NCBI GenBank assembly: GCA_902628525.1
Contig: CACOMZ010000001.1
Span: forward strand, 1 to 64,000
Direction: 5' to 3'
Length of the DNA stretch: 64,000 nt
DNA from: an uncultured Pelagibacteraceae bacterium
Lineage (GTDB): Bacteria > Pseudomonadota > Alphaproteobacteria > Pelagibacterales > Pelagibacteraceae
Shown: piece after piece, positions 1-64,000 of the stretch
Layout of the letters: each line of letters begins with the position of its first letter
Numbering within the stretch: the first letter of the stretch is position 1
Notes under the pieces: model-generated
The model's input: the letters and a program-made list of their open reading frames with translations, nothing else
Told to the model about the DNA's origin: nothing
The model's database searches: none
Translations under genes and position numbers: made by a program

Positions 1-748
1 AAATCTTAAATGCAATAGTTTTAATTTTAGAATTAAAAGATACTATATTACAAATAAAAGACGGTAATTTATCTTTTGAAATTAGTATTTTATATATTTT
101 GCATACATCGCTTACCGATATGAAAGGCCTATATTGGTTTCCGTTACCATCAATTATAATTTTTTTTTTTTTTAAAATATTTAAAACAAAAATATTAATA
201 ACTAGGTCCAATCTCATTGAATGAGAAAATCCAAATAATGTGGAATTTCTCAAAGAATTAACTTTAAATTTATTATTTTTAAGTTTATATATGAAATTTT
301 CTGCCTTTAAATTAGCTTTAGCATATGTGCTAATTGGGTTTTTTCCTCCACTTTCATAAACTTTATTTTCATTGTAACCATATACAGAGCAGGTTGAATT
401 AAAGATATATCTTTTGACTTTTGCCTTTTTGGCCATTTTTGCAAAATTTATTCTATCATTATAATTTAAACTCCAAGTATGCTTTGGATTTAGTTCAGAG
501 GAAGGATCATTAGAAATTCCATTTAAGTCACATACAATATCTACGTTTTTAAAATCACTTAATTTAACAAATTTTATATTTTTTTTTATAATTTGAAGAT
601 TGTGTGAATTTTTAATTTTATTTTTATTTTTTAAAATCCATGGAAAATAAAATTTATCAAAAATTATTACTTTGTTTTTATCTAAAAGTTTTTTAGAAAG
701 TTCAGTACCAAGATATCCAGCTCCACCTGATATTAAGATTGTTTTCAT
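1..748 (-). CDS. NAD-dependent sugar epimerase/dehydratase, 3' end cut by window
   Basis: Extended short-chain dehydrogenase, probably a nucleotide-sugar epimerase or dehydratase for surface glycan synthesis. My own translation from the ATG at 748 runs open to base 1 (249 residues) with no stop. It begins MKTILISGGAGYLGTEL, a Rossmann GGxGYxG NAD site, has STCSVYG near residue 115 (catalytic Ser/Thr region), TYAKAN near residue 146 at the place of the YxxxK motif, and QYRPFISVSDV, typical of the family's RPFxHVxDV segment. The Lys of YxxxK reads as Asn here. It is divergent from the membrane-protein gene at 828. The substrate cannot be told from sequence. Family assignment is secure, exact function is not. 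Confidence 0.85.
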   Translation of the reverse strand, partial: MKTILISGGAGYLGTELSKKLLDKNKVIIFDKFYFPWILKNKNKIKNSHNLQIIKKNIKFVKLSDFKNVDIVCDLNGISNDPSSELNPKHTWSLNYNDRINFAKMAKKAKVKRYIFNSTCSVYGYNENKVYESGGKNPISTYAKANLKAENFIYKLKNNKFKVNSLRNSTLFGFSHSMRLDLVINIFVLNILKKKKIIIDGNGNQYRPFISVSDVCKIYKILISKDKLPSFICNIVSFNSKIKTIAFKI

Positions 749-793
749 AAACAAATTATTTTTATCAATAATATATTAATAATTATTTCTCCA

Positions 794-821
794 TTGTAAA
801 AAGGCGTAAAATTGATATTTT
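794..821 (+). promoter_or_regulatory. Candidate promoter, leaderless geometry
   Basis: TTGTAA (794-799), 16-bp spacer, TATTTT (816-821), then 6 nt to the ATG at 828. No Shine-Dalgarno sequence precedes the ATG. Expected transcription start is at or beside the start codon. The match is modest and the region is AT-rich, so this is inference; it gains weight from the same geometry upstream of other genes in the window. Confidence 0.35.
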
Positions 822-827
822 TTAACC

Positions 828-1958
828 ATGTTTTTTAAAAATAAATTACTGATAATAAGCAATTTAATCTTATGTATCCTAGTAATATTCTTTTTCAAAG
901 TAGAATATCAATATTCACCAGATGTAAGGAGAAATATTCAGTTTGCTGAGTTTTTTATTGAAAATAATTTTAATTTAGTTGAATTAGTTAGATATTTAAT
1001 AGATGCACGTTCAATCGAATTTAATATCATTATTGCTATATTGATTTATTCAATAGGACTGGTTATTGGTAATTTACCAGTAACATTTTTCATATTAAAT
1101 TTTATTATTACAGCATTCTTGTTTTTTTTAGTAAAAAAAGATTTTGATGAAAAAAAAATTAATATTTTTTATTTTCATGTATTTTCTTATGTTTATTTGT
1201 TAAATCCTGATTTAAGATTGTGGCAAAGTTTTCTATTATTTGATTATTTTTGTGCAGTCTTAATTTTTATCTATTTTAGATTTCTAATAAAAGAAAAATT
1301 TCTTATATCAATAGTATTTCTTATTTTACTATTATTGTTACGACCAACCTCTGTATTTATATTGCCTATAATTTTGTTATATATTTTTTTTAGATATATT
1401 TATAAAACCAAAAATATCGTTCAAATTAATTTTTTAATATTTATAACAATTACAGCTTTTATTTGTTTTTCATTAATATTCATTTATGTTGATGATCTTG
1501 GTTTTATTTCCCCTAGGTTAAATTATTATAAAGATTTTAATTTAGAGGGTTTAGTTGTTCATGATAGATGGAGTATAGATTTTGAAATAAATAGTGTTTT
1601 TAAATTAATTATATTATTTTTAATCAAATTTTTTGCATTTCATCAGTTTATTAGTTCAGATTTTTCATTAATTCATAATCTCTATAATTTTGCTTATTAC
1701 ACACCATACATTTGGACCTTTTTGTTTATATTTATAAAAATTTACTTAAAAGATGACTTTAGTTTTAATAAATATTATCTATTAAGTTTTTATTTTGTAG
1801 TTATTTATAGCTTAAGTCACTCTATCTTTTTAATTGACTATGATTTTAGATACAGAACACCTTTATATATACCTGTAATTATTTCCATTATCTATTTTTT
1901 GCATGAAAACAATTTTCATAATTTTTTAAAAAGAAAAATTAAATTTTTATCTAAATAG
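828..1958 (+). CDS. Polytopic inner-membrane protein, probable surface-polysaccharide role
   Basis: Unrecognised 376-residue protein. It shows about nine to ten hydrophobic segments: an N-terminal one at residues 7-24, then a polar stretch with SPDVRRN, then repeated helices rich in Phe, Ile and Leu, and a basic C-terminus (KRKIKFLSK). The layout of one N-terminal helix, a polar loop and many short-looped helices resembles Wzy/EpsG-type polysaccharide polymerases and GT-C glycosyltransferases, but I see no motif that settles it. The neighbour on the left is a sugar epimerase and a Wzz gene lies 1.3 kb to the right, which supports a glycan role by context only. No signal for transfer beyond very low GC. 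Confidence 0.6.
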   Translation: MFFKNKLLIISNLILCILVIFFFKVEYQYSPDVRRNIQFAEFFIENNFNLVELVRYLIDARSIEFNIIIAILIYSIGLVIGNLPVTFFILNFIITAFLFFLVKKDFDEKKINIFYFHVFSYVYLLNPDLRLWQSFLLFDYFCAVLIFIYFRFLIKEKFLISIVFLILLLLLRPTSVFILPIILLYIFFRYIYKTKNIVQINFLIFITITAFICFSLIFIYVDDLGFISPRLNYYKDFNLEGLVVHDRWSIDFEINSVFKLIILFLIKFFAFHQFISSDFSLIHNLYNFAYYTPYIWTFLFIFIKIYLKDDFSFNKYYLLSFYFVVIYSLSHSIFLIDYDFRYRTPLYIPVIISIIYFLHENNFHNFLKRKIKFLSK

Positions 1959-2006
1959 TTTCTTATTAAAAAAGTGTTTCTTAAATATAATTATGAATTT
2001 GGCAAT

Positions 2007-2083
<77 letters not shown>

Positions 2084-2089
2084 ATAAAT

Positions 2090-2296
2090 TTAAATTCTAT
2101 TTTTAAGTTTGTTTAATTTTTTAACTCTTTTGATATTTTCTTGAAGAATTCTTTTTTTCTTTTCAGAGGGTTTTTCATAAGTATTTTTTAATTTTATAAC
2201 TTTAAAAAAACCATCTCTCTGAAGTTTTCTTTTTAAAACTCTAAGAGCTTGTTCTACATTATTATCTTTAACTTCTATTTTAATAACTACCTCCAA
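2090..2296 (-). CDS. rpsU: 30S ribosomal protein S21
   Basis: Small basic ribosomal protein that binds near the platform of the 30S subunit and helps start translation. Sequence features: VKDNNVEQALRVLKRKLQRDGFF, then KPSEKKKR and a Lys/Arg-rich tail, all typical of S21. The start is doubtful. The longest frame begins with TTG at 2296, but that TTG overlaps a perfect GGAGG (2290-2294) which should be the ribosome-binding site. Five nt further is an ATT (2282-2284) that would give 64 residues beginning (M)KIEVKDNN, matching usual S21 length. No ATG or GTG occurs in frame. Upstream lie trcR and rpmE; downstream is the initiator tRNA. Confidence 0.95.
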   Translation of the reverse strand: MEVVIKIEVKDNNVEQALRVLKRKLQRDGFFKVIKLKNTYEKPSEKKKRILQENIKRVKKLNKLKNRI

Positions 2297-2366
2297 AAAA
2301 ACGAGTATCTAGCATTTTTATAATTTTATGTCTATGTATTTTGTTAATATATTGATTAAACTTAGC

Positions 2367-2927
2367 TTATTTCTCTCTCTCTTTTTGTTTTTTTTCTCTT
2401 TTTATTCTTCTTTCAGCTTTTTCTAATGCCTCTGTTAGATCTTTCTGTGTAAATAGATTCAGTGCCACAGGATCTTTTGAATTTAAATTATTATAATTCC
2501 AATAACTTTTATTTCTAATGGAGGTAACAGAATTTTTAGTAATACCAACTAATTTTGCAATTTGTGAATCTTTTAAAATATTATGTTGTTTAATTAACCA
2601 CAGAGCCGAGTCAGGTTTATCCTGTCTTTTTGAAAGTGGAATATATTTTTTTATTTTTTTTTCATTATTTGAGATTTCAATGTCATTATTTTTAATATTT
2701 AGAGGTCTGGACTCATCTTTAGTGGAAAGCTCAATCTCCTCTCGAGTTAATTGACCTGAAATGATAGGGTTATATGCTTTTATTCCTTTTGCAACCTCTC
2801 CATCTGCAATACCTTGTATTTCAACTTCATGTAATTTACAAAAATTTGCAATTTGTTTAAAAGTTAGAGTAGTGTTTTCAACAAGCCAAACAGCAGTTGC
2901 CATCGGCATTAAGGGAGCATTAGGCAT
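2367..2927 (-). CDS. trcR: Cell-cycle transcriptional regulator TrcR (DUF1013)
   Basis: DUF1013 family protein of 186 residues, restricted to Alphaproteobacteria and named TrcR (cell cycle transcriptional regulator). It starts MPNAPLMPMATAVWLVENTTLTFKQIA-like, the family's signature N-terminus, with a first helix-turn-helix at about residues 20-45 and a second at 110-140 (LKDSQIAKLVGITKNSV). The C-terminus is a charged Glu/Lys helix. The start codon directly follows the rpmE stop (2928), so the two are translated together. The pairing with L31 and S21 genes suggests growth-linked expression; that is inference. DNA or RNA polymerase binding is known for the family only in outline. Confidence 0.88.
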   Translation of the reverse strand: MPNAPLMPMATAVWLVENTTLTFKQIANFCKLHEVEIQGIADGEVAKGIKAYNPIISGQLTREEIELSTKDESRPLNIKNNDIEISNNEKKIKKYIPLSKRQDKPDSALWLIKQHNILKDSQIAKLVGITKNSVTSIRNKSYWNYNNLNSKDPVALNLFTQKDLTEALEKAERRIKREKKQKEREK

Positions 2928-3158
2928 TTAGTTCTTTTTATCTGATTTAAAGTTTTGAAATCTTTTATTAAATTTACTAATTCGTCCTTTGTCCATTAAT
3001 TTTTGCTTCCCTCCAGTCCAAGCGGAGTGGGACTTTGGATCAATTTCTAACTTTAGAAGTTCTCCCTCTTTACCGTAAGTAGACTTTGTTTCAAATTGAG
3101 TTCCGTCGGTCATTTCAACTTTTATAGTGTGATAATTAGGATGAATATTTTTTTTCAT
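2928..3158 (-). CDS. rpmE: 50S ribosomal protein L31
   Basis: Large-subunit protein L31, 76 residues, beginning [20 protein letters not shown] with [24 protein letters not shown], as in alphaproteobacterial L31. The zinc-binding CxxC pairs of the cysteine-containing form are absent. It is the first gene of a minus-strand run rpmE-trcR-rpsU-tRNA-fMet. There is no Shine-Dalgarno sequence before the ATG, and a promoter-like pair ends 6 nt before it, so the mRNA may lack a leader. Confidence 0.96.
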
Positions 3159-3164
3159 AGCGAT

Positions 3165-3192
3165 CTTATAACAAATGAAATCTCTAAAACAA
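3165..3192 (-). promoter_or_regulatory. Candidate rpmE promoter, leaderless geometry
   Basis: Read on the minus strand: TTGTTT (3192-3187), 16-bp spacer, TATAAG (3170-3165), 6 nt, then the rpmE ATG at 3158. No ribosome-binding site lies between. Inference from sequence only. Confidence 0.45.
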
Positions 3193-3280
3193 TTAAAAGT
3201 TTTAAAAATTTTACCCTTAAATTAGAGATATTTTAAATTTTAAATAGATTTAATATCTTTAAAAATATACTTTTAATATT

Positions 3281-3300
3281 ATCACACTTAATTGTGGTAT
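3281..3300. repeat. 20-bp intergenic element, copy 1
   Basis: ATCACACTTAATTGTGGTAT, containing the interrupted dyad CACA-N6-TGTG. It matches at 17 of 20 positions the reverse complement of 14948-14967 just before tolQ. Here it lies 6 bp past the wzz stop and about 120 bp upstream of rpmE. Could be an operator for a shared regulator or part of a short hairpin; function unknown. Confidence 0.45.
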
Positions 3301-3306
3301 TTAAGA

Positions 3307-4368
3307 TTATGAGCGATTTCTAATAGAATTCATCATTAATGCGTAAAATATTCCAATAAATCCACCGATTATACCTGCCATTATAAGCATTGGAGTCATT
3401 CGATATTTTTCAACATTAGATGGATTAAAAAAAGTAGATTTTACCATTAATTTTGCAGCATAAAAATTTTCTGATTTTATAATTGGTGTAGATCTAAATT
3501 CTTGTTGGAGTCTCTCTATATTTCTATTTTTTAATATGTCACTCTTCAAAGTTTCTAAATGAATTTTATACATCTCTTTTTCGCTACTCCTAGCACCAGA
3601 TAATAAAATATCGATGTCCTCAACTTTATAAATTTTTAATTTTTTTTGTATTAAAATTAATCTATTAAAAGTTTGACTTAGGTATGTTTGAATTTCTCTG
3701 TTTGCAGTTTTTTCGATGTAAAAGAGAATTTTTTCCCACTTCTCCCTGTCATTTGTATTAAATACAATATTAAAACTTAATAAATTGTTACTTTCCTCTT
3801 TTTCATTAATTTGAATTTCATTCTCTACATTTTTTATTTTAATCGAATTTGATAATTTAATAATTGCGTTTTCATAGGCTTGATTATTTTCATAATTTTC
3901 TCTTTTTAGTAAATTATATTCTTTAATAGCTTTTATAAAAATCGAGTTTTCCTTTAATCTATCTACAAACAAATTCAGCAAATAGGCTTTATCAATTTTC
4001 TTAAAAGATGAATTATCTGTATTGTTATAAAAATCGATATCTTTAAATACAAAGGCCTTCTGTGTTGTCGATTTTTTCAAATCTTCTACGAATGGATTGA
4101 ATGAATAAAATACATTTTCATAATCAGTATTTTTTAAATAGCTATTATAACTTTCATACTCAATTTCATCAAATGTTGAAATTGGTTTGATTTCTGTTGT
4201 GGCAACATAAGATAGATCGTTTTTAGGTTGGCTAATAATAAATAAAAACATTAATATAATAGGAACCAAGATAAATAAAGAAATCTTCCATTTATATTTT
4301 GAAAAAATTAAAAATATTTCTATCAAATCTAACTCGTTATTATATTGATTATTATTTTTAAGGGACAT
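3307..4368 (-). CDS. Wzz/LPS O-antigen chain-length regulator family protein
   Basis: 353-residue polysaccharide co-polymerase of the Wzz family, which sets the length of surface glycan chains from the inner membrane. An N-terminal segment (LDLIEIFLIFSKYKWKISLF) leads into a first membrane helix at about residues 33-50. A long periplasmic region rich in coiled-coil-forming Lys/Glu/Leu follows, with a Leu-Ser-rich segment near 255-300 (SEKEMYKIHLETLKSDIL). The second helix lies at about 325-347 (MLIMAGIIGGFIGIFYALMM) and ends in a short basic tail. This two-helix topology is that of Wzz. No Wzx, Wzy or kinase domain is adjacent. It is separated from rpmE by about 150 bp. Confidence 0.85.
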   Translation of the reverse strand: MSLKNNNQYNNELDLIEIFLIFSKYKWKISLFILVPIILMFLFIISQPKNDLSYVATTEIKPISTFDEIEYESYNSYLKNTDYENVFYSFNPFVEDLKKSTTQKAFVFKDIDFYNNTDNSSFKKIDKAYLLNLFVDRLKENSIFIKAIKEYNLLKRENYENNQAYENAIIKLSNSIKIKNVENEIQINEKEESNNLLSFNIVFNTNDREKWEKILFYIEKTANREIQTYLSQTFNRLILIQKKLKIYKVEDIDILLSGARSSEKEMYKIHLETLKSDILKNRNIERLQQEFRSTPIIKSENFYAAKLMVKSTFFNPSNVEKYRMTPMLIMAGIIGGFIGIFYALMMNSIRNRS

Positions 4369-4475
4369 GGAGTAAATTAAGTTGACATCTATTATGTTAA
4401 TTATATTAAACTTTTTAAGTTATAATATCAAATATTAATCATTCAATTTTTTTTATAAAAAGGATTTAATATATC

Positions 4476-5216
4476 TTAAAAATTTTCTATACTTTTTAAC
4501 ATTTCTTTATTAATAGCTAAACTTGAGGCCCTAATATTGATATTATTATTATCGAATTGTTTTAATTCATTCACTACTCCACCCGCCTCTTGAACCAGTA
4601 ATGCTCCAGCAGCAATATCCCATATGTTTATATTATTATGAAAAAAACCATCTAAACGTCCTGATGCAACGTAAGCCATATCTAATGCAGCACAACCACT
4701 ACATCTCATATTAAGATTACTGAATTTTACACCTTCATGATTACTTGAAAATAAGCAATCCTCAATAGAATTTTTACTTGAAACCCTTAATCGATGACTA
4801 TTCATAAATGCACCTTTATTTTTTTCAGCAAAAAACATTTCGTCTTTTATTGGATCATAAATTAATCCACTTATTATTTCGCCTTTAGACTCTAAAGCAA
4901 CACAAATTGCAAAATGAGGGATTCCATGAAGAAAATTTGTTGTTCCATCAATTGGGTCGATTATCCATATATTTTCTCTATCTTTATTTTTGATTAATCC
5001 AATTTCTTCTGAAAGGAAGGAATAATTTTTTTTTGTTTTACTCAATTCATCAATTAAAATTCTTTCAACATTTTTGTCAGTTTTAGTAACAAAATCGAAA
5101 GGGCCCTTTTTTAATACTTGTAACTTTTCAACTTCTCCAAAATCTCTAACTGCAGATTTAGATGCTTTTTCTACAGCTTTAATCATTAAATTAAGATTAG
5201 ATGATATTGAAATCAT
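4476..5216 (-). CDS. suhB: Inositol-monophosphatase family protein (SuhB-like)
   Basis: Mg-dependent phosphatase of the inositol monophosphatase family, 246 residues; substrates in bacteria include inositol-1-phosphate, and SuhB in Escherichia coli also aids rRNA transcription. Metal-site residues are visible: Glu70 in FLSEEIG, Asp87 and Asp90 in the DPIDGT signature (residues 87-92), and WDIAAG near residue 200 with the second WD motif. It is last in the run that starts at tkt, 4 bp after efp. Whether it is a true inositol phosphatase or acts on another sugar phosphate cannot be told from sequence. Confidence 0.88.
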   Translation of the reverse strand: MISISSNLNLMIKAVEKASKSAVRDFGEVEKLQVLKKGPFDFVTKTDKNVERILIDELSKTKKNYSFLSEEIGLIKNKDRENIWIIDPIDGTTNFLHGIPHFAICVALESKGEIISGLIYDPIKDEMFFAEKNKGAFMNSHRLRVSSKNSIEDCLFSSNHEGVKFSNLNMRCSGCAALDMAYVASGRLDGFFHNNINIWDIAAGALLVQEAGGVVNELKQFDNNNINIRASSLAINKEMLKSIENF

Positions 5217-5220
5217 TTAT

Positions 5221-5781
5221 TTAGACTTTTTTAACGTATTCTAAATTTCTAGTATCGATTATTACCTCGTCGCCAGCTTCGATAAAAGGAGGTACTTGAA
5301 TACTTAAACCATTATCTAGAATAGCTGGTTTATAGGATGAGGATACTGTCTGGCCTTTCAGAGCCACATCTGTTTTATCTATTTTAGATTTTACTTGATT
5401 TGGAAGTTCAACAGAAATTGGGCTTTCATTATAAAAGTTTACAGATATTTCAAGATTTTCTGTTAACAATTTTCCTTTATCTCCCACAAGTTCTTTTTTA
5501 ATTTCTATTTGTTCAAAAGATTTAGGATTCATAAAAAAATAATTATTTTCATCGCTATAAAGAAAATTAAAAGTAGTTTCTTCTAAAGAAGCTTTTTCAA
5601 CTGTTTCGCTAGATCTAAATCTTTCATTCAATTTTGTGTTTTTATTTACACTTTTCATTTCAACTTGTGCAAATGCACCACCTTTTCCTGGTTTTACATG
5701 TTGGGTTTTTAAAACTTGCCATAAGTCACTTTTATATTCGAGAAGCATTCCTACTCTAATCTCACCAGCGTTAATTTTCAT
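5221..5781 (-). CDS. efp: Translation elongation factor P
   Basis: 186-residue EF-P, which frees ribosomes stalled on proline stretches. The N-terminal KOW-like domain begins MKINAGEIRVGMLLEYKSDL. The tip loop reads PGKGGAFAQV with Lys33 at the position that is beta-lysylated in bacteria with EpmA/EpmB. Two OB-fold domains follow, ending in the conserved segment IQVPPFIEAGDEVIIDTRN. Its start overlaps the thiE stop by 4 bp. No modification enzyme is seen in the window. Confidence 0.97.
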   Translation of the reverse strand: MKINAGEIRVGMLLEYKSDLWQVLKTQHVKPGKGGAFAQVEMKSVNKNTKLNERFRSSETVEKASLEETTFNFLYSDENNYFFMNPKSFEQIEIKKELVGDKGKLLTENLEISVNFYNESPISVELPNQVKSKIDKTDVALKGQTVSSSYKPAILDNGLSIQVPPFIEAGDEVIIDTRNLEYVKKV

Positions 5782-6398
5782 TTTATTCTTTCTATTGCTT
5801 GTAAAGGTTTGTATTTCTTATTTTTCCAAATGTAACCTGAAATAGCTAAAAAATTGGCATTGTTCAATAATAGATTTGAATAATTATCAGAATTGATGCC
5901 GCCAATAGCTACAATTGGTGTTTTAGTAAATTTTTTTACTTTATTTAAAATTTTAGTGGAGGCCACATATTTGGTTTTTTTAGTTTTTGAGGAGTAAAAT
6001 GTACCAAAAGCAAGATAGCTAGCGTTAGCTCTAACAGCTTTTTTTGCTAAATTCATAGAATTATGACAAGTAATCCCTATAATTTTTTTACCAATTATTT
6101 TTTTTGCTTTTTCAATATTCATGTCTTTTTGACCTAAATGACAACCATCAGCATCTAATTTTAAAGCAAGCGAAGGATCATCGTTAATAATAAATTTTAC
6201 ATTATTTTTTTTACATATATTTTGGATTTTTTTTCCAATTATAACTTTTTCTCTATGAGAATAATTTTTTAGTCTTAGTTGAAAAAAACTAACTTTACCA
6301 GTTTTTAAAACCAACTTAAGATTTTTGTAAAAATTGACAGTTATTTTGTTAGGAGAAATAAGATAAATAAATTTTTTCTTATTTATTTTCAAGTTCAA
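5778..6398 (-). CDS. thiE: Thiamine-phosphate synthase
   Basis: ThiE joins HMP diphosphate and the thiazole phosphate to make thiamine phosphate. The 206-residue TIM barrel shows FFQLRLKN, INDDPSLALKLDADGCHLGQ (substrate and Mg site), GITCHN, AFGTFYSSKTKK and VAIGGI. The divergent N-terminus (MNLKINKKKF) is short but normal. It overlaps fba upstream by 20 bp and efp downstream by 4 bp. Because TenI is a related fold, TenI is the alternative, but the HLGQ and SSKTK motifs favour ThiE. It lies in the same transcript as the ThDP enzyme transketolase. Confidence 0.88.
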   Translation of the reverse strand: MNLKINKKKFIYLISPNKITVNFYKNLKLVLKTGKVSFFQLRLKNYSHREKVIIGKKIQNICKKNNVKFIINDDPSLALKLDADGCHLGQKDMNIEKAKKIIGKKIIGITCHNSMNLAKKAVRANASYLAFGTFYSSKTKKTKYVASTKILNKVKKFTKTPIVAIGGINSDNYSNLLLNNANFLAISGYIWKNKKYKPLQAIERIK

Positions 6399-7389
6399 TC
6401 GACCATTTTCCTTGAGCAGCTAAGGTACACATTTTAGCTCTATGATTAAAAATATTTTGAGTTACTTTTGAAACTTTAATATCGTTTGACCAAACCTTTA
6501 AAGCGCTTTGTTGAAGAGCTCTGCCATATGAATAGGTCATTATAAAATTTGAATTATTATTTTTATTTATTAAATTTAAATTTTCTGTAGCCTCTATTTC
6601 GGATTGTCCGCCTGATAAAAAAGCAATACCAGGTACTTCTTTTGGCACAGAATCTTTAAGACATTCAAGTGTTTTTATTGAAACTTCCTCACTAGAAATT
6701 TTGTTTTCTGATAGGTTTCCAGCTAAAATCATATTTGGTTTTAAAATAATTCCCGATAGATCAACCTTGTGTAAAATAAGTTCTTCAAAACATTTTTTAA
6801 TTACTTCCGACGTTTTTCTCAAACAAACTTCCGCAGAATGGTTTCCATCCATCAATACCTCAGGTTCTACTATTGGAACCATTCCACTCTCTTGAACTAG
6901 TGCAGAGTATCTTGCAAGAGCATGAGCATTACAATTAATTGCAAGTTTGCTTGGATATTTTTCACCTATAGAATAGACACCTCTCCATTTTGTAAATCTT
7001 GCTCCTAGATCGTAATATATTTTTAATCTATCTCTAAGACCATCTAAGCCTTCTGTAATTTTTTCTTCTGGGGAATTAGGTAAATTTTTTGCTCCTGTAT
7101 CAACTTTTATTCCAGGTACTGCACCTGAGTCTGATATTAATTTAGGTATTGATTTTCCCGAGCTTGAAGTTTGATTTATGGTTTCATCGTAAAGAATAAC
7201 ACCACCTATGCAATCCTTCATTCCTTCTGATGAAAAAAGTATTTCTCTAAATAAAAGTCTATTTTCTGGAGTTGAGTTTACATTTACAGCTTCAAGTCTT
7301 TTAGACATAGTTCCATTACTTTCATCTGCTGCAAGTATTCCTTTACCATTGGAAATTATTTTAAGTGCAATTTTGTTTAGTTCTGTCAT
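6379..7389 (-). CDS. fba: Fructose-bisphosphate aldolase, class I
   Basis: Class I (Schiff-base) aldolase, 336 residues, cleaving or forming fructose-1,6-bisphosphate. Visible features: GILAADESNGTMSKR near the N-terminus, KWRGVYSI at 134, VEPEVLMDG at 174, and the Schiff-base lysine Lys217 in ILKPNMI. FLSGGQSE precedes the C-terminal region. Class I enzymes of this animal-like type occur in scattered bacteria. The start lies inside the pgk 3' end (29-bp overlap), so translation is coupled. With pgk, gap and ppdK it fits gluconeogenic flow. Confidence 0.96.
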   Translation of the reverse strand: MTELNKIALKIISNGKGILAADESNGTMSKRLEAVNVNSTPENRLLFREILFSSEGMKDCIGGVILYDETINQTSSSGKSIPKLISDSGAVPGIKVDTGAKNLPNSPEEKITEGLDGLRDRLKIYYDLGARFTKWRGVYSIGEKYPSKLAINCNAHALARYSALVQESGMVPIVEPEVLMDGNHSAEVCLRKTSEVIKKCFEELILHKVDLSGIILKPNMILAGNLSENKISSEEVSIKTLECLKDSVPKEVPGIAFLSGGQSEIEATENLNLINKNNNSNFIMTYSYGRALQQSALKVWSNDIKVSKVTQNIFNHRAKMCTLAAQGKWSIELENK

Positions 7390-8569
7390 TTAAATTCAAT
7401 GCCTTTATACCAGGGAGGTTTTTACCTTCAAGATATTCTAAAAAAGCTCCACCTGCAGTTGAAACAAAATTAAAATTATTCACAAGATTTAAATTATTTA
7501 ATAAAGAAACAGTGTCTCCTCCGCCAGCTACAGAAAAAATTTTGTTAACTTTATTATTTTCAATTATTTTTTTTGCTATCTGAATACTCCCATTGGCAAA
7601 ATTTGGATTTTCAAAGTATCCTGCGGGTCCGTTCCAAAGTATTGTTTTACTATTATCAATAATATTTGCTATCTTTTCAATAGTTTTTGGACCAATATCT
7701 AATATCATTTCGTCACATAATACTTCGTTTAATTCTTTTTTTTTAGGAGATCCATTAAAACTTTTAGACACAATAACATCCTCAGGATAAATTATTTTAC
7801 ATTTTTCTTTTTGTGAAAGGACAATGATTTCTTTTACTATTTGATCACAATTTTTTTCTTTAATAGATTTTCCAATATTATTTCCAAAAAATTCTATAAA
7901 ATTATTAGCCATTCCCCCAACAATTACAATATTGTTAAATTTAGTAATTAAATTTTTAATAACATTTATTTTAGTAGAAATTTTAGATCCTCCAATTATA
8001 CAAGTAACAGGTCTTGTAATTTTGGAAGTTATTTTAGTAAGCGCATTAAGTTCTAAGTCTAACTGTAAACCAGAAAATGAGGGAAGGAATTTTGGTATCT
8101 CACGAATTGAAGCATGAGCTCTATGTGAGCATGAAAAAGCGTCATTTACATATATATCTCCAAGAAACGATAGATGTTCGGCAAACTTATTATCGTTTTC
8201 TTCTTCTTCTGAGTAAAATCTGATATTTTCTAAAATTATAATTTCCTCATTATAATTATTAAAGAAATTTTTATTTTTTATTTCTTTGATATTTTCACTG
8301 ATGAGCTTAACTTTTTTACTTAATTTTTTCTGCAACTCTGCACGGATTGGTTCTAGAGAGAGTTCTTTGACAATTTTACCTTTTGGTCTACCAACATGAG
8401 ACAAAATTATAATTTTAGCTTTTTCTTTTATCAGAAAATTTAAAGTAGGAAGAATTTTATCGATCCTTGTTGTGTCTATTATCTTATTTTTTTCCAAAGG
8501 AACATTTAAATCTAGTCTTAACAATATTTTTTTATTGTTTAGATTTTGTTCATTTATAATACTTCTCAT
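7361..8569 (-). CDS. pgk: Phosphoglycerate kinase
   Basis: 402-residue kinase interconverting 1,3-bisphosphoglycerate and 3-phosphoglycerate with ADP/ATP. N-terminal substrate-binding domain: LLRLDLNVP, ILSHVGRPKG, ENIRFYSEEE, VNDAFSCSHRAHAS. C-terminal nucleotide domain: IIGGSKISTK, GGMANNF, WNGPAGYFE and VAGGGDTV. Lengths and motifs are those of the bacterial family. Its ATG overlaps the gap stop at 8569 by one base. Confidence 0.98.
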   Translation of the reverse strand: MRSIINEQNLNNKKILLRLDLNVPLEKNKIIDTTRIDKILPTLNFLIKEKAKIIILSHVGRPKGKIVKELSLEPIRAELQKKLSKKVKLISENIKEIKNKNFFNNYNEEIIILENIRFYSEEEENDNKFAEHLSFLGDIYVNDAFSCSHRAHASIREIPKFLPSFSGLQLDLELNALTKITSKITRPVTCIIGGSKISTKINVIKNLITKFNNIVIVGGMANNFIEFFGNNIGKSIKEKNCDQIVKEIIVLSQKEKCKIIYPEDVIVSKSFNGSPKKKELNEVLCDEMILDIGPKTIEKIANIIDNSKTILWNGPAGYFENPNFANGSIQIAKKIIENNKVNKIFSVAGGGDTVSLLNNLNLVNNFNFVSTAGGAFLEYLEGKNLPGIKALNLNDRTKQNCT

Positions 8570-9576
8570 TAAGAGATTTTATGCAAAGTTTCAGCAATAT
8601 CGCACATTCTATTAGAAAAGCCCCATTCATTATCATACCAGGCTGATATTTTACCCATATTGTTTCCAACTACATTTGTCAAAGAGGTATCTAAAATGGC
8701 AGAAGCAGGATGATGATTAAAATCTATAGATACTAATTTTTCATTGGTAACTTCTAAAATATTTTTTAGTTTATTTTTTGATGCTTGTTCAAAAGCGTTA
8801 TTGATTTTTTTTATATCAATTTTTTTTTTTGTACAAAAGACCAATTCAACAAGAGAAACATTAGGGGTAGGTACTCTCATCGCAATACCTTCTAGTTTTC
8901 CTTTGAGGTTTGGTATTATTTCTCCTATTGCTTTCGAAGCTCCTGTTGAAGTAGGAACTATAGATTGACTTGCAGATCTTGCTCTTCTTGGGTCTTTATG
9001 TGAATTATCTAAAATTCTCTGATCACTAGTAAACGCATGAATTGTAGTCATAAAACCTTTTTCAATTTCAAAATTTTCATTAAGAACACTGATTACAGGT
9101 GCTAGACAATTGGTGGTGCAAGATGCGGCAGATATTATTTTATCTTCTTTAGTGATTTTATTTTCGTTAACACCAAACACTATTGTTTTATCTGCGTTTT
9201 TACATGGAGCAGAAACAATCACTTTTTTTGCACCATTTTCTATATGAGCAACAAGTTTTTCTTTTGAATTAAATTTTCCTGTACATTCAAAAACATAATC
9301 AACATTATATTTTTTCCAATTAATTTCCTGAATTTTTGTTTCTTGTGAAAATGTAATTTTTTTTTTATTAATTATTAAATGACCTGGATCAAAATTTAGA
9401 TCAGCATTTAATTTTCCATGTATAGAGTCGTATTTGATTAATTTAGATGTAGATTCTGGGTTTGACCGATTGTTTATATGATTAATTTTTAAATTTTTAT
9501 TTTTACCTTCGATAATTGATCTCAATACCATACGACCAATCCTTCCCATTCCATTAATTCCGATTTTGATTGTCAT
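8569..9576 (-). CDS. gap: Glyceraldehyde-3-phosphate dehydrogenase, NADP-type residues
   Basis: 335-residue GAPDH. The Rossmann motif GINGMGRIGR opens the protein; the catalytic cysteine is Cys153 in SAASCTTNC, helped by His180 in TTIHAFTSDQ; the C-terminus has WYDNEWGFSNR. Two cofactor-determining positions are unusual for an NAD enzyme. The conserved Asp after the second strand (Asp32 in Bacillus numbering) is Asn36 followed by Arg37 (INNRSN). The loop that reads LDLPHKD in NAD enzymes reads LDNSHKD, with Ser at the 188 position as in chloroplast NADP enzymes. This suggests NADP use. It lies 1 bp from tkt. Confidence 0.97.
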   Translation of the reverse strand: MTIKIGINGMGRIGRMVLRSIIEGKNKNLKINHINNRSNPESTSKLIKYDSIHGKLNADLNFDPGHLIINKKKITFSQETKIQEINWKKYNVDYVFECTGKFNSKEKLVAHIENGAKKVIVSAPCKNADKTIVFGVNENKITKEDKIISAASCTTNCLAPVISVLNENFEIEKGFMTTIHAFTSDQRILDNSHKDPRRARSASQSIVPTSTGASKAIGEIIPNLKGKLEGIAMRVPTPNVSLVELVFCTKKKIDIKKINNAFEQASKNKLKNILEVTNEKLVSIDFNHHPASAILDTSLTNVVGNNMGKISAWYDNEWGFSNRMCDIAETLHKIS

Positions 9577-9577
9577 T

Positions 9578-11536
9578 TTATTTTTTTAATAATTTTTTTG
9601 TAATATTTTTAATGCTTGTACTCTCTAGTCCAAAATATTTATAAATATCTTTGTAAGGCGCACTTTTACCAAACTCATTTATTCCAAAAGCAATACCGTT
9701 ACTGTCTACATATTTTTTCCAACAATCACTTGATCCAGCTTCAATCGATATTTTAAATTTTGTTTCTTGTAAAATTTTATTTTTATAAGATTTTGGTTGT
9801 AAGTCGAAAAGCTCCATACAAGGCATTGATATTACTTTGGAATATATTTTATCTTTGGCTAATTTATGGCCAACCTCAATTGCCAGATTAACTTCAGATC
9901 CACTAGCTAATATTGTTAGATTAATTTTTTTGTTTGTTCTTAAAACCTCGTAAGCGCCTAATGAGCATTTATTTATGTCCGAGTGTTTAATTCTAATTGG
10001 ATTTAAATTTTGTCTTGTTAAAGATAACACACTAGGTGTTTTTGAACTTTTTAAAGCATGCTCCCAACATTCAATTGTCTCAATTCTATCTGCTGGCCTA
10101 AATACATTTAAGTTAGGTATTGCACGTAAACCTGAAAGCTGCTCTATAGGTTGGTGAGTAGGGCCATCTTCTCCAAGCCCAATAGAATCATGAGTCATTA
10201 CATAAATGACTCTTTTTTTCATTAATGCTGACAATCTAATCGAAGGTTTGCAATAATCAGAAAATATTAAAAAAGTACCTCCATAAGGAATTAGATTACT
10301 ATGGAGCGCAATACCATTCATAACCCCACTCATTGCGTGTTCTCTCACTCCGTAGTGAATGTAGTCTCCACTAAAATCTCCAGTTTTAATTATTTTATGG
10401 TTTTTAGTTTTTGTATTATTTGATCCTGCCAAATCAGCAGAACCACCAATTAAATTATTTTTTAGTTTTGTTAATGCGCTCAATGTCATTTCTGAACATT
10501 TTCTAGTAGCTAAACTTTTTGGCTCCTTTATCGCATATTCTTTTTCCTTCTTAAGTGCTTTAGTAAAGTTATTTTTAAAAATTTGATTAAATTTTTTTAC
10601 TCTTTTTTTTAATATTTTGTTCCATTTTTTTTCTAAAATTTCACCTCTCTGGCCAATTTTTCTCCATTCTTTCAAAATTTCAATTGGAATATCAAAAGGT
10701 TTATTTTTCCACTTTAAAGCTTTTCTTACTAGTTTGATTTCATCTACTCCTAAAGGACTCCCGTGGGATGATGCCTTTCCTGATTTATTCGGTGAACCAT
10801 ATCCAATTTTCGTTTTACAAGAAATTACAGTAGGTTTTTTAGCTTTCTGAACTTTTTTTAGTGCTTTAAAAATTTCTTTTTCATTATGACCGTTGATAGA
10901 AATATAATTCCAACCATATCCTTCAAATCTTTTTTTAAAATTATCCGAGACTGCTAGATTTGTTGGGCCATCAATTGAAATTGAATTGTTATCAAATAGC
11001 ATAACTAAATTTTTTAGCTTTAAATGCCCTGCCAAACTCATTGCTTCATGACTTATTCCTTCCATTAAGCATCCATCTCCAGCTAAAACATAAGTTTTGT
11101 GATTAATTAAATCTTTTCCTAATTTATTTTTTAAAATTTCTTCCGCTATAGCAAAACCAACGGCATTAGATATACCTTGTCCAAGAGGACCTGTTGTAGT
11201 TTCAATACCTGTTTTTGGATGATATTCAGGATGACCGGCACAAATAGAATTTAGTTGTCTAAATTTTTTAATATTATTAATCGATATGCTTTTATATCCT
11301 GTCAGGTAAAGCAAGGAATATAGAAGCATAGAACCATGGCCAGCAGACAATACAAATCTATCTCTATTAAACCAATCTGGATTCTTTGGATTAAATCTTA
11401 AAAAACTTTTAAATAGCACTGTTGCAACATCTGCCATACCCATAGGCATTCCTGGGTGACCTGAATTTGCCTTTTGAACAGCATCTATTGATAAAAATCT
11501 GATGCAATTAGCTAAATCATTGTGTAGTTTGCTCAA
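9578..11536 (-). CDS. tkt: Transketolase
   Basis: ThDP enzyme of the pentose phosphate pathway, 652 residues. It shows ANSGHPGMPMGMADVATVL, HPEYHPKTGIETTTGPLGQG, the ThDP/Mg motif GDGCLMEGISHE (GDG...N region) and DSIGLGEDGPTHQPIEQL in the pyrimidine-binding domain. The start is TTG at 11536, chosen because AGGA lies 5-6 nt before it and no ATG is nearby. It heads the minus-strand run tkt-gap-pgk-fba-thiE-efp-suhB and is divergent from the DUF4164 gene across 53 bp. Confidence 0.97.
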   Translation of the reverse strand: MSKLHNDLANCIRFLSIDAVQKANSGHPGMPMGMADVATVLFKSFLRFNPKNPDWFNRDRFVLSAGHGSMLLYSLLYLTGYKSISINNIKKFRQLNSICAGHPEYHPKTGIETTTGPLGQGISNAVGFAIAEEILKNKLGKDLINHKTYVLAGDGCLMEGISHEAMSLAGHLKLKNLVMLFDNNSISIDGPTNLAVSDNFKKRFEGYGWNYISINGHNEKEIFKALKKVQKAKKPTVISCKTKIGYGSPNKSGKASSHGSPLGVDEIKLVRKALKWKNKPFDIPIEILKEWRKIGQRGEILEKKWNKILKKRVKKFNQIFKNNFTKALKKEKEYAIKEPKSLATRKCSEMTLSALTKLKNNLIGGSADLAGSNNTKTKNHKIIKTGDFSGDYIHYGVREHAMSGVMNGIALHSNLIPYGGTFLIFSDYCKPSIRLSALMKKRVIYVMTHDSIGLGEDGPTHQPIEQLSGLRAIPNLNVFRPADRIETIECWEHALKSSKTPSVLSLTRQNLNPIRIKHSDINKCSLGAYEVLRTNKKINLTILASGSEVNLAIEVGHKLAKDKIYSKVISMPCMELFDLQPKSYKNKILQETKFKISIEAGSSDCWKKYVDSNGIAFGINEFGKSAPYKDIYKYFGLESTSIKNITKKLLKK

Positions 11537-11589
11537 AATTATCCTGACTAGACTAAGAAGAATCTATTTAATAATATAAATATATATAT

Positions 11590-11913
11590 ATGAATTCTAT
11601 AAACGAAAAAGAAAAAAAATTAAATATTGCATTAGAAGAATTAAAAAAATTAGATCTAACAAATCCTGAATTACAAAAAAATATTGAAAATTTAAGCACT
11701 AAACAAAATCAATTAGAAATTGAAAAGACACAGATTGAGAAAAAATATAAAACTTTGCTTGAGGAACATGAAAACCTTTCAAAAAAACTTGAGGATTTAA
11801 AAAATAAAGAAAAGCTAGAAGATAGAAAGCAAATTGAATTTTCTGAAAAAATTGATGAACTTAATCAAGAAACTGAAACTTTATTGGACGAAATAGATAA
11901 ATGGCAAATGTAA
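11590..11913 (+). CDS. DUF4164-like coiled-coil protein upstream of zapA
   Basis: 107-residue acidic/basic coiled coil (Lys, Glu and Leu heptads over almost the whole length; segment LTNPELQKNIENLSTKQNQL). The position just upstream of and overlapping zapA by 13 bp, divergent from transketolase, is where many alphaproteobacteria carry a DUF4164 gene, so I assign it to that group by context and coiled-coil character. It may act with ZapA at the division site, but this is inference. There is no catalytic or binding motif. Confidence 0.65.
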   Translation: MNSINEKEKKLNIALEELKKLDLTNPELQKNIENLSTKQNQLEIEKTQIEKKYKTLLEEHENLSKKLEDLKNKEKLEDRKQIEFSEKIDELNQETETLLDEIDKWQM

Positions 11914-12347
11914 GTATAAAATTTAACAATAAAGAGTTTTTGCTCGCCTGTGAAGATGGGCAAGAGGAGCACTTGGAGGAACTGTTAATTCAGATTAATA
12001 AAAAGTTTAATAGCTTAAAAAATGATTTAGGCAATCTGGGTGAAAATAAACTTTTGTTAATTACAGCTGTAAAAATAATGGATGAATATTATGAAACAAA
12101 GAAAAAAGTAGACCAAAAAAAAGACGAATTAAACACGCTATCAAATAAATTTAAAGAACTTAAATCTTTAATTTATGATTACAGGGACAGAAAAGAATCT
12201 GAAATTGAAAAATTAAATCTTGATCATGAAAATTTAAAACAAGAAATTGAAGATAATCAAAAAAAATACGAAAATTTAATTGATGAAGCTGCTGATCAAA
12301 TATCAAATTTTGTAAAAAAAGCAAAATTAGAAAACATTTCAAATTAG
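11901..12347 (+). CDS. zapA: Cell division protein ZapA
   Basis: 148-residue ZapA, which bundles FtsZ filaments at the Z ring. The N-terminal globular part begins MANVSIKFNNKEFLLACEDGQEEHLEELLIQI-like with the family's GQE...L pattern, then LLLITAVKIMDEYYE. The rest is a coiled coil (residues 70-140) that drives tetramer formation; it is somewhat longer than in Escherichia coli ZapA. It overlaps the upstream coiled-coil gene and is 4 bp from the cyclo-ligase gene, as in many proteobacteria, although no 6S RNA fits in the gap here. Confidence 0.88.
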   Translation: MANVSIKFNNKEFLLACEDGQEEHLEELLIQINKKFNSLKNDLGNLGENKLLLITAVKIMDEYYETKKKVDQKKDELNTLSNKFKELKSLIYDYRDRKESEIEKLNLDHENLKQEIEDNQKKYENLIDEAADQISNFVKKAKLENISN

Positions 12348-12351
12348 ATCT

Positions 12352-12897
12352 GTGAGTAAATCCAAGCTAAGAAGTAAAATTTTAAATTTTAGAAAAAAAA
12401 ATTCACAAAAAAAACTTAGTCTAGATCCTGTTAAAATTTATAGATTTTTAAAAACAAATAAAATTAATTTTAAAAATGTAGGTGGGTATTATCCGTGCAA
12501 TAATGAGATAGATGACTTAGATATTCTAAAATTTTTAAGAAATAAAAAAACAAATATTTCTTTACCAATAATAAGAGATAAAAACCAGATGGATTTTTTT
12601 GAATGGACAAGCAAAGATCCTTTAAAAATTAATAAGTATGGAATAGTAGAGCCAATTTCATCAAAGAAAATTTTTCCAGATGTAATATTTGTTCCTCTAG
12701 TAGCTTATGATAATGATTTGAATAGATTAGGCTATGGTGGAGGATTTTATGATCGTTATTTAGAAAAAATATCTAAAATTAAAAAAATTTTTAAAATTGG
12801 ATTGGGATTTTCCTACCAGGAAATTAAAAAAATACCTATCAATAAATATGATAAGAAACTTGATTTAATAGTTACTGAGAAAAAAATTATACAATGA
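12352..12897 (+). CDS. ygfA: 5-formyltetrahydrofolate cyclo-ligase
   Basis: Converts 5-formyl-THF to 5,10-methenyl-THF using ATP. The 181-residue protein has a basic N-terminus (SKSKLRSKILNFRKKN), GGYYPCNNEIDD (substrate pocket), IVEPISSK, VPLVAYD and the signature RLGYGGGFYDRYL. The start is GTG at 12352, 4 bp after zapA. Linkage to zapA is common in proteobacteria. Its stop overlaps the next gene by 4 bp. Confidence 0.95.
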   Translation: MSKSKLRSKILNFRKKNSQKKLSLDPVKIYRFLKTNKINFKNVGGYYPCNNEIDDLDILKFLRNKKTNISLPIIRDKNQMDFFEWTSKDPLKINKYGIVEPISSKKIFPDVIFVPLVAYDNDLNRLGYGGGFYDRYLEKISKIKKIFKIGLGFSYQEIKKIPINKYDKKLDLIVTEKKIIQ

Positions 12898-13697
12898 GAA
12901 TTTTATTTTTAGGAGATGTTGTCGGAATTTCAGGATGTTCTAAGTTAACAAGCAATTTATCAAAAGAAATTGATAAAAAAAAAATCGATTTTGTAATTGT
13001 AAACGGTGAAAATGCTGCAACCCAAGGTGTTGGATTAACTAAAGAAATTTGTAAGGATTTTTTTAATTGTGGAGTTGATGTTATCACAACCGGCAACCAT
13101 GTTTGGGATCAAAAAGAAATAATGGAATTTATTGATAGAGATGAAAGATTATTAAGACCCAAGAATTTATTTGAGCCTGCACCAGGGAAAGGTTTTCATA
13201 TATACAACACAAAGAATGATATTAAAATTGGAGTTCTTAATTTGATGGGAAATGTTTTTATGAAAAAGTGCGAAAATGTTTTTGAAGCTTCTGAAAAATT
13301 TTTAAAAGAAAATCAATTGAAAAAAGATTTTGATTTACTTGTAGTTGATTTCCATGGTGAAATTACTAGTGAAAAAAATGCTATAGGACATCTATTTGAT
13401 GGAAAGGCAACTCTAGTGGTTGGAACACACACTCATATCCCAACAAATGATGCTAGAATACTTAATCATGGCACTGGATATCAAACAGATGCAGGTATGT
13501 GTGGAGATTACGATTCAGTGATTGGAATGAATAAAGAAAATTCTTTAAATAGATTTTTAAAAAAGAATTCAGTGAAACACTTTCCTGCTTCTGGAGACGC
13601 TACTTTATGTGGTGTTATAGTAGATTGTGATATAAAAACAGGTTTAGCAATAGACATCAAAAGCTATGTATATGGAGATCAATTAAAAAATATTTAA
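12894..13697 (+). CDS. YmdB-family metallophosphoesterase
   Basis: 267-residue calcineurin-like phosphoesterase of the TIGR00282/YmdB family; the Bacillus member hydrolyses 2',3'-cyclic nucleotides. Metal-ligand motifs are complete: GDVVG (Asp8), NGENAATQGVGL, TTGNHVWDQKE, DFHGEITSEK and GTHTHIPTND. The end carries DAGMCGDYDSVIGM, typical for the family. The cellular role in alphaproteobacteria is not defined. Translational coupling to the cyclo-ligase (4-bp overlap) and to yebC (5 bp) is evident. Confidence 0.92.
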   Translation: MRILFLGDVVGISGCSKLTSNLSKEIDKKKIDFVIVNGENAATQGVGLTKEICKDFFNCGVDVITTGNHVWDQKEIMEFIDRDERLLRPKNLFEPAPGKGFHIYNTKNDIKIGVLNLMGNVFMKKCENVFEASEKFLKENQLKKDFDLLVVDFHGEITSEKNAIGHLFDGKATLVVGTHTHIPTNDARILNHGTGYQTDAGMCGDYDSVIGMNKENSLNRFLKKNSVKHFPASGDATLCGVIVDCDIKTGLAIDIKSYVYGDQLKNI

Positions 13698-13702
13698 ATA
13701 TC

Positions 13703-14428
13703 ATGGCAGGACATTCACATTGGGCAGGAATAAAACATAAAAAAGGCAAGGCTGATAAGCAAAGATCTAAGATATTTTCAAAATTATCTAAAGAGATTAC
13801 TGTTGCGGCAAAGCTTGGTGACAAAGATCCAGCAATGAATCCTAGACTAAGATCTGCAGTACAGGCTGCAAGATCTGCAAATATGCCTAAAGATAATATT
13901 GAAAGAGCAATAGATAAATCCTCTGCAGCTATAGGAGCAAATTTTGAAAATTTAAGATACGAGGGATTTGGACCAGAAAAGATTGCTGTTATAGTTGAAA
14001 CTTTAACAGACAACAAAAATAGGACCGCATCTAATATTAGAACTATTTTTCAAAAAAGTGGAGGCAGCTTAGGAACTCAAGGCTCTGCCTCTCATAATTT
14101 TAAACAATTGGGTATAATCAAAATTGATAAAAATGAGATATCTGATGAAAAAATTTTAGATTTAGCCATAGAGTCTGGAGCTGACGAATGTTTGTCTTAT
14201 GAGGATTATCACGAGGTCCAGTGTGAAATGAGTAAGATTTATAATGTTAAAAAAAATTTAGAAAATATTATTGTCAATTTTATTTCCACAGAAATTGAAT
14301 GGATCCCTTTAAATAGTGTTGAAGTCAATAAAGATAATAAAGATGTTGTTGTAGATTTTTTAGAAACTCTTGAGGAAGATGATGATGTTCAGAATGTTTA
14401 TTCAAATGTTAATTTGGGTGGTATTTAA
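13703..14428 (+). CDS. yebC: YebC/PmpR-family DNA-binding or translation factor
   Basis: 241-residue YebC (TACO1-type) protein. The N-terminus MAGHSHWAGIKHKKGKADKQR is the family's signature; later segments NMPKDNIERAID, YEGFGPEKIAVIVETLTDN, FQKSGGSLGTQGSASHNF and the C-terminal LETLEEDDDVQNVY are standard. Members were described as transcription regulators and more recently linked to relief of ribosome stalling. In many proteobacteria it sits before ruvC, as here, where the RuvC-like gene starts on the last base of its stop. Confidence 0.96.
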   Translation: MAGHSHWAGIKHKKGKADKQRSKIFSKLSKEITVAAKLGDKDPAMNPRLRSAVQAARSANMPKDNIERAIDKSSAAIGANFENLRYEGFGPEKIAVIVETLTDNKNRTASNIRTIFQKSGGSLGTQGSASHNFKQLGIIKIDKNEISDEKILDLAIESGADECLSYEDYHEVQCEMSKIYNVKKNLENIIVNFISTEIEWIPLNSVEVNKDNKDVVVDFLETLEEDDDVQNVYSNVNLGGI

Positions 14429-14922
14429 TGATGATTATTGGAATTGATCCAGGTATCTCAGGTTCAATCTGTTTTTTACAGGACGGTATAATAAAAGATG
14501 TAATTGAAATGCCAACTATGACTGATGGTAAGAAGAATAAGCGACAAGTAAATGGTGCTCAAATATTTAATGAAATTAGTGAAAGAATAAATAAATTTGA
14601 AAAAAAAAATATAAAAGTAGTAATTGAACAAGTTTCTGCGATGCCTGGTCAAGGTGTTACAAGTATGTTTAATTTTGGTCAATCTTTTGGTATTTTAAAA
14701 GGGATATGCAGCGCAATGAATTTACCCGTATATTACGTTAGGCCTGCTAAGTGGAAAAAATATTTTAACCTTATTAATTCAGAGAAGGATGCTAGCAGAA
14801 CAAGAGCTATTGAAATTTTTCCATATTTTTCAGCACAATTGTCAAAAAAGAAAGATAATAACAAGGCGGATGCTATTCTAATAGCTAGTTTTTTCTATGA
14901 AACTTATCAAAAAGAGGAATGA
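14428..14922 (+). CDS. ruvC: RuvC-like Holliday-junction resolvase, phage-type
   Basis: 164-residue RNase-H-fold resolvase. The first strand has GIDPG (Asp7), the second acid is Glu67 in VVIEQV, and Asp148 lies in KADAILIA. The acid expected three residues before Asp148 is Asn145. The central part (GVTSMFNFGQSFGILKG, YYVRPAKWKKYF, KDASRTRAIEIFP) is that of the phage-like branch of RuvC proteins, not the Escherichia coli form. The site after yebC is where ruvC usually sits, but ruvA and ruvB do not follow; tolQ does. It probably fills the RuvC role; cleavage is inference. Confidence 0.85.
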   Translation: MMIIGIDPGISGSICFLQDGIIKDVIEMPTMTDGKKNKRQVNGAQIFNEISERINKFEKKNIKVVIEQVSAMPGQGVTSMFNFGQSFGILKGICSAMNLPVYYVRPAKWKKYFNLINSEKDASRTRAIEIFPYFSAQLSKKKDNNKADAILIASFFYETYQKEE

Positions 14923-14947
14923 TCAATTTAAATTAATAGACAAAATC

Positions 14948-14967
14948 ATGACACATTTAAGTGTGAT
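14948..14967. repeat. 20-bp intergenic element, copy 2
   Basis: ATGACACATTTAAGTGTGAT, whose reverse complement matches 3281-3300 at 17 of 20 positions; both keep the dyad CACA-N6-TGTG. It ends 8 nt before the tolQ ATG, a position suited to an operator that would block transcription or translation start. Function unknown. Confidence 0.45.
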
Positions 14968-14975
14968 GAGTAATT

Positions 14976-15650
14976 ATGGAAGCAGATATAGCAGCAAAAG
15001 CAGTTGAGTTAGGAACAAATACTGATTTCTCATTATTTAGTTTGTTTTTAAGGGCTGATATAGTTGTTAAATCTGTAATGATCATACTAATTCTTTGTTC
15101 AGTTTATTCATGGGCAATTATATTTGATAAATTAAAATTGTTTAAAAAAATAAACAAAACCTCTGAAGAATTTGAGCAGAAATTTTGGAACTCTAAGTCA
15201 GCAGAAACATTTTATAATAGTTTACCAAATAAACTAGACGACCCAATGTCATTAGTCTTTCAGGATGCGATGGAAGGTTTGTTAAAAAAAAAATCGAGAG
15301 TAAACCTAAGCGAAAGAATGAGTGCGTCATTAGAGGCTGGAGTTGAAAGACAAATTACAAAAATTGAAAAAGGATTTACATTTTTAGCAACAGTAGGATC
15401 AACAGCTCCATTTATTGGTTTATTTGGTACAGTTTGGGGTATTATGAATTCTTTTCAATCAATTGCAATTTCCAGAAATACGAGTCTTGCAATAGTAGCT
15501 CCTGGTATAGCAGAGGCTCTATTTGCTACAGCTTTAGGACTTCTAGCGGCTATACCTGCTGTAGTTGCATATAATAAATTTAATAATGATTCTAAGAAGT
15601 ATTCTGAAAAATTAGAAAACTTTTCAAAAAGATTCTTAACCATAATTTAA
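14976..15650 (+). CDS. tolQ: Tol-Pal protein TolQ
   Basis: 224-residue inner-membrane proton-channel subunit of the Tol-Pal system. Three membrane helices are seen: about residues 27-47 (VVKSVMIILILCSVYSWAII), 140-160 (TVGSTAPFIGLFGTVWGIM) and 175-200 (IAPGIAEALFATALGLLAAIPAVVAY with a Thr/Ser proton path). This is the MotA/TolQ/ExbB fold. It heads the tolQRAB block. A 20-bp element shared with the wzz-rpmE gap lies just upstream. Confidence 0.96.
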   Translation: MEADIAAKAVELGTNTDFSLFSLFLRADIVVKSVMIILILCSVYSWAIIFDKLKLFKKINKTSEEFEQKFWNSKSAETFYNSLPNKLDDPMSLVFQDAMEGLLKKKSRVNLSERMSASLEAGVERQITKIEKGFTFLATVGSTAPFIGLFGTVWGIMNSFQSIAISRNTSLAIVAPGIAEALFATALGLLAAIPAVVAYNKFNNDSKKYSEKLENFSKRFLTII

Positions 15651-16067
15651 ATGGCTTTTAAATTTAATCGATCTTCAAAAGAACCGATGAGTGAAATCAA
15701 TGTAACTCCTTTTGTTGATGTAATGTTAGTTTTATTAATTATTTTTATGGTTACTGCACCATTATTAACAGTAGGAGTTCAGGTTGATTTACCAGAGAGT
15801 TCAGCAGACTCTTTGCCAGAAGAAACTGAGCCTTTGACTTTATCAATTAATGCCAAAGGAGAAATATTTATACAAGAAGCAAAAGTTGATTATGATAATA
15901 TAATCGCAAAAGTTTTAGCTGTTTCAAAAAATAGAACTGATACCAGAATATATGTAAGAGGAGATAAAACAATTAATTATGGAAGAGTTCTTGAAATCAT
16001 GGGGCTACTATCTGGATCAGGGTTTACGAAAGTAGCTTTAATTTCTGAACCTCTTAAACAAAGGTAG
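15651..16067 (+). CDS. tolR: Tol-Pal protein TolR
   Basis: 138-residue TolR with one N-terminal membrane helix (about residues 21-42) preceded by SEINVTPFVDVMLVLLIIFM; the Asp in FVDVMLV is the proton-carrying residue shared with ExbD and MotB. A periplasmic domain follows, with TRIYVRGDKTINYG. The ATG abuts the tolQ stop, so the stoichiometric channel partners are coupled. Confidence 0.96.
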   Translation: MAFKFNRSSKEPMSEINVTPFVDVMLVLLIIFMVTAPLLTVGVQVDLPESSADSLPEETEPLTLSINAKGEIFIQEAKVDYDNIIAKVLAVSKNRTDTRIYVRGDKTINYGRVLEIMGLLSGSGFTKVALISEPLKQR

Positions 16068-16072
16068 TTTAA

Positions 16073-16936
16073 GTGAATATAAGTATAACTATTTCGTTTC
16101 TTTTGCACGTTTTGTTAATTTTTATAACAGCGATGAGTCTACCATTTTTAACTAAAAAACCACTGGATATTCCTCCTATAGTATCTGTAGAGCTTATTCA
16201 AATTGCAGAGAAGACTAATATACCATACGCTCCAAAAGCTAAAAAAACAATTGAAAAGGCAAAAAAAAAAGAGAAAAAATTAGTTTCTGAACAAGCCCCA
16301 CCCAAAAAAGTAAAAAAAAATAAAACTAAAACAGTGGTTTCAACTGAAAAAAATAAAAAAATTGAAAATGAAAAACCTAAAGCTGTTCCCCTTCCAGAAA
16401 AGACTGTAAAAAAAATAGAAACTAAAGAGGAAAATAAACAAAATCCAGATAAAGTTGATACTAAAGTAAAACAAGTATCCGAATTTGAAAAAAAAGAGTT
16501 GGTTGACACAAATACTCTTCAAGGGCTTATTGATAAAGCAAAAGAACAGGAGAGTGCAGAAATTGTTAAAAAAAACAATCAAGTTACTCAAGACCAAGTA
16601 AGAAATATTGAAAATACTGGTCTTACATTAAGTGAAGAAGATGCACTAAAAGCACAAATTTTTGGTTGTTGGAGTATTCCTTTAGGCTTACCATATAATG
16701 AAAACTTGTTGGTAAGAATTAAGTTGGAATTAAAACCTGATGGATCTATTACAAAAACCGAAATATTAGATCATGCAAGAATGAATAAGCCTGGACAAGG
16801 TTTTTATAAAGTTTTAGCAGAGAGTGCACTGAGAGCAGTAAAATTGTGTCAACCTTTAAGAGTTCCAAGCACTGGATATGAAAGATGGAAAGAACTACAA
16901 TTGAATTTTGATGCAAGAGAAATGCTTGAGGGTTAA
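16073..16936 (+). CDS. tolA: TolA-like energy-transducing protein
   Basis: 287 residues. An N-terminal helix at about 2-22 ([20 protein letters not shown]), with the SFLLH segment that contacts TolQR, is followed by a long Lys/Glu-rich, low-complexity periplasmic region (residues 45-180). The C-terminal globular domain begins near [16 protein letters not shown] and has [13 protein letters not shown] and a partner-binding Cys pair. The start is GTG at 16073, 5 bp after tolR. Divergent from gammaproteobacterial TolA but the order TolQ-R-A-B-Pal fixes the assignment. It spans the periplasm to Pal and TolB. Confidence 0.9.
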
Positions 16937-16949
16937 TATTAAAGTATTT

Positions 16950-18290
16950 ATGACAAAAAAATTTTTTCTTATAATTTTAATTTTATTTCCACTAAACGCT
17001 TTCGCCTTAATTGAAGTTGATATAACTAGGGGCAACCTAGATCCATTACCACTAGCAGTTTCACCCTTATCAATAGATGAAAAATCAAGACTTAGTCTCG
17101 AAGAAATACTTTTAAAAGAAAATATTGGTTCAGAAATATCCGTTGTTGTTGAAAATAATTTAAAAACCTCAGGTCTATTTAATCCTCTCGATAAAAATGC
17201 ATTTTTACAAGCACCTGATATTGCGCATTTAAAACCAAGATTTGAAGATTGGAGTTTAATCAAAGCTCAAGCACTAATTACTGGGAAAGTAAATTATGTT
17301 GAAGATAAATTAAGAGTTGAGTTTAGATTGTGGGATGTTCTTGCAGCTAAAGAATTGATGGCTCTCGCTTTTACAACGGTACCAACAAATTGGCGAAGGG
17401 TAGGTCATATAATTTCTGACAAGATTTATGAGAGATTGACTGGTGAAAAAGGATACTTTGATACAAGAATAATTTATGTAGCTGAGGAAGGCCCTAAAAC
17501 GCAAAGAATTAAAAAACTAGCAATTATGGATCAAGATGGATTTAATAATAAATTTTTAACTTTAGGAAATGAATTAGTTCTTACACCTAGATTTAATCCA
17601 ACTAGTCAAATGATTACATATTTGTCTTATTTTAAAAATATGCCAAGAGTTTATTTATTAGATATAGAAACAGGAACCCAAGAAGTTGTTGGAGATTTCC
17701 CTGGTATGACTTTTGCACCAAGATTTTCTCCTGATGGTAAAAAAATAATAATGAGTTTTGCAAATGATGGTAAGTCAGATATTTATACAATGGATCTTGA
17801 AAATAGATTAGTAGAGAGAATTACTAATCATCCATCAATAGATACCTCTCCTTCCTATTCTCCTGATGGAAAATTTATAACTTTTAATTCTGATCGAAGT
17901 GGTTACCAGCAAATTTACATTATGAGAAGTGACGGTAGTGATGTTAAGCGTATTTCTTTTGGTAATGGTATATATGGAACACCTGTATGGTCACCAAGAG
18001 GAGATCTAATCGCATTTACAAAAATGCATAAGGGAAAATTTTATATCGGAGTAATGAGAATTGATGGTAGTGGGGAGAGATTATTAACAGAAAATTACTA
18101 CCAAGAAGCACCATCCTGGTCACCAAATGGAAGGGTATTAATTTTTTATCGGGAAACCAAAACCGACTCTTCTGGAAAAGGTTTCTCTGCTAAATTGTGG
18201 TCAATAGATTTAACAGGCTACAATGAAAGACTAATAACAACGCTTACGGATGCATCTGACCCATCCTGGTCATCTTTATTGAGTAATTAA
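16950..18290 (+). CDS. tolB: Periplasmic Tol-Pal protein TolB
   Basis: Beta-propeller protein that binds Pal. I start it at the ATG at 16950 because this gives a clean signal peptide ([19 protein letters not shown]); a frame open from 16908 would add 14 residues overlapping tolA. The N-terminal domain (residues 20-160) precedes WD40-like PD40 repeats with the motifs [25 protein letters not shown] and WSPNGRV. Length is 446 residues, as usual for TolB. Confidence 0.95.
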
Positions 18291-18408
18291 TTAAATATTT
18301 GATAAACTTACGATTGAATAGTACTAAATTTCTTGATTTTTAGACTTGAAACATCTATTTAGTTGTGAAAAAGTCAATAAATTAAAATAAGCAGCAAGGA
18401 GCATTTTA

Positions 18409-18963
18409 ATGACATTAAGCAAAATTTTTAAAAACACACTTTTAGTACTAATGGCTTGCATAGTTTTGACAGCCTGCGCTACTAAGAAAGAAGTTGAAAC
18501 TCAGACAACAACAACAACTGAAGCCAAAACCGAAACAACTGAAACAAAGGCTGAAACTATTGAGCCTATCGCAGGGCAAATGCAAGGTGATGTTTATACA
18601 GGAACTGACTCCGTAGGGTATCTTGCTGAAGGAGTAAAAGATAGAGTATTCTTTGCAACAAATGAGTCAATTTTAACAACTGCTTCAAGAGAAACTTTAA
18701 GAGCACAAGCAGCTTGGTTAAGAAAAAATCCAGATGTTACTGTAGTGGTTGAAGGACACGCAGACGAAAGAGGTACTAGGGAATACAACTTGGCGCTTGG
18801 TGAAAGAAGAGCTAACGCAGCTAAAGACTATTTAATGACCTATGGTGTTTCTTCCGACAGAATTACAGTGCTAAGTTATGGAAAAGAAAGACCAGTTGAC
18901 TCTGGATCAACACCATTAGCCTGGTCGAAAAACAGAAGATCAGTAACAGTTAAAGCAAATTAA
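18409..18963 (+). CDS. pal: Peptidoglycan-associated lipoprotein Pal
   Basis: 184-residue outer-membrane lipoprotein. The lipobox is LTAC with Cys23; residue 24 is Ala, so no Asp inner-membrane retention signal. A Thr/Glu-rich linker (residues 28-55) leads into the OmpA-like domain with VVVEGHADERGTREYNLALG and RRANAAKDYL, which binds meso-diaminopimelate. AAGGAG lies 7 nt before the ATG, one of few strong ribosome-binding sites here, fitting high expression. A 118-bp gap from tolB leaves room for its own promoter, and a strong terminator follows. Confidence 0.97.
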   Translation: MTLSKIFKNTLLVLMACIVLTACATKKEVETQTTTTTEAKTETTETKAETIEPIAGQMQGDVYTGTDSVGYLAEGVKDRVFFATNESILTTASRETLRAQAAWLRKNPDVTVVVEGHADERGTREYNLALGERRANAAKDYLMTYGVSSDRITVLSYGKERPVDSGSTPLAWSKNRRSVTVKAN

Positions 18964-18973
18964 TATAAAATTT

Positions 18974-19013
18974 AAGACCCTAAGACATATTCCAATCTTA
19001 GGGTCTTTTTTTT
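18974..19013 (+). terminator. Intrinsic terminator after pal
   Basis: A 12-bp perfect stem (AAGACCCTAAGA at 18974-18985 with TCTTAGGGTCTT at 18996-19007), 10-nt loop and a run of eight T overlapping the stem's end. It is the only textbook terminator I found in the window and lies between pal and cpoB. Confidence 0.95.
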
Positions 19014-19044
19014 GCCATTTTTTTAATCATAAACTGCAAAAGTA

Positions 19045-20061
19045 ATGAGAGTTTTTTTTAAATTAATTTTCTTAAATTTTATTTTCTTTTTAAATTTTTT
19101 AATTTTAAGTCTGTCACATGCAGATAGTCACAACATATATGATACATTAGAGGTAATTAAACAAGATCTCAAAACTCTTGAAAGAGCAGTTTACTCTGGA
19201 TCAATTGAAGTAAAAAAAAAAACTACTAGCGACACAAGTGGAAGTTTAGATTTAAATTCTGAGGATGTACTAACTAGGCATTTACTTAAATTATCAGAGA
19301 TAGAAGATCAATTTCGAGAATTAACAAATAAGTTTGAAGGAATTAGTTTTAAAATAGATAAGTTGTCAAATAGATTAACAAAAATTCAAGCAGATAATCA
19401 AGTAAGATTTGAAGAAATTGATACAGAATTGGTATCAATTAATTCTAAAAATAAGCTTAATGGAAATAATCAATTAAGTTTAAAACCAAAGGTTGAGGAT
19501 AGTAAAATATTACCAGGAAGCTCTCAGCCACAGTTGCTAGGTACAATTACCTACAAAGATACTGAAACGTCAGATGCTTCCCAGAAGATTGAATCAGTTG
19601 AAACTACAGCTTCAGTTGTTATGGAAAAATTTGAGACAGAGGAAAAATTATTGCCTCAAGATTTCACAATAGAAAAACAATATGAATTTGCTACAAGTTT
19701 CCTGCAAGTTGGAGATTATGCTATGGCTGAAAGAGCCTTTCGAGAATTTGTTACAACCAACCCAGATCATGAATTAGCAGGCAGTGCGCAATTTTGGTAT
19801 GCAGAAACATTTAGAATAAGACAACTTTATACTGATGCCGCATCAGCCTATCTTGAGGGATATCAAAAATATCCAAAAGGAAAAAAAGCACCAGATAATT
19901 TATTAAGATTAGGAGTATCAATGGTACAAATTGGTGAAAAAGATCAGGGATGTAAAATGATAAATGGTGTAAGCTTACAATACCCTAATGCTAAAAAATC
20001 AGTATTACTAAAAGCAGAATATGAGTCTAAAAAATTTGAATGCGTCAAACAAGACTCATAA
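19045..20061 (+). CDS. cpoB: Tol-Pal accessory protein CpoB/YbgF
   Basis: 338 residues. An N-terminal signal peptide ends near ALSHA-DSHN (cleavage about residue 28). A coiled-coil trimerisation region (residues 60-135, LSEIEDQFRELTNKFEGIS) is followed by a variable linker and TPR-like repeats at the C-terminus (EKQYEFATSFLQVGDYAMAERAF, AQFWYAETFRIRQ, APDNLLRLGVSM). This is the YbgF/CpoB arrangement; the protein links Tol-Pal with peptidoglycan synthesis in the periplasm. It lies after the pal terminator, so needs read-through or its own promoter. Its end overlaps the tilS frame. Confidence 0.92.
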   Translation: MRVFFKLIFLNFIFFLNFLILSLSHADSHNIYDTLEVIKQDLKTLERAVYSGSIEVKKKTTSDTSGSLDLNSEDVLTRHLLKLSEIEDQFRELTNKFEGISFKIDKLSNRLTKIQADNQVRFEEIDTELVSINSKNKLNGNNQLSLKPKVEDSKILPGSSQPQLLGTITYKDTETSDASQKIESVETTASVVMEKFETEEKLLPQDFTIEKQYEFATSFLQVGDYAMAERAFREFVTTNPDHELAGSAQFWYAETFRIRQLYTDAASAYLEGYQKYPKGKKAPDNLLRLGVSMVQIGEKDQGCKMINGVSLQYPNAKKSVLLKAEYESKKFECVKQDS

Positions 20062-21049
20062 GCTTTTAATTGAGAAGTTAAGAAATAAAAAAATTTTTCA
20101 AATTTACAAAAAATTCGAAAAAAATCTTAATTTAAATCAAAACTTTATTGTAGCTGTATCTGGTGGACCAGATAGTTTAGCTTTGTCCTTTTTAGCTAAA
20201 GTTTATTCAATAAAAAAATCTCTTAATGCTAGTTATTTTCTGGTAGATCATAAATTAAGAGAAAATTCTTCATCCGAGGCAAAGATTGTAAAAAAAATTT
20301 TAAGTAAATTTTCTATAAAATTAGGCATATTAAAATGGAATGGAAAAAAACCGAAGAACAATATTCAATCTATAGCCAGAAATAAAAGATATGCACTTTT
20401 AAAAAAACAATCTAATAAATTAAAAATTAATCACATTTTATTAGGCCATCATAAAGATGATTTAATAGAAAATTTTTTTATTAGAATGTTGCGAGGTAGT
20501 GGCCTTAATGGGATGATATCTTTTGATGAAAGATCTGAAAATAATAAGATTAATATAATCAGACCTTTATTAAAATTTTCTAAAAAAGACTTATTATTTA
20601 TCTCAACAAAAGTTTTTGATGAGTATATTGAAGATCCCTCTAATGAAAACAAAATTTTTCAAAGAGTAAAAATTAGAAATTTAATTAAAAAATTACAATC
20701 AGAGGGTCTAGATACGCAAAAATTTGATTTAACAATAAATAATTTAAAATTTGCAAATAATTCAATTAAATTTTACACACAAATTAACATAATAAATAAT
20801 TCTAATGCTGTTAATAATAAAAAAAAGATTTTGTTAAATAAAGAATTTTTTAATCAACCAAAGGAAGTTGTATTTAGATCATTGACAGAAATTATAAAAA
20901 TTATTGGAAAAAAATATTATCCAGTTAGAGGTAAAAAAATTGATAATGTGCTTGAATTGATCAAAAATAAGTCTTTTCTTAAAACTACATTAGGAAACTG
21001 TATTTTAAAGAAGGTAAATAATACTATTATTGTATCAAAAGAGCGTTAA
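20021..21049 (+). CDS. tilS: tRNA(Ile)-lysidine synthase
   Basis: TilS converts C34 of tRNA-Ile(CAT) to lysidine with ATP. The PP-loop motif is SGGPDS near residue 45; VDHKLRENSSSEA and LLGHHKDDLIENFFIRMLRGSG are the family's conserved blocks. At 342 residues with a C-terminal domain it is near the short form. The ATG at 20021 lies inside cpoB (41-bp overlap) and no better in-frame start exists before the PP-loop block, so I keep it. Confidence 0.93.
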   Translation: MSLKNLNASNKTHKLLIEKLRNKKIFQIYKKFEKNLNLNQNFIVAVSGGPDSLALSFLAKVYSIKKSLNASYFLVDHKLRENSSSEAKIVKKILSKFSIKLGILKWNGKKPKNNIQSIARNKRYALLKKQSNKLKINHILLGHHKDDLIENFFIRMLRGSGLNGMISFDERSENNKINIIRPLLKFSKKDLLFISTKVFDEYIEDPSNENKIFQRVKIRNLIKKLQSEGLDTQKFDLTINNLKFANNSIKFYTQINIINNSNAVNNKKKILLNKEFFNQPKEVVFRSLTEIIKIIGKKYYPVRGKKIDNVLELIKNKSFLKTTLGNCILKKVNNTIIVSKER

Positions 21050-21078
21050 ATTACTTATATTAGAAGATATTTTGTCAC

Positions 21079-21106
21079 TTGTTAATTTCACAATAATTCT
21101 TATTTT
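21079..21106 (+). promoter_or_regulatory. Candidate ftsH promoter, leaderless geometry
   Basis: TTGTTA (21079-21084), 16-bp spacer, TATTTT (21101-21106), 6 nt, then the ftsH ATG at 21113. No ribosome-binding site fits between. Spacer and gap are identical to those at rpmE, hflK and the gene at 828. Inference. Confidence 0.45.
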
Positions 21107-21112
21107 AATAGC

Positions 21113-23020
21113 ATGAATCTTAAAAATTTAGCAATGTGGGGAATAATAGTTTTTTTAACTATTGGTCTATATAACTTATTTAAAAATCCTCAAACCAATA
21201 TAAGAGGAGGAAATCAAGTCATCTTCTCTGATTTTTTAACTTCAGTAGATAATGGGGAAGTTCTTAAAGTTGAAATTCAAGGAAATAATATCAAAGGCGT
21301 TTATTCAAATGGCAATTCTTTTTCGACTTACTCCCCAAATGATCCAAATTTAATTGAGAAGCTTTCAAATAAAGGGGTTAGCATTTCAGCTGCACCATTA
21401 GAGGAAAAGATGCCCTCTTTATTCGGTGTACTTCTTTCATGGTTTCCAATGTTGCTATTAATTGCAGTTTGGATTTTCTTTATGAGACAAATGCAAGGAG
21501 GAAAAGGTGGAGCTATGGGTTTTGGAAAATCTAAAGCTAAGATGATGAATGAACTTAAAGGAAAAGTAACATTTAATGATGTTGCAGGTGTTGAGGAAGC
21601 AAAAGAGGAAGTTGAGGAAATTGTTGAATTTTTAAAAGATCCGAAAAAATTCAGTAGACTAGGTGGAAAGATACCTAGAGGTGCATTACTTGTTGGTCCG
21701 CCAGGCACAGGTAAAACTCTTTTAGCAAGAGCTATTGCTGGTGAGGCAGGTGTACCTTTTTTCACAATTTCAGGGTCTGATTTTGTGGAAATGTTTGTTG
21801 GTGTAGGTGCCTCAAGAGTAAGAGACATGTTTGAACAAGGAAAGAAAAATTCTCCTTGTATAATCTTTATTGATGAAATTGATGCTGTCGGAAGAAGCAG
21901 AGGCGCTGGCTTAGGTGGTGGCAATGACGAGAGAGAGCAAACTTTAAATCAGCTATTAGTTGAAATGGATGGATTTGATACAAATGAAGGGGTAATTATT
22001 ATTGCAGCAACTAATAGACCTGATGTGCTTGATCCAGCTTTATTAAGACCAGGAAGATTTGATCGACAAGTAGTTGTTTCAAATCCAGATATAATAGGTA
22101 GAGAGAAAATTTTAAAAGTACATGCTAAAAAAATTAAAATGGCACCAGATGTAAATTTAAGAACTATAGCAAGAGGAACACCTGGCTTTTCAGGTGCAGA
22201 TTTAGCAAACTTAGTAAATGAAGCAGCATTACTCGCTGCAAGAAAAAATAAAAGAATTGTGACTTTATTGGAATTTGAGGAAGCGAAAGATAAAGTAATG
22301 ATGGGAGCCGAGAGACGTTCTATGGTAATGACTGAAGATGAAAAAAAATTAACAGCATATCATGAGGGTGGTCATGCTTTAGTTTCGTTTAATATGCCAA
22401 GTTACGATCCAATACATAAAGCAACTATTATACCAAGGGGAAGAGCACTCGGAATGGTGATGAATTTACCCGAAAGAGATAAACATGGGTACTCAATAAA
22501 GTATCTTAAAGCAAGATTAGCTGTATGTTTTGGTGGTAGAGTAGCCGAAGAATTAATTTTTGGAAAAGATAATATATCTACAGGAGCAGGTGGTGGAAAT
22601 GGCTCAGACATAAACCAAGCAACACAATTAGCTAGAGCTATGGTAACAAAATATGGAATGAGCGAGGAAATGGGCCCAGTAGAATATGGAGAAAATCAGG
22701 AAGAAGTATTTTTAGGTAGATCAGTAACACAAACTCAGTCTGTTTCTGAGGAAGTAGCTCAAAAAATTGATAAAGAAATAAGAAAGCTTGTTGATGAAGG
22801 ATATAATCAGGCTAAGAAAATTTTAACAGAAAAAATTGATGATTTACATAAAATCGCTAAAGCTCTAATAACTTATGAAACGTTAACTGGTGAGGAAATA
22901 GAAAATATAATAAACAAAAATTTATATCCCAAAGATAAAATACTTGAAAATCCAGAAACCAAAGATGATCAAGACTCAGCTTTAGGTGCTATGGGTCTAA
23001 AACCAAAAATTGTTCATTAA
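21113..23020 (+). CDS. ftsH: ATP-dependent zinc metalloprotease FtsH
   Basis: 635-residue membrane AAA+ protease that degrades faulty membrane proteins and, in related bacteria, sigma-32. Two membrane helices (about residues 6-20 and 103-123) flank a periplasmic domain. The AAA module has Walker A GPPGTGKT near 196, Walker B IIFIDEID, and SRH region [21 protein letters not shown]. The zinc site is HEGGH near residue 418. The regulators hflK and hflC and a rpoH gene are elsewhere in the window. It may have its own promoter. Confidence 0.98.
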
Positions 23021-23026
23021 CAAAAA

Positions 23027-24079
23027 ATGCAAAGATATTACACAAGAGCGTGTAATTTCTATTTTGGTAATCAATCGAGAATTTTAGTAAATAAAAAAAA
23101 ATCAATTTCTTTACATAATATTAAAGAAATATCTTTTGATCATATTGAAATCATTACTAGAAAATCTAAAAAAAAAATTTCAATAAATCAAATAAAGCAA
23201 CTTCCGAAAAATTTAAAAAATAAAATTAATTTAGATATAAATAAAATTAAATCAAAAAAATTAAATTTTTCAAATTTAAATTTTAAAAAGATTCCAAATA
23301 TATTAGGTGTTTTAAATCTTACGCCTGATAGTTTTTCGGATGGAGGAAAATTTAATAAAAAAAGCAAAGGTATAAGTCATGCAATTAAATTGTATGAAAG
23401 TGGTGCATCAATCGTAGATGTTGGCGGAGAATCTACAAGACCAGGATCAAAGCCAGTAAATAAAAAACAAGAGTGGAATAGAATAAAAAAAATATTAAAA
23501 TTAATAGTAAAAAAAATACCAATATCTTTAGACACAAGAAAATCTGAAGTTATGGAAAAGGGTATCGTAATGGGAGTAAAACTGATCAATGACGTTTCAG
23601 GATTTGATTATGATCCCAAAACAATAGATATTTTAAAAAAATATAAAATCCCATTTGTGATACAGCATTCTATTGGGACACCAAAAAATATGCAAAAAAA
23701 CCCAAAATATAAAAATGAATTACTAGATATATATGATTATTTTGAGAATAAAATTAAGTTAATAAGATCTAAAGGCATTAAACATAACAATATAATTTTA
23801 GATCCTGGAATTGGATTTGGAAAAAATTTGAAACATAATATGAATCTAATTAGAGGTATTTCTATTTTCCATTCTTTAGGTTTTCCTATATTAGTCGGGA
23901 ATTCTAGAAAAAGATTTATAAAAGATATATCAAAAAAAAATGATAGTAATAAAAGAATCGGTGGAACAATGGCTTCTTCAATTTATTTAATGATGCAAGG
24001 TGTTCAGATTTTAAGAATTCATGATGTAAATGAAGTAATGCAGGGTTTAAAAGTTTTTAATGAAATAATTAAAAATTAA
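23027..24079 (+). CDS. folP: Dihydropteroate synthase with N-terminal extension
   Basis: Condenses pABA with the pterin diphosphate in folate synthesis. The TIM-barrel part begins at about residue 88 with GVLNLTPDSFSDGG (pterin site), followed by DVGGESTRPGS, LDTRKSEVM, NDVSGFDYD and DPGIGFGK. The 85-residue N-terminus (MQRYYTRACNFYFG...) is extra compared with Escherichia coli FolP; a similar RYY-starting extension occurs in alphaproteobacterial enzymes. Total 350 residues. It overlaps glmM by one base, a folP-glmM order common in proteobacteria after ftsH. Confidence 0.94.
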   Translation: MQRYYTRACNFYFGNQSRILVNKKKSISLHNIKEISFDHIEIITRKSKKKISINQIKQLPKNLKNKINLDINKIKSKKLNFSNLNFKKIPNILGVLNLTPDSFSDGGKFNKKSKGISHAIKLYESGASIVDVGGESTRPGSKPVNKKQEWNRIKKILKLIVKKIPISLDTRKSEVMEKGIVMGVKLINDVSGFDYDPKTIDILKKYKIPFVIQHSIGTPKNMQKNPKYKNELLDIYDYFENKIKLIRSKGIKHNNIILDPGIGFGKNLKHNMNLIRGISIFHSLGFPILVGNSRKRFIKDISKKNDSNKRIGGTMASSIYLMMQGVQILRIHDVNEVMQGLKVFNEIIKN

Positions 24080-25410
24080 TGGCGAAAAAATATTTTGGAA
24101 CAGATGGAATAAGAGGCGCGGTTAATAGCAAAAATATAAATGGTGAAATGTTCTTTAAATTTGGACTTGCGAGTGGAACATTCTTTAAATCTCAAAAAAA
24201 AAGAAAACAAATAGCAATAATTGCCAAAGATACAAGATTATCAGGATATACTCTCGAACCTGCACTTGTTTCAGGTTTAGCTTCAGCTGGTATGCATGTT
24301 TATACTTTAGGACCCTTACCAACCAATGGACTAGCTATGCTAACAAAAGAAATGAAAGCTAATATGGGTATAATGATTACTGCTTCTCACAACCCACATT
24401 ATGATAATGGGTTAAAATTATTTGGTCCAGATGGGATGAAATTATCTGACAAAATAGAAAAAAAAATTGAGGGACTTATAGATAAAAAAATCTCAAAAAA
24501 CCTTTCAAATTCTGAAAAATTAGGGAGAGTTAAAAGATTAGAAACAGGTACAAAAAAATATATTAAAATATTAAAAAAAAATTTTACAAAAGAGTTCAAC
24601 TTAAGAGGATTAAGAATTGTAATTGATTGTGCAAATGGTGCAGGTTATAAGGCAGGTCCTGAATTATTAAAATCATTAGGAGCTAAAGTCATAGCAATAG
24701 GTGTTAAACCAAATGGTTTAAATATTAATAAAAAATGTGGATCAACTTTTCCAAAAAAAATTAGATCAGCTGTAAACAAATATAAAGCTCACATTGGTAT
24801 CTCCCTAGATGGAGATGCAGATAGAATTATAATGTGTGATGAAAACAGTAATATTATAGACGGAGATCAAATAATAGCTGCTCTAGCAACAAGATGGAAA
24901 AATAAAAAAATGCTAAAAGGTGGAGTAGTTGGAACATTAATGTCAAATTATGGTTTAGAAAAATATTTTAAATCTGAGGGGATAAAATTTATAAGAGCAA
25001 ATGTTGGAGATAGATACGTGAAAGAAAGAATGCAAAAATATAAATTTAATTTAGGTGGTGAACAATCAGGTCATATTATTTTAGGTAAATTTGCAACCAC
25101 AGGAGATGGGTTACTTGTGGCACTAGAGGCACTTTTTGCTTTAAGGAAAGGAAAAAAGGCAAGTGAATTTTTTGAGAAATTTAAAAAAACACCTCAACTT
25201 TTAAAAAATATCGAGGTAAAAGATAAAAATATTATTAATAAACCAGAAATAAAAAGAACTATAAAAATTGCAGAAAAATTAATTAAAGGTAAGGGAAGAA
25301 TTTTGGTCAGAAAATCAGGAACAGAATCTAAAATAAGAGTAATGGGTGAGAGTGAAAATAAAACACTTCTTTTTAAATGTGTAAATACTATATCAAAAAA
25401 AATTAAATAA
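24079..25410 (+). CDS. glmM: Phosphoglucosamine mutase
   Basis: 443 residues; converts glucosamine-6-phosphate to glucosamine-1-phosphate for peptidoglycan and lipid A. Begins KKYFGTDGIRG (sugar-phosphate loop), has the phosphoserine loop TASHNPHYDNGLKLFG (Ser near residue 102), metal loop DGDADRI near 250, GGEQSGH near 330 and the phosphate-binding loop VRKSGTESKIRVM near the end. All four active-site loops are intact. Order ftsH-folP-glmM is the widespread one. Confidence 0.97.
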   Translation: MAKKYFGTDGIRGAVNSKNINGEMFFKFGLASGTFFKSQKKRKQIAIIAKDTRLSGYTLEPALVSGLASAGMHVYTLGPLPTNGLAMLTKEMKANMGIMITASHNPHYDNGLKLFGPDGMKLSDKIEKKIEGLIDKKISKNLSNSEKLGRVKRLETGTKKYIKILKKNFTKEFNLRGLRIVIDCANGAGYKAGPELLKSLGAKVIAIGVKPNGLNINKKCGSTFPKKIRSAVNKYKAHIGISLDGDADRIIMCDENSNIIDGDQIIAALATRWKNKKMLKGGVVGTLMSNYGLEKYFKSEGIKFIRANVGDRYVKERMQKYKFNLGGEQSGHIILGKFATTGDGLLVALEALFALRKGKKASEFFEKFKKTPQLLKNIEVKDKNIINKPEIKRTIKIAEKLIKGKGRILVRKSGTESKIRVMGESENKTLLFKCVNTISKKIK

Positions 25411-25411
25411 A

Positions 25412-26224
25412 TTGAAACCAAATTCAAAAATATTAATTATTGCAGGATCTGACTCGTCTGGTGGTGCAGGTATTCAAGCTGACATAAAAACTGTAACTGC
25501 TCTAGGATCATATGCAATGACAGCAATAACTGCTGTTACAACGCAAAATACTACAGGTGTAAAATCAATTGTAGGGATTAATCCAAAAGAAATTTTCAAT
25601 CAAATTATATTTACCTCTAAAGATATAAAGCCTGATGCAATTAAAATTGGTATGTTGCACTCGACGGAGGTTATTAAGATGGTAATAAAAGCTTTAGATT
25701 TGATTAAAATAAAAAAAATTGTTTTAGATCCAGTTATGGTTGCGAAAGGTGGAGCTAAATTGATAGATAGTAAAGCAATCCAATTACTTAAATTAAAATT
25801 AATTAAAAAAGTATATTTAATTACTCCAAATATTCCAGAGGCAGAAATTTTAACTAAAACAAAAATTAAAACCAAAGATGATATGATTTATGCAGCTAAT
25901 CGATTGATTCAATTAGGAGCTAAAAATGTATTAATTAAAGGTGGGCATTTAAAAAATAAAATTGTTAAAGATATTTTTACAAACAATAAAGATATAAAAA
26001 TCTTTGGCAGCAAGCGTTACGAAACAAAAAATACTCATGGAACAGGTTGTACATTATCTAGTGCTATTACAACTTTTATATCATGTGGAAAACCAGTAAA
26101 GAAATCTTGTGAGCTTGGAATTAAGTATGTAAATTCTGCAATAAAATCAAACCCAAAATATGGAAAAAGTCATGGACCAATTAACCATCTTACTTCTCTA
26201 AAAATAAACAGAAAATTTAAATAA
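25412..26224 (+). CDS. thiD: HMP/HMP-phosphate kinase ThiD
   Basis: 270-residue ribokinase-fold enzyme phosphorylating hydroxymethylpyrimidine. [16 protein letters not shown] near the N-terminus holds the HMP site; VMVAKGG, IKGGH and [11 protein letters not shown] (anion hole and catalytic Asp/Cys region) complete the fold. The start is TTG at 25412, one base after the glmM stop; no in-frame ATG is close. With ThiE it forms the pyrimidine branch end. No thiC is seen here; SAR11 strains studied require HMP, which fits (known for the group, not shown by this window). Confidence 0.93.
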
Positions 26225-27516
26225 TGAAAAATATTGTTGTTGTCGGATCTCAATGGGGTGACGAAGGAAAAGGTAAGATTGTTGATTGGTTATCTGAGCA
26301 AGCTGACGTTGTAATTAGATTTCAAGGAGGTCACAATGCTGGCCATACACTAGTAATTGATGGTGTTACTTATAAATTAAGACTTCTACCGTCCGGTATA
26401 GTTAGAAAAGGAAAAATTTCAATAATCGGTAATGGAGTTGTGGTAGATCCTTGGGCTTTGTTAAACGAGATTGAAGAAATAAAATCTAAAGGTGTAGAAG
26501 TAAATGTGAATAATTTTATTATCTCAGAGTCTGCAAATTTAATTTTGCCTTTTCACAGGGAAATGGATGAGATAAGAGAAGATGCAGCAGGAAAAAGTAA
26601 AATAGGAACTACAAGACGTGGAATTGGACCAGCATATGAAGATAAAGTTGGAAGAAGATCTATAAGAGTTATGGATTTAAGATCTGAAAAAAATTTAGAT
26701 CAAAGACTAGACTCAGTATTACTTCATCATAATGCAATTAGAAAAGGTCTGGGAAAAAAAATTTTTGAAAAAAATCAGCTTAAATCTGATTTGCTTGAAA
26801 TAGCACCTAAAATATTAGAATTTTCGCAACCTGTGTGGTTAAAAATAGATCAATTTAAAAAACAAAAAAAGAAAATTTTATTCGAAGGAGCTCAAGGTAT
26901 TTTACTTGATGTTGATCATGGAACTTATCCTTTTGTAACTTCATCTAATACAGTTGCCTCAAGCGCAGCGACAGGAACTGGTTGCGGCCCTAATTCGATA
27001 AATTATGTTCTTGGCATTACAAAAGCTTATACAACAAGAGTTGGAGAGGGCCCTTTTCCTACAGAGTTAACAGATGATATAGGTGAACTTTTAGGAACAC
27101 GTGGAAAAGAATTTGGGACTGTTACAAGTAGAAAAAGACGATGTGGATGGTTTGATGGTGTTTTGGTGAGGCAAACTATTAAAGTTTCAGGTATTGATGG
27201 TATTGCTTTAACGAAATTAGATGTACTTGATGAATTAGATGAAATTAAAATGTGCGTTGCTTATGACCTTGATGGTAAAAGATTGGATTATTTACCTGCA
27301 GCTGTAGAGGACCAGATAAAAATAAAACCAATTTATGAAACTTTTACAGGATGGAAAATTTCTACAAGTGGAGTCAAAAATATTGACTCGTTACCAGAAA
27401 ATGCAAAAAAATATATTTTTGCAGTAGAAGATTTCATTGGTGCAAAAGTATCAAGTATATCAACTAGTCCAGAAAGGGATGATACTATTTTAATTGAAAA
27501 CCCTTTTGAAGTTTAG
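26224..27516 (+). CDS. purA: Adenylosuccinate synthetase
   Basis: 430 residues; makes adenylosuccinate from IMP, Asp and GTP. Visible: [16 protein letters not shown] (GTP P-loop), [55 protein letters not shown] and SPERDDTI. Full length. TAATG overlap with thiD. Its 3' end overlaps the opposing rpoH stop by 4 bp, leaving no terminator space. Confidence 0.98.
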
Positions 27517-28406
27517 TTTGCGGGTAAAAGATTTTTTGATTTAGCTAAAAGAAGCATATGCTTTTGGAGTTTTTCAAATGCTTTATTTTCAATTTGTCTC
27601 ACTCTTTCTCTGCTAATTTTATATTTTTTACTTAAATCCTCAAGAGTTGATGGATCATCATTTAGTCTTCTTGAGTATAAAATTTCTCTTTCTCTATCGT
27701 TAAGAACTTTAATAGAATCTTTTAATAAATCTTTTCTTTGCTCCATCTCTTCGTGATGAGCAAATTTTAAATCATGATCAAGTTCTTTATCAACTAACCA
27801 ATCCTGCCATTCATCACCATCTTCACCCACTTGAGCATTTAATGAGAATTCTTTTCCTGATAGTCTTCTATTCATTGAAACAACTTCGTCTTTGCTAACA
27901 TCTAATTTCTTAGCAATATGATCAACATGCTCTTCTCTCATATCACCTTCTGTCTCTGGTGATATTTGATTTTTGATTTTCTTTAGATTGAAAAATAATT
28001 TTTTTTGAGCAGTTGTAGTCCCAATTTTTACTAAACTCCAAGATCTCAAAATATATTCTTGTATTGAAGCTTTAATCCACCACATTGCATAAGTTGCTAA
28101 TCTAAATCCCTTTTCTGGTTCAAATTTTTTAACAGCCTGCATAAGCCCAATATTTCCCTCAGAAATCATTTCATTAACAGGTAAGCCATATCCCTTGTAT
28201 CCCATTGCAATCTTTGCAACTAATCTTAGGTGACTAGTGACTAATTTTTCTGCAGCTTTAATATTACCAGTCGTTTTCCAATTTTTTGCTAGCATATATT
28301 CCTCTTCTGCAGCTAACATAGGAAATTTTTTAATCTGCTCTAAATACGCAGATAGCCCACCTTCATTTGATAAAATTGGTAGATTGTTACTTATTGTTGT
28401 GCTCAT
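27513..28406 (-). CDS. rpoH: RNA polymerase sigma factor RpoH (sigma-32)
   Basis: Heat-shock sigma factor, 297 residues. Region 1.2/2.1 begins [23 protein letters not shown]; region 2 has [51 protein letters not shown]. The RpoH box [10 protein letters not shown] separates it from housekeeping sigmas. Region 4 has [19 protein letters not shown]. FtsH, which degrades sigma-32 in Escherichia coli, and Hfl/DegP genes are in the same window. Confidence 0.96.
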
Positions 28407-28447
28407 AGCAGTGCTTATTTAATTAATTATAACTAAATTTCAATAAT

Positions 28448-29428
28448 TTATTCTTCAGTATTTCTAAGCATTTTTAAAATATTATTTAAATCTTTTGGCA
28501 AAAGTGACGAAAAAACCATCTCTTTTTTGCTAGATGGATGAATAAAACCTAAAGTTTTTGCATGCAGGAATTGCCTATTCAAATTAGTAATTGAATTTTG
28601 GATATCTAAATCAATATTTTTTAATTTTTTATATTTTTTTTTATATTTATCATCTCCAACTAGACTATTACCTTTATAATTCATATGAACTCTAATCTGA
28701 TGAGTTCTCCCTGTTTCTAATTTACATTCAACCAAACTTAAAGTTGGTGTTTTCTGATTCTCGAAAATTTCAAGTGTTTTATAATTTGTAATAGCCTTCT
28801 TACCTTTGGAACTACTAACTTCCATTAGTTGTCTATTTTTTGAACTACGAGTTATATATGTTTCAATTCTACCTGATGATGGTCTTAATTTTCCCCATAT
28901 TAAAAGTTGGTACTCTCTTATAATTGTGTGATCACTAAATTGTTTTGATAAGTTTTCATGAGTTTCATTATTTTTTGCAATTACAACTAATCCAGATGTG
29001 TTTTTATCAATTCTATGAACAATACCTGGTCTCAATTCATCACCTATATTTGATAAAGAGTCTTTATCATAATACATCAATGCATTAACAATTGTCTTAT
29101 CAAAATTTCCAGCTCCTGGATGCATAATTATTCCTGCAGGTTTATTAATTACTAATAAATCATTATCTTCGTAAATTATTTCTAATTTAAATTTGTAAGG
29201 TTTAAGCGATGCTATTTCAGGCTGTGGAATTTGAAGATTTATTATATCACCAATCGAGACTTTTTTTGATGGATTTTTAATAATCTTATTATTTAATTTT
29301 AATTTTCTTTTTAAAATCAAATTTTTAATCCTAGTCCTACTAATTAATTCCTCTCTTTTGTTAATTAAAACATCAACCCTTAAATTCTTCTCATCTTCTT
29401 TGACTATAAAGTTAATGTTTTTTTCCAT
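28448..29428 (-). CDS. rluD: 23S rRNA pseudouridine synthase, RluD-like
   Basis: RluA-family pseudouridine synthase, 326 residues. An N-terminal S4 RNA-binding domain (RTRIKNLILKRKLKLNN at about 30-55) precedes the catalytic domain with PGIVHRIDKNTSGLVVIAKN (catalytic Asp in HRID), VECKLETGRTHQIRVH and the C-terminal FLHAKTLGFIHPSSK. S4 plus length favours RluD over RluA; the exact uridines are inference. Just downstream in the genome's minus direction is rpoH; this pairing is common in alphaproteobacteria. Confidence 0.92.
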   Translation of the reverse strand: MEKNINFIVKEDEKNLRVDVLINKREELISRTRIKNLILKRKLKLNNKIIKNPSKKVSIGDIINLQIPQPEIASLKPYKFKLEIIYEDNDLLVINKPAGIIMHPGAGNFDKTIVNALMYYDKDSLSNIGDELRPGIVHRIDKNTSGLVVIAKNNETHENLSKQFSDHTIIREYQLLIWGKLRPSSGRIETYITRSSKNRQLMEVSSSKGKKAITNYKTLEIFENQKTPTLSLVECKLETGRTHQIRVHMNYKGNSLVGDDKYKKKYKKLKNIDLDIQNSITNLNRQFLHAKTLGFIHPSSKKEMVFSSLLPKDLNNILKMLRNTEE

Positions 29429-29451
29429 AAAATATAATATTAATATTATAT

Positions 29452-29528
29452 GCGCTTGTAGCTCAACTGGATAGAGCGCCTGACTTCGGATCAGGAGGTT
29501 CTGGGTTCGACTCCTAGCAGGCGCACCA
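29452..29528 (+). tRNA. tRNA-Arg (TCG)
   Basis: 77-nt cloverleaf with encoded CCA: acceptor GCGCTTG/CAGGCGC, D arm TAGCTCAACTGGATAGAG, anticodon stem CCTGA/TCAGG around loop CTTCGGA (anticodon TCG, reads CGN and in particular CGA), T loop TTCGACT within GGTTCGACTCC. It lies 23 bp from the rluD start and 2 bp from the end of the convergent ABC permease gene. Confidence 0.96.
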
Positions 29529-29530
29529 AC

Positions 29531-30322
29531 TTATTCTCCCATGTTTATTAAAGTTCCTTTTTCCCTTGCTTTGTCGAAAGAGTAGTAAAATACAGATATT
29601 GATAAAATTAAATAAAACCCATTAAGATAGATAGCATTTACAATATTTTCATAATTAACCATTCCATTAACTAAAATATTTCTAGTTTCCTCAAAAATAT
29701 ATACCAATGGTAATGCAAAAGCGATTGATTGGAATATTCCTGGTAATGTTTCAACTGGATAATATATACAGCCAAAAGGTGCTAACAAAAACATCGTTGA
29801 CCATGCAATATTTTCAAAAGATGGCCCAAATCTTAGCAATCCTGCTGATACAAGTAGACCAAGTGTAATTCCAAATAAATATAAACTTAAAAAAAGAAAA
29901 GCCAAAGGAAGACCAAGTTTTAATAATGAAATTCCAAACAATGGAGAGGTTAGTAATATTGCAGGGATTAAACCAATTAAAGCTCTTATTAAAGCAGTCA
30001 AAACCAGAGAGATAATTATCTCACTAATCTTCATTGGTGCAATAAATAGATTTGTAAAATTTCTACTCCAAATTTCCTCTAAAAATAACATATTAAAACC
30101 AATACTAGTTCTGAATAAAAAATCATAAAGTATCGCACATGAAAGAATAACTCCTACTGCACCACTGTAATATGTGCTGTGAGCTGCAAAAAAATTAGAA
30201 ATAAATCCCCAAAGAGTAATTTGAATTGAAGGCCAATAAATTAAATCTAATATTCTAGGGAATGATCTTGTTATTAAATAAAAGTGTCTTAAAAAAAGAC
30301 CATAAATTCTAATCAAATTCAT
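29531..30322 (-). CDS. ABC-2-type transporter permease
   Basis: 263-residue membrane subunit of an ABC exporter with six predicted helices, including SAVGVILSCAILYDFLF, SLVLTALIRALIGLIPAILL, PLAFLFLSLYLFGITLGLLV, MFLLAPFGCIYYPVETLP (the conserved loop before the fifth helix) and a C-terminal helix. It follows the ATPase by 2 bp, so the two form one transporter. ABC-2 permeases export drugs, polysaccharide or lipids; the substrate is not evident. N-terminus short (NLIRIYGLFLRHFYLITRSFPRILDLIYWP). Confidence 0.88.
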   Translation of the reverse strand: MNLIRIYGLFLRHFYLITRSFPRILDLIYWPSIQITLWGFISNFFAAHSTYYSGAVGVILSCAILYDFLFRTSIGFNMLFLEEIWSRNFTNLFIAPMKISEIIISLVLTALIRALIGLIPAILLTSPLFGISLLKLGLPLAFLFLSLYLFGITLGLLVSAGLLRFGPSFENIAWSTMFLLAPFGCIYYPVETLPGIFQSIAFALPLVYIFEETRNILVNGMVNYENIVNAIYLNGFYLILSISVFYYSFDKAREKGTLINMGE

Positions 30323-30324
30323 TT

Positions 30325-31047
30325 TTATTTTCTCACAATTTCTAAAAATACTTCCTCTAAATTTTCTCTTCCATATTTTGTTATTAAACCCTCAGGAGTT
30401 CCTCTATCCACTATCAAACCATCTTTCATCATTAGAATAGAACCACATAATCTTTTCACTTCTTCCATATTATGTGAGGCAAGTAAAACTGATATTTTTT
30501 TTTCCTTTTTATAATCCTCTAAAAAAGATCTTACAAAATCCCCTGTTTCAGGATCTAAAGAAGCAGTAGGTTCATCTAACAAAAGTACTGTGGGGTCATT
30601 TATTAAAGCTTTAGCAAGACTTACCCTATTTTTTTGTCCAGAAGAAAGTTCTCCAGTAATTTTATTTAAAAGGTCTTTTAATCTAAGTTTATTTGCAAGG
30701 TGGTCTATCCGATCATTTAAATTTTGAATGTTATATAACTTTCCATAAACAACTAAATTTTGTTTAACCTTTAGTTTTTTAGGTAATTCAATATATGGTG
30801 AAATAAAATTCATTTTATGAAGAAGTGAAATTTTATTTTTTTCAATGTTCATCCCGTTGATTAAAACCTCTCCACTACTTGGTTTTAATAATCCCAAAAT
30901 CATCCCAATAGTTGTAGTTTTACCACATCCATTTGGTCCCAATAAACCAACCATCTCATTTTCATTAATTTTAAAATTTATATTAGCTACCGCTTCTTTA
31001 CCTTTATATTTTTTAGAGAGATTTATTACTTCAATTGAATTAGTCAT
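30325..31047 (-). CDS. ABC transporter ATP-binding protein
   Basis: 240-residue nucleotide-binding subunit of the exporter with the permease at 29531. Walker A LLGPNGCGKTT near residue 34-44, Q loop, signature motif LSSGQKNRVSLAKAL, Walker B VLLLDEPTASLD, and the switch His in LLASHNMEE. Length is that of single-domain ABC-2 ATPases. It overlaps the sua5 stop by one base. Confidence 0.94.
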   Translation of the reverse strand: MTNSIEVINLSKKYKGKEAVANINFKINENEMVGLLGPNGCGKTTTIGMILGLLKPSSGEVLINGMNIEKNKISLLHKMNFISPYIELPKKLKVKQNLVVYGKLYNIQNLNDRIDHLANKLRLKDLLNKITGELSSGQKNRVSLAKALINDPTVLLLDEPTASLDPETGDFVRSFLEDYKKEKKISVLLASHNMEEVKRLCGSILMMKDGLIVDRGTPEGLITKYGRENLEEVFLEIVRK

Positions 31048-31979
31048 TAATATTTTGATGCTCTCTTTAATCTATCGTTAATAGTTTTGCCAAGACCTCT
31101 TTTTGGAATATTCTCAACTGCAATCTGTTTAAACCCATCATTTTTTATTTTTCTTAAGGTTGAATAAAGGTTCTTTGCAGCCTCTTCTACATCTTTTACT
31201 TTGGATAAATAATAATAATTTTTTAAATTTGATTTTCTTTTTTTTATTAATAAATAAGCCTCGTCTTTTTTTGGTTTTTTAACATTGATTCTTAAGGGTA
31301 TCCCAGGTGAGTAATGCAATGGAAATAAACCAGGTGATAATTTTTTTTTTGAATTTGTATTAATTAGTAATTTTTTTTTTAAGACATTTTCAATTTTTTT
31401 TGTATCAAGACCACCATATCTTAAGAGCGAAGGTTTCTCTAAAAGATTTAATATTGTAGACTCAACTCCAATTTTGCTTTTTCCACCATTTAAAATATAT
31501 TTTATTTTTGAACCAAATTCTTCTTTTACATCAGATGGTTTAACCGAACTTAATCTTGAGGTTATATTTGCGCTAGGCGCAGCTAATGGATAATTTAAAT
31601 TTTTTAATAAATTTCTGAGTAATTTATGTTTAGGAAAGCGTACGGCAATACTTTTTTTATTATTAGTGACATATTTTGATATTTTGGAGTTATTCTTTAA
31701 TTTTATAACGTAAGTTATTGGACCTGGAGAGAACTTTTTGTAAAGTTTTACTAAATTATTGTTAAAATCACAGTCCTCTTTAAGTCTTTGAATATTGTAG
31801 TAATGGACAATAAGTGGATTGTTTAAAGGTCTTTTTTTAAGTTTAAATATTTTCTTAACAGCGCTATTCGAGTATGCATTTGCAGCTAGCCCATAAACAG
31901 TCTCTGTTGGTACTGCAACACAATGATTATTGTCTAAATATTTTTTTGCTTTTTTGATATTTGATTGAATTGATTTCAT
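31047..31979 (-). CDS. tsaC: L-threonylcarbamoyladenylate synthase (Sua5 type)
   Basis: Makes threonylcarbamoyl-AMP for the t6A37 modification of tRNAs reading ANN codons. 310 residues: an N-terminal YrdC domain with CVAVPTETVYGLAANAYSN, KKRPLNNPLIVH, SPGPITYVIK, IAVRFPKHKL and APSANITSRLSS, then a linker (GVESTILN, LLRYGGLD) and a short C-terminal Sua5 domain containing SPGLFPLHYSPGIPL. The Sua5 form is longer than TsaC. Divergent from xseB with only 20 bp between starts. Confidence 0.93.
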   Translation of the reverse strand: MKSIQSNIKKAKKYLDNNHCVAVPTETVYGLAANAYSNSAVKKIFKLKKRPLNNPLIVHYYNIQRLKEDCDFNNNLVKLYKKFSPGPITYVIKLKNNSKISKYVTNNKKSIAVRFPKHKLLRNLLKNLNYPLAAPSANITSRLSSVKPSDVKEEFGSKIKYILNGGKSKIGVESTILNLLEKPSLLRYGGLDTKKIENVLKKKLLINTNSKKKLSPGLFPLHYSPGIPLRINVKKPKKDEAYLLIKKRKSNLKNYYYLSKVKDVEEAAKNLYSTLRKIKNDGFKQIAVENIPKRGLGKTINDRLKRASKY

Positions 31980-31999
31980 GTATTAATAATTATTATTAT

Positions 32000-32248
32000 A
32001 TGAAAGATAAAATATTACCACTTGATTATGACCACTACTCACTTGAGGAGCTTACAGAAAAAGCTAATAAGATTATAGAGTCCCTAGAAAAAGAAAATAA
32101 TTTAAATAATTCAGTTGAGACTTATCAAGAACTTTTAAAAATTAATAATATTATTGAAAAGAAATTCCATAAAAATTTTAAATCTATTGGTGAAGAAACA
32201 AATAAAAAAATTAAAGAAATCACTAAAAAAAATGAAAAAACAGCTTAA
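32000..32248 (+). CDS. xseB: Exodeoxyribonuclease VII small subunit
   Basis: 82-residue XseB, which assembles with the XseA catalytic subunit. Two helices: SLEELTEKANKIIESLEKENNLNNSVETYQELLKI and then IIEKKFHKNFKSIGEETNKKIKEI. I start at the ATG at 32000, which gives DYDHYSLEEL soon after the start, as in the family; the open frame begins at 31961 but the first 13 residues are unlike XseB. It overlaps ispA by 17 bp; the xseB-ispA-dxs order is typical of proteobacteria. XseA is not in the window. Confidence 0.82.
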   Translation: MKDKILPLDYDHYSLEELTEKANKIIESLEKENNLNNSVETYQELLKINNIIEKKFHKNFKSIGEETNKKIKEITKKNEKTA

Positions 32249-33104
32249 TAAAATTGCTAAGGATACCAATATATTTCTTAAAAAATATATTAATTTGCAA
32301 AAATACTCTCATTTAAAGTCTCCCATGAAGTATGGTTTATTTCCAGGTGGAAAAAAAATTAGATCTAAAATTTTAATTGACTTAGGTTCATTATTTTCAA
32401 TTGATTATAAAACATTAATAATAATTGGGTCAGCTGTTGAATGTATTCATGCTTATTCTCTTATTCATGATGATCTACCCTGTATGGATGATGATAATAT
32501 TAGAAGAGGTAAACCTTCAACTCACATTAAATTTGGTGAGTCTACAGCAGTTCTAGCAGGAAATTCATTATTAACTTTAGCATTTGAAATTTTATCTAAT
32601 CCCAAATTAAAATTAAATGAAAGGATTAAAATAAATTTAATCAAAAAATTATCAGAATGCTCAGGTCATTTAGGAATAGCAGGAGGGCAATACTTAGATT
32701 TAAGCTACGAGAGAAAGAAAATATCAAAAAATAAAATATTAGAAATGGAAATAAAGAAAACTGGAATGTTATTTAGTTTTTGTTGTGCGGCACCAGCGAT
32801 AATTAAGAAAAAATCAATTCGAGAAATTAAATTTTTTGAGAATATTGGATCAAAAATTGGTCTTTTGTTCCAAATAGCTGATGACTTAATTGACCTAAAA
32901 AGTAATTCTAAGGAAGCTGGAAAAAAAACAGGAAAAGATCAAAAAAAGGGTAAGGCAACGCTTATAAATTTAATAGGCCATGATGACTCAGTTAAGTATT
33001 GTGATAAGATAATAAAAGATATTAATAAGAATTTAAGCAAATACGGTTCAAGATCTAAAAAAATTAATGAAACTTTGAACTATATATTGAATAGAAAAAA
33101 ATGA
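32232..33104 (+). CDS. ispA: Farnesyl/polyprenyl diphosphate synthase
   Basis: Short-chain prenyl synthase extending DMAPP with IPP. 290 residues from the ATG at 32232; the frame is open from 32154 but that would read through the xseB coding region. First aspartate-rich motif [14 protein letters not shown] (DDx4D, the bacterial FPP-synthase form), KGLP-like region FPGGKKIRS, and second motif [10 protein letters not shown]. Located between xseB and dxs with 4-bp overlap to dxs. Confidence 0.94.
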
Positions 33105-35017
33105 AGAAAAATTATAAATTTTTAAACGATATTAACTTTCCATCTGATTTAAGAAAAGTTTCTGAAAATGATTTACAAAAAGTTGCAGATGAATTGAGGG
33201 AGGAAATGATAGATGCTGTTTCAGAAACAGGAGGTCATCTAGGCGCTGGTTTGGGAGTAGTTGAATTGACAGTTGCACTTCATTACGTTTTTGATACTCC
33301 AAATGATAAGTTAATTTGGGATGTTGGACATCAGTCTTACCCGCATAAAATATTAACTGGTAGAAAGGATAAAATTAGAACTTTGCGACAGGGGGATGGA
33401 TTATCAGGTTTTACTAAAAGATCTGAAAGTGAGTATGATCCATTTGGAGCAGCTCATAGTTCAACCTCTATTTCATCTGCATTAGGAATTGCTGAGGCGA
33501 ATAAATTAGAAAATAAATCTTCAAATGTAATAGCTGTTATAGGTGATGGAGCAATTAGTGCAGGCATGGCTTACGAAGCTATGAATAATGCAGGAGCATC
33601 CAAGACAAAAATGATTGTTATTTTAAATGATAACGATATGTCAATTGCAAAGCCAGTTGGAGCAATGAGAACCTACTTAGCAAAATTATTTACTGGTAAA
33701 ATATATTTTAGTCTTAGAGAAACTATAAAGTTAATTACATCTGCGTTTTCAAAAAGGTTTAGTGCTAAAGCAGGTAAGGCAGAGGATTTTTTCCGATCAG
33801 CCGTTACAGGAGGTACATTGTTTAGTTCACTAGGTTTTTATTATGCAGGACCTATAGATGGTCATGATTTATCAAGCTTAGTTCCAATTTTAAAAAATGC
33901 AAAAGATTCAAGACACCAGGGTCCTATAATGATCCATATTAAAACTCAAAAAGGGAAGGGTTATTCCTATGCAGAAAAAGCAAATGACCATTATCATGGA
34001 GTATCAAAATTTAATGTTGAAACAGGAGAGCAGGTAAAGAGCAAATCTAATCTTCCAGCTTATACAAAAGTTTTTGCTAATACTTTGGTGAAACATGCAA
34101 AAAAAGATAGCAAAATAGTTGGAATAACAGCAGCAATGCCAGGTGGAACTGGAATGGATATTTTTGGAAAAGAGTTTCCAAATAGAATGTTTGATGTAGG
34201 AATCGCAGAACAACATGCTGTAACTTTTGCAGCCGGTCTCGCAACCGAGGGATACAAACCATATGCTGCAATTTATTCTACATTTTTACAGAGAGCATAT
34301 GATCAAGTTGTTCACGATGTTGCTATTCAAAGTTTACCAGTTAGGTTTGCGATAGATAGAGCAGGATTAGTTGGTGCTGATGGATCGACACACGCTGGTT
34401 CATTTGATATAACTTACTTATCAACTTTACCTAACTTTGTAGTAATGGCAGCAAGTGATGAAGCTGAACTAGTTAAAATGATTAATACTTCAATAGATAT
34501 AAATGACAGACCTTCTGCAATTAGATATCCAAGAGGTACAGGAGTTGGCGTTGATCTTCCATCAATAGATGAAAAAATTGAAATTGGTAAAGGGAGAATT
34601 ATTCAAAAAGGAACACAGGTTTGTATTTTAAACCTCGGTACTCGACTTGAAGAGTGTAAGTTAGCTACAGAAGAATTAAAAGCAAAAGGAGTTTCAACAA
34701 CTTTGATAGACGCTAGATTTGCCAAGCCTTTAGACGAAGAACTTATATTAAAATCTGCTAATCAACATGAACTTATGATAACAGTTGAAGAAGGATCAAT
34801 AGGTGGTTTCGGTTCTCATGTTAAAAATTTATTAGCTGAAAAAGGAGTATTTGATAAAGGTTTAAAATTTAGATCAATGACTTTACCAGATAAATTTATT
34901 GAACAAGATGATCCAAAAAAAATGTACGATAAAGCTGGATTAAATAGTTCTCAAATTTCTAAGAAAATTGCTGATATTTTGTTTCAAAAGGAGACAATCA
35001 GAGTTGTGAAAAATTAA
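33101..35017 (+). CDS. dxs: 1-deoxy-D-xylulose-5-phosphate synthase
   Basis: ThDP enzyme that opens the MEP isoprenoid pathway, 638 residues. [51 protein letters not shown], the ThDP motif [15 protein letters not shown], and [18 protein letters not shown] in the pyrimidine domain. Full length, with C-terminal transketolase-like domain [10 protein letters not shown]. Its end faces aroC with 6 bp between stops. Confidence 0.98.
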
Positions 35018-35023
35018 TTTAAC

Positions 35024-36106
35024 CTAACTACATTGGCCTTTATTCATTAAGTAGTGGTCAAGTAAAACACAGTTCATCATAGCTTCCCCTATTGGCACAG
35101 CTCTTATTCCTACACAAGGATCATGTCGACCTTTAACAGATATTGATGTATTTTTCCCAAATTTATTTATAGTTTTTCTACTGGTTAAAATTGATGATGT
35201 TGGTTTGACAGCAAAAGATGCAACAATTTCTTGACCTGTAGAAATTCCACCAAGAATTCCTCCAGCGTTATTTGAATCGAATTTTAATTTATTTCCTTTT
35301 GAAGAAATTTCATCTGAATTTTGTTCTCCACTTAATTGTGCTGAGTTCATTCCTGCACCAATATTTACACCTTTTACTGCATTGATACTCATTAGGCCTG
35401 AAGCTATGTCAGTATCCAATTTTGAATAAATTGGAGCACCTAAACCAACTGGGATACCTCTTGCTCTTACTTCAATTACTGCTCCACATGAGGATCCCGA
35501 TTTTCTTACACCAAGCAAATATTTTTCCCATAATTTAATCATTGATTTATCTGGACAAAAAAATGGATTTTTTGAAATTACTTTATCGTCCCATTGATTT
35601 GTATCACATCCAAGAATTCCTAGCTGAGTTACTGCACCAATTACTTTAAATTTTTTACCTAATTTTTTTTGAAGTACAACTTTTGCTATTGCACCAGCCG
35701 CAACTCGTGCTGCAGTTTCTCTGGCAGAAGATCTACCACCACCTCTATAGTCTCTAATTCCATATTTTTTAAAATAAGTAAAATCTGCGTGACCTGGTCT
35801 GAACTTATCTTTAATATTACTGTAATCTTTGGATCTCATATCTTTGTTGTAGATTATTAGAGAAATAGGTGTTCCTGTAGTTTTACCCTCAAATACTCCT
35901 GACAATATTTGAATTTTATCATCCTCCTTTCGTTGAGTTGTAAATTTGGATTGTCCTGGTTTTCTTTTGTCTAATTCTGTTTGAATATCTTGCTCTTTAA
36001 GATTTATGTTTGGAGGACAACCATCAACAATACAACCAATTGCAGGCCCATGAGATTCTCCCCAAGTTGTGAAACGAAATAGCTTTCCAAAAGTATTAAA
36101 TGACAT
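35024..36106 (-). CDS. aroC: Chorismate synthase
   Basis: FMN-dependent last step of the shikimate pathway, 360 residues. N-terminal [20 protein letters not shown], then RRKPGQ region, [19 protein letters not shown], and the C-terminal [17 protein letters not shown]. All three chorismate-synthase signatures are intact. Divergent from pdxH; a perfect TATAAT box lies 7 nt upstream of the ATG. Confidence 0.98.
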
Positions 36107-36113
36107 TATTTAT

Positions 36114-36119
36114 ATTATA
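36114..36119 (-). promoter_or_regulatory. Candidate aroC -10 box close to the ATG
   Basis: TATAAT on the minus strand (36119-36114), a full consensus -10, 7 nt before the aroC ATG at 36106. The -35 is weak (CATAAT 17 bp upstream). No ribosome-binding site fits between, so this again predicts a leaderless mRNA. Confidence 0.4.
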
Positions 36120-36139
36120 TAGATTATTTTGTTTAAATT

Positions 36140-36766
36140 ATGAATCAAAAAAACTCTTTAGGTCTTAATAGTTGCTTTCTTGATATAGATGATCCAATTC
36201 AATTATTTCATGAATGGATGGAGGAAGCAAAGAAAACTGAGCCAAATGATCCAAACGCTGTTGCTTTGGCCACATCAAATCAAAATAACATTCCCTCAGT
36301 TAGAATGGTTTTACTTAAAGATTTCAATAAAGATGGATTTGTATTTTATACAAATTTAAATAGTCAAAAAGGAAATGAATTAAAAGAAAATCTGTATGCT
36401 GCGATGTGTTTCCATTGGAAAAGTCTCTTAAGACAAATAAGAATTAATGGAAAGGTTTCACTAGTTTCCGATCATGTTGCAGATGAATATTATTCGTCTA
36501 GAGCGTATGAAAGTCGAATAGGAGCATGGGCTTCTAAACAAAGTGAAGAATTAAATTCGCGAGAACAATTATTAAAGTCCATACAAGATTATAAAAAAAA
36601 ATATAGTAACAAATTAGATGTACCAAGACCAAGTCACTGGTCTGGATGGATTTTATCTCCAAATAGTATTGAGTTTTGGTTAGATGGTGAGAACAGAATT
36701 CACGAGAGATTAAGATACAACAAAGATAATTCTGGAAAGTGGATAAAGTCTTTATTAAGTCCTTAA
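36140..36766 (+). CDS. pdxH: Pyridoxamine 5'-phosphate oxidase
   Basis: FMN enzyme making pyridoxal 5'-phosphate, 208 residues. ALATSNQNNIPSVRMVLLKDF, FYTNLNSQKGNEL, the FMN-binding segment RQIRINGKV, ASKQSEEL and the C-terminal IEFWLDGENRIHERLRY with the catalytic Arg-His pair region. Overlaps the opposing ispB stop by 4 bp. A normal-length protein. Confidence 0.95.
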   Translation: MNQKNSLGLNSCFLDIDDPIQLFHEWMEEAKKTEPNDPNAVALATSNQNNIPSVRMVLLKDFNKDGFVFYTNLNSQKGNELKENLYAAMCFHWKSLLRQIRINGKVSLVSDHVADEYYSSRAYESRIGAWASKQSEELNSREQLLKSIQDYKKKYSNKLDVPRPSHWSGWILSPNSIEFWLDGENRIHERLRYNKDNSGKWIKSLLSP

Positions 36767-37776
36767 AAATTTCTTGATAAACTAAATGATGTTAATCTTT
36801 TAAGAATATTTTTTTCTTTAGAGTCTTTAAATACACTAAGAGAATTTGAGGCTAAATTTATATAGTGCTGTGCTTTTTGATAGCAATCTTGAATTATTTT
36901 ATACTTGTTTATGAGAGATATAATTTCATTAAAGTCATCTTTTGTTCTTAACTCTTTGTTAAACTTATTTGATAGAATTTTTTTTTCATTATTTTCTAAT
37001 TTTTGATAAAGTAAGATTATTGGTAAAGTAATTTTTCCCTCAAAAAAATCTTGACCAATTTTTTTACCAAATAGTTTTAACTCAGCATTATAGTCTAATG
37101 TGTCATCTGCTATTTGAAAAGTTAATCCTAAGTTTCTTCCATAAAATTCTAAAGCATCTTTTTCTTTATTTTCTGCATCAGATAAAATTGCACCAACTTT
37201 AGTTGCTGCTGCAAATAATTCAGCAGTTTTGGCTGAGATTATTTTTAAATATGTTTCTTCCAGCATATCAACTTCACCTTTGTGTTGAAGTTGCAGAACT
37301 TCTCCTTGAGCAATTTTAGATGAAGTGGACGACAATAATTTTAAAACTTCTAGGTTTCCGTCTTCTACCATCATTTCAAAACATCTACTCAATAGATAAT
37401 CTCCTATTAAAACTGAGGAATGATTATTCCAAACTTTGTTTAAAGTTTCTTTACCTCTTCTAACAATACCTTCATCTATTACATCATCATGCATCAATGT
37501 CGCGCTATGGATTAATTCAACACATGCAGCTAGATTTATATCTCTAGAGCCTTTAGAGTAACCACATAATTTTGCACTTCCTAGGGTTAATAAAGCTCTT
37601 AGTCTTTTTCCTCCAGTTTCTAAGTGATAATCTGTCATTTTTTGAACCAGCTGTACGTCACTAGATAATTTTGATTTTATTTTTTCTTCGGTTAAAACTA
37701 GTTTCTCTTCAACCGAGTCTTTAAGCTGAAAATATGAATCATTTACCTGATTTTTAAGCTGTACAACTGTTCCCAT
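36763..37776 (-). CDS. ispB: Polyprenyl (octaprenyl-type) diphosphate synthase
   Basis: Makes the long isoprenoid side chain of ubiquinone. 337 residues with GGKRLRALLTL, first motif LMHDDVIDEG (DDxxD), EGEVLQLQ region AQGEVLQLQHKGE, and second motif FQIADDTLDY. Long-chain synthases have small residues before the first DDxxD (here SATLMHDD), consistent with long product. Chain length cannot be fixed from sequence. Confidence 0.93.
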   Translation of the reverse strand: MGTVVQLKNQVNDSYFQLKDSVEEKLVLTEEKIKSKLSSDVQLVQKMTDYHLETGGKRLRALLTLGSAKLCGYSKGSRDINLAACVELIHSATLMHDDVIDEGIVRRGKETLNKVWNNHSSVLIGDYLLSRCFEMMVEDGNLEVLKLLSSTSSKIAQGEVLQLQHKGEVDMLEETYLKIISAKTAELFAAATKVGAILSDAENKEKDALEFYGRNLGLTFQIADDTLDYNAELKLFGKKIGQDFFEGKITLPIILLYQKLENNEKKILSNKFNKELRTKDDFNEIISLINKYKIIQDCYQKAQHYINLASNSLSVFKDSKEKNILKRLTSFSLSRNF

Positions 37777-37822
37777 AACATTTTTAAATTAGTATAATTT
37801 GGTTATATATATTACTTATCAA

Positions 37823-37850
37823 TTGACGCACCAGTTTCTTCAATTATAAG
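37823..37850 (+). promoter_or_regulatory. Candidate sppA promoter
   Basis: TTGACG (37823-37828), 16-bp spacer, TATAAG (37845-37850); expected start near 37857, giving a leader of about 34 nt. A second TATAAG at 37877-37882 lies 8 nt before the ATG at 37891 and could give a leaderless form, but its -35 is poor. Inference. Confidence 0.4.
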
Positions 37851-37890
37851 TAGTCTTTATATTCAATAAATAATTCTATAAGACTTACCT

Positions 37891-38697
37891 ATGTTCTCTT
37901 TTTTTAAAAAGAAAAAAATTGTTGCTCACTTAAAATTAAGTGGAGTTATTGGTAATGCTGGAAAATTTAAACAAGGTATCGATTTTGCAGGTCAAGAAGA
38001 ACTTATAAAAAAGGCTTTTTCTCTCAAAAAAGCTGTATGTGTTGCAATATCAATTAATTCTCCAGGAGGATCACCAGTTCAATCTCATCTAATCTACAGT
38101 TTTATTAGACAACAAGCAAAAAAATACAAAAAAAAAGTTATTGTCTTCGCTGAAGACGTAGCAGCTTCCGGAGGTTATTTGATTTCTTGTGCTGGGGACG
38201 AAATTTATGCAAATTCAAGTTCAATAATTGGATCTATAGGAGTGATATATTCTTCTTTTGGATTTACTGAGTTGATTAAAAAAATTGGGGTTGAAAGAAG
38301 AGTTCATACTGCTGGCAAAAACAAAAGCACACTTGATCCATTTTTAGAAGAAAAAAACGAGGATATTGAAAGATTAAAAAATATTCAATTGGATCTTCAT
38401 AAAGACTTTATAGATGTTGTTGAAAAAAGCAGAGGATCAAAATTAAACAAATCTGACGTAGAACTTTTTTCTGGTGAGTTTTGGTCAGGTAGTAAAGCAA
38501 AAAATTTAGGATTGATTGACGGAATAGGTAACGCACATGAAATATTAAAAGATAAATTTGGTGAAGATGTAATTATTAAAAAATTTGAAAAATCAAAAGG
38601 ATGGTTAAGTCAAAAACTTTCTTCATCTAGCAATCAAGTGGATCAAATAGCAAGTATTTTAGATGAAAGATCAATTTGGCAAAGGTATGGTTTTTAA
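37891..38697 (+). CDS. sppA: S49-family peptidase (SppA/SohB-like)
   Basis: 268-residue serine protease of the signal-peptide peptidase A type. The segment [13 protein letters not shown] lies at residues 53-65; the catalytic Ser is Ser93 in ASGGYLIS and the catalytic Lys is Lys145 in [27 protein letters not shown] follows. It is a short 36K-type form without a clear N-terminal membrane helix, so it may be loosely attached. Its 3' end overlaps the glyQ frame. Catalytic residues are assigned by motif position. Confidence 0.88.
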
Positions 38698-39568
38698 AGC
38701 AAAAAAAGAAAAAAAAAAAATTCAAACATTCCAAGATACAATTTTAAATCTTCAGAAATTTTGGAGTAAAAAAGGATGCATTATCCTACAGCCTTATGAT
38801 ATGGAGGTTGGAGCAGGAACTTTTCATCCAGCAACAACACTTAGATCACTTGGAAATAAGCCATGGAAAGCAGCTTACGTACAACCATCAAGAAGACCTA
38901 CAGATGGAAGATATGGAGACAATCCAAACAGGTTGCAACACTATTATCAATTTCAAGTTTTAATTAAACCTTCACCTGAAAATATAAAAAAACTTTATTT
39001 AAATAGTTTATCTACTATAGGAATAGATCATAATGATCATGATATAAGGTTTGTTGAAGATGATTGGGAAAGTCCAACATTAGGTGCTGCAGGATTGGGA
39101 TGGGAAGTATGGTGTGATGGAATGGAAATTACTCAATTCACCTATTTTCAACAAATGGCTGGATTTAATTGTAAACCTGTATCAGTTGAAATCACTTATG
39201 GTTTAGAGAGAATTTGTATGTTCACTCAAAAAGAAAAAAACGTTTATGATTTATTGTGGAACGATGAAGGTGTAAAATATCACGAAGTATTTCATCAAGC
39301 TGAAAAAGAATTTTCAGCATACAATTTTGAACACGCGAATATTGAAACACTTTTGAAAATGTTTGAAATGCATGAATCCGAGGCAAAAGATTTGGTAGAA
39401 AAAAAAGTTTCTTTACCAGCATATGATCAATGCCTAAAAGCCAGTCATGTGTTTAATATTTTAGATGCAAGAGGTGCGATCAGTGTTGCACAAAGAGCAG
39501 GTTATATTGCTAGAATAAGAGATATTACAAAATCTGCAGCAGGCGTTTGGTTAGATAGTCAAAAATAA
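38687..39568 (+). CDS. glyQ: Glycyl-tRNA synthetase alpha subunit
   Basis: Alpha chain of the tetrameric bacterial enzyme. [66 protein letters not shown] and the catalytic [13 protein letters not shown] motif are complete. The frame is open from 38663, but I prefer the ATG at 38687 ([10 protein letters not shown], 294 residues) as it shortens the overlap with sppA to 11 bp; neither start has a good ribosome-binding site. Confidence 0.95.
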
Positions 39569-41634
39569 TGTCAGAGTTTTTTTTAGAATTATTTAGTGAA
39601 GAAATACCCTCAAATCTTCAACAAAATTTAAGGGAAGATTTACTTAAAAGTTTTAATGATTTATTTTTAGAAAAATCAATCTTATTTAAAAAAAGCTCAT
39701 CATACTCAACACCAAACAGACTAGTGGTATTGTTTGAAGGTGTTCAAAAAAATGTTGTACTTAAATCTGAGGAGATTAAAGGTCCAAATATCAAGTCACC
39801 AGAGTTAGCAATAGAGGGGTTTGTTAGGTCAAATAAAATCGTAAAAAAGGATCTCTACCAAAAGAAAACCGACAAAGGAGAATTTTATTTTTTCAAGACA
39901 AAATCAAAAAAATTACACACACATGAATTATTAGAGGAATTTATCCCAATATTGTTAAGTAAAATTCAATGGAAAAAATCAATGTGTTGGGGAACTTTTG
40001 ACTTAAATTGGGGAAGACCGTTAAAATCAATTCTAGCTGTATTTGATAAAAAAAAATTATATTTTAATTTTCATCACCTAACATCTTCTAACACAACTTT
40101 TATTGATAAAGAATTTGAAGAAAATAAAAAGTCCTTCTCAGTATTTAAAAATTATAAAAGTTTTTTTAAAAAAATTGACATTATCGTTGATCACAACGAA
40201 AGAAAAAAGTTAATAGAAAAAAAATTCAACAATATATTAAAAAATAAAAATATTAAAATTCAACATAATCCTAGATTACTTAATGAGGTTGTAGATTTAA
40301 CAGATCAGCCAAATATCCTTCTTTGTGAATTTGATAAGAAATTTTTGAACATTCCAAAAGAAATATTAATTATTACCATGCAATACCATCAAAAATATTT
40401 CCCTATATTTGATAATAAAGAAAATATTACTAATGAGTTTTTAGTGGTTGCAAATAAAAAAGATAAAAAGGGATTAATTAAATTAGGAAATGAAAGAGTG
40501 GTTGAAGCAAGATTAAGTGATGCTGAATTTTTTTGGAAAAAAGATAAATCTCAAAATATGGTCAAAAAAGTTACTGATTTAAAATCAATGAATTATTTTA
40601 GAGGATTAGGAAGTTATTTTGATAAAGCTCAAAGAATGAGAAAATTGGGTGGAATGATATCTGATGAACTTTTAATCAGTAAAGAAAAAGTTGAATTATC
40701 TGCATCAATTTGTAAAGTTGATTTATTATCAGAGCTAGTGGGTGAATTTCCAGAACTACAAGGTGTGATGGGAGGTTATTTTGCTATTGCACAAGGTTTT
40801 GATAAAGATTTGGCTTTAGCCATAAGTGAGCAATATTTACCTACAGGTCCAGGCTCAAGAGTACCAAAAAAACCATTTAGCATAGCCCTTTCTTTAGCTG
40901 ATAAGATAGATACTTTAGTTGGTTTTTTTGGTCTAAATCAAAAGCCAACAAGTTCTAAAGATCCATATGCTCTAAGAAGATTAGCATTAGGAGTAATAAG
41001 AATAATAGTTGAGAATAAAAAAGATTTTAAAGTAAAAGATTTGATTAATTATTCTTTAAGCCTGTATTTAGATCAAGGTTTTGAAATAGATAATCAAATT
41101 TTACAAAATGAGTTGTCAGATTTTTTAATGGATAGATTAAAATATCACATGAAGGAAGAAAATATTAGAAATGATATAGTTCAAGCATCAACCAGTTCTT
41201 TTAACTTAGATCAATCTGTTATTATTTTTAATAAAGCTAAACATTTAAATAAAATTATTAACAAACCAGATGGTTTAGATATTATTGCAAGCTATAAAAG
41301 AGCCTCAAACATTTTAGATGGTGAATTAAAAAATAATAAAATAGAATTATCAAATACAACTGACCCTGGTATTTTTAAAACTGAGTTAGAAAAAAACCTA
41401 TTTAAAAAAATTAGTGAATTAAGGAAATATTTTTCAGGCATTAATAAAGATGAAAATTATGTTCAAACATTGGACAATTTAGCTAGTATTAAAAGAGATG
41501 TTTTTGACTTTTTTGACAATGTAATTGTGATCGAAGATGATCCGGTCATAAAGAAGAATAGGCTGGAACTAATTCAAATGATGTGTAAAACGTTCAACAA
41601 TTATGTTAATTTTTCCCTAATCGACTCCCATTAA
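39568..41634 (+). CDS. glyS: Glycyl-tRNA synthetase beta subunit
   Basis: 688-residue beta subunit that binds tRNA-Gly and forms the tetramer with GlyQ. N-terminal FLELFSEEIPSNLQQNLRED, TPNRLVVLFEGV, WGTFDLNWGRPLKSIL, VANKKDKKGLIKLGNERVVEARLSDAEFFW and the HD-like segment KVDLLSELVGEFPELQGVMGGYFA are typical. The C-terminal DALR-type anticodon domain ends the protein. ATG shares one base with the glyQ stop. Confidence 0.96.
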   Translation: MSEFFLELFSEEIPSNLQQNLREDLLKSFNDLFLEKSILFKKSSSYSTPNRLVVLFEGVQKNVVLKSEEIKGPNIKSPELAIEGFVRSNKIVKKDLYQKKTDKGEFYFFKTKSKKLHTHELLEEFIPILLSKIQWKKSMCWGTFDLNWGRPLKSILAVFDKKKLYFNFHHLTSSNTTFIDKEFEENKKSFSVFKNYKSFFKKIDIIVDHNERKKLIEKKFNNILKNKNIKIQHNPRLLNEVVDLTDQPNILLCEFDKKFLNIPKEILIITMQYHQKYFPIFDNKENITNEFLVVANKKDKKGLIKLGNERVVEARLSDAEFFWKKDKSQNMVKKVTDLKSMNYFRGLGSYFDKAQRMRKLGGMISDELLISKEKVELSASICKVDLLSELVGEFPELQGVMGGYFAIAQGFDKDLALAISEQYLPTGPGSRVPKKPFSIALSLADKIDTLVGFFGLNQKPTSSKDPYALRRLALGVIRIIVENKKDFKVKDLINYSLSLYLDQGFEIDNQILQNELSDFLMDRLKYHMKEENIRNDIVQASTSSFNLDQSVIIFNKAKHLNKIINKPDGLDIIASYKRASNILDGELKNNKIELSNTTDPGIFKTELEKNLFKKISELRKYFSGINKDENYVQTLDNLASIKRDVFDFFDNVIVIEDDPVIKKNRLELIQMMCKTFNNYVNFSLIDSH

Positions 41635-44291
41635 TGAAAAAACTTATATTAAACTTTAATTCTAAGGATAGTAAAAAAATTAAAAATCCTAAAAACTTTT
41701 TAGGAGGAAAAGGTGCTAACCTTTCTGAAATGGGAAAAATGGGTCTTCCAGTGCCTCCTGGTTTTACAATATCTACAAAAGTTTGTGAAATTTTTTATAA
41801 GAATAAAAAAAAATTAAATAAAAATTTAATTTCTCAAATTAAAAAAGAATTAAAATTAATCGAAAAAGATGTTTCTAAGAAATTTGGGGACTTAAAAAAT
41901 CCACTATTGTTGTCTGTGCGGTCTGGTGCAAGAGTATCAATGCCAGGTATGATGGATACTATTCTAAATCTGGGTCTAAACGATGAAACAGTTAAGGCTT
42001 TAGCGGTTAAAACTTCAAATGGAAGATTTGCTAAAGACAGCTATAGAAGATTCATACAAATGTACAGCAATGTAGTTATGGGTGTTGAAAGTTACCATTT
42101 TGAGGAATTAATAGAAAATTATAAACTTACAAAGGGTGTTTTATTAGACACGGATCTTGATGAAAGTGATTGGGATGGATTAATTGAAGACTTTAAAAGA
42201 ACAATAAGAAATAAGGCTAAAAAAGACTTTCCTCAAGACATTTATGAACAATTGTTAGGAGCAATTAGTGCTGTATTTTTATCCTGGGAAAGCAATAGAG
42301 CAAAAGTTTATAGAAAACTAAATCAAATCCCAGACGAGTGGGGAACTGCAGTCAATGTTCAATCAATGGTGTTTGGAAATATGGGTGAAGATTGTGCAAC
42401 AGGAGTTGTATTTACAAGAAATCCTTCAGATGGAATGAATGAAATATATGGTGAGTATTTAATAAATGCACAAGGCGAAGATGTTGTAGCAGGCACAAGG
42501 ACTCCGCAATATATAACTAAAAAGGCTAGGCAAGATGCTGAAGCAAAAGAATTGTCAATGGAGGAATCTATGCCAAAAGTCTTCAAAGAACTTCAAAAAA
42601 TTTTGAAAAAATTAGAGAAACACTACAAAGATATGCAAGATGTAGAGTTCACAGTTGAAAATAAAAAATTATGGATGCTTCAAACAAGATCAGGAAAAAG
42701 AACAGCAAAATCGGCAGTCAAAATTGCAGTTGATATGGTTAAAGAAAAACTAGTTTCAAAAAAAGAAGCTATCTTAAGAATTGACCCAAACTCTTTAGAT
42801 ACACTTTTACATCCCACATTGGATGAAAAAAGCTCAATTAATGTAATTGCAAATGGATTACCAGCTTCACCGGGTGCTGCCAGTGGTAAAGTGGTATTTA
42901 CGTCTGAGGAAGCTGAAAGACTTACTGCCATGATGCAAGATACAATCTTAGTTAGAGTAGAAACTTCACCAGAAGATATTCAAGGAATGCACGCTGCTAA
43001 AGGAATTTTGACAGCTAGAGGAGGGATGACAAGTCATGCTGCAGTAGTTGCTAGAGGTATGGGTAGACCCTGCGTATCAGGATCAAGTGAAATTGATATA
43101 AATTATGAAAATAAATCTTTTAAAACTTCTTCAATGGAAATCAAAGAAGGAGATATAATTACTATAGATGGGTCAACTGGAAGAATTATTGCCGGAAGTA
43201 TTTCAACTGTGAAACCAGAAATTTCTGGTGATTTTTCTAAGTTAATGTCTTGGGCTGACAGTTTTAGAAAATTAAAAATAAGAACAAATTCTGAGACTCC
43301 AAAAGATACTAAAATAGCAAAAGATTTTGGTGCAGAGGGTATTGGACTATGTAGAACAGAACATATGTTTTTTGATGAAGAAAGAATTTTATCTGTGAGA
43401 GAAATGATACTATCAAAAACAAAAGAAGACAGAGCAATAGCATTAGAAAAACTTTTACCGTATCAAAGAAAAGATTTTAAAGATATTTTTAAAATTATGA
43501 GTCGATTGCCAGTTACAGTAAGATTGTTGGACCCACCATTACATGAATTTTTACCACGCACAGAAAAGGAAATTAATGAGGTAGCTAATATAGTTAATCT
43601 TCCAGTTAAAGAGGTTGAAGCAAGAATTGAAGAGCTCTATGAGCAAAATCCAATGCTAGGTCATAGAGGTTGTCGTCTAGGAATATCTTTCCCAGAAATT
43701 TATGAAATGCAATGTAGAGCAATATTTGAGGCTTTAGCAGAACTTAAAAAAAATAAAATAAACTCTGCATTTCCTGAAATTATGATACCCTTAGTTTCTA
43801 CAGAAGCTGAAATAAAAATCATGAAAGATTTAGTAATTAGAACTGCAAGTAAAGTTCAAAAAGAACATAAATTGAAAATAGAATTTTTAGTAGGTACTAT
43901 GATTGAACTACCAAGAGCAGCAATAAAAGCAAAAGAAATTGCAAAACATGCTGAATTTTTTAGTTTTGGAACAAATGATTTAACACAAACTACTTTTGGA
44001 ATAAGTAGAGATGATAGTGGAAAATTTTTAAATGATTATTTAGAAAATAAAATATTTTCTGTTGATCCTTTTGTTTCAATAGATGAAGGAGTGGAAGATC
44101 TTATTAAACTTGCAGTTGAAAGAGGAAAAAGTGAGAATAAAAAAATAAAACTTGGAATTTGTGGAGAGCATGGAGGAGATCCTAAGAGTATTTCATTTTG
44201 CTCAAAAGCTGGTTTGAACTATGTTTCTTGCTCGCCATATAGAGTTCCAATAGCAAGACTCGCAGCGGCTCAAGCTGAAATAATTAAATAA
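41634..44291 (+). CDS. ppdK: Pyruvate, phosphate dikinase
   Basis: 885 residues; interconverts pyruvate and phosphoenolpyruvate with ATP and phosphate. The N-terminal nucleotide domain has GGKGANLSEMGKMGLPVPPGFT and SVRSGARVSMPGMMDT; the central phosphohistidine domain has GGMTSHAAVVARGMGRPCVSG with the catalytic His near residue 468; the C-terminal PEP/pyruvate TIM barrel has GIGLCRTEHMFF and GTMIELPRAA. With class I aldolase it supports gluconeogenesis from organic acids and amino acids. Ends 5 bp from the convergent gene. Confidence 0.97.
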   Translation: MKKLILNFNSKDSKKIKNPKNFLGGKGANLSEMGKMGLPVPPGFTISTKVCEIFYKNKKKLNKNLISQIKKELKLIEKDVSKKFGDLKNPLLLSVRSGARVSMPGMMDTILNLGLNDETVKALAVKTSNGRFAKDSYRRFIQMYSNVVMGVESYHFEELIENYKLTKGVLLDTDLDESDWDGLIEDFKRTIRNKAKKDFPQDIYEQLLGAISAVFLSWESNRAKVYRKLNQIPDEWGTAVNVQSMVFGNMGEDCATGVVFTRNPSDGMNEIYGEYLINAQGEDVVAGTRTPQYITKKARQDAEAKELSMEESMPKVFKELQKILKKLEKHYKDMQDVEFTVENKKLWMLQTRSGKRTAKSAVKIAVDMVKEKLVSKKEAILRIDPNSLDTLLHPTLDEKSSINVIANGLPASPGAASGKVVFTSEEAERLTAMMQDTILVRVETSPEDIQGMHAAKGILTARGGMTSHAAVVARGMGRPCVSGSSEIDINYENKSFKTSSMEIKEGDIITIDGSTGRIIAGSISTVKPEISGDFSKLMSWADSFRKLKIRTNSETPKDTKIAKDFGAEGIGLCRTEHMFFDEERILSVREMILSKTKEDRAIALEKLLPYQRKDFKDIFKIMSRLPVTVRLLDPPLHEFLPRTEKEINEVANIVNLPVKEVEARIEELYEQNPMLGHRGCRLGISFPEIYEMQCRAIFEALAELKKNKINSAFPEIMIPLVSTEAEIKIMKDLVIRTASKVQKEHKLKIEFLVGTMIELPRAAIKAKEIAKHAEFFSFGTNDLTQTTFGISRDDSGKFLNDYLENKIFSVDPFVSIDEGVEDLIKLAVERGKSENKKIKLGICGEHGGDPKSISFCSKAGLNYVSCSPYRVPIARLAAAQAEIIK

Positions 44292-44296
44292 ATTAA

Positions 44297-45694
44297 CTAA
44301 ATCTTTCTTAAAATTAATAATGAAGAAGTGGTCTCTAAAAATAATACTATTAATTCTTTATTCTTTGCAACTACTATGTCTCTTACTCTTTCATTTATTG
44401 GAATATAGTTATGTTTAATAATTTTTTTATAATTTTTATCAAATTCAATCAAGTGTAATCCTAAATCTTGATCTTTAATTTCGTTACCCATTGAGCCTAT
44501 TAAAAAAATATTATCATTTTCACTAATTGACTTAACTTCACTAATCCCAATAGAAGGATCAAAATATTTAATGGGTTCCTCAAAGCCATATTTTTTGTGA
44601 CTTTTATTTAAAGGAGCTTCTTTCAAAATTCTTTCTGAATAATTCTTATGGTAATGTTCACCATATGAGGAGATTGGCCAACCAAAGTTTTTTATTTTAG
44701 CAAATGGATTAAGATTTAAATTTATTTCATCACCACCTTTAGGTCCATGTTCAGTTGATAAAATAAAATCAAATTTTTTACTATAAAATAAACCTTGTGG
44801 ATTTCTATGTCCACTTGAAACGATTTCACTTTTTTTTGATTTCAGATTAATTTTTATTATTTTACCAAAATCGCTTTTTAAATTTTGTGCAAGAGGTCTG
44901 TTTCTAAAATCTCCAGTTGTAAAAAGTATATTTTCATCATCTAACAAAAAAATTCGACCACCAGCACCTTGATGAGCCCAATATCCGTGTGAATTATTTG
45001 TATCAATACAATTTGAGGGTTTAAAAAATTCTTTAAAGTTTAAAAATTCGAAATTTAAGTTTGCAGTAATAATTTTTAAATCATAGCAATCTTTTTTTTC
45101 CTGATCTATATAAGACACATAAATTATATTGTTATCTATAAAAATATCTTTTATGCCATACTGTAAATTTGAATAAAATTCGCCATAGTCTATGAACTGC
45201 TTAAAGTTAGAATTAATTTTCTTAAAATTTTTAATATTATCTAAATCAGAGAATGCAAAAATTCCATCATATGTAGCTAAAATTAAATTTTGATCATTAT
45301 TAAAAAAATCAATGTAAGCAGTCCCATTAGCATTTATATTTCCACTAAATAAAATATCTGATGTCGTAAACTTAGAAAAGAGATATTTATCAAGATGTTT
45401 ATCAAGTTTTTTTTCTTTTAATAACCTTTGATCAATAAACTTACTTAATTTTAAATTTTCAAATTTTTTTTTAAATTCTATACTTTTTGGATTAATTATA
45501 TTGTTAATATTATTCTCATTTATAAGTAAATTTTTTTGAATTTTTGCAATTTGTTGATTTCTAATATTTAACTGCATTGCAAAATTTCCAATTTCATTTT
45601 TTTTAGAAAAGGAATTTTTTTTATTAATGAAATATCCCACCAATAACAAAAGGACTAAAAAGAGGAATATACTATAATTGATTATTTTTCTCAT
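44297..45694 (-). CDS. Membrane-anchored glucose/sorbosone dehydrogenase-like protein
   Basis: 465 residues with one N-terminal helix (residues 6-24, IFLFLVLLLLVGYFI) and a probable periplasmic beta-propeller of the PQQ-type glucose/sorbosone dehydrogenase family (GSDH). Recognisable parts: HGYWAHQGAGGRIFLLDDENILFTTGDF, SGHRNPQGLFYS, the signature STEHGPKGGDEINLNL, and FGWPISSYGEHY. Whether it binds PQQ or is an oxidoreductase at all is unknown; several GSDH homologs have no shown activity. A coiled-coil-like segment lies before the propeller. Divergent from the methyltransferase gene across 264 bp. Confidence 0.75.
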   Translation of the reverse strand: MRKIINYSIFLFLVLLLLVGYFINKKNSFSKKNEIGNFAMQLNIRNQQIAKIQKNLLINENNINNIINPKSIEFKKKFENLKLSKFIDQRLLKEKKLDKHLDKYLFSKFTTSDILFSGNINANGTAYIDFFNNDQNLILATYDGIFAFSDLDNIKNFKKINSNFKQFIDYGEFYSNLQYGIKDIFIDNNIIYVSYIDQEKKDCYDLKIITANLNFEFLNFKEFFKPSNCIDTNNSHGYWAHQGAGGRIFLLDDENILFTTGDFRNRPLAQNLKSDFGKIIKINLKSKKSEIVSSGHRNPQGLFYSKKFDFILSTEHGPKGGDEINLNLNPFAKIKNFGWPISSYGEHYHKNYSERILKEAPLNKSHKKYGFEEPIKYFDPSIGISEVKSISENDNIFLIGSMGNEIKDQDLGLHLIEFDKNYKKIIKHNYIPINERVRDIVVAKNKELIVLFLETTSSLLILRKI

Positions 45695-45958
45695 CGTCTA
45701 TTACGTTTAAAGTATCCTTACCTTATTTAAAGAAGAAATTTTTATAATTTTATTTTTGATCATATTTATATTATATTTTATTTTAAATTATTTTTTTGTA
45801 TGTAAATAAAAATGACACGTACACCTAATTAATAATCATTTTTTGAAGTTTTTTGTGGTGATAGAATACTATATGATACTTAATTTAGCTGAAAATATAC
45901 CTTATAATAATGAACATTAAAGTTGATAATGCAATTAGCTAATTCTTAATAAAATACA
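45695..45958. other. AT-rich intergenic region, 264 bp
   Basis: The longest gap in the window. I see no ORF above 40 codons and no RNA gene. It holds promoter-like pairs on the plus strand: TTGAAG (45843-45848), 18 bp, TACTAT (45867-45872), and a second, closer to the gene, listed separately. It separates the GSDH-like gene from two isolated methyltransferases. Confidence 0.6.
45923..45952 (+). promoter_or_regulatory. Candidate promoter, leaderless geometry
   Basis: TTGATA (45923-45928), 18-bp spacer, TAATAA (45947-45952), 6 nt, then the ATG at 45959. Weak -10. Inference, given weight only by the repeated geometry elsewhere. Confidence 0.3.
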
Positions 45959-46993
45959 ATGTTCAAAGAATATATATATTTAACAGATTTATCACCATCT
46001 CAAATTGAGGCAGTAAAAAAATTTAATAATAACTTGGATATTAAATATGAAAAATTGATAACTTGTGAAATTTGTAGCTCTAAAAACTTTAAAGTGTTAT
46101 TTAACAATGATCGCTATGGAATAAGTCAAAAAACATGTTTATGTAAAAATTGTGGTCTAATGTTTTCCAATCCAAGAATGACTAAAAGATCGAATAAACT
46201 TTTTTATAAATCTGACTTATATAGATTAATTTATGAGCCAAGTGTAAAAAATATTGATAAAGAAGAATTATTCAAAAGCACTCTAAAGGAAATGAGAGAT
46301 TATAAACCATCTATTCCAAAAAAACCCGTTTTTAATAATTACTATTCTAATTTATATTTTGATTTTATTAATAAAGAAATTAAAGATTTTAAAACTGTAT
46401 TAGATATTGGATGTGGGAAAGGAAAAAAGTTAGTTGATTTTAAATCTATTGGTAAAAAAACATATGGAATTGAACCCTCGGAAGTTTATCATAAGGTTCA
46501 TAGTGAGCTAGGTTTAAATTCTAAAATAGGTTTTATTGAAGATGTAGAAGATAAGAGCGATTTAGTGTTATTGACACATGTTTTCGAGCATTTAAGTGAT
46601 TTAAAAAAAAATGCAAATCTGTTGTGTAATATTACTAACAAGTATCTTTTCATCGAAGTACCTGGTCACATAAATAAATTACAAAGTATACAAAATGCTC
46701 ATAACTACTATTTTAGTTTTAATACTTTAAATTATTTTTTTTTAAATAATAAATTTAAACTAATTAAAATTGATTACGCAAGAGATAATGAATATATTTT
46801 TGCGCTTTATAAAAAAACAGATAAAAAATCAGAAATGATGTTTGATAAGGCATCAGAATTAAATAATGTAAGTAGGATAACAAGAAAATATTTTTTTACT
46901 TACATTATCACAAAGACATTAAAATTTATTAAAATTGAAAGAGTTTTAAGAAACTTTTATTCTAAAATAAAAAAAAAATTTAATCTAAACTAA
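45959..46993 (+). CDS. Class I SAM-dependent methyltransferase with N-terminal zinc ribbon
   Basis: 344 residues. The N-terminal part has two CxxC pairs, Cys36-Cys39 and Cys62-Cys65 (CEIC and CKNC), which form a zinc ribbon. A SAM-binding Rossmann domain starts near residue 138: VLDIGCGKGKKLVDF, then YGIEPS (acidic ribose-binding residue) and LTHVFEHLSDLKKN. Proteins of this layout are sugar or nucleotide-sugar C- or O-methyltransferases in surface glycan clusters. The substrate is unknown. It sits with an FkbM methyltransferase beside ssrA, away from the glycan genes at the window's left end. Confidence 0.8.
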   Translation: MFKEYIYLTDLSPSQIEAVKKFNNNLDIKYEKLITCEICSSKNFKVLFNNDRYGISQKTCLCKNCGLMFSNPRMTKRSNKLFYKSDLYRLIYEPSVKNIDKEELFKSTLKEMRDYKPSIPKKPVFNNYYSNLYFDFINKEIKDFKTVLDIGCGKGKKLVDFKSIGKKTYGIEPSEVYHKVHSELGLNSKIGFIEDVEDKSDLVLLTHVFEHLSDLKKNANLLCNITNKYLFIEVPGHINKLQSIQNAHNYYFSFNTLNYFFLNNKFKLIKIDYARDNEYIFALYKKTDKKSEMMFDKASELNNVSRITRKYFFTYIITKTLKFIKIERVLRNFYSKIKKKFNLN

Positions 46994-47069
46994 ATAATAA
47001 TTGTACTTTATATTCTAATCAATTTAAAATAATTATTAAATCAAACTTATATATTGCTATTAAACAAAA

Positions 47070-47933
47070 ATGTTAAAAAAACTATCCTGTAAAATTTTTA
47101 GAATTATCGTTTTTTTAGATAAGATCTTTAAAATTATAACAAAAAGGAGTGTAATATTTTGGTTTAATAATTTTCTTCAAGAGAGGTCATATAAATCTAT
47201 TAAAATTTTAGATAATGAAATTAAGTTATTTGTACCTAATATAGTAACAAATTTTAGAGTTGATACATATTTTTCTAAAGAGCCCGAAACAATTGAATGG
47301 ATAAATAGTTTTGAAAAAAAAGAAAATTTAATTTTTTGGGATGTTGGAGCAAATATAGGTTTATATTCGATTTATAATTCTTTAAAAAATCCTAAATCTA
47401 CAACTATCGCTTTTGAACCTTCAAGTTCAAATTATAGAGTATTAACAAGAAATATATCAATCAATAATTTAGAGAAAAAAATAAAGGTAATTCCAATCTC
47501 TCTTACTAATAAAATAAATACTTTTCAACAGATGAATGAAAGTCATTTTATTGAGGGAGGATCATCAAACACATTTGGTGAAAAATATAATTTTGAAGGA
47601 AAAGAGTTTGAACCAAACATGAAATATATTTCGCTTGGAACAACTATGAATTATTTTATTGAAAATTCAATTTTAGATATTCCTGATTATATTAAAATTG
47701 ATGTAGATGGTATTGAACACCTAATACTTGAAGGAGGTAATAAATTTTTAATTGATAAAAAAGTAAAGAGTATATCTATTGAAATAAATGAAAACTTCAA
47801 ACAACAATATGAAAAAGTTTTAAATTTAATGAAAAAGTACAATTTTAAATTTCTACATAAAAAACATACTGATAATATGTCTATTGATGGTAGATTTAAG
47901 AAAGTTTATAATTTTATATTTATAAAGCAATAA
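47070..47933 (+). CDS. FkbM-family methyltransferase
   Basis: 287-residue SAM-dependent methyltransferase. The FkbM core has WDVGANIGLYSIYN, IAFEPSSSNYRVLTRN, VIPISLTNK, IPDYIKIDVDGIEHLILEGG and a C-terminal strand. FkbM enzymes often O-methylate sugars in polysaccharide or glycolipid. A basic N-terminal tail (KLSCKIFRIIVFLDKIFKII) may bind membrane. It follows the other methyltransferase by 76 bp and ends 68 bp from ssrA. Confidence 0.86.
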   Translation: MLKKLSCKIFRIIVFLDKIFKIITKRSVIFWFNNFLQERSYKSIKILDNEIKLFVPNIVTNFRVDTYFSKEPETIEWINSFEKKENLIFWDVGANIGLYSIYNSLKNPKSTTIAFEPSSSNYRVLTRNISINNLEKKIKVIPISLTNKINTFQQMNESHFIEGGSSNTFGEKYNFEGKEFEPNMKYISLGTTMNYFIENSILDIPDYIKIDVDGIEHLILEGGNKFLIDKKVKSISIEINENFKQQYEKVLNLMKKYNFKFLHKKHTDNMSIDGRFKKVYNFIFIKQ

Positions 47934-48001
47934 TTACTTTTTTAATAATTAAACATTGTCTAATAAACCTTTAATTTATTTTTAAATACAATTTTTTATT
48001 A

Positions 48002-48259
48002 GGGGCGTTCTGTTGCCAGGTGCCCCGGACCCCGTTTGCTTAATTAACAATGTTAATTAGGCAGCAAGTGCGTAACTTTCGTTAGCAATTATAAATTAGC
48101 CCGTTACGGTGGAACAATCCCGAACGAAAGAATAACTTTTAGTCATCCGTCGAATCTAGTTCACCCCCGCAAGTTGTAATGGTGGAGGTGGTGGGTACTG
48201 CCCCCACGTCCGCAATGGTTATTACGAAATTCGTTTATCGTCGTAGTTGGAAATCCAAC
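48002..48259 (-). ncRNA. ssrA: Two-piece (permuted) tmRNA
   Basis: Alphaproteobacterial two-piece tmRNA read on the minus strand. The acceptor piece comes first: hairpin at 48259-48246, then GCGGACGTGGG, T loop GGCAGTA, CCCAC and CACCTCCACCA (CCA at 48182-48180). An 11-nt spacer (48179-48169) follows. The coding piece starts at 48168 with GGGGGTGAACTAGATTCGAC. The acceptor stem GGGGGTG/CACCTCC pairs fully and has G3-U70, the alanine identity element. P2 pairs 48123-48136 with 48218-48235 (GTTATT/AATAAC and TTCGTT/AACGAA). The tag frame 48086-48057 reads ANESYALAA then TAA. A GGGGC/GCCCC pair lies near the 3' end. Ends are approximate. Confidence 0.93.
48057..48086 (-). other. tmRNA proteolysis-tag reading frame
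   Basis: GCT AAC GAA AGT TAC GCA CTT GCT GCC TAA, giving A-N-E-S-Y-A-L-A-A. The YALAA end is the ClpXP-recognised terminus seen in Escherichia coli tag (ANDENYALAA). The stop is followed by an 8-bp hairpin (TAATTAAC/GTTAATTA). Confidence 0.9.
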
Positions 48260-48265
48260 ATTATT

Positions 48266-48293
48266 AATATAAAAGGAATTACAATAGATTCAA
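48266..48293 (-). promoter_or_regulatory. Candidate ssrA promoter
   Basis: Minus strand TTGAAT (48293-48288), 16-bp spacer, TATATT (48271-48266); start expected near 48259, just before the acceptor piece's first hairpin. It lies directly upstream of the thyX ATG at 48302 on the other strand. Confidence 0.6.
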
Positions 48294-48301
48294 TAACATT
48301 C

Positions 48302-49249
48302 ATGAAATTAACCAAAGAACAATCAGAAGAGATTAAAAACCAACAATCACAAAGTAATCAAACTAAAAGAGTTACATCTCCTGAGCTTGAAAAAATACTT
48401 TATGAAGCACTGCCAGCCTTAGATCATGGCTTTGTAAGAGTTGTTGACTATATGGGTGATGACACGTCGATAGTTCAGTCTGCCAGAGTTTCTTATGGAA
48501 AAGGTACTAAACAAGTTTCAACAGATAAAGGTTTAATAAAATATTTAATGAGACATTGGCATAGTACTCCATTTGAGATGTGTGAAATTAAATATCATAT
48601 AAAGCTTCCCATATTTATTGCTAGACAATGGATTAGACATAGAACAGCAAATGTAAATGAATACTCCGCAAGATATTCAATTTTAGATAAAGAATTTTAT
48701 TTGCCCTCTGCTGATAATTTAGCAGCACAATCTATTAGTAACAGGCAAGGAAGAGGAGATATTCTCGAAGGGAAGCAAGCAGATGAAGTTTTAAATCTCT
48801 TAAAAACTGATGCTGAGAGAACTTATGATAATTATGAAACTATGCTTAATGAAAGATACGATGGATCAACTATTGATGAAAACAAAAAAGGATTAGCAAG
48901 AGAACTTGCAAGAATGAATTTAACATTAAATACTTATACCCAATGGTATTGGAAAACTGATTTGTTAAACTTGATGAATTTTTTAAGATTAAGAGCTGAT
49001 AGTCATGCACAATATGAAATAAGAGTTTACGCAGATATAATGTTAGATACAGTTAAAAAATGGGTACCTATAACCTACGAAGCATTTATGGATTATAGAG
49101 TAGGTGGAACGGAAGTTTCTGCAAAAGGAAAAACTATAATACAGAAAATTATTAAAGGAGAAAAAGTTGATGTAGATAGCTCGGGTCTTTCTAAAAGAGA
49201 ATGGAATGAATTAATGACAGCTTTTGATCTTAAAGATAGATTGATTTAA
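48302..49249 (+). CDS. thyX: FAD-dependent thymidylate synthase
   Basis: Makes dTMP using methylene-THF with FAD and NADPH. The ThyX signature RHR-x7-S is seen as [14 protein letters not shown]; other blocks are [38 protein letters not shown] and [17 protein letters not shown] start at the ATG at 48302 (315 residues). The frame is open back to 48179, but that part is the acceptor piece of ssrA on the other strand and resembles no ThyX. No thyA is seen. Ends with a 20-bp overlap with mrp. Confidence 0.96.
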
Positions 49250-50054
49250 TCTTTATTGCAAAATCTAAATATACTTTTGAAATTTCATGTTCAGGATCAG
49301 CTTCAACTATTGGCTTACCTTCATCACTCTTTTTCCCAACTTCAGAATTTATAGGTATTTCTCCTAAAAATTCTTTTTTGAATTCTTCAGCAGTCTTCTT
49401 AACTCCACCTTCACCAAATATTTTATATTTTTTTCCATCATCTGCTATAAAAAAGCTCATGTTGTCAACTAAACCAATTATTTTAACTCCAAGTTTATCA
49501 AACATTTTAATTCCCCTTTTTACATCTAAAAGAGCAACCTCTTGAGGAGTAGATACTATGATTGCTCCATCCATTTTAATTTCTTGTGAAAATGTTAATT
49601 GAGTATCACCTGTGCCTGGCGGCATATCGACAATTATAAAATCTAAATCTTTCCAATTTACCTTTTGGGTGAAGGTTTTAATTGCACTTGTTACCATTGG
49701 ACCTCGCCAAATCATTGGTGTTTGTTGATCAGTTAAAAAACCAATGGACATACATTGAATTTCATACTTTGTGATTGGATCTAATTTTTGACCATCACTT
49801 TTTGGCTTTTCATTTATGTTAAACATTTTTGGAATTGATGGACCGTAAATATCTGCGTCTAGCAAACCAACTTTGCAACCAATTTGTTTTAGAGCTAATG
49901 CTAGATTTGTTGCAAAAGTCGATTTTCCCACACCTCCTTTTGCACTTGAAATCGCGATTGTAAATTTGGTTCCTAAGATAGGGTTTTTGGTAAATTTCTT
50001 TGGCTTTAGCCTACTTTTCATTGCGTCACTTAGTTCTGGCTTTTTATCAGTCAT
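49230..50054 (-). CDS. mrp: Mrp/ApbC Fe-S cluster carrier ATPase
   Basis: 274-residue P-loop ATPase that carries and delivers Fe-S clusters. The deviant Walker A is [20 protein letters not shown] near residue 36; [35 protein letters not shown] and [15 protein letters not shown] follow. The usual C-terminal CxxC cluster ligand is missing: the end reads [10 protein letters not shown] without Cys, and DUF59 is absent at the N-terminus. So it is a short form; cluster ligation may differ from ApbC. Divergent from hflK. Confidence 0.9.
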
Positions 50055-50068
50055 AAAACCATCATTAC

Positions 50069-50096
50069 TTGTTTTTTACAATAAAGACACTATATA
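50069..50096 (+). promoter_or_regulatory. Candidate hflK promoter, leaderless geometry
   Basis: TTGTTT (50069-50074), 16-bp spacer, TATATA (50091-50096), 6 nt, ATG at 50103. No ribosome-binding site between. Same spacing as at rpmE and ftsH. Inference. Confidence 0.45.
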
Positions 50097-50102
50097 CTTC
50101 AT

Positions 50103-51212
50103 ATGTCAGACGATTTCAGAGGTAGAGGCGGAAGTCCATGGGGATCACCTCCAGGAGGTGGTGGTGGTAATGGTAATGGATCTGGCAGAGGGCCAACCCC
50201 ACCAGATATTGATGCAATTATCAGAGAATTTCAGGATAAAATTAAAAGATTTTTACCAGGAGGAAAAAGTTCAAGTAGCAGATCTGCAGGATTAATTTTA
50301 TTAATATTACTGTTTATTTGGTTAGCAAGTGGTTTATATAGAGTGCTACCCGACGAGCAAGGAGTTGTTTTAAGATTTGGAAAGTTTACTAAGACCACTC
50401 AGCCAGGACTAAACTATCATATACCTTTTCCAGTAGAAACAGTTCAAACGCCAAAAGTCACTAAGGTAAATAGAATGGACATTGGGTTTAGATCTGAGAG
50501 AGACAGTGGTTTCTCCACTGGTGGTGGAGTTGCTGATGTTCCACAAGAAAGTTTGATGTTAACCGGAGATGAAAATATTGTAAACATTGATTTTTCAGTA
50601 TTTTGGGTAATTAAAGATGCAGGTAATTTTTTATTTAAAATACAAGATCCAGAAGGTACAGTAAAAGCGGCCGCAGAAACGGCTATGAGGGAAGTTATAG
50701 CCAAAAGTGATATTCAACCAATTTTAACAGAGGGAAGATCCAAAATTGAGGTTGAGACACAGGAAATTATTCAATCTATTTTAGATGATTATGAAAGTGG
50801 TATTCAAATTACACAAGTACAAACTCAAAAAGCTGATCCACCTGATCAAGTAATTGATGCTTTTAGAGATGTCCAAGCTGCAAGAGCAGATATGGAAAGA
50901 TCAAAAAACGAGGCTGAAGCTTATGCTAACGACGTTATTCCAAGAGCACGAGGAGAAGCTCAAAAAATTCTTCAAGCTGCAGAAGCATATAAAAAAGAGG
51001 TAGTAGCTAAGGCAGAAGGTGAAGCAAGTAGATTTTTAGCAATCTATAATGAATACGCAAAAGCAAAACAAGTAACTCAAGAGAGAATGTTTTTAGAAAC
51101 TATGGAAACCGTTTTAGCTGATATTAATAAAATAATTATAGATAAAGAGTCGGGATCTGGTGTAGTACCTTATTTACCCTTACCTGAACTAAAAAAGAAA
51201 GAGAATAATTAA
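50103..51212 (+). CDS. hflK: FtsH modulator HflK
   Basis: 369-residue SPFH-domain inner-membrane protein. A Gly/Ser/Pro-rich cytoplasmic N-terminus (residues 5-35) precedes one membrane helix at about 61-78 (GLILLILLFIWLASGLY). The SPFH domain starts at LPDEQGVVLRFGKFTKTTQPGLNYH and extends to the coiled coil rich in Ala/Glu (DVQAARADMERSKNEAEAYA). With HflC it forms the cage around FtsH that controls membrane-protein degradation. Followed by hflC after 1 bp. Confidence 0.97.
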   Translation: MSDDFRGRGGSPWGSPPGGGGGNGNGSGRGPTPPDIDAIIREFQDKIKRFLPGGKSSSSRSAGLILLILLFIWLASGLYRVLPDEQGVVLRFGKFTKTTQPGLNYHIPFPVETVQTPKVTKVNRMDIGFRSERDSGFSTGGGVADVPQESLMLTGDENIVNIDFSVFWVIKDAGNFLFKIQDPEGTVKAAAETAMREVIAKSDIQPILTEGRSKIEVETQEIIQSILDDYESGIQITQVQTQKADPPDQVIDAFRDVQAARADMERSKNEAEAYANDVIPRARGEAQKILQAAEAYKKEVVAKAEGEASRFLAIYNEYAKAKQVTQERMFLETMETVLADINKIIIDKESGSGVVPYLPLPELKKKENN

Positions 51213-51213
51213 A

Positions 51214-52086
51214 ATGAAAGTTGGAAAAATATTAATAGGTTTGTTGGTTGCACTTGGTGTTGTGGCTTATTTATCAATTATTATTGTAAAAGAAGTTAAT
51301 CAAGCCATCATTCTTCAATTTGGTGATCCAAAAAGAATAATTATGAAGCCAGGATTAAACTTTAAGATTCCATTTATTCAAAACGTTGTCTATTTAGACA
51401 AAAGAATTTTAAATTTAGATGCCCCGCCCGAAGAAGTTATTGCATCAGATCAAAAACGTTTAATTGTTGATGCATTTGCAAGATTCCAAATTGTAGATCC
51501 ATTAAAATTTTATATATCAGTTGGAAATGAGAGAGTTGCAAGGTCAAGATTGTCTACAATTATAAATTCAAGAATCAGAAATGTATTAGGTCAAGAAGAG
51601 TTACAGACTTTATTATCGAAAGATAGATCTAAGCAAATGTCTTTAATTAAAGAAGGAGTAAATAACGAGGCGCAAAACTTTGGAATTAACATTGTTGATG
51701 TAAGAATTAAAAGAGCAGATCTTCCACAAGCAAACAGTGATGCAATTTATAGAAGAATGCAAACTGAAAGGGAAAGAGAAGCCAAGGAATTTAGAGCAAA
51801 AGGAGCTGAGATGGCAGTAACAATAACCTCAACAGCTGATAAAGAGGTTACAGTAATTTTAGCAGATGCTCAAAAACAATCAGAGATAATGAAAGGTGAG
51901 GGTGACGGTGAAAGAAATAAAATTTTTGCTGAAGCATTTGGACAAGACCCTGAATTTTTTGCGTTTTATAGATCAATGCAAGCTTACGGCAAAGCATTTA
52001 ATGCTGGAGAAACTTCTATGATTTTATCACCTGATAGTGAATTTTTTAAATTTTTTGGAAATATAAATTCTAATAATAAACAATAA
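51214..52086 (+). CDS. hflC: FtsH modulator HflC
   Basis: 290-residue partner of HflK. N-terminal helix (residues 5-24, ILIGLLVALGVVAYLSIIIV), then SPFH domain with NQAIILQFGDPKRIIMKPGLNFKIPFIQNV, ERVARSRLSTIINSRIRNVLG, VDVRIKRADLPQANSDAIYRRM and the Ala/Glu coiled coil. Ends with FFKFFGNIN, a conserved HflC tail. The start is ATG at 51214. Confidence 0.97.
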   Translation: MKVGKILIGLLVALGVVAYLSIIIVKEVNQAIILQFGDPKRIIMKPGLNFKIPFIQNVVYLDKRILNLDAPPEEVIASDQKRLIVDAFARFQIVDPLKFYISVGNERVARSRLSTIINSRIRNVLGQEELQTLLSKDRSKQMSLIKEGVNNEAQNFGINIVDVRIKRADLPQANSDAIYRRMQTEREREAKEFRAKGAEMAVTITSTADKEVTVILADAQKQSEIMKGEGDGERNKIFAEAFGQDPEFFAFYRSMQAYGKAFNAGETSMILSPDSEFFKFFGNINSNNKQ

Positions 52087-52092
52087 TTTTAG

Positions 52093-52278
52093 ATGAAAGA
52101 GCTAGTTATAGCTTTCGGTCTTTTTTTATTTATTGAAGGAATTTTATATGCCTTATTTCCATCAAAAATGAAAAATATGTTAAAAAAATTGGAATTAATA
52201 AATGATAGTCAGTTAAGGTTTGGAGGAATTTTTTTCGCAATACTAGGCTTCGTTATTATTTATTATATTAAAAGTTAA
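52093..52278 (+). CDS. DUF2065 membrane protein (YjeT-like)
   Basis: 61-residue inner-membrane protein with two helices (residues 4-20 and 42-59), connected by a loop FPSKMKNMLKKLELINDSQLRFGG. DUF2065 genes commonly sit downstream of hflC, as here. Function unknown; context suggests a link to FtsH or HflKC. 6 bp after hflC and 1 bp before degP. Confidence 0.85.
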   Translation: MKELVIAFGLFLFIEGILYALFPSKMKNMLKKLELINDSQLRFGGIFFAILGFVIIYYIKS

Positions 52279-52279
52279 T

Positions 52280-53695
52280 ATGCAGAAAATAAAATTAACA
52301 TTCATATCAATTTTAATAACTCTTAGTTTTTCTTTTAAAGCTATCTCAAAACCAGTCCCAGTGTCTTTTGCAGATCTTGCAGAAAAGTTAATGCCGTCAG
52401 TAGTAAATATTTCCACTTCAACAACTGTGGTTACAAATGCTAACCCGTTGCCATTTAATTTTCCTCCAGGATCACCTTTTGAGGACATGTTTAAAGAATT
52501 TGGAACGCCTCAAGAGAGAAAGTCTGCTGCTCTAGGTTCTGGTTTCATAATTGATGAAAAAGGAATTATTGTAACAAATAACCATGTAATACAAGATGCA
52601 GATGATATCATTGTAAGAGTTAATGGAGATCAGGAATTCAATGCAAAAGTTTTAGGTGCAGACCCACTAATGGATATTGCGGTCTTGCAATTGGAGACAG
52701 ATGAAAAATTTATCCCAGTAGAGTTTGGAGATTCTGACAAAGCTCGAATTGGAGACTGGGTAATTGCAATTGGAAATCCTTTTGGTTTAGGTGGAACTGT
52801 AACTGCTGGAATTATATCAGCAAGAAATAGATCTATAGGATTATCTAGATATGAAGATTTTATACAAACAGATGCCTCTATAAATTCAGGAAATTCTGGA
52901 GGTCCTTTGTTTGATATGAATGGGAATGTTATAGGAATAAACACTGCAATTTTGGGCCGAAATGGTTCAATTGGAATTGGATTTTCAATACCTTCAAACA
53001 GTGCACAAATAGTTATAAGTCAACTAATTGAATTTGGTGAAACTAAAAGAGGTTGGTTGGGAGTTAGAATTCAAGATGTAACAAAAGAAATTGCTGATGT
53101 TGAAAAATTAGATAAACCAAGAGGGGCACTAGTTGCAAGTGTTGCAGAAAATAGTCCTTCAGAAAAAGCAGGAATTCAAGCTGGTGATATTATTTTAGAA
53201 TTTAATGGAGAAAAAATTAATCAAATGAAAGAACTACCAGCTATTGTTGCAAGAACAGAAGTTGGAAAAGATGTCAAAGTAAAAATATGGAGAGATAAAA
53301 AAGAAATTACGAAAAATGTAATACTAGGAAGATTGGAAACATCTGATGATTTTAAAATTAGTAAGAATCAAGAAAATGAAGAACAAAAAATTGAAGAAGT
53401 AATAGAAAGTTTAAAAATAGCAGTAAGACCTTTAAACAAAGAAGACATAAAAAATCGTAATTTACCCAATCAAACAAGTGGTTTGGTTATAACAAAAATT
53501 GCAGCTAATAGTCCTTTAGCAGATTCAATTCAGCCTAGTAGTATTATTATTGAAGCCCAAAAGAAAAAAATTAGATCAGTTGAGGATTTAAGAGAAATAA
53601 TTAATGAAGTTAAGAACTCAAATCAAAAAACTGTGTTGCTTGCAATATATAATAATCAAAATCAACGTAGATATATAGGTGTTAATTTAGACTGA
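52280..53695 (+). CDS. degP: DegP/HtrA-type periplasmic serine protease
   Basis: 471 residues. Signal peptide about 1-23 (MQKIKLTFISILITLSFSFK). Catalytic triad: His102 in TNNHVI, Asp132 in DPLMDIAVLQL, Ser206 in NSGNSGGPL. Two PDZ domains follow (RGWLGVRIQDVTKEIA near 255 and LVITKIAANSPLADS near 400). It degrades or refolds envelope proteins. DegQ is an alternative name; activity class is secure. It follows the hfl genes directly, an envelope-stress grouping. A short loop LPFNFPPGSPFEDMFKEFG lies before the protease domain. Confidence 0.96.
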   Translation: MQKIKLTFISILITLSFSFKAISKPVPVSFADLAEKLMPSVVNISTSTTVVTNANPLPFNFPPGSPFEDMFKEFGTPQERKSAALGSGFIIDEKGIIVTNNHVIQDADDIIVRVNGDQEFNAKVLGADPLMDIAVLQLETDEKFIPVEFGDSDKARIGDWVIAIGNPFGLGGTVTAGIISARNRSIGLSRYEDFIQTDASINSGNSGGPLFDMNGNVIGINTAILGRNGSIGIGFSIPSNSAQIVISQLIEFGETKRGWLGVRIQDVTKEIADVEKLDKPRGALVASVAENSPSEKAGIQAGDIILEFNGEKINQMKELPAIVARTEVGKDVKVKIWRDKKEITKNVILGRLETSDDFKISKNQENEEQKIEEVIESLKIAVRPLNKEDIKNRNLPNQTSGLVITKIAANSPLADSIQPSSIIIEAQKKKIRSVEDLREIINEVKNSNQKTVLLAIYNNQNQRRYIGVNLD

Positions 53696-53697
53696 TA

Positions 53698-54606
53698 ATG
53701 GATTTTAAATCCAAGATTGTATTAATTTCTGGACCTACTGCCTCAGGTAAATCTTCTTTCGCTATACAACTTGCAAAAAAAATTAATGGAGAAATAATTA
53801 ATGCAGACTCTATGCAAATTTATAAACAATTAAGAATTCTTTCCGCTAGACCCGATCCAAAAAAATATCAAAAAATCAAACATCATTTATATGGTTTTCA
53901 TGACGCTAAAAAAAGTTTTTCAACTGGGGATTGGCTTAAACTTGCTAGTCAAAAAATAAAAAAAATTCAAAAAAAAAATATGATACCAATACTGGTTGGA
54001 GGTACAGGATTATATTTTAAAGCACTTACAGATGGGCTTGTAAAGATCCCAAATATTCCTGCGAGACACAGAAACGAGATTAGAAATTTACATCAAAGAT
54101 TGGGACAAAGAGAGTTCTTTAAAAAACTTTTAAAAATTGACTCCACATATAAAGGAAAAATTAATCCCTCTGACTCACAGAGATCAATAAGAGCTTACGA
54201 GGTGAAAAAATTTACAAAAAAATCATTATATGAGTGGTTCGAAAATACCAAATCAGATTTCTCTAAAGATGATTTCGTAAAAATTTATATTAATTACCCT
54301 CGTCATGAACTGATAGAGCGCATTAATACTAGAACAGAACAAATGATAAAAAAAGGAGCTATTAAAGAGGTAAAAGACTTTTTAAAATTAAAAATTAAAA
54401 AAGATTTGAGCGTTTTAAAAGCAATTGGGATTAGTGAGATTAAAGAATATCTTAGTAAAAAAAAGGAATTGGGTGAAATTAAAGAAAAAATATCAATAAA
54501 AACTAGACAATATGCAAAAAGACAAAGCACTTGGGCAAGAGGCAATATGATGACCTGGATAAAGTTAAGGCCACAAGACCTCAGTAAATTTTTAAAAAAA
54601 ATTTAA
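53698..54606 (+). CDS. miaA: tRNA dimethylallyltransferase
   Basis: 302 residues; adds dimethylallyl to A37 of tRNAs reading UNN codons. P-loop GPTASGKSSFAIQLA, NADSMQIYKQLRILSARP, HHLYGFHDA, GGTGLYFKALTDGL and C-terminal KTRQYAKRQSTWARG. Full length. Stands 2 bp after degP and before the ilv genes. Confidence 0.97.
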   Translation: MDFKSKIVLISGPTASGKSSFAIQLAKKINGEIINADSMQIYKQLRILSARPDPKKYQKIKHHLYGFHDAKKSFSTGDWLKLASQKIKKIQKKNMIPILVGGTGLYFKALTDGLVKIPNIPARHRNEIRNLHQRLGQREFFKKLLKIDSTYKGKINPSDSQRSIRAYEVKKFTKKSLYEWFENTKSDFSKDDFVKIYINYPRHELIERINTRTEQMIKKGAIKEVKDFLKLKIKKDLSVLKAIGISEIKEYLSKKKELGEIKEKISIKTRQYAKRQSTWARGNMMTWIKLRPQDLSKFLKKI

Positions 54607-54623
54607 AATATTCATTCTTAAAC

Positions 54624-54653
54624 TTGACCAATGAGTACAACTTCAGCTAGATT
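54624..54653 (+). promoter_or_regulatory. Candidate ilvB promoter, leaderless geometry
   Basis: TTGACC (54624-54629), 18-bp spacer, TAGATT (54648-54653), 5 nt, ATG at 54659. No ribosome-binding site. No leader peptide or attenuator fits in the 52-bp gap after miaA. Inference. Confidence 0.4.
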
Positions 54654-54658
54654 GCTGA

Positions 54659-56425
54659 ATGCCAAAATTATATACAGGAGCAGAAATTGTTTTTAAGTGC
54701 CTTGAAGATCAAAAGGTAGAACATATTTTTGGATATCCTGGTGGCGCGGTTCTACCAATTTATGACGAATTAAAAAATCACTCATCGATTAAACATATTT
54801 TAGTTAGACATGAACAGGGAGCAGGACATGCAGCCGAAGGTTATGCGAGATCATCAGGTAAACCAGGTGTTGTTCTCGTTACCTCGGGACCTGGAGCTAC
54901 AAACGTAGTCACGGCTTTGACGGACGCCTATATGGATTCAGTCCCACTTGTTTGTATATCAGGTCAGGTTCCAACTCATTTAATTGGTACAGACGCTTTT
55001 CAAGAATGTGACACCACTGGTATCACTAGGCCTTGTACTAAACATAATTGGTTAGTTAAAGATGTTAATGATTTATCAAATATTATGCATGAAGCTTTTA
55101 AAGTAGCTACAACTGGAAGACCAGGACCAGTATTAATTGATATTCCAAAAGACATACAATTTGCAAAGGCAAAATATAATAAACCAAAAATACAAAAAAA
55201 ATTAAATGGCAAATCACATAATAAATTTTCTCAAAATGATATTAAAGAGTTAATTAAATTATTAGGTAAATCAAAAAAACCTATTATCTATAGTGGTGGA
55301 GGCGTTATAAATTCTGGTCCAAAGGCAAGTGAAGCCTTAAGAGAATTTGCTAATTTAACCGGGTTTCCAATAACTTCAACTTTGCAAGGTTTAGGAGCTT
55401 TTCCAGGAGACGATAACCAGTTTCTAGGAATGCTTGGAATGCACGGTACCTATGAAGCAAATAATGCAATGCATGACTGTGATTTATTAATAAATATTGG
55501 AGCACGATTCGATGACCGAATAACCGGAAAAATTGATGAGTTTTCTCCAAATTCTAAAAAAGTTCATATTGATATTGATCCTTCCTCCATAAATAAAATT
55601 ATTAAAGTTGATCTTGCAATTGTAGGAGACGTTTCCAGTGTAATTAATAAAATTAATAAAACTATTGTTAAAATTAAAAATGGTAATGGTAAATCGAATA
55701 AATCAAATATTGCAAAGTGGTGGGAACAGATAGAAAAATGGAGAAAAAAAGATTCATTAAACTTTATTAATAGTGATGAAACTATTAAGCCACAGTATGC
55801 AGTTCAAAGACTTTATGAATTAACAAAAAAGAAAGATACATACGTAACTACCGAAGTAGGCCAACATCAAATGTGGGCAGCTCAACATTATAAGTTTAAT
55901 AAGCCAAATAGATGGATGACATCTGGTGGTTTGGGTACAATGGGATATGGATTACCTGCTGCAGTCGGTGTCCAAATTGCTCATCCTGAAAAATTAGTAG
56001 TTGATATTGCAGGTGAGGCTTCTGTATTAATGACTATGCAAGAAATGTCTACAGCTGTTCAGTATAATTTGCCAATAAAGATTTTTATTTTAAATAATCA
56101 ATATATGGGAATGGTAAGACAGTGGCAGGAATTATTACATGAAAAAAATTATTCTGAAAGCTATTCCGAAGCTTTGCCAGATTTTATGAAGATGGCAGAA
56201 GCATATGGATGTAAAGGTATTAAGGCAGATAATCCTGCAGATCTAGATGAAAAAATCCAAGAAATGGTTGATTATGATGGGCCAGTTATTTTTGATTGTC
56301 ATGTCGATCCGAATGAGAACTGTTTTCCAATGATACCATCTGGCAAACCACATAATCAAATGATCTTGGGCCCGAATGATCAAGAAGATAATAAAATTAA
56401 GGGAAAAGGCAAAGCCTTAGTTTAA
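54659..56425 (+). CDS. ilvB: Acetolactate synthase large subunit
   Basis: 588-residue ThDP enzyme that makes acetolactate for branched-chain amino acids. [32 protein letters not shown] (catalytic Glu), [36 protein letters not shown], and the ThDP/Mg motif [38 protein letters not shown]. Long for the family by a lysine-rich linker (residues 180-200). Followed by ilvH after 3 bp. Confidence 0.97.
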
Positions 56426-56428
56426 AAC

Positions 56429-56977
56429 ATGCCAAAATCAAAATCAGCCTATAGTGTACCTACAAAAAAACAAAAATCTGATACATATATATTTGTTGTC
56501 TGGGTAGATAATGAGGCCGGTGTTTTGGCTAGAGTTGTGGGGCTATTCTCTGGGAGGGGATATAATATCGAGTCATTGGCTGTTGCAGAAATTGATCCAG
56601 TAAAAAATATTTCAAGAATAACAATTGTCACCACCGGGACGCCACAAGTAATTGAGCAAATTAGATTGCAATTAACAAAATTGGTTCCAGTTCATAAAGT
56701 TGCTGAGTTTAAAAGGGAAGATAAAAATGTAATTTTTAAAGAAATGGCATTATTTAAATTTGTTGGCAAGAAAAGCAAAATTGATAAATGCTTAAACGTT
56801 TGTAAAAAATTTAATCCAATAATATTAGATCAAACTAAATCATCAGCAGTAATACAAATTACAGCTCTTAGACGAGAAATTGATACAATGAATAAAAAAT
56901 TAAAGCCACTAGGTCTAATAAGTACTTCGAGAACTGGGGCAGTTGCTATGACTAGAGGTGCTAAAATATTTAATTAA
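56429..56977 (+). CDS. ilvH: Acetolactate synthase small subunit
   Basis: 182-residue regulatory subunit. The ACT domain at about 22-95 has VDNEAGVLARVVGLFSGRGYNIESLAVAEID (valine site); the C-terminal part has TALRREIDTMNKKLKPLGLISTSRTGAVAMTRG. An N-terminal extension of about 20 residues (MPKSKSAYSVPTKKQKSD) is charged. Makes the enzyme sensitive to valine in other bacteria. Confidence 0.96.
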   Translation: MPKSKSAYSVPTKKQKSDTYIFVVWVDNEAGVLARVVGLFSGRGYNIESLAVAEIDPVKNISRITIVTTGTPQVIEQIRLQLTKLVPVHKVAEFKREDKNVIFKEMALFKFVGKKSKIDKCLNVCKKFNPIILDQTKSSAVIQITALRREIDTMNKKLKPLGLISTSRTGAVAMTRGAKIFN

Positions 56978-56981
56978 TTAA

Positions 56982-58016
<1,035 letters not shown>

Positions 58017-58096
58017 TTTTTAAGGTGAATTATTACTACTATAATCTTAATATTTCACTTATACTTTTTTAAATAAATTTAAAAACGAGGGTTACA

Positions 58097-59665
58097 ATGA
58101 ATATTAAAAATATAGTAAAAATATTATTGTCATTTGTTCTAGTTCTTGGATTTTCTTCAGCATCGGCACAAACAATTAAGTGGTCTATGCAAGGAGACAG
58201 TTTAACTCTAGATCCACATGCACAAAATGAAGGTCCAACCACTCAAGTTTCTAGACAAGTTTACGAGGCACTTGTTGAGCGAGGCTTAGATATGAAAATT
58301 GGACCAGCTTTAGCAACAAAATGGAAGACTACAGATCCAAATACATGGATATTTACTCTAAGACAGGACGTAAAATTTTCCGACGGCTCTGGAATGACTT
58401 CTGCAGACGTTGTATTTAGTATCTTAAGAGCTAAACAAAGAACATCAGATTTTAAAGAATATATTTCTACAGTCTCAAACGTAGAAGCAGTAGGAGATTA
58501 TGCTGTTAAAATAACAACAAGCAAACCAAATCCTATTCTTTTAAACCAATTATCAAACATTTTTATAATGTCTAAATCTTGGTCGGAGAAAAATTTTGCA
58601 ATGGCTCCTCAAAATTGGGATGCTGGGCAAGAAACATATTCAGCGACAAATGCTTTGGGAACTGGTCCTTTTAGAATAACAAAAAGAGAGCCGAATACTA
58701 AAACAGTTTTCAAAAAAAATAAATATTGGTGGGGGGAAATGAAAGATAAAGGTTTATCTTCAATTGAATTACTGCCAATTAAAAATGCTGCAACAAGGGT
58801 AGCAGCTTTATTATCTGGTGAAATTGATTTAGTTACAGATGCACCAGTGCAGGATTTAAAGAGAATAGGTTTTTCTTCAGGTCACAAAGTTGAAAGCACA
58901 GCTCAGATGAGAACTATTTTTTTAGGTATGGATCAATCAGCAGATAAATTGAGAACTGGAAATACAGGTGATAATCCATTTAAGAAAAAGGAAGTTAGAC
59001 AAGCTCTTTATCAAGCAATAGATATTGAAGCCATTAAGAAAAAAGTTATGAGAGGTTTGAGTGAGCCTGCAGGTATCATAACGTTTCCTGGAGTAAATGG
59101 TTACACTGCTGAACTTGATAAAAGATTACCTTATGATGTAGATGCTGCAAAAAAACTTTTAGCAGATGCAGGTTATCCCAATGGATTCAATGTAGAGTTA
59201 AGATGTCCAAATGATAGATATGTGAACGATGAAGCAATTTGCACAGCTGTTGTTGGAATGTTAGGAAAAATTGGTGTTAACGTTAACTTGTTTGCTCAAA
59301 CAAAAAGCAAGCACTTCAAGGAGCTCAAAGATAATCAAGGAGATTTCTATATGCTAGGATGGGGTGTTCCAACTTTAGATAGTCATTATGTTTTTCATTA
59401 TTTATATGAAACAGGTGCAAGTTGGAATAAAGTTAACTTCAGTAATGCTGATGTAGATGCTGCTATTAGAGTTATGGAAGGTGAAGTTGATTTAGAAAAA
59501 AGAAATGCTGCAATTGCAAAAGCTTGGAAAATTGTAAAAGATGACATTTCTTATTTGCCTTTACATCACCAAGTAATTTCATGGGCATCAAAAAGCAATG
59601 TTAGTGTTCCTATAAGACCTAACAATGAACCATTATTTAAAACTGCTGTTTACGGTTCTAAATAA
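58097..59665 (+). CDS. Dipeptide/oligopeptide-type ABC substrate-binding protein
   Basis: 522-residue periplasmic protein of the SBP family 5. Signal peptide 1-24 ending SSASA before QTIKW. The conserved LDPHAQNEG, LATKWKTTDPNTWIFTLRQDVKFSDGSGMTSADVVFSILR and GTGPFRITKREPNTKTVFKKNKYWW are typical; the C-terminal domain has RQALYQAIDIEAIKKKVMRGLSEPAGI. The ligand is not shown by sequence; family members bind peptides, nickel-chelates, glutathione or opines. A GAGG ribosome-binding site precedes the ATG. A stem-loop follows, before the permease genes. Confidence 0.93.
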   Translation: MNIKNIVKILLSFVLVLGFSSASAQTIKWSMQGDSLTLDPHAQNEGPTTQVSRQVYEALVERGLDMKIGPALATKWKTTDPNTWIFTLRQDVKFSDGSGMTSADVVFSILRAKQRTSDFKEYISTVSNVEAVGDYAVKITTSKPNPILLNQLSNIFIMSKSWSEKNFAMAPQNWDAGQETYSATNALGTGPFRITKREPNTKTVFKKNKYWWGEMKDKGLSSIELLPIKNAATRVAALLSGEIDLVTDAPVQDLKRIGFSSGHKVESTAQMRTIFLGMDQSADKLRTGNTGDNPFKKKEVRQALYQAIDIEAIKKKVMRGLSEPAGIITFPGVNGYTAELDKRLPYDVDAAKKLLADAGYPNGFNVELRCPNDRYVNDEAICTAVVGMLGKIGVNVNLFAQTKSKHFKELKDNQGDFYMLGWGVPTLDSHYVFHYLYETGASWNKVNFSNADVDAAIRVMEGEVDLEKRNAAIAKAWKIVKDDISYLPLHHQVISWASKSNVSVPIRPNNEPLFKTAVYGSK

Positions 59666-59675
59666 GTAAAAATTA

Positions 59676-59709
59676 TTACAAGCCCTTTATAAAAATAAAG
59701 GGCTTGTAA
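59676..59709. terminator. 15-bp intercistronic hairpin after the binding-protein gene
   Basis: TTACAAGCCCTTTAT (59676-59690), loop AAAA, ATAAAGGGCTTGTAA (59695-59709): a perfect 15-bp stem. No T run follows on the plus strand, so it is a poor intrinsic terminator; more likely it protects the 3' end of the abundant binding-protein mRNA or attenuates read-through into the permeases, as is known for malE-malF type operons. Exact function is inference. Confidence 0.8.
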
Positions 59710-59727
59710 ATACAAAATCCTCTTAAA

Positions 59728-60711
59728 TTGATAAAATATTTTTTCAAACGCCTATTTCAGTCAGCTCTGGTAATGCTTGTCGTTGCCTTTGTATCTTTCT
59801 CTTTATTTAATTTTGTTGGAGATCCAATTAATAATATGGTTGGTGAAGAAACTTCAGATGAAGAAAGAGCTGAATTAAGAGAAACATTAGGATTAATGGA
59901 TCCAATTCATGTTCAATTTACTAGATTCGTTGTCAATGCCTCTAAAGGAGAGTTTGGAATATCATATCAATTAAGACGACCAGTTTCTGAATTAATAGTT
60001 GAAAGATTACCAGCAACTATTGAGCTAGTAGTTATTTCAGCATTAATAGCTCTAATCACTGGAACTTTATTAGGAGTATACACAGGCATAAATAGAAAGG
60101 GATTTTTAAGTGATATTATCCTAGCTGTCTCTTTATTAGGAGTTTCTCTACCCACATTTGTTATTGGTATTTTATTTATTTATTTATTTGCAGTAATTTT
60201 AGGAATACTCCCATCTTTTGGAAGAGGTGAGGTAATTGATATCGGTTTTTGGACAACAGGATTTTTAACAATATCAGGATTAAAAGCTATAATTCTTCCA
60301 TCCGTAACATTAAGCCTTTTTCAAATGACATACATCATAAGACTTGTAAGAGCTGAAATGATGGAAATATTACAAACAGACTATATAAAATTTGCTCGTG
60401 CGCGTGGTATAAGTGAAAAAAGTATAAAGTATAAGCATGCGCTAAAAAATGGATTAATTCCTGTGATTACAATTGCAGGAATAAATATTGGAACCTTAAT
60501 TGCATTTTCAATAATTACTGAAACTGTTTTTCAATGGCCTGGAATGGGTTTTTTATTTATTCAAGCAGTTCAATTTGTTGATATACCAATCATGTCAGCA
60601 TACTTAGTTTTTATAGCTTTTGTATTCGTAATGATAAACTTTATAGTTGATATTTTATATTATTTTATTGATCCAAGAATTAGGGTTAAAGGAGATGTAG
60701 CTAGTGGATAG
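59728..60711 (+). CDS. ABC transporter permease (DppB/OppB-like)
   Basis: 327-residue inner-membrane subunit with six helices. N-terminal FKRLFQSALVMLVVAFVSFSLFNFVGDP; FARARGISEKSIKYKHALKNGLIPVIT is the EAA loop that docks on the ATPase; the GTLIAFSIITETVFQWPGMGFLFIQAV segment is typical of DppB. Start is TTG at 59728, the only plausible start near the first helix. Overlaps the next permease by 8 bp. Confidence 0.93.
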   Translation: MIKYFFKRLFQSALVMLVVAFVSFSLFNFVGDPINNMVGEETSDEERAELRETLGLMDPIHVQFTRFVVNASKGEFGISYQLRRPVSELIVERLPATIELVVISALIALITGTLLGVYTGINRKGFLSDIILAVSLLGVSLPTFVIGILFIYLFAVILGILPSFGRGEVIDIGFWTTGFLTISGLKAIILPSVTLSLFQMTYIIRLVRAEMMEILQTDYIKFARARGISEKSIKYKHALKNGLIPVITIAGINIGTLIAFSIITETVFQWPGMGFLFIQAVQFVDIPIMSAYLVFIAFVFVMINFIVDILYYFIDPRIRVKGDVASG

Positions 60712-61633
60712 TAATTTATTAAATACATGGGAAAGAATTAAAGATAGTGATATTTACCATAGCTTTATTAAATCACCAACAGCTATTATATCTTCAGCTA
60801 TTTTATTAGTAATTTTTTTCTGCTCATTTTTTGTTGAATTTGTAACTCCATATAATCCATTTGATCCATCTTCTCTGTCTTTAATGGATGCATTTACACC
60901 TCCATCATGGACAGATGATGGTCTTGCAAAATTTATATTAGGTACAGATGGTCAAGGTAGGGATATGTTATCTACAATTTTATATGGTTCCAGAATTTCA
61001 TTAATTGTAGGTTTTTCAGCAATCATATTTAGTTTAATACTTGGTGTTGGTTTAGGATTAACGGCTGGTTTTTTTGGTGGGAAATATGAAATGATAGTAA
61101 TGAGGCTCACAGATGTACAACTTACAGTTCCAAGTATTCTAATGGCACTTCTTGTTGACGGAATTGCAAGAGGACTTATTTCAAGAGAGATGCATGATGA
61201 AATGGCCATTTATGTTTTAATATTTGCGATTGGAATTTCAGAGTGGCCACAATTTGCTCGTGTTTCAAGAGCAGCAACCTTAGTTGAAAAAAATAAAGAC
61301 TATGTTTCTGCATCAACAATTATTGGAGTTTCAAACTTAATAATAATGTTTAAACATATTTTGCCAAATATTTTAAGACCAGTTTTGGTAATTGGAACTA
61401 TTGGGTTAGCGCTAGCAATAATAGCAGAGTCAACTTTAAGTTTTTTAGGTGTTGGTGTACCCCCAACTACTCCATCACTAGGAACTTTAATAAGATTGGG
61501 AAATGATTTCTTATTTTCAGGAGAATGGTGGATAACTTTTTTTCCAGCAATTTTTTTAGTGATTTTAGCTTTTTCAATTAATCTTTTAGGAGATTGGATG
61601 AGGGATACATTAAATCCAAAATTAAAAAAATGA
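60704..61633 (+). CDS. ABC transporter permease (DppC/OppC-like)
   Basis: 309-residue partner permease with GTG start at 60704. N-terminal helix at about residues 25-48, then LGTDGQGRDMLSTILYGSRISLIVGFSA, the DppC signature; LTDVQLTVPSILMALL; FARVSRAATLVEKNKDYVSASTIIGVSN (EAA loop); and ESTLSFLGVGVPPTTPSLG. The end overlaps the ATPase gene by 4 bp. Confidence 0.94.
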   Translation: MDSNLLNTWERIKDSDIYHSFIKSPTAIISSAILLVIFFCSFFVEFVTPYNPFDPSSLSLMDAFTPPSWTDDGLAKFILGTDGQGRDMLSTILYGSRISLIVGFSAIIFSLILGVGLGLTAGFFGGKYEMIVMRLTDVQLTVPSILMALLVDGIARGLISREMHDEMAIYVLIFAIGISEWPQFARVSRAATLVEKNKDYVSASTIIGVSNLIIMFKHILPNILRPVLVIGTIGLALAIIAESTLSFLGVGVPPTTPSLGTLIRLGNDFLFSGEWWITFFPAIFLVILAFSINLLGDWMRDTLNPKLKK

Positions 61634-63312
61634 GTTTTTTAAAAATTAAAAATTTGAGTGTTGACTATCCAATGAGGAAAGAAACAGTTAATGCTGCTAA
61701 AAATGTTAATATTCAAGTAAATAAGGGAGAAATACTGGGTTTGGTTGGCGAGTCTGGGTCTGGAAAAAGCACTGTAGGCAATGCTATCATCAATTTAATT
61801 GATGCCCCTGGAAAAGTCTCTAGTGGGTCGGTAATTCTAGGAGATCTAAGTATTCATGAAGATCCAACGAATATAATCAAATACAGGGGAAAAAAAATTG
61901 GTCTAATTTTCCAAGACCCACAAACTTCACTTAACCCAATACTTACAATTGGTGAACAATTAATAGAAACTATTCAAACACATTTAAATTTAACAAGAGA
62001 GCAAGCTAAAAATAAATCTGTCGATCTATTAAAAGAAGTTGGAATAAAAGATGCTGAAAAAAGATTTAATAACTATCCACATCAGTTTTCAGGTGGAATG
62101 AGACAAAGAGTAGTCATTTCATTAGCGTTATGTTGCGAGCCTGAACTTTTGATAGCAGATGAACCAACTACAGCATTAGATGTTTCAATTCAATCTCAAA
62201 TTTTAGATTTAATAAGAAGACTTACCAAAGAAAGGAATCTTGCCGTGATATTAATCACACATGATATGGGAGTAATTGCAGAGACAACTGATAGAGTTGC
62301 AGTTATGAAAAATGGAAATTTAGTGGAAATTGGGAATACAAAAGATGTGTTAACACAACCAAAAAAAACATATACAAAAAGTTTAGTTAGTTCGGTACCA
62401 CCAACAAATAAAAAAATTTCGAGATTTGTTATAATTGAAAAAGAAAATAAAAATGATTTTCAAAATAATATTAAAATTTTAAATAGATGGAATAAAAGAC
62501 AAATTACTCATCAAAATTTGATAGAAATTAAAAATTTAAGTAAAAGTTTTGATGATAATTTTTTTACAGAAAATATTAAAAATTCAGTGAAGGCTGTTAA
62601 TAATGTATCGTTTGAAGTAAAAGAGGGAGAGGCGTTTGGATTGGTCGGTGAAAGTGGTAGTGGAAAATCTACAATTGCAAAATTGATTGTAAATTTATAT
62701 CAACCATCATCTGGAGATATATTTTTTGATAATATTTGTGTAACGAAAATAAAGAATAAAACTGAAATGATGAAATTTAGAAAACAAATACAAATGATAT
62801 TCCAAGATCCTTATTCTTCTTTAAATGGTAGATTAAAAGTAAAAGATATTGTAGCTGAACCAATTAGACTTCACAATCCATCAATAACAAATTCGGATTT
62901 AAATGATTATATATTTGACTTGCTAGAGTCTGTTGAACTTTCACAAAAATCTGCTGAAAGATATCCTCATGAATTTTCGGGGGGCCAAAGACAAAGAATT
63001 TCAATTGCAAGAGCATTAGCAACCCAACCAAGACTATTGGTGTGCGACGAGCCAACCTCTGCATTAGATGTAAGTATTCAAGCTCAAATATTAAATTTAT
63101 TAAAAGATTTACAAGAACAATTAAACCTAACAATATTATTTATAAGTCACGATTTACCTGTGGTAAGACAAATGTGTGATAGAATTGGAGTTTTAAAAGA
63201 TGGTAAATTATGTGAGGTCACAACTACAGAAGATCTTTTTATAAAACCACGGCATGAATACACTAAAGAACTTTTAAGGCTAATGCCAAAAATCGAGTCC
63301 ATTTTCGAGTAA
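61630..63312 (+). CDS. Fused dual ATP-binding protein of the peptide-type ABC importer
   Basis: Two ATPase domains in one chain (DppD and DppF equivalents fused). From the ATG at 61630 it has 560 residues; the frame is open from 61594 but the earlier part lies in the permease gene. Domain 1 (about 5-260): GESGSGKST, SGGMRQRVVISLAL, LLIADEPTTALD. Domain 2 (about 295-555): GESGSGKST, SGGQRQRISIARAL, LLVCDEPTSALD. Each has a C-terminal oligopeptide-transporter segment. Such fusions occur in the glutathione (GsiA) and microcin C (YejF) importers. Confidence 0.95.
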   Translation: MSFLKIKNLSVDYPMRKETVNAAKNVNIQVNKGEILGLVGESGSGKSTVGNAIINLIDAPGKVSSGSVILGDLSIHEDPTNIIKYRGKKIGLIFQDPQTSLNPILTIGEQLIETIQTHLNLTREQAKNKSVDLLKEVGIKDAEKRFNNYPHQFSGGMRQRVVISLALCCEPELLIADEPTTALDVSIQSQILDLIRRLTKERNLAVILITHDMGVIAETTDRVAVMKNGNLVEIGNTKDVLTQPKKTYTKSLVSSVPPTNKKISRFVIIEKENKNDFQNNIKILNRWNKRQITHQNLIEIKNLSKSFDDNFFTENIKNSVKAVNNVSFEVKEGEAFGLVGESGSGKSTIAKLIVNLYQPSSGDIFFDNICVTKIKNKTEMMKFRKQIQMIFQDPYSSLNGRLKVKDIVAEPIRLHNPSITNSDLNDYIFDLLESVELSQKSAERYPHEFSGGQRQRISIARALATQPRLLVCDEPTSALDVSIQAQILNLLKDLQEQLNLTILFISHDLPVVRQMCDRIGVLKDGKLCEVTTTEDLFIKPRHEYTKELLRLMPKIESIFE

Positions 63313-63414
63313 TTTTTGATAAGTCTAAAATAGTTAATAAAAAGTTGGAAATTCACTAATTATTTTGCAATCTCTATTATAGATTGTATTATAGATTTTC
63401 AAAAAATTAAGGAT

Positions 63415-64000
63415 ATGAGCGACAAAGATAAAGTATATATTTTTGATACCACTATGAGAGATGGTGAGCAATCACCAGGTGCATCAATGAGTGTCGAGGA
63501 AAAAATTCAAATTTCAAGAGTGTTTGATGATATGGGAATTGACATTATTGAAGCTGGTTTTCCCATAACATCTCCTGGAGATTTTGAGGCCGTATCTGCC
63601 ATAAGTAAAGGTTTAAAAAATTCAATTCCTTGTGGTTTAGCAAGAGCTAAAAAAAAAGATATTGATGCATGCTACGAGTCTTTAAAATTCGCAAAGAGAT
63701 TTAGAATTCACACTTTTATTTCAACAAGCCCAGTTCATATGAAGCATAAACTTAATATGTCTGATGACCAGGTTATAGATGCAGTAAAAGAAAGTGTAAC
63801 TTATGCAAAAAAATTTACAGATGATGTTGAATGGTCTTGTGAGGATGGAACGAGAACAACCTTAGATTTCATGTGTAAAACAATTGAACTTGCAATTAAT
63901 TGTGGAGCAACAACTATTAATATTCCTGATACTGTAGGATATTCGATTCCAGAGGAATTTGCTAAAACAATTACTCATATTAAGAATAACGTTCCAAACA
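63415..64000 (+). CDS. leuA: 2-isopropylmalate synthase, 3' end cut by window
   Basis: First enzyme of leucine synthesis; 195 residues are visible from ATG 63415 with no stop. VYIFDTTMRDGEQSPGASM holds the Asp metal ligand and substrate site, then DIIEAGFPITSPGDFEAV, RIHTFISTSPVHMKHKL, EWSCEDGTRTT and INIPDTVGYSIPEEF. AAGGA lies 6 nt upstream. DTTMRDGEQSPG excludes homocitrate and citramalate synthase only partly, but nearby ilv genes support leuA. Preceded by a 102-bp gap. Confidence 0.94.
   Translation, partial: MSDKDKVYIFDTTMRDGEQSPGASMSVEEKIQISRVFDDMGIDIIEAGFPITSPGDFEAVSAISKGLKNSIPCGLARAKKKDIDACYESLKFAKRFRIHTFISTSPVHMKHKLNMSDDQVIDAVKESVTYAKKFTDDVEWSCEDGTRTTLDFMCKTIELAINCGATTINIPDTVGYSIPEEFAKTITHIKNNVPN

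Follow-up and report, generated by a model that had tools for sequence, protein, structure and literature searches.

The minus strand of the window (the whole stretch of 64,000 nucleotides analysed here) carries at positions 48259-48002 what is almost certainly a complete and functional circularly permuted, two-piece tmRNA gene (ssrA) of a bacterium that gene order and composition place among the SAR11-type alphaproteobacteria of the Pelagibacterales. The gene as such is not new: according to an account of 2009, the orthologue in P. ubique is permuted in the same way and lies beside a mis-started thyX (PMC2704228). The tmRNA itself is ordinary, and worth more than the gene is a clade-level lead that starts from its 3' tail: in relatives, the last 23-25 nt of ssrA (48026-48002 in the window) recur downstream as repeats in the same orientation and bound gene cassettes of 0.2-4.3 kb. 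The features of the locus are the following.

48180-48259, minus strand: acceptor piece, the 3' half of the tRNA-like domain (RF01849 and RF04321 alignments, ARAGORN, pairs in 84 aligned sequences)
48169-48179, minus strand: spacer between the pieces, 11 nt, TTACAACTTGC, expected to be removed (from the sequence; 9-17 nt in 83 distinct relatives)
48002-48168, minus strand: coding piece, with the 5' half of the tRNA-like domain, the tag frame and the 3' hairpin (RF01849 alignment)
48057-48086, minus strand: tag reading frame, ANESYALAA and stop (ARAGORN coding part 189-218 of a gene starting at 48274; 9-residue tag in 83 of 83 relatives)
48191-48207, minus strand: T arm, loop GGCAGTA (two-sided T-stem changes, G-C to C-G and T-A to A-T, in 13 of 84 sequences)
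48002-48026, minus strand: terminal hairpin GGGGCACCTGGCAACAGAACGCCCC, an attachment-site-like core (single copy in the window and assembly; repeated downstream in some relatives, where it bounds gene cassettes)
45959-47933, plus strand: two methyltransferase genes in DNA of about 20% GC, between ssrA and a sorbosone-dehydrogenase-like gene (Pfam; absent there in L064, L100, L116, L119 and L120)
48302-49249, plus strand: thyX from its likely true start (Pfam Thy1, 2.7e-55; start in relatives; re-start in P. ubique, PMC2704228)

The Rfam scores of the window gene are far above chance. RF01849 (alpha_tmRNA) matches 48297-47998 of the minus strand with 221.2 bits (E 9.6e-63, gathering score 50 bits) over model positions 1-355, i.e., the whole model, RF04321 (tmRNA_permuted) matches 48242-48057 on the same strand with 126.9 bits (E 2e-24), and ARAGORN calls a permuted tmRNA with the tag ANESYALAA at 48274-47966, also on the minus strand. 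This is the sole RF01849 match in the assembly (860,989 bases, 67.6% complete). A preliminary description, made from the letters alone, had read an alphaproteobacterial-type two-piece tmRNA here and had proposed the alpha covariance model as a check, and the match of that model over its whole length supports the reading. The acceptor piece spans the stretch from a 5' hairpin (48259-48246, the 5' end being approximate) to the encoded CCA (48182-48180), and its C48190-C48184 pair on the minus strand with G48168-G48162 to form the acceptor stem, in which T48186 opposite G48166 makes the G3-U70 wobble. The coding piece, whose ends are placed by homology, begins with GGGGGTGA at 48168 of the minus strand, and P2 pairing is present between the two pieces. 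The tag codons (GCT AAC GAA AGT TAC GCA CTT GCT GCC TAA) open with a GCN resume codon and close with a hydrophobic -AA followed by a stop, as is expected of the class. All of the features listed in the preliminary description, namely the acceptor stem, the G3-U70 pair, CCA, the 11-nt spacer, the start of the coding piece, P2 and the tag frame with its stop, are thus found in the sequence, and its coordinates fit as well, 48259 being the start of the acceptor-piece 5' hairpin and 48002 the last C of the terminal hairpin.

RF01849 matches were obtained in 160 of 197 genomes of the family, including 73 of the 77 near-complete ones. The 139 relatives' loci offered for comparison yielded 101 complete tmRNAs, 83 of them distinct and none identical to that of the window; the 38 loci without a tmRNA comprised 26 fetched for a recombinase or SmpB and 12 with tails and an incomplete tmRNA. 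Conservation of the tag and of the stems across relatives, which had been set as a further check, holds in both respects. Every one of the 83 distinct relatives encodes a tag of nine residues ending in AA (ANESYALAA in 46, ANDKFALAA in 14, ANESYAIAA in 13, ANNKFALAA in 6, ANEQFALAA in 3 and ADESYALAA in 1). The helices of the window tmRNA are kept by compensatory change, in P2 and the T stem: when the 35 Rfam pairs were projected on the 84-sequence alignment, 91.5% of cells held standard pairs, versus 37.5-51.7% in a control with partners slid by 1-3 columns, and two-sided changes occurred at 6 pairs in 59 cells (T stem and P2) versus at most 3 pairs and 7 cells in the slid controls. All 83 relatives share the same acceptor letters, a figure partly built in by a selection pattern that permits variation at few positions, and the G3-U70 pair and encoded CCA occur in all 84 aligned sequences, most of that motif having been demanded by the selection pattern. 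Three of the 35 pairs (48228/48134, 48227/48135 and 48213/48147) are non-standard and do not form in the window, which, like the fact that SmpB appears as a fragment only in its assembly, would fit a decayed tmRNA pseudogene. Yet the same three pairs are mostly or always non-standard in the clade too, the acceptor stem, CCA, tag frame and stop are all intact, and no replacement second copy was found in the incomplete assembly; decay appears extremely unlikely to us, and we retain the reading of a functional gene. Of 30 relatives (L003-L032), 28 have CAACTT or CAACTC conserved in the spacer, despite its expected discarding; the exceptions are L020 and L027.

Three details of this tmRNA had been put forward as unusual, a view that the comparisons do not uphold. 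The 9-residue tag is clade-wide, the 11-nt spacer falls within the range of the 83 relatives (12 nt in 56, 11 nt in 18 and 9-17 nt in the other 9), and the T loop GGCAGTA conforms to GGC(A/G)GTA in 82 of these 83 (AGCATTA in the remaining one) and to GGC(A/G)GT(A/G) in 29 of 29 parsed loci of other alphaproteobacteria. The latter sample consists of the 30 best-scoring loci of other alphaproteobacterial families, one of which was left unparsed and one of which gave no tag; the spacers of the 29 parsed loci measure 10-76 nt (median 37), and the tags, found in 28 of them, have 10 to 17 residues. The T loop is therefore general in the alphaproteobacterial sample, and it is the clade, not this genome in particular, that is marked by a short spacer and a short tag. 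The commonest tmRNA tag length is given as 10 residues, and tags of 2 residues have been reported (PMC11915505). Compared with RF01849 and RF04321 (PMC11915505), the window gene shares the full-length match, the order of the pieces and the T loop, and differs in its shorter spacer and its tag of 9 residues, both of which are general in the clade.

What the gene does we infer from the tmRNA family. Enzymes of tRNA processing would cleave a single transcript, giving an acceptor RNA with CCA at its end and a coding RNA, and the two would be held together via the acceptor stem and P2 pairing. Alanine would be charged through the G3-U70 pair, SmpB would carry the tmRNA into stalled ribosomes, ANESYALAA would be added, the ribosome released, and the tagged protein degraded. 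Besides the anatomy, conservation and covariation of the gene itself, we observe smpB in relatives: of 20 near-complete ones, 18 have a full-length SmpB that passes the curated cut-off (no match in G154 and G162). In the window's assembly, all that is seen of SmpB is a C-terminal piece of 29 positions right at the start of contig C26, scoring below the cut-off, and finding a fragment only is explicable by an assembly that is 68% complete.

On the plus strand, the thyX ORF (48179-49249) overlaps the acceptor piece, so that the stretch could alternatively encode the N-terminus of ThyX, with its resemblance to an RNA being secondary. The frame indeed runs without a stop across part of the acceptor piece in the window and in 2 of the 26 relatives with thyX beside ssrA (L012 and L023), and it is likewise open in 6 of the 20 loci of a further set (L063, L064, L065, L066, L068 and L081), where an upstream Met is present. 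In the other 24 of the 26 relatives, however, the frame meets a stop 84-135 bases before it would reach the acceptor site, the pairing of the RNA is maintained with two-sided changes, and the same reasoning led to the P. ubique thyX being judged mis-started (PMC2704228), making the coding alternative highly improbable. The ThyX frame over the RNA is very probably a mis-start, with the in-frame Met at 48302 beginning the conserved ThyX protein. The preliminary description had remarked that the tmRNA gene is easily missed where the ThyX frame runs over it; the overlap is real, the same is published for P. ubique (PMC2704228), and automatic gene calls can place a false ThyX N-terminus over the tmRNA.

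The neighbourhood of thyX also bears on a phage origin of the tmRNA, which might be suspected as some phage-type contigs have permuted tmRNA genes, including 8 of 8 viral contigs with the exact 21-nt tail. The tags of all 8 end in ADENLALAA and not in ANESYALAA, though, and the window gene lies beside thyX, which adjoins ssrA in 38 of 48 genus genomes and in P. ubique (PMC2704228), among ORFs that by eye are not phage genes; we give a phage-derived tmRNA almost no credence and keep to a bacterial ssrA. The viral contigs in question (IMG/VR, L083-L090) carry tmRNA genes whose last 21 letters are identical to those of the host, and scanning viral contigs for the tail gave these 8 phage-type tmRNA genes and no cassettes.

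The repeats of the ssrA tail were evaluated in an unselected set, consisting of all 48 other genus genomes with an RF01849 match (3 with less than 2 kb downstream). Extra copies lie within 9 kb downstream of ssrA in 14 of the 48, 21 copies altogether and all in the same orientation, and none was found upstream of ssrA or inverted in the fetched stretches of these 48 genomes; four scrambled control patterns found nothing in 860,557 bases. Over the last 23 letters the copies agree with the ssrA end at a mean identity of 0.71-1.00; outside this stretch the identity is mostly lower, with scattered higher positions. A 21-letter tail pattern is present in 125 of 151 genus genomes, at two to four copies in some of them, and has no match in the 151 when read backwards; a shorter, 13-letter pattern read backwards matches once, in G017, among 21 genomes. 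Outside the genus, more than one core copy is seen in 4 of 21 family loci, some loci being cut short, and within about 1.5 kb in none of the 30 best-scoring loci of other alphaproteobacteria.

Both filled and unfilled versions of the site exist in relatives. At uninterrupted sites the end of an anchor gene, either a COG4696-like gene (Pfam PRA-PH) or ppdK (Pfam PPDK domains), follows 16-27 bp after the core (L065, L066, L102 and L117) or 49 bp after it (L094), distances being counted from the first letter of a 14-letter search pattern. At occupied sites (L063, L070, L071, L077, L101, L110 and L113) the last core lies 13-30 bp from the same anchor genes, and 0.75-4.3 kb are inserted. Together, the occupied and uninterrupted sites form the pattern that site-specific insertion at the tmRNA end would leave. 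The two marks of an integrase-type island, a direct repeat at the far border and uninterrupted sites in relatives, are found jointly in relatives and not in the window. The last core copy stands apart from any anchor gene at 7 of the 14 positive loci. Additional ORFs separate ssrA from the first anchor gene in 15 of the 34 genus genomes that lack an extra copy, too, which indicates that other insertion routes exist.

Core arrays are also seen at places with no neighbouring ssrA, namely after rnhA (L045 and L060) and after pnp (L046 and L054), these labels resting on Pfam for L060 (RNase_H) and L046 (PNPase) and on inspection by eye for L045 and L054. A sequence search gave 19 rnhA loci; a core-like stretch directly follows the gene in one of them (L181), and the next 110 bases of the other 18 show none. 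Three arrays lie near contig ends, with the first core at base 114 (L043), 50 (L048) and 597 (L061), and ssrA may be situated just off these contigs; in L045, L046, L047, L054, L057 and L060, 5.0-8.6 kb are available upstream of the array, and no ssrA is present there.

In the unselected set, the 21 intervals between cores measure 225 to 4339 bp, with a mean GC content of 29%. A larger set of 43 intervals from 40 loci, partly selected as its first 20 loci were picked for tail matches and a few others were known positives, shows different units with common left ends of about 70 bp and common right ends of 45-125 bp, the middles of which differ. It contains three near-identical cassette pairs across different genomes (96.6%, 96.4% and 93.5%), and one near-identical unit lies beside ssrA in L055 and, in L047, without ssrA within 6.3 kb upstream. 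A second kind of right end, GCAAATATGCTATTTTCTAATCTAATGCCGGGCAACAGAACGCCCC with near variants, was seen beside the GAATAATGGTACAAAGTTCGGGG kind (L044, L045, L051, L053, L058, L059, L061, L113, L114 and L118). The two kinds suggest at least two element families with one common core. Cassettes often hold one to three small ORFs, and 58 of the 72 ORFs of at least 60 residues lie on the strand opposite to ssrA. Sixteen chosen cassette proteins gave Pfam matches above cut-off to GIY-YIG, MrcB_N with NOV_C, MrcB_N, exo/endonuclease/phosphatase, Trypsin_2 (twice), methyltransferase, carbamoyltransferase, glycosyl hydrolase 5, DUF6804 and AhpC/TSA; 5 of the 16 had no Pfam match or only one below cut-off, and none was a recombinase by Pfam. 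PADLOC returned partial-length matches only for 10 cassette proteins.

The 14 cassette-bearing genomes have no recombinase gene beside their core arrays, and thus lack the adjacent gene that would indicate an element-carried integrase; the Resolvase domain of serine recombinases is found in none of the 14. Tyrosine-recombinase matches number one each in 13 of them and two in G168. An orthologue of the 317-aa tyrosine recombinase of G003 (L133, 1459-2409, minus strand) is present in 20 of 20 near-complete genomes tested with 60.9-100% identity (orthologues at L126-L132 and L134-L145), and in seven single-contig genomes it lies 29-37 kb from smpB. This common recombinase has the Pfam catalytic and SAM-like domains, and its nearest solved chains are, weakly, a XerC-like archaeal-type entry and XerD. 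We dropped a reading as housekeeping XerC or XerD, its NCBIfam scores being far below the cut-offs (XerD 72.2 bits against 329.6, XerC 59.8 against 335.2); it may be the clade's Xer equivalent. It also occurs in 6 tested genomes without a cassette at ssrA, so that its presence does not track the cassettes. It may also be identical with the integrase that P. ubique was reported to carry in its hypervariable region 2 (PMC2217521), or it may fill several of these roles, including that of the cassette enzyme.

Taken together, we think it reasonably probable that in SAR11-type bacteria the tmRNA terminal hairpin serves as home site to an integron-like system of cassettes, moved by a recombinase encoded elsewhere. 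The cassettes would enter at the 23-25 nt core in a single orientation, build up tandem arrays with as many as 5 cores, spare the tmRNA end and also use secondary sites after rnhA and pnp. Such cassettes would have conserved left and right ends and an exchangeable cargo of nucleases, trypsin-like proteases, methyltransferases and small proteins with signal-like starts. A candidate for the enzyme that would act on them in trans is the single common tyrosine recombinase; a phage enzyme is another.

Integron gene cassettes stand in tandem and in the same orientation, with a conserved recombination site and a tyrosine recombinase gene elsewhere or nearby. The SAR11 units resemble them in being small, tandem, same-orientation cassettes that each end in a hairpin-capable, recombination-like site, with a tyrosine recombinase elsewhere or nearby, and differ from them in that their ORFs lie mostly opposite to the ssrA strand and that no recombinase is adjacent. 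An integron attC was also considered as the identity of the core and rejected, since its letters probably do not fit the attC core motifs. In an earlier study, attC sites were not found with SAR11 hypervariable regions (PMC2217521). The nearest published parallel that we found is provided by the additive flexible islands of Methylopumilus, which have repeated 20-bp tRNA-Lys ends (PMC10872708): in both cases the recurring last 20 bp or so of a stable-RNA gene mark additive insertions, the SAR11-type case differing in its use of a permuted tmRNA and in units of 0.2-4.3 kb, often with one to three small ORFs. Repeats of the ssrA end are not described among the matches listed in the openly licensed literature searched on tmRNA, SAR11 and integration sites, in the portions of text open to search, and a description elsewhere is possible; the accessible portion of the P. 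ubique account makes no mention of 3'-tail repeats (PMC2704228).

The window shows the site and not a bounded cassette. With a single copy of the core in the window and in the whole assembly, there is no repeat at the far end of the low-GC methyltransferase insert, and no tyrosine-recombinase match was obtained in the assembly at 68% completeness. The methyltransferases are of the FkbM type (47070-47933) and of class I (45959-46993), and as the sorbosone-dehydrogenase-like gene adjoins ssrA in the five relatives named in the feature list, the pair is an insertion relative to these (the dehydrogenase label being Pfam-tested in the window and L064 and assigned by motif in the other loci). The stretch 44297-47933, of about 20% GC and with both methyltransferases between ssrA and ppdK, varies among relatives. 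P. ubique HTCC1062 shares with the window a permuted tmRNA beside thyX and an overlapping, mis-started thyX frame, and its tmRNA region tops a GC-ranked list of intergenic regions without tRNA or rRNA; the window differs in having the two methyltransferases, the sorbosone-dehydrogenase-like gene and ppdK downstream (PMC2704228). Several relatives studied here have a downstream 123-aa ORF that is COG4696-like by eye (Pfam PRA-PH), a label borrowed from the P. ubique neighbour (PMC2704228). In some relatives, the end of ssrA looks as though foreign genes could dock there.

SAR11 bacteria, with their streamlined genomes, rank among the most abundant cells of the ocean. Two SAR11 strains were nevertheless reported to differ by 62 gene insertions in core regions (PMC2217521). 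With a site of 23-25 nt at ssrA, uninterrupted and occupied examples, conserved ends, no recombinase alongside and one common candidate enzyme, the mechanism is directly testable, and if the cassette system is real, it could explain part of the core-region gene insertions and deletions of SAR11 described in 2007 (PMC2217521).
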